The notes under the pieces were generated by a model. It made no database searches. It worked only from the letters and a program-made list of their open reading frames with translations, and was not told the origin of the DNA. A stretch of DNA of 7,449 bases, taken from the NCBI GenBank assembly GCA_025458755.1, contig JALORT010000095.1, positions 1 to 7,449 of the forward strand. The letters run 5' to 3'. Shown here piece by piece: positions 1-7,449 of the stretch. Numbering within the stretch: the first letter of the stretch is position 1; each line of letters opens with the position of its first letter. Origin of the DNA: Methylotetracoccus sp. (GTDB lineage Bacteria; Pseudomonadota; Gammaproteobacteria; Methylococcales; Methylococcaceae). The translations under genes were made by a program, and so were the position numbers.

Positions 1-272
1 GCAACGGCGCCTATTACGCACCCGACCTGACCAAAGCCTGGCTTGATCCGGGCTGGATCAATGCGGCCAACCGCGAAACCCTGATGCTGGCGTTCCTGAA
101 AGACCCCACCGGCAATGCGCGCACTTACGGTTCCGGACGGGTCATGCCCAACCAGGGTTTGACCGACGAGGAAGCCCGCGGCGTCCTCGCTTTCCTGAAA
201 TGGATGTCCGCCATCGACACCAACGGATTTCCACATAACTTCAAGACTCTGAATTCACAGGTGCAGCCATGA
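1..272 (+). CDS. norC: Nitric oxide reductase subunit C (NorC), 3' end only
   Basis: This is the C-terminal 89 residues of the membrane-anchored c-type cytochrome subunit of cytochrome-c-dependent nitric oxide reductase; its 5' end lies outside the window. NorC takes electrons from periplasmic donors and passes them to NorB. The haem-binding CXXCH is not visible. What is visible is the cytochrome c C-terminal half: the segment GSGRVMPNQGLTDEE carries the likely axial methionine of haem c, followed by the final helix (EEARGVLAFLKWMSAIDTNGFP), which is typical of NorC. The reading frame begins at base 3. Its TGA stop overlaps the norB ATG in the sequence ATGA, so the two genes are translationally coupled. 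The identification rests on this segment plus the adjacent unmistakable NorB. Confidence 0.9.
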   Translation, partial: NGAYYAPDLTKAWLDPGWINAANRETLMLAFLKDPTGNARTYGSGRVMPNQGLTDEEARGVLAFLKWMSAIDTNGFPHNFKTLNSQVQP

Positions 273-1750
273 TCTATTCCGTCGCCGCTCTCCCGGGCAG
301 GATTGCTTCCACATTCGACGCTCTCGACAGCCCCCACCTGAACGGCGGGCAACAACTGGCCGTAAAGTATTTCGCCGTCGCAGTCGTCCTGTTCCTGGCG
401 CAGATTCTGTTCGGCATGCTGGCCGGGATACAGTTCGTCGCGCCCAAGTTCTTACACGGTATCATCGACTTCAACGTCAACCGGATGGTCCACATCAACG
501 CGATGGTGGTGTGGCTGCTGTACGGTTTCATCGGCTCGATCTACTGGTTCCTGGAAGAGGAAAGCGGAACCGAGATTGCCGGACTGAAACTCGGCGAGAT
601 CGCATTCTATGTGCTGACCGCAGCGGTCACCTTGGTGGTACTGGTCTACCTGCTAATCCAGACCGGACCCGGCAAAGACACCAGCATCTGGTTCATCAAC
701 GAGGGCCGCGAATACATCGAAGCGCCGCGCTGGGCCGATATCGGCATCGTCGCGGTGATGTTGGTGTTCTTCTACAACGTCGCTGGAACCTTCATGAAAG
801 GCCGCTGGTCCGGCATCGCCGGCGTATTGACGCTGGACCTGGTGGCATTGGCCGGACTGTACTGCGCCGGCATGTTCTACCTGACCAACGTTACCGCCGA
901 CCAATACTGGTGGTGGTGGGTCATCCATCTGTGGGTGGAGGCCACCTGGGAGGTGCTGGTCGGCTGCATCATGGCCTGGTCGCTGATGCACCTGTTGGGC
1001 GCGCGCCGCAAGATCGTGCAGACCTGGCTGTACATCGAGGTGGCGTTGATGTTCGGCTCCGGCATCCTGGGGCTGGGACACCACTACTTCTGGATCGGCA
1101 CGCCGGATTACTGGTTCTCGATCGGCGGCTTCTTCTCTGCACTGGAGCCGATCCCGCTGGTCGCGATGGTGGTGCATTCGGTGTACGACGCGGGTGTGCA
1201 CCAGTTCAAGAGCCGCAATCATCCGGCACTGGCCTGGATCATCGCGCACACCTTCGGCAACTTTCTCGGCGCCGGGGTCTGGGGCTTCATGCACACGCTG
1301 CCGCAGATCAATCTCTATACCCACGGCACGCAGTGGTCGGCTTCGCACGGTCACCTCGCTTTCTTCGGTGCCTATGCCACGATCAATATCGCCTTCTTCT
1401 ACATGGCGGTGCAGAAATGGCGTGGGGACGTCTGGATGGGCGGTGACCTGCCCGATAACGGCTGGAAATGGAAATGGGCGTTGGCCTTGCTGAACGTGGG
1501 CATGCTGGGAATGACCATCGCCTTGCTGATCGCTGGCTACGAGCAGTCGTTCGTCGAACGGGCCGTCGGCGGCTCCACTTGGGAAGGCTACTTCGCCGCG
1601 CAGAATCAGCCGTGGTTCCAGCAGTCCATGCACTGGCGTTTATTGTTCGGCCTGGTGACTGTGGCTGGCGTCGTGCTGCTGGTCTGGGATCTTCTGACCA
1701 TCGGCCGCGGGGAATCCCGCCGGGCGCCGGTGCTGACCGCAGCGGCCTGA
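269..1750 (+). CDS. norB: Nitric oxide reductase subunit B (NorB, cNOR type)
   Basis: Catalytic subunit (493 residues) of the haem-copper-oxidase-superfamily enzyme that reduces two NO to N2O in the cytoplasmic membrane. About 12 hydrophobic segments are visible (roughly 33-55, 77-95, 111-131, 158-176, 184-205, 213-240, 250-270, 283-305, 320-340, 360-380, 402-424, 455-476). By alignment with the known family pattern, H75 and H362 are the low-spin haem b ligands and H360 the haem b3 ligand. H220, H271 and H272 are the non-haem FeB ligands, E224 (in HLWVEATWE) is the FeB-associated glutamate, and E293 (in ALEPIP) is the second conserved glutamate. It lacks the N-terminal quinol-oxidase extension of qNOR, and norC precedes it, so it is cNOR. 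The ATG overlaps the norC stop, with a weak CAGG upstream. The length is slightly above the family's usual ~450-475. The norQ/norD accessory genes often found downstream are absent here: the next gene is convergent. Confidence 0.97.
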   Translation: MIYSVAALPGRIASTFDALDSPHLNGGQQLAVKYFAVAVVLFLAQILFGMLAGIQFVAPKFLHGIIDFNVNRMVHINAMVVWLLYGFIGSIYWFLEEESGTEIAGLKLGEIAFYVLTAAVTLVVLVYLLIQTGPGKDTSIWFINEGREYIEAPRWADIGIVAVMLVFFYNVAGTFMKGRWSGIAGVLTLDLVALAGLYCAGMFYLTNVTADQYWWWWVIHLWVEATWEVLVGCIMAWSLMHLLGARRKIVQTWLYIEVALMFGSGILGLGHHYFWIGTPDYWFSIGGFFSALEPIPLVAMVVHSVYDAGVHQFKSRNHPALAWIIAHTFGNFLGAGVWGFMHTLPQINLYTHGTQWSASHGHLAFFGAYATINIAFFYMAVQKWRGDVWMGGDLPDNGWKWKWALALLNVGMLGMTIALLIAGYEQSFVERAVGGSTWEGYFAAQNQPWFQQSMHWRLLFGLVTVAGVVLLVWDLLTIGRGESRRAPVLTAAA

Positions 1751-1801
1751 CGCAGCCCTCTGCAGCAAATCCCCCGCCGGCTCTATGCCACTAACGGTGG
1801 C
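1751..1801. other. Convergent gap between norB and the hydratase gene, with a small hairpin
   Basis: Only 32 bases separate the two stop codons. A perfect 5-bp stem, GCCAC/GTGGC with loop TAACG, lies at 1787-1801 within the last codons of the - strand gene. There is no T-run on either side, so it is at best a weak or factor-assisted terminator shared by the two converging transcripts. Confidence 0.2.
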
Positions 1802-3183
1802 TGCCGTCGCATGGCGTGCGCATGTAGCATCGCCGTGGCGGCGGACGCCCGGCGGGTCCGGACACTGTCGGCCCGCGAAGTCAGGACGATGGGCACGCGA
1901 GCGCCGAGCACGATCCCAGCCGCCTCGGCGTTGGCCAGGAAAATGAGCTGTTTCGCGAGGATGTTGCCGGCCTCCAAGTCCGGGGCGATCAGTACGTCGG
2001 CTACACCGGCCACCCGAGATTCGATCTTCTTGATGCGCGCCGCTTCGGGGTTGATCGCATTGTCCAGCGCCAGCGGTCCATCCAGGATGCCGCCCTGGAT
2101 CTGGCCGCGGTCCGCCATCTTGCACAGCGCTGCGGCATCAAGCGTCGACGGGATGCGCGTGCGAACGGTTTCGACCGCCGAAAGAATCGCGATTTTCGGG
2201 AGGTCGACACCGAGCGTCCGGGCGAGATCGATGGCGTTCCGGCAGATGTCGGCCTTGGCTTCCAGATCCGGTGCGATGTTCACCGCGGCATCGCTGATCA
2301 GCAGCAGCTTCGGATAGGTCGGCACGTCCATCACAAAGATGTGGCTGATGCGCCGACCCGTTCGAATGCCAGCCACCTTGTCCAGCACCGCGCTGAGCAG
2401 GGCATCGGTGTGCAGACTGCCTTTCATCAAGATTTCGGCAGCGCCCTCACGGATCAGCCCAACGGCCCGTTCGGCGGCGGCGTCGCTGTGCTCGACACCG
2501 ACGATCGGCACGCCGTCGAGGTCAATGCCGTGTTCTTCCGCAACCGCCCGGATGCGGGCCTCCGGCCCCACCAGGACAGGCAGGATGAAGTTGCTTGCGG
2601 CCGCCTCCATCGCCCCTCGCAGAGAGACCGGGTCCACCGGATGCACGACCACGGTCGGCACCGGATCGAGCGTGGCCACCTGCTCGAACAGCACACTGAA
2701 GCTGTCATGGTGCCGCACCGAGATATCCGCGAGATCCGGCACTTCGATTCGCAGCTTCTCGGTCGGTGCCAGAACGGCCGCTTGGCCCTGCATCACGGTT
2801 TCCAGCCGCTGATTGACGACCTCGCAGTCGAACACCACGACGTTTTCGGCTTGCTTCTCGACGACCCTCACCCGCGCGGTCAAGGTATCACCCAACTCCA
2901 CCTGCCGGTGAAACGTCGCGTCCTGCCTGCGGTAGACCGCACCCGGCCCCGGCAGAACATTGGCGAGCAGACTCGAGATCAGACCGGTGGCCCACAGGCT
3001 GTGACCGACGACGCCTTTGGCACCGCGGGCCTGGGCATACTGCCCATCGACATGGGTCGGATTCAGGTCGCCCGACACCTTGCTGAACAAGGCCACATCA
3101 TCACGCGTCAGGGTCCGTTGGAGCTCAGCCGTCTGTCCGAGTTGGATCTCGTCGAAGGTTCGATTCTCGAGAAATTGACCCAC
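1783..3183 (-). CDS. Bifunctional enoyl-CoA hydratase / phosphate acyltransferase
   Basis: A 466-residue fusion. Residues 1 to about 150 form a MaoC-like hot-dog domain: the segment FSKVSGDLNPTHVDGQYA carries the Asp39/His44 catalytic pair of PhaJ-type (R)-specific enoyl-CoA hydratases. Residues from about 160 to 466 form a phosphate acetyl/butyryltransferase domain, recognisable in GAAEILMKGSLHTDALLSA, FVMDVPTYPKLLLISDAAVN and GGILDGPLALDNAI, which transfers acyl groups between CoA and phosphate. The protein is presumably cytosolic. The frame stays open upstream to 3498, but the start is taken as the GTG at 3183. It has GGAGAG 6 bases upstream, gives the family's standard length of about 466, and the upstream translation is low-complexity and unlike the family. 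In other proteobacteria this gene often sits beside acetate kinase and an enoyl-ACP reductase; neither is present here. It ends 32 bases from the norB stop, converging on it. Confidence 0.9.
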   Translation of the reverse strand: MGQFLENRTFDEIQLGQTAELQRTLTRDDVALFSKVSGDLNPTHVDGQYAQARGAKGVVGHSLWATGLISSLLANVLPGPGAVYRRQDATFHRQVELGDTLTARVRVVEKQAENVVVFDCEVVNQRLETVMQGQAAVLAPTEKLRIEVPDLADISVRHHDSFSVLFEQVATLDPVPTVVVHPVDPVSLRGAMEAAASNFILPVLVGPEARIRAVAEEHGIDLDGVPIVGVEHSDAAAERAVGLIREGAAEILMKGSLHTDALLSAVLDKVAGIRTGRRISHIFVMDVPTYPKLLLISDAAVNIAPDLEAKADICRNAIDLARTLGVDLPKIAILSAVETVRTRIPSTLDAAALCKMADRGQIQGGILDGPLALDNAINPEAARIKKIESRVAGVADVLIAPDLEAGNILAKQLIFLANAEAAGIVLGARVPIVLTSRADSVRTRRASAATAMLHAHAMRRQPPLVA

Positions 3184-3312
3184 GGAAAACTCTCCACATC
3201 GTACCAGAGCCGAGAATCGGTCCGGCACCGAATATGTTGCATCGCACAATTCGGCGCACGCTAACACACCCTTGTCGCACGAACAACGCCCCTTATCAGC
3301 GTTACCGTGAAA

Positions 3313-3329
3313 GCGTCGCAGAGCGACGC
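3313..3329. repeat. Perfect 7-bp hairpin
   Basis: GCGTCGC-AGA-GCGACGC forms a perfect stem with a 3-base loop. It lies about 130 bases upstream of the GTG start of the hydratase gene. No T-run follows on either strand, so it is not a classic terminator. Its role is unknown. Confidence 0.45.
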
Positions 3330-3341
3330 CGTAGTGCGCCC

Positions 3342-3376
3342 TTTCCCGCGCGAGGGGGCCCCCGGGGCGAGGGAAA
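3342..3376. repeat. GC-rich inverted repeat
   Basis: TTTCCC at 3342-3347 is complementary to GGGAAA at 3371-3376. Between them lies the 10-bp palindrome GGGGGCCCCC at 3354-3363. As RNA this could fold strongly on either strand. No coding frame explains it. Confidence 0.35.
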
Positions 3377-3401
3377 CCGCGCAGGCCGAGATCGGCGCTC
3401 A

Positions 3402-3423
3402 TGCGGCATGTTCTTGTGCCGCA
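3402..3423. repeat. TGCGGCA/TGCCGCA inverted repeat, first copy
   Basis: TGCGGCA (3402-3408) and TGCCGCA (3417-3423) form a perfect 7-bp stem with an 8-base loop. The same heptamer pair recurs at 3484-3497 in the opposite order. Confidence 0.4.
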
Positions 3424-3459
3424 CGCTTCAAGGCAGCCGTGCCGCGCAAATCGTCTGTG

Positions 3460-3472
3460 TGACAATTTGTCA
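3460..3472. promoter_or_regulatory. 13-bp palindrome, possible operator
   Basis: TGACAA-T-TTGTCA is a perfect dyad in AT-richer sequence than its surroundings. It has the size and symmetry of a dimeric repressor site (TetR/MarR style). It lies 277 bases upstream of the hydratase start and about 355 upstream of the antitoxin gene, so no target can be assigned. It is not an FNR/DNR box, which would read TTGAT-N4-ATCAA. Confidence 0.25.
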
Positions 3473-3483
3473 GCGTCTGAGGG

Positions 3484-3497
3484 TGCCGCTTGCGGCA
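3484..3497. repeat. TGCCGC/GCGGCA inverted repeat, second copy
   Basis: TGCCGC-TT-GCGGCA is a perfect 6-bp stem with a 2-base loop. It reuses the motif of the hairpin at 3402-3423, so the pair behaves like a small palindromic repeat family or paired protein-binding sites. Confidence 0.4.
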
Positions 3498-3661
3498 TCT
3501 ACGGTGAGGTGGATTCGAAGCGCAGCGACCATCCGCCGAATTCCCCGCGCCGTGAACGATGCCGCCGCACGGCCGAATCGGCCCAATCACCGCGCATTGC
3601 TGCACGAATCCGCGTTACGCACTTCTGTCAGACATCGCCGCAGCCGAACAATCGATCGGTT

Positions 3662-3724
3662 GGAGGTAACAGGATTACGCAACTCCTAAACCACCGGACG
3701 TGCGGTCTTCCGCGCATCCGGCGG
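3662..3724 (-). mobile_element. Group II intron 3'-end remnant (domain V plus domain VI-like hairpin)
   Basis: Read on the - strand, bases 3724 to 3691 are exactly 34 nt and fold as a domain V. A 9-bp basal helix (CCGCCGGAT with GTCCGGTGG) contains the family's G·U wobble at the third pair. A 2-nt AC bulge lies on the 3' side, then a GCG/CGC inner helix and an 8-nt apex. The catalytic triad position reads CGC, as in group IIC introns, rather than AGC. The apex (CGGAAGAC) does not form the usual GNRA-capped stem, suggesting decay. After a 4-base linker, 3686-3662 folds into a second hairpin (GGAG/CTCC outer stem, GTAA/TTAC inner stem), placed as domain VI would be, though I see no clear bulged branch-point A. 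No reverse transcriptase or 5' intron domains are visible, so this is a truncated relic. The alternative is a chance hairpin. Confidence 0.45.
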
Positions 3725-3786
3725 TTGGACCTGGCGGCTTGCACGGCCGCAAGATCGGACGGGACGTGAAGACCCCAGCGGCGCAG

Positions 3787-3806
3787 GTATATCATGGTAT
3801 ATCACG
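3787..3806 (+). promoter_or_regulatory. Tandem 10-bp direct repeat upstream of the mazE-like gene
   Basis: GTATATCATG is followed immediately by GTATATCACG (9 of 10 identical). This AT-rich tandem repeat ends 20 bases before the ATG at 3827, where the -10 box and autoregulatory operator of a toxin-antitoxin operon are expected. MazE-type antitoxins commonly bind such TATA-rich repeats in their own promoter. No good -35 box is visible. Confidence 0.45.
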
Positions 3807-3826
3807 CTACCCTTGACGAGGTCATC

Positions 3827-4117
3827 ATGAGTGCACATCAGAGCCGATTGAATGCGAATCGGCGCTACCGGGAGAAGATGCGCGCCATGGGACTTCGGCC
3901 CATCCAGATTTGGGTTCGGGACGTTCGGCAGTCTGGATTCGCGGAAGAATGTCGCCGTCAGTCGTTGTTACTGCGCGGCGATACTCATCACGATTCCTTG
4001 ACGTTTCGTGCGGCCCACGGGAGCCATCCTCAGTCGTCGGAGGAACGTCAGCCGGGCGATGCGGCGCCGCCACAGGGTATGCCGGCACATAACCCCTTCA
4101 GCACCATGTCGGTGTAA
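3827..4117 (+). CDS. MazE-family (DUF3018) antitoxin, C-terminus lost or scrambled
   Basis: The N-terminal part matches DUF3018/MazE antitoxins closely: REKMRAMGLRPIQIWVRDVR then GFAEECRRQSLLL is the family's DNA-binding half. The start is taken at the ATG at 3827, which has GAGG five bases upstream and is followed by the usual MSA; the ATG at 3794 lies inside the tandem operator repeat and is less likely. Homology appears to stop near codon 52 of this start (around base 3983). After that the frame continues with an unfamiliar sequence (THHDSLTFRAAHGSH...) that, from 4048 on, simply reads antisense through the convergent CBS gene. The normal acidic C-terminal tail, which binds and neutralises MazF, is not found in any frame, and no mazF follows. 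It is therefore probably a broken orphan antitoxin that could still bind DNA. Confidence 0.65.
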   Translation: MSAHQSRLNANRRYREKMRAMGLRPIQIWVRDVRQSGFAEECRRQSLLLRGDTHHDSLTFRAAHGSHPQSSEERQPGDAAPPQGMPAHNPFSTMSV

Positions 4118-4482
4118 CTGATGATGCCGATGACTCGGCCCTGGGAGATCACCGGCGCCCGCGACAGTCCGAATTTCTGGAACAGCCGGGCGCAATAGCG
4201 GATGTCCATTAACGGGTCCACGGCGATCACCGGTTTGGACATGATCTCGTAGACGTTGACTCTCTCCGGCGCGCGGTCCTTGGCGAGCACCTCGCACGCG
4301 ATGTCGGAAATCAGCACGATTCCATACTCGTCGTCATCGTGCCGCTTGTTGACGATCAGGCATTTGGTTTCAATGTGCTTCATCATCCGCAGCGCCTCAG
4401 CCACGGTGGTCAATCCATCCACCATGTCCACCGCGGTTTTCATGACCTCGCGCACGCGAATGATTTCATGAGTTGGGATCAT
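4048..4482 (-). CDS. CBS-domain-pair protein (putative adenine-nucleotide sensor)
   Basis: 144 residues consisting almost entirely of two CBS motifs (a Bateman module): CBS1 about 8-70 (VREVMKTAVDM ... GIVLISDI) and CBS2 about 76-131 (VYEIMSKPVIAVDP ... GRVIGIISYTDMVLKG). There is no attached catalytic or membrane domain, so it presumably acts by binding a partner. CBS pairs typically bind AMP, ATP, SAM or similar ligands. It is the last gene of the operon. Its ATG overlaps the stop of the PII-like gene (ATGA), implying coupled translation and a shared job with PII and the DUF1538 membrane proteins. The last ~13 residues (CAGIPCGGAASPG) are outside the CBS fold and lie next to the scrambled antitoxin end, so the C-terminus may have been altered by that rearrangement. 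Confidence 0.85.
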   Translation of the reverse strand: MIPTHEIIRVREVMKTAVDMVDGLTTVAEALRMMKHIETKCLIVNKRHDDDEYGIVLISDIACEVLAKDRAPERVNVYEIMSKPVIAVDPLMDIRYCARLFQKFGLSRAPVISQGRVIGIISYTDMVLKGLCAGIPCGGAASPG

Positions 4483-4829
4483 AACTCGTCCTCGACCAGC
4501 TTGGTCAGCGTGGGGATTTGGTGGCTGACGCCGATGGCGTCTTCCACATCGACCTGAAAGGCGATGCCGGTCCCCGGCGTGTCGTCGAATTCGCCGGCTT
4601 TGGCGATCGATTCCAATATCCGCCGGCTGAGATGTTCCTCGACCAACAGCAGCAGCACGTCCCGGCGCATTTCCAGACTGAGGCCGAAGAAAGTGGTCGG
4701 CGGCTTGAGACCTTCGCCGCGCGCCTGGTTGAGCAGCGTGGCCCCGGTGGCGCCCGCCGCCCGCGCGGCATCGAGCACGGCGTCGGTCTTGTCTTCATCA
4801 ACCGTGGCCACGATCAGTTTGAAGTGCAT
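4479..4829 (-). CDS. PII-like signal protein, short form
   Basis: 116 residues with the PII/GlnB-like ferredoxin fold pattern. The first strand is MHFKLIVATV, followed by a helix. The loop GATGATLLNQARGEG corresponds to the region before the T-loop, and the end segment GTGIAFQVDVEDAIGVSHQ resembles the PII B/C-loop stretch. The T-loop region (about 36-58) is unlike GlnB/GlnK and has no uridylylation tyrosine, so it is a PII-like paralogue rather than a canonical nitrogen regulator. PII-like proteins are trimers that bind nucleotides and often plug or regulate a membrane transporter encoded next door; here the neighbours are two DUF1538 membrane proteins. The start is taken at the ATG at 4829, with GAGGG 8 bases upstream. 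A TTG at 4844 would put that Shine-Dalgarno inside the gene. It begins 24 bases after the second DUF1538 gene. Confidence 0.8.
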   Translation of the reverse strand: MHFKLIVATVDEDKTDAVLDAARAAGATGATLLNQARGEGLKPPTTFFGLSLEMRRDVLLLLVEEHLSRRILESIAKAGEFDDTPGTGIAFQVDVEDAIGVSHQIPTLTKLVEDEL

Positions 4830-4853
4830 CGAATTAACCCTCAATGATCCAAG

Positions 4854-5636
4854 TTATTCTGCCTCGTTCGCCCGCCGGCGCCGGTGCCACTCGCCCAGTT
4901 GGGCATAGCCCATCACCGTGATGATCGGACACAGACTGGCGAAGGCGATCAAGCCGAAACCATCCAACAAAGGGCTGCGTCCCGGAATCGTGCTGGCCAA
5001 GCCGAGGCCGAGCGCGGCCACCAACGGCACCGTCACCGTGGACGTGGTCACGCCGCCGGAATCGTAGGCCAGCGGTACGATAGCCCGCGGAGTAAACGCT
5101 GTTTGAATCAGCACCAGCACATAGCCAGCCATGATGTACAGGTGCAGCGGCGTCCCGGTGACGATGCGCAAGGTGCCGACACCGATGCCGATCGCGACAC
5201 CGATCGCCACGGCGATGCGTAGACCCCACACCGTGATGGTGCCTCCGGACACCGCCGACGCCTTCATCGCCACAGCGATCAGTGCCGGTTCGGCGATGGT
5301 GGTCGCGAAGCCAATCGCCGCGCCAAAGATATAGACCCATAGATAGTCCGTCCAGTGCGGTACCCCAGGCGCGACGGCGCCCCTGTAAAGGAAGGCGGGA
5401 TCGGTGAGTTGGGCCGCCATCAAGCGGCCGAGCGGGAACAAAGCCGCTTCCAGCCCTTCGAGAAACAACGCCAGCCCCAGCAACACGTAGACGAAGCCCA
5501 GCACGGTACGGCCGAGGTGCGGGATCGGCCGCCGCAGAATCCAGAACTGAAAACCAAACAGAGCCAGCGCGATCGGCAGCACATCGCGGAGGGTTTCCAA
5601 CAGGGTACGGGCGAAGTCGAAGAGTATGTCACCCAT
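4854..5636 (-). CDS. DUF1538 integral membrane protein, second copy
   Basis: 260 residues, strongly hydrophobic, with about six to seven membrane segments. It carries the hallmarks shared with its neighbour: RRPIPHLGR near residue 35, [15 protein letters not shown] (109-123), [16 protein letters not shown] (190-205) and [11 protein letters not shown] (225-235). The paired re-entrant-looking loops (AEPALIA, and DSGG followed by a Thr/Ser-rich stretch) resemble ion- or solute-binding elements of secondary transporters, but the family's substrate is not known to me. It has an extra ~15 residues (about 78-95) relative to the first copy and a basic tail ([10 protein letters not shown]), presumably cytoplasmic. 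Its ATG overlaps the stop of the upstream copy by 8 bases (ATGGGTGA), so the two are likely made in equal amounts and may form a heteromer. Confidence 0.85.
5044..5069. repeat. 26-bp identical stretch shared by the two DUF1538 genes, copy A
   Basis: Identical to 5789-5814. It encodes the conserved AYDSGGVTT loop in both paralogues, and the flanking bases are also nearly identical. It reflects tandem gene duplication with strong constraint or gene conversion on this loop. Confidence 0.8.
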
Positions 5637-6363
5637 GGACGAGCATTCCGTAACCCATTACAAAAATCATCGGCGTCAGCGAGGCGAAGGCGATCAGTCC
5701 GAAGCCGTCGATCATCGGATTGCGGCCGCGAATGGTTTGCGCCAACCCCACGCCGAGCGCGGTCAGCAGCGGCACGGTCACCGTCGAGGTGGTCACGCCG
5801 CCGGAATCGTAGGCGATGCCGATGATCGGCGGCGGGGCGAAGGCGGTCATGATCACCACGCCGACGTAGCCGGCGATGATGAACCATTGGATTGGCCAGC
5901 CCTTCAGGATGCGGAACACACCGATGACCACGGCCAGGCCGACCGAAAGGGCGACGGTCAGGCGCAGACCCAGCGCGTAGGATTGGCGGGCTTCCTGGGT
6001 GGACGGAATCGCGTTGCCCCCCGCCGCGATTTCCGCTGCCTGGTCGGCGATGGCGATCAAGGCCGGTTCGGCCACGGTCGTACCGAAGCCCAGCGCGAAG
6101 CTGAACACGATCAGCCACGGGATGCTGCCCTTGCGGGCCAGACCGTAGGCCAGCGCTTCGCCGATAGGGAACAGCGCCATTTCCAGACCGCGAATGAACA
6201 GGGTCAGACCCAGGACGACCATCAGTCCGCCAAGCGCGATCTGCTCCAGATGGGGGATGGGTTGGCGCAGGACCAGTCCCTGAAATATCCCGATGACGAT
6301 CACGATCGGCAACAGGTCCCGCACACTGTCGCGCACCGAGCGATAAAGTTCATGAACGAGCAT
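5629..6363 (-). CDS. DUF1538 integral membrane protein, first copy
   Basis: First gene of the operon, 244 residues, a paralogue of the following gene along its whole length. Shared signatures are [10 protein letters not shown] (32-41), [15 protein letters not shown] (92-106), [16 protein letters not shown] (184-199) and [11 protein letters not shown] (219-229). About six to seven hydrophobic segments are visible. The ATG at 6363 is preferred over an in-frame GTG at 6396. It aligns with the start of the paralogue, and a TATAAT box at 6402-6407 would put the transcript start at about the GTG itself. No strong Shine-Dalgarno precedes either start. Function is unknown; the membrane topology plus PII and CBS partners suggest a regulated transporter or channel. 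Confidence 0.85.
5789..5814. repeat. 26-bp identical stretch shared by the two DUF1538 genes, copy B
   Basis: Partner of 5044-5069, in the same orientation, 745 bases away, encoding the same DSGG loop. A recombination between the two would fuse the genes into a single chimera. Confidence 0.8.
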
Positions 6364-6401
6364 GGGTAGGTAGGAGTCGCGCCGGCTAGAGGTCACCCGG
6401 A

Positions 6402-6407
6402 ATTATA
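6402..6407 (-). promoter_or_regulatory. Consensus -10 box (TATAAT) for the DUF1538-PII-CBS operon
   Basis: A perfect TATAAT on the - strand, rare in this GC-rich window, lies 38 bases upstream of the first DUF1538 ATG. The -35 region 17-18 bases further upstream is poor (TTCCCG/TCCCGG), which suggests an activator or alternative regulation. Confidence 0.5.
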
Positions 6408-6418
6408 GGGGCCGCACC

Positions 6419-6436
6419 GCGCATCCGGGAATGCGC
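6419..6436. promoter_or_regulatory. Inverted repeat over the -35 region, possible operator
   Basis: GCGCAT-N6-ATGCGC is a perfect 6-bp dyad located 12 to 29 bases upstream of the TATAAT box, covering where the -35 element should be. Its position fits a regulator-binding site controlling the four-gene operon. Confidence 0.35.
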
Positions 6437-6858
6437 CCCGGGATCGTCGGGTCGATGGCCTTCAACCGTCAGGTTTCTCGCTTCGTTGCCACTCGAGCTA
6501 CGGGGTTCTGACCTTTCTCGCAACGGGCTACTCTCCCGACGCCCCAGGCGCCTTATGCCGGAGGCATCTGTCCCGGCAGTCGGCTTTCCAGCTCATCGAA
6601 ACGCGGAAGCCGGACTAGCCCAAAAACTGAGCATTGGCGAGATACTGGCTACCGCGAAGGGAGTGGTGCATCAATAAAGTCAGTGCTTGGTCGCTGGGTG
6701 GCTGCCACCCGCGACGGCGACTGGTTGACCAGAGTCACCGTAGCCCGATGCCCCAAGGGCTTAGCAAACGATTTCCAAGCGAACAGCTTTTGGTAGCCGG
6801 CCAGCTCGACAACCCACCATCGCCGGTGGGAATGGCCATGAAGTTGCTACAGGAAATG
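6437..6858. other. Gene-poor, hairpin-rich region, about 420 bases
   Basis: No frame gives a recognisable protein. It holds a series of perfect stems. ATGCC-GGA-GGCAT lies at 6555-6567. TCGC-T-GGGTGGC-T-GCCACCC-GCGA (11 bp with one bulge) lies at 6691-6714. CTGGT-TG-ACCAG lies at 6721-6732 and CCCACC-N6-GGTGGG at 6813-6830. This density suggests RNA structure or remnants of a mobile element. A - strand frame open between stops from 6846 to 6649 reads in part like protein (WVVELAGYQKLFAWKSF) but has no start codon or family match that I know. Confidence 0.4.
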
Positions 6859-6861
6859 TGG

Positions 6862-6881
6862 ATACGCGCCTACGCCGGGAT
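6862..6881. repeat. Degenerate dRS3-like 20-bp palindrome
   Basis: The 20-mer ATACGC-GCCTACGC-CGGGAT resembles the dispersed proteobacterial repeat ATTCCC-N8-GGGAAT (4 of 6 matches in each arm), with the usual TGG before it and TGAG after it. Such elements occur in many copies in some beta- and gammaproteobacteria. Only one copy is seen here, and it is imperfect. Confidence 0.25.
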
Positions 6882-7070
6882 GAGGTCATCTGTCAGGAAA
6901 TCGCTAGCGTCCCGCAGGCCGTAGACCGGAATTCGGCTGTTGCTTCTGCGCGCCGCTTCAGCAACAGCTCGGCCTACATTTTCCCGGATGCGCTTGAACG
7001 GGGCGCGCCCGAACGATGCCGCAGTCGATCCGTGCCTCGGCGGTTGAGCTTCACTGATCCTACCGCGGCG
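6870..7070 (-). pseudogene. Possible frameshifted continuation of the TGT-like gene
   Basis: Directly past the stop at 7060-7062, the frame shifted by one base is open to a TAG at 6870-6872. It translates to a plausible helical segment (FKRIRENVGRAVAEAARRSN then SRIPVYGLRDASDFLTDDL). It has no start codon of its own. A one-base slip in the GC-run CGCCGCGG near 7065 would join it to the upstream gene. The family match of this tail is not established, so it could equally be non-coding. Confidence 0.25.
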
Positions 7071-7449
7071 TCAGGTTTCGGACGTGCCACGAGTTCTTGT
7101 CAAACCTGCGAGGCGATTCCGAAGATATCGTGATGTCCACGAAGCGGTCGCCCATTGGCGCGACCACCATCCCGTAAGCGGCGCGGATGAGGTAGGCGGT
7201 GGAGTCAACGGAATACCACGGATATCGAAACAGTAGAGACCATGCCGTGACACCGAATCCATGATACTTCGCGCGCGGTCTTCCTTCGTCATCGGTCAAG
7301 ACCCTGTTGAACACGTCGTCCAAACGTTCAAGCAGCCAGGAGTTCGTCTCGGGCACCATGCCGCCTATGAAGATGTAGTCGTGGCCTTCCTCGAGGTAAC
7401 GCTCGAGCCAATGCTCAGGCTCGCGAACGTGCCAAACGGGCTTGAGCTT
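7060..7449 (-). CDS. TGT-like (phage-type tRNA-guanine transglycosylase-like) protein, C-terminal part
   Basis: The last 129 residues of a protein whose start lies beyond the right edge. Readable blocks are PVWHVREPEHWLERYLEEG, YIFIGGMVPET, KYHGFGVTAWSLLFRYPWYS and VDSTAYLIRAAYGMVVAP. From memory this HVGE/GGMV/HGFG/PWYSVDST pattern belongs to a TGT-barrel-like family common in phages and mobile elements and related to DpdA-type 7-deazaguanine DNA-modification enzymes. I cannot tell whether this member acts on tRNA, DNA or neither. The family usually continues beyond the NSW motif (120-121 here), so the stop at 7060 probably truncates it; see the shifted frame at 6870-7070. No partner genes (preQ0 synthesis, Dpd helicases) are visible. 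Confidence 0.5.
   Translation of the reverse strand, partial: KLKPVWHVREPEHWLERYLEEGHDYIFIGGMVPETNSWLLERLDDVFNRVLTDDEGRPRAKYHGFGVTAWSLLFRYPWYSVDSTAYLIRAAYGMVVAPMGDRFVDITISSESPRRFDKNSWHVRNLTPR

Follow-up and report, generated by a model that had tools for sequence, protein, structure and literature searches.

A PII-family protein as a candidate regulator of a probable UmpAB-related DUF1538 antiporter in Methylotetracoccus

Signalling proteins of the PII family are found very widely. Their transporter targets, as covered in section 11 of a review, are uptake systems for ammonium, nitrate, urea and bicarbonate (PMC10710835), and a passage of the same review restricts PII control to transporters that are able to be trimers (PMC10710835). 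UmpA/UmpB of Halomonas zhaodongensis, a pair of DUF1538 membrane proteins, has been characterised as a two-subunit, heterodimeric Na+(Li+,K+)/H+ antiporter (PMC5484666). Its activity was seen in E. coli with a clone for which no PII gene is described, and therefore does not need a PII protein (PMC5484666). Under the trimer restriction, the reported heterodimeric state of UmpAB counts against PII control (PMC5484666).

A four-gene locus containing a UmpAB-like membrane pair

We analysed a 7,449-nucleotide stretch of a Methylotetracoccus sp. contig (JALORT010000095.1; the whole stretch is hereafter the window), in which an earlier note had described an operon of two DUF1538 genes, a PII-like gene and a CBS gene. 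It holds the following features:

6402-6407, minus strand: TATAAT hexamer that could be a -10 box but lacks a -35 partner (from the sequence)
5629-6396, minus strand: UmpA-like DUF1538 membrane subunit (PF07556, 229.1 bits; best NCBIfam model UmpA, 357.4 bits)
4854-5636, minus strand: UmpB-like DUF1538 membrane subunit (PF07556, 221.9 bits; best NCBIfam model UmpB, 336.1 bits)
4479-4829, minus strand: PII-family protein of a UmpAB-linked clade (PF00543, 37.1 bits)
4048-4482, minus strand: stand-alone CBS-pair protein (PF00571, 64.9 bits over two stretches)

The four genes lie where the note had placed them, with every product above its Pfam gathering score (22.6 bits for PF07556, 25 for PF00543 and 24 for PF00571), and the junctions it had given are exact: an 8-base overlap (5629-5636), a 24-base gap (4830-4853) and an ATGA overlap (4479-4482). 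Because most relatives match only from about residue 12 to 24 onwards in the GTG-started frame 5629-6396, the GTG at 6396 is doubtful and the ATG at 6363 (residue 12) appears the likelier start. The TATAAT box that the note had set in front of the operon is present (6407-6402 on the minus strand), but its reading as a promoter was not upheld, as a sigma-70 scan of 3600-6900 returned zero promoter-like sites (mean of shuffles 1.0). The dyad proposed over the -35 region, with 6-base arms at 6419-6424 and 6431-6436, shares its 125 bases with three other listed inverted pairs.

The umpA-like and umpB-like genes are paired, overlapping paralogues, as in UmpAB, and the structure predicted for the 4854-5636 product has a pLDDT of 93.6. 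The note had called the substrate of such a pair undescribed; this was mistaken, since UmpAB is a DUF1538 pair already shown to be a Na+(Li+,K+)/H+ antiporter (PMC5484666). Of its wording "transporter or channel", the first half is the likelier, given that UmpAB is an antiporter (PMC5484666).

A constant PII partner and a variable CBS protein

The survey of gene neighbourhoods bore out the expectation that PII and CBS genes are conserved beside DUF1538 in other genomes, and regulation of the membrane pair remains the best reading of the locus. Among 299 genomes sampled from the window's phylum, DUF1538 and this type of PII occurred together in 111, DUF1538 alone in 5, the PII alone in 7 and neither in 176; solo copies of the PII also occur. 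The PII gene lies directly downstream on the same strand in 83 of the 87 DUF1538 loci listed, many of which are close relatives, such that the counts do not represent independent events. In the named loci it stands behind 76 of 79 UmpB genes with room for it, and a second DUF1538 gene intervenes in the other three. The pairing was also found on a plasmid from Clostridia and in two groups of genomes, one around a Desulfopila and the other around an Acidobacteria genome; it held in 6 of 6 cases around L042, in 5 of 5 examined around L075 and in both plasmids opened. Genomes with two DUF1538 types have a separate PII type for each (L125/L126, L152). Because the four-gene layout recurs across species and phyla, it is more than chance. 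No report of the DUF1538-PII pairing was found in the literature searched.

The CBS gene is present in 70 of 74 close relatives and in 13 of 27 members of a wider set, so the two sensors of the note are not on an equal footing: PII is the constant partner, whereas only part of the family has added CBS. The best solved relative of the CBS protein is CBS-CP12 (5nmu, E 4.9e-25). The pattern G-h-x-[ST]-x-x-[DN], the ribose-phosphate motif of CBS adenylate sensors, was found in the second CBS domain in 20 of 29 rows and in the first domain in 3 of 29; the window protein has it in the second domain only. With the motif mainly in one domain, and with a PII that lacks the ATP contacts of canonical PII, the description of the pair as two adenylate sensors is unproven.

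Five database proteins fuse UmpB to PII, of which two look clean and three may be frameshift joins. Two or three PII lobes occur within a single chain in L154, L155 and L156; where there are three, the outer lobes score under the Pfam threshold. Together, these rare fusions and multi-lobe chains hint that PII may be a physical partner of the antiporter.

Proposed mechanism and alternative explanations

The best explanation, which we consider probable, is that the locus encodes a UmpAB-related antiporter together with PII and CBS proteins that likely serve as its dedicated cytosolic regulators. According to this model, UmpA and UmpB would pair as a heterodimer and carry out monovalent cation/proton exchange via invariant acidic residues near broken helices. 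On its cytosolic side UmpAB would be bound by a PII trimer, replaced in some species by a single chain of two or three lobes, and a small ligand in the inter-subunit cleft of PII would determine whether the antiporter is locked or released. The ligand would most likely be an adenine nucleotide, as the cleft glycines are kept, although the contacts to the ATP phosphates are lost. The CBS protein, where present, would add a second adenylate input. The whole arrangement would serve to keep proton-driven cation exchange in step with the cell's energy state.

The UmpAB-linked PII proteins form a separate clade (SH-aLRT 99), and the features of this clade bear on what the protein senses. Residues R38, K90 and R101, the ATP contacts of canonical PII, give way in all 52 rows to L or I, to I and to G, respectively. 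This would suit an alternative in which PII is an ion, pH or ionic-strength sensor or an assembly subunit, and nucleotide input comes from CBS alone where that protein is present. We regard this as unlikely, since the cleft glycines and the T29 equivalents are retained in all 52 rows and the alignment contains no invariant Cys or His (H66 is present in 45 of 52). The same alternative draws on a passage of PMC7726332 in which a PII beside a metal pump in Geobacter is read as a metal sensor. The window PII adjoins DUF1538 and CBS genes and not a CzcABC-type pump. A different PII encoded in this genome does adjoin a PF00873 pump and falls outside the UmpAB-linked clade. In the tree, which has only three non-canonical outside rows and long branches, the window PII was placed outside the RND-linked rows.

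Rather less likely still is a PII-regulated transporter whose substrate is other than monovalent cations. The window pair scores under the NCBI curated equivalog cut-offs (357.4 against 490 bits for UmpA, NF041627; 336.1 against 500 bits for UmpB, NF041628), so the substrate could differ, and a single DUF1538 pair has been assayed in the literature found. Nevertheless, UmpA and UmpB are the best NCBIfam models for the respective subunits, the same four-gene set occurs in the genome that comes closest to the NCBI model of UmpB (469.9 bits), and the acidic residues never vary, either in UmpB (84 of 84 rows) or in fused UmpAB.

It is very improbable that PII here is an ordinary nitrogen-status regulator controlling salt transport through 2-oxoglutarate and uridylylation, although Pfam and other databases label it as a nitrogen regulator and genes that by eye resemble argB or ntrBC are found near some solo members of the clade. 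The two PROSITE-like GlnB/GlnK signatures were found in none of the rows (0 of 52 and 0 of 9), and no row of the 52 has an arginine at the R38 or R101 equivalents. The genome moreover has two canonical PIIs, both carrying both signatures, one of which adjoins an amtB-like gene. Finally, mere adjacency of functionally independent genes is scarcely credible despite the close relatedness of many counted loci, as the pairing holds across phyla, DUF1538 types and fused forms, and the families co-occur though, within the window's own family, just 2 of 10 genomes have DUF1538.

Implications and comparison with known systems

The predicted switching of an exchanger by PII would place a new transporter class under PII control, and through such a clade, dedicated to a cation/proton antiporter, nucleotide or energy signalling would be linked with sodium, potassium and pH homeostasis. 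More tentatively, DUF1538 antiporters might be PII-gated as a family, with their own PII branch as a standing subunit and, as read from chains of three unequal PII lobes found next to a fused UmpAB, one asymmetric PII per heterodimer, while CBS might allow some bacteria to read two nucleotide signals. If true, one asymmetric PII unit per UmpAB heterodimer would break the proposed trimer-only rule. The link between this PII clade and the antiporter also raises the question of how a PII trimer fits on a heterodimer. On this model, proteins annotated in databases as nitrogen regulators acquire a function that can be tested, and assays of UmpAB should include PII, and often CBS.

Like the CBS pairs on MgtE and OpuA, as described in part of PMC10710835, the CBS pair here is a possible nucleotide-dependent transport switch; unlike them, it is a stand-alone protein found in only part of the family. 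The PII-NG proteins encoded with CzcABC-type pumps, as presented in a passage of PMC7726332, which cites Sant'Anna 2009, are likewise non-canonical PIIs adjoining an export or antiport system, whereas the partner here is DUF1538, not an RND pump, and the RND-linked PII of the same genome lies outside the clade. As with GlnK-AmtB and SbtB-SbtA (PMC10710835, section 11), a PII-family gene adjoins the transporter on which its product would act. The differences are that the partner is a probable cation/proton antiporter pair where the others are an ammonium channel and a bicarbonate symporter, that UmpAB is reported as a heterodimer and not a trimer, and that the PII lacks the canonical signatures. 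With the PII profile, SbtB chains were matched only at E 0.07 and across residues 5-45. UmpAB itself shares with the window two overlapping paralogous DUF1538 genes that have UmpA and UmpB as best models, and differs in that the window pair falls under the curated cut-offs and is accompanied by PII and CBS genes, which have 0 occurrences in the UmpAB paper (PMC5484666). The membrane pair resembles the already known UmpAB, and the PII partner is the new part.

The four-gene operon and its promoter

Gene calls and Pfam place four tightly packed genes on the minus strand of the window:

5629-6396, minus strand, DUF1538 membrane protein (first gene, UmpA-like)
4854-5636, minus strand, DUF1538 membrane protein (second gene, UmpB-like)
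4479-4829, minus strand, P-II family protein (PII)
4048-4482, minus strand, CBS-pair protein

Inspection of the sequence found the junctions (an 8-base overlap, a 24-base gap and an ATGA overlap) exactly as the earlier note gave them. For the first gene, the ATG at 6363 is a likelier start than the annotated one at 6396. The case for a promoter, described as a TATAAT box with a dyad over its -35 region, is weak: the TATAAT is present, but a promoter scan of the operon detected no promoter-like site, and the dyad is one of four inverted pairs listed. A MazE-like antitoxin-type frame (3794-4117; PF11455, 71.9 bits) lies on the plus strand, opposite the last bases of the CBS gene. Elsewhere the window encodes a COX1-family oxidase subunit (269-1750; PF00115) and a protein that fuses MaoC to a phosphate acyltransferase (1783-3498; 679.9 bits to NCBIfam PRK08190).

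PII as constant and CBS as optional neighbour

Eighty named loci, fetched by similarity to the window UmpB and hence biased toward near kin, contained 83 UmpB genes, 79 with room behind. PII followed directly in 76/79, and in the remaining three (L054, L058, L059) a second DUF1538 gene came first. A less biased sample of 299 genomes of the phylum held DUF1538 in 116, the PII type (counted at E <= 1e-8) in 118, both in 111 and neither in 176 (Fisher's p = 3e-66, a guide only, the genomes being related). Among the best-scoring places listed there were 87 DUF1538 loci, and PII lay directly downstream on the same strand in 83 (exceptions G084, G093, G116 and G121). Eight of the 16 genomes comprising the window's own and 15 relatives had DUF1538, with a P-II match adjoining in 8/8, that of G928 being partial and below the cut-off. 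Near the window organism (G000, G919-G932, G898) the cassette is patchy, with DUF1538 in 2/10 genomes of its own family and in 6/6 examined from other families of its order.

DUF1538 occurred in 6/118 genomes around a locus titled Desulfopila (L042), with PII behind in 6/6 (cut by the contig end in G372). Around a locus titled Acidobacteria (L075), 7/149 genomes matched and PII was present in 5/5 examined, these being all but the two weakest matches (G476, 23.5 bits; G546, below cut-off); the G532 locus is split over two contigs. Three plasmid records matched; in the two that were inspected, from Methylocystis rosea and Paraclostridium bifermentans, a gene annotated as a P-II family regulator comes after DUF1538. 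The neighbourhood survey proposed earlier thus finds PII kept beside DUF1538 within the phylum, in both of these groups and on plasmids: PII is a constant partner of the DUF1538 pair.

Because 7/118 PII-positive genomes lack DUF1538 and solo copies of the PII clade exist without DUF1538 beside them, PII can also serve elsewhere. Solo copies occur in L129, L136, L141 (9766-10104), L143, L144, L146, L147 and L148; several lie near argB-looking genes, and those of L143, L144 and L146 near dusB-, ntrB- and ntrC-looking genes (all named by eye). Other arrangements include an A-B-PII-CBS-PII-A-B array (L117; A and B, UmpA- and UmpB-like genes), two consecutive PII genes (L032, L052), three DUF1538 genes (L054, L059) and, in P0166, a single DUF1538 chain of 759 aa in which three repeats can be made out by eye.

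The earlier note also proposed looking for CBS as a conserved partner of DUF1538. In the named loci, CBS came after PII in 70/74 with room. Forty regions hand-picked to spread over families, solo PIIs included, gave 31 UmpB matches; PII stood behind 27 (not L117, second pair; L133; L135; or the L140 fragment), and CBS accompanied 13/27. CBS was absent in 9/9 cases of a divergent DUF1538 type (PII 52-69 bits). A class sample of 369 genomes had an UmpB-like match at E <= 1e-90 in 96, and its ten best loci all carried the full quartet, among them the locus nearest the NCBI UmpB model (469.9 of 500 bits). Thirteen UmpAB regions from this sample and nearby lists, two repeating loci among those ten, had PII in 13/13 and CBS in 12/13. 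CBS is therefore an add-on, found in part of the family; the best solved relative of the window CBS by sequence is CBS-CP12.

A distinct PII clade and its fusions

The window genome encodes two further, canonical PIIs, one adjoining an amtB-like gene (recognised by eye). Both carry both PROSITE-like signatures, and neither signature occurs in any of 52 aligned PIIs. All 52 have other residues in place of R38, K90 and R101, whereas the counterparts of G35, G37, G87, G89 and T29 are kept in 52/52. A quick maximum-likelihood tree (90 rows, 121 columns) sets the 58 PIIs that are solo or linked to UmpAB on one side of a branch (SH-aLRT 99, length 2.15); its branches are long, it has only three non-canonical outside rows, and most of its rows came from searches with profiles of this same clade. 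UmpAB-linked PII thus appears, by sequence, to be a clade of its own. Where a genome holds two types of DUF1538, a different PII type goes with each (L125/L126, L152). The window genome also contains an RND pump gene (L169, 204-3308; PF00873) followed by a P-II gene (3324-3635), a PII-NG-like arrangement.

Among the best 120 of 7,999 proteins scored with a joined UmpB-PII sequence, five have both domains. P0245 and P0285, the latter an UmpA-UmpB-PII chain of 646 aa, look clean, garbled UmpB ends suggest frameshifts in P0246 and P0265, and P0247 is doubtful. The PII gene of L154 encodes two PII lobes; L155 and L156 have three after a fused UmpAB, the outer lobes being weak in Pfam (L155, 18.9 bits, below 25; L156, no P-II match) and resting on a profile built in this analysis. 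Such fusions and multi-lobe chains may be read as signs of physical partnership. In L221 (2217-4268), a 684-aa protein joins PII to a transporter: it combines a sulfate-permease domain (PF00916) with a P-II domain at the C terminus and also matches STAS weakly.

A candidate PII-controlled antiporter

The best NCBI models for the window membrane proteins are UmpA and UmpB, respectively. UmpAB of Halomonas zhaodongensis was shown to exchange Na+(Li+,K+) for H+ as a heterodimer, working best at pH 9 (PMC5484666); therefore the substrate class, thought undescribed in the earlier note, is already described. In two papers on cable bacteria, UmpAB homologues are put forward as candidate adaptations to salt (PMC10030654, PMC12093952), and in a machine-learning study DUF1538 is one of the genes selected for growth pH (PMC13255231). 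Confident structure models of a fused UmpAB (P0124; pLDDT 89.2, pTM 0.87) and the window UmpB (pLDDT 93.6, pTM 0.85) break helices at the AEP motif and shortly past the DSGG motif, and UmpB E116, D192 and D225 are invariant (84/84 alignment rows), features that would suit a secondary transporter better than a channel. Besides the PII copies in genomes or loci that lack DUF1538, two points count against the UmpAB-PII reading: the window pair scores below the curated NCBI cut-offs, and Halomonas UmpAB was active in E. coli from a clone on which no PII is described (PMC5484666).

By analogy, PII probably controls the DUF1538 antiporter. The original observation was sound, and half of its interpretation was right. 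Both the antiporter and PII-gated transport as an idea were already known; the papers searched contain no report of DUF1538 being paired with PII, of how widely this occurs or of a separate PII clade. GlnK-AmtB and AMP-bound SbtB-SbtA (PMC10710835) provide the models, on which PII would bind the cytosolic face of UmpAB and lock or release the antiporter; an adenine nucleotide is our bet for its ligand, and CBS, where present, would add a second input. That review confines PII control to transporters able to form trimers, and UmpAB is reported as a heterodimer; therefore either three AB units would surround a PII trimer or PII would adopt another symmetry, which three unequal lobes per chain favour.
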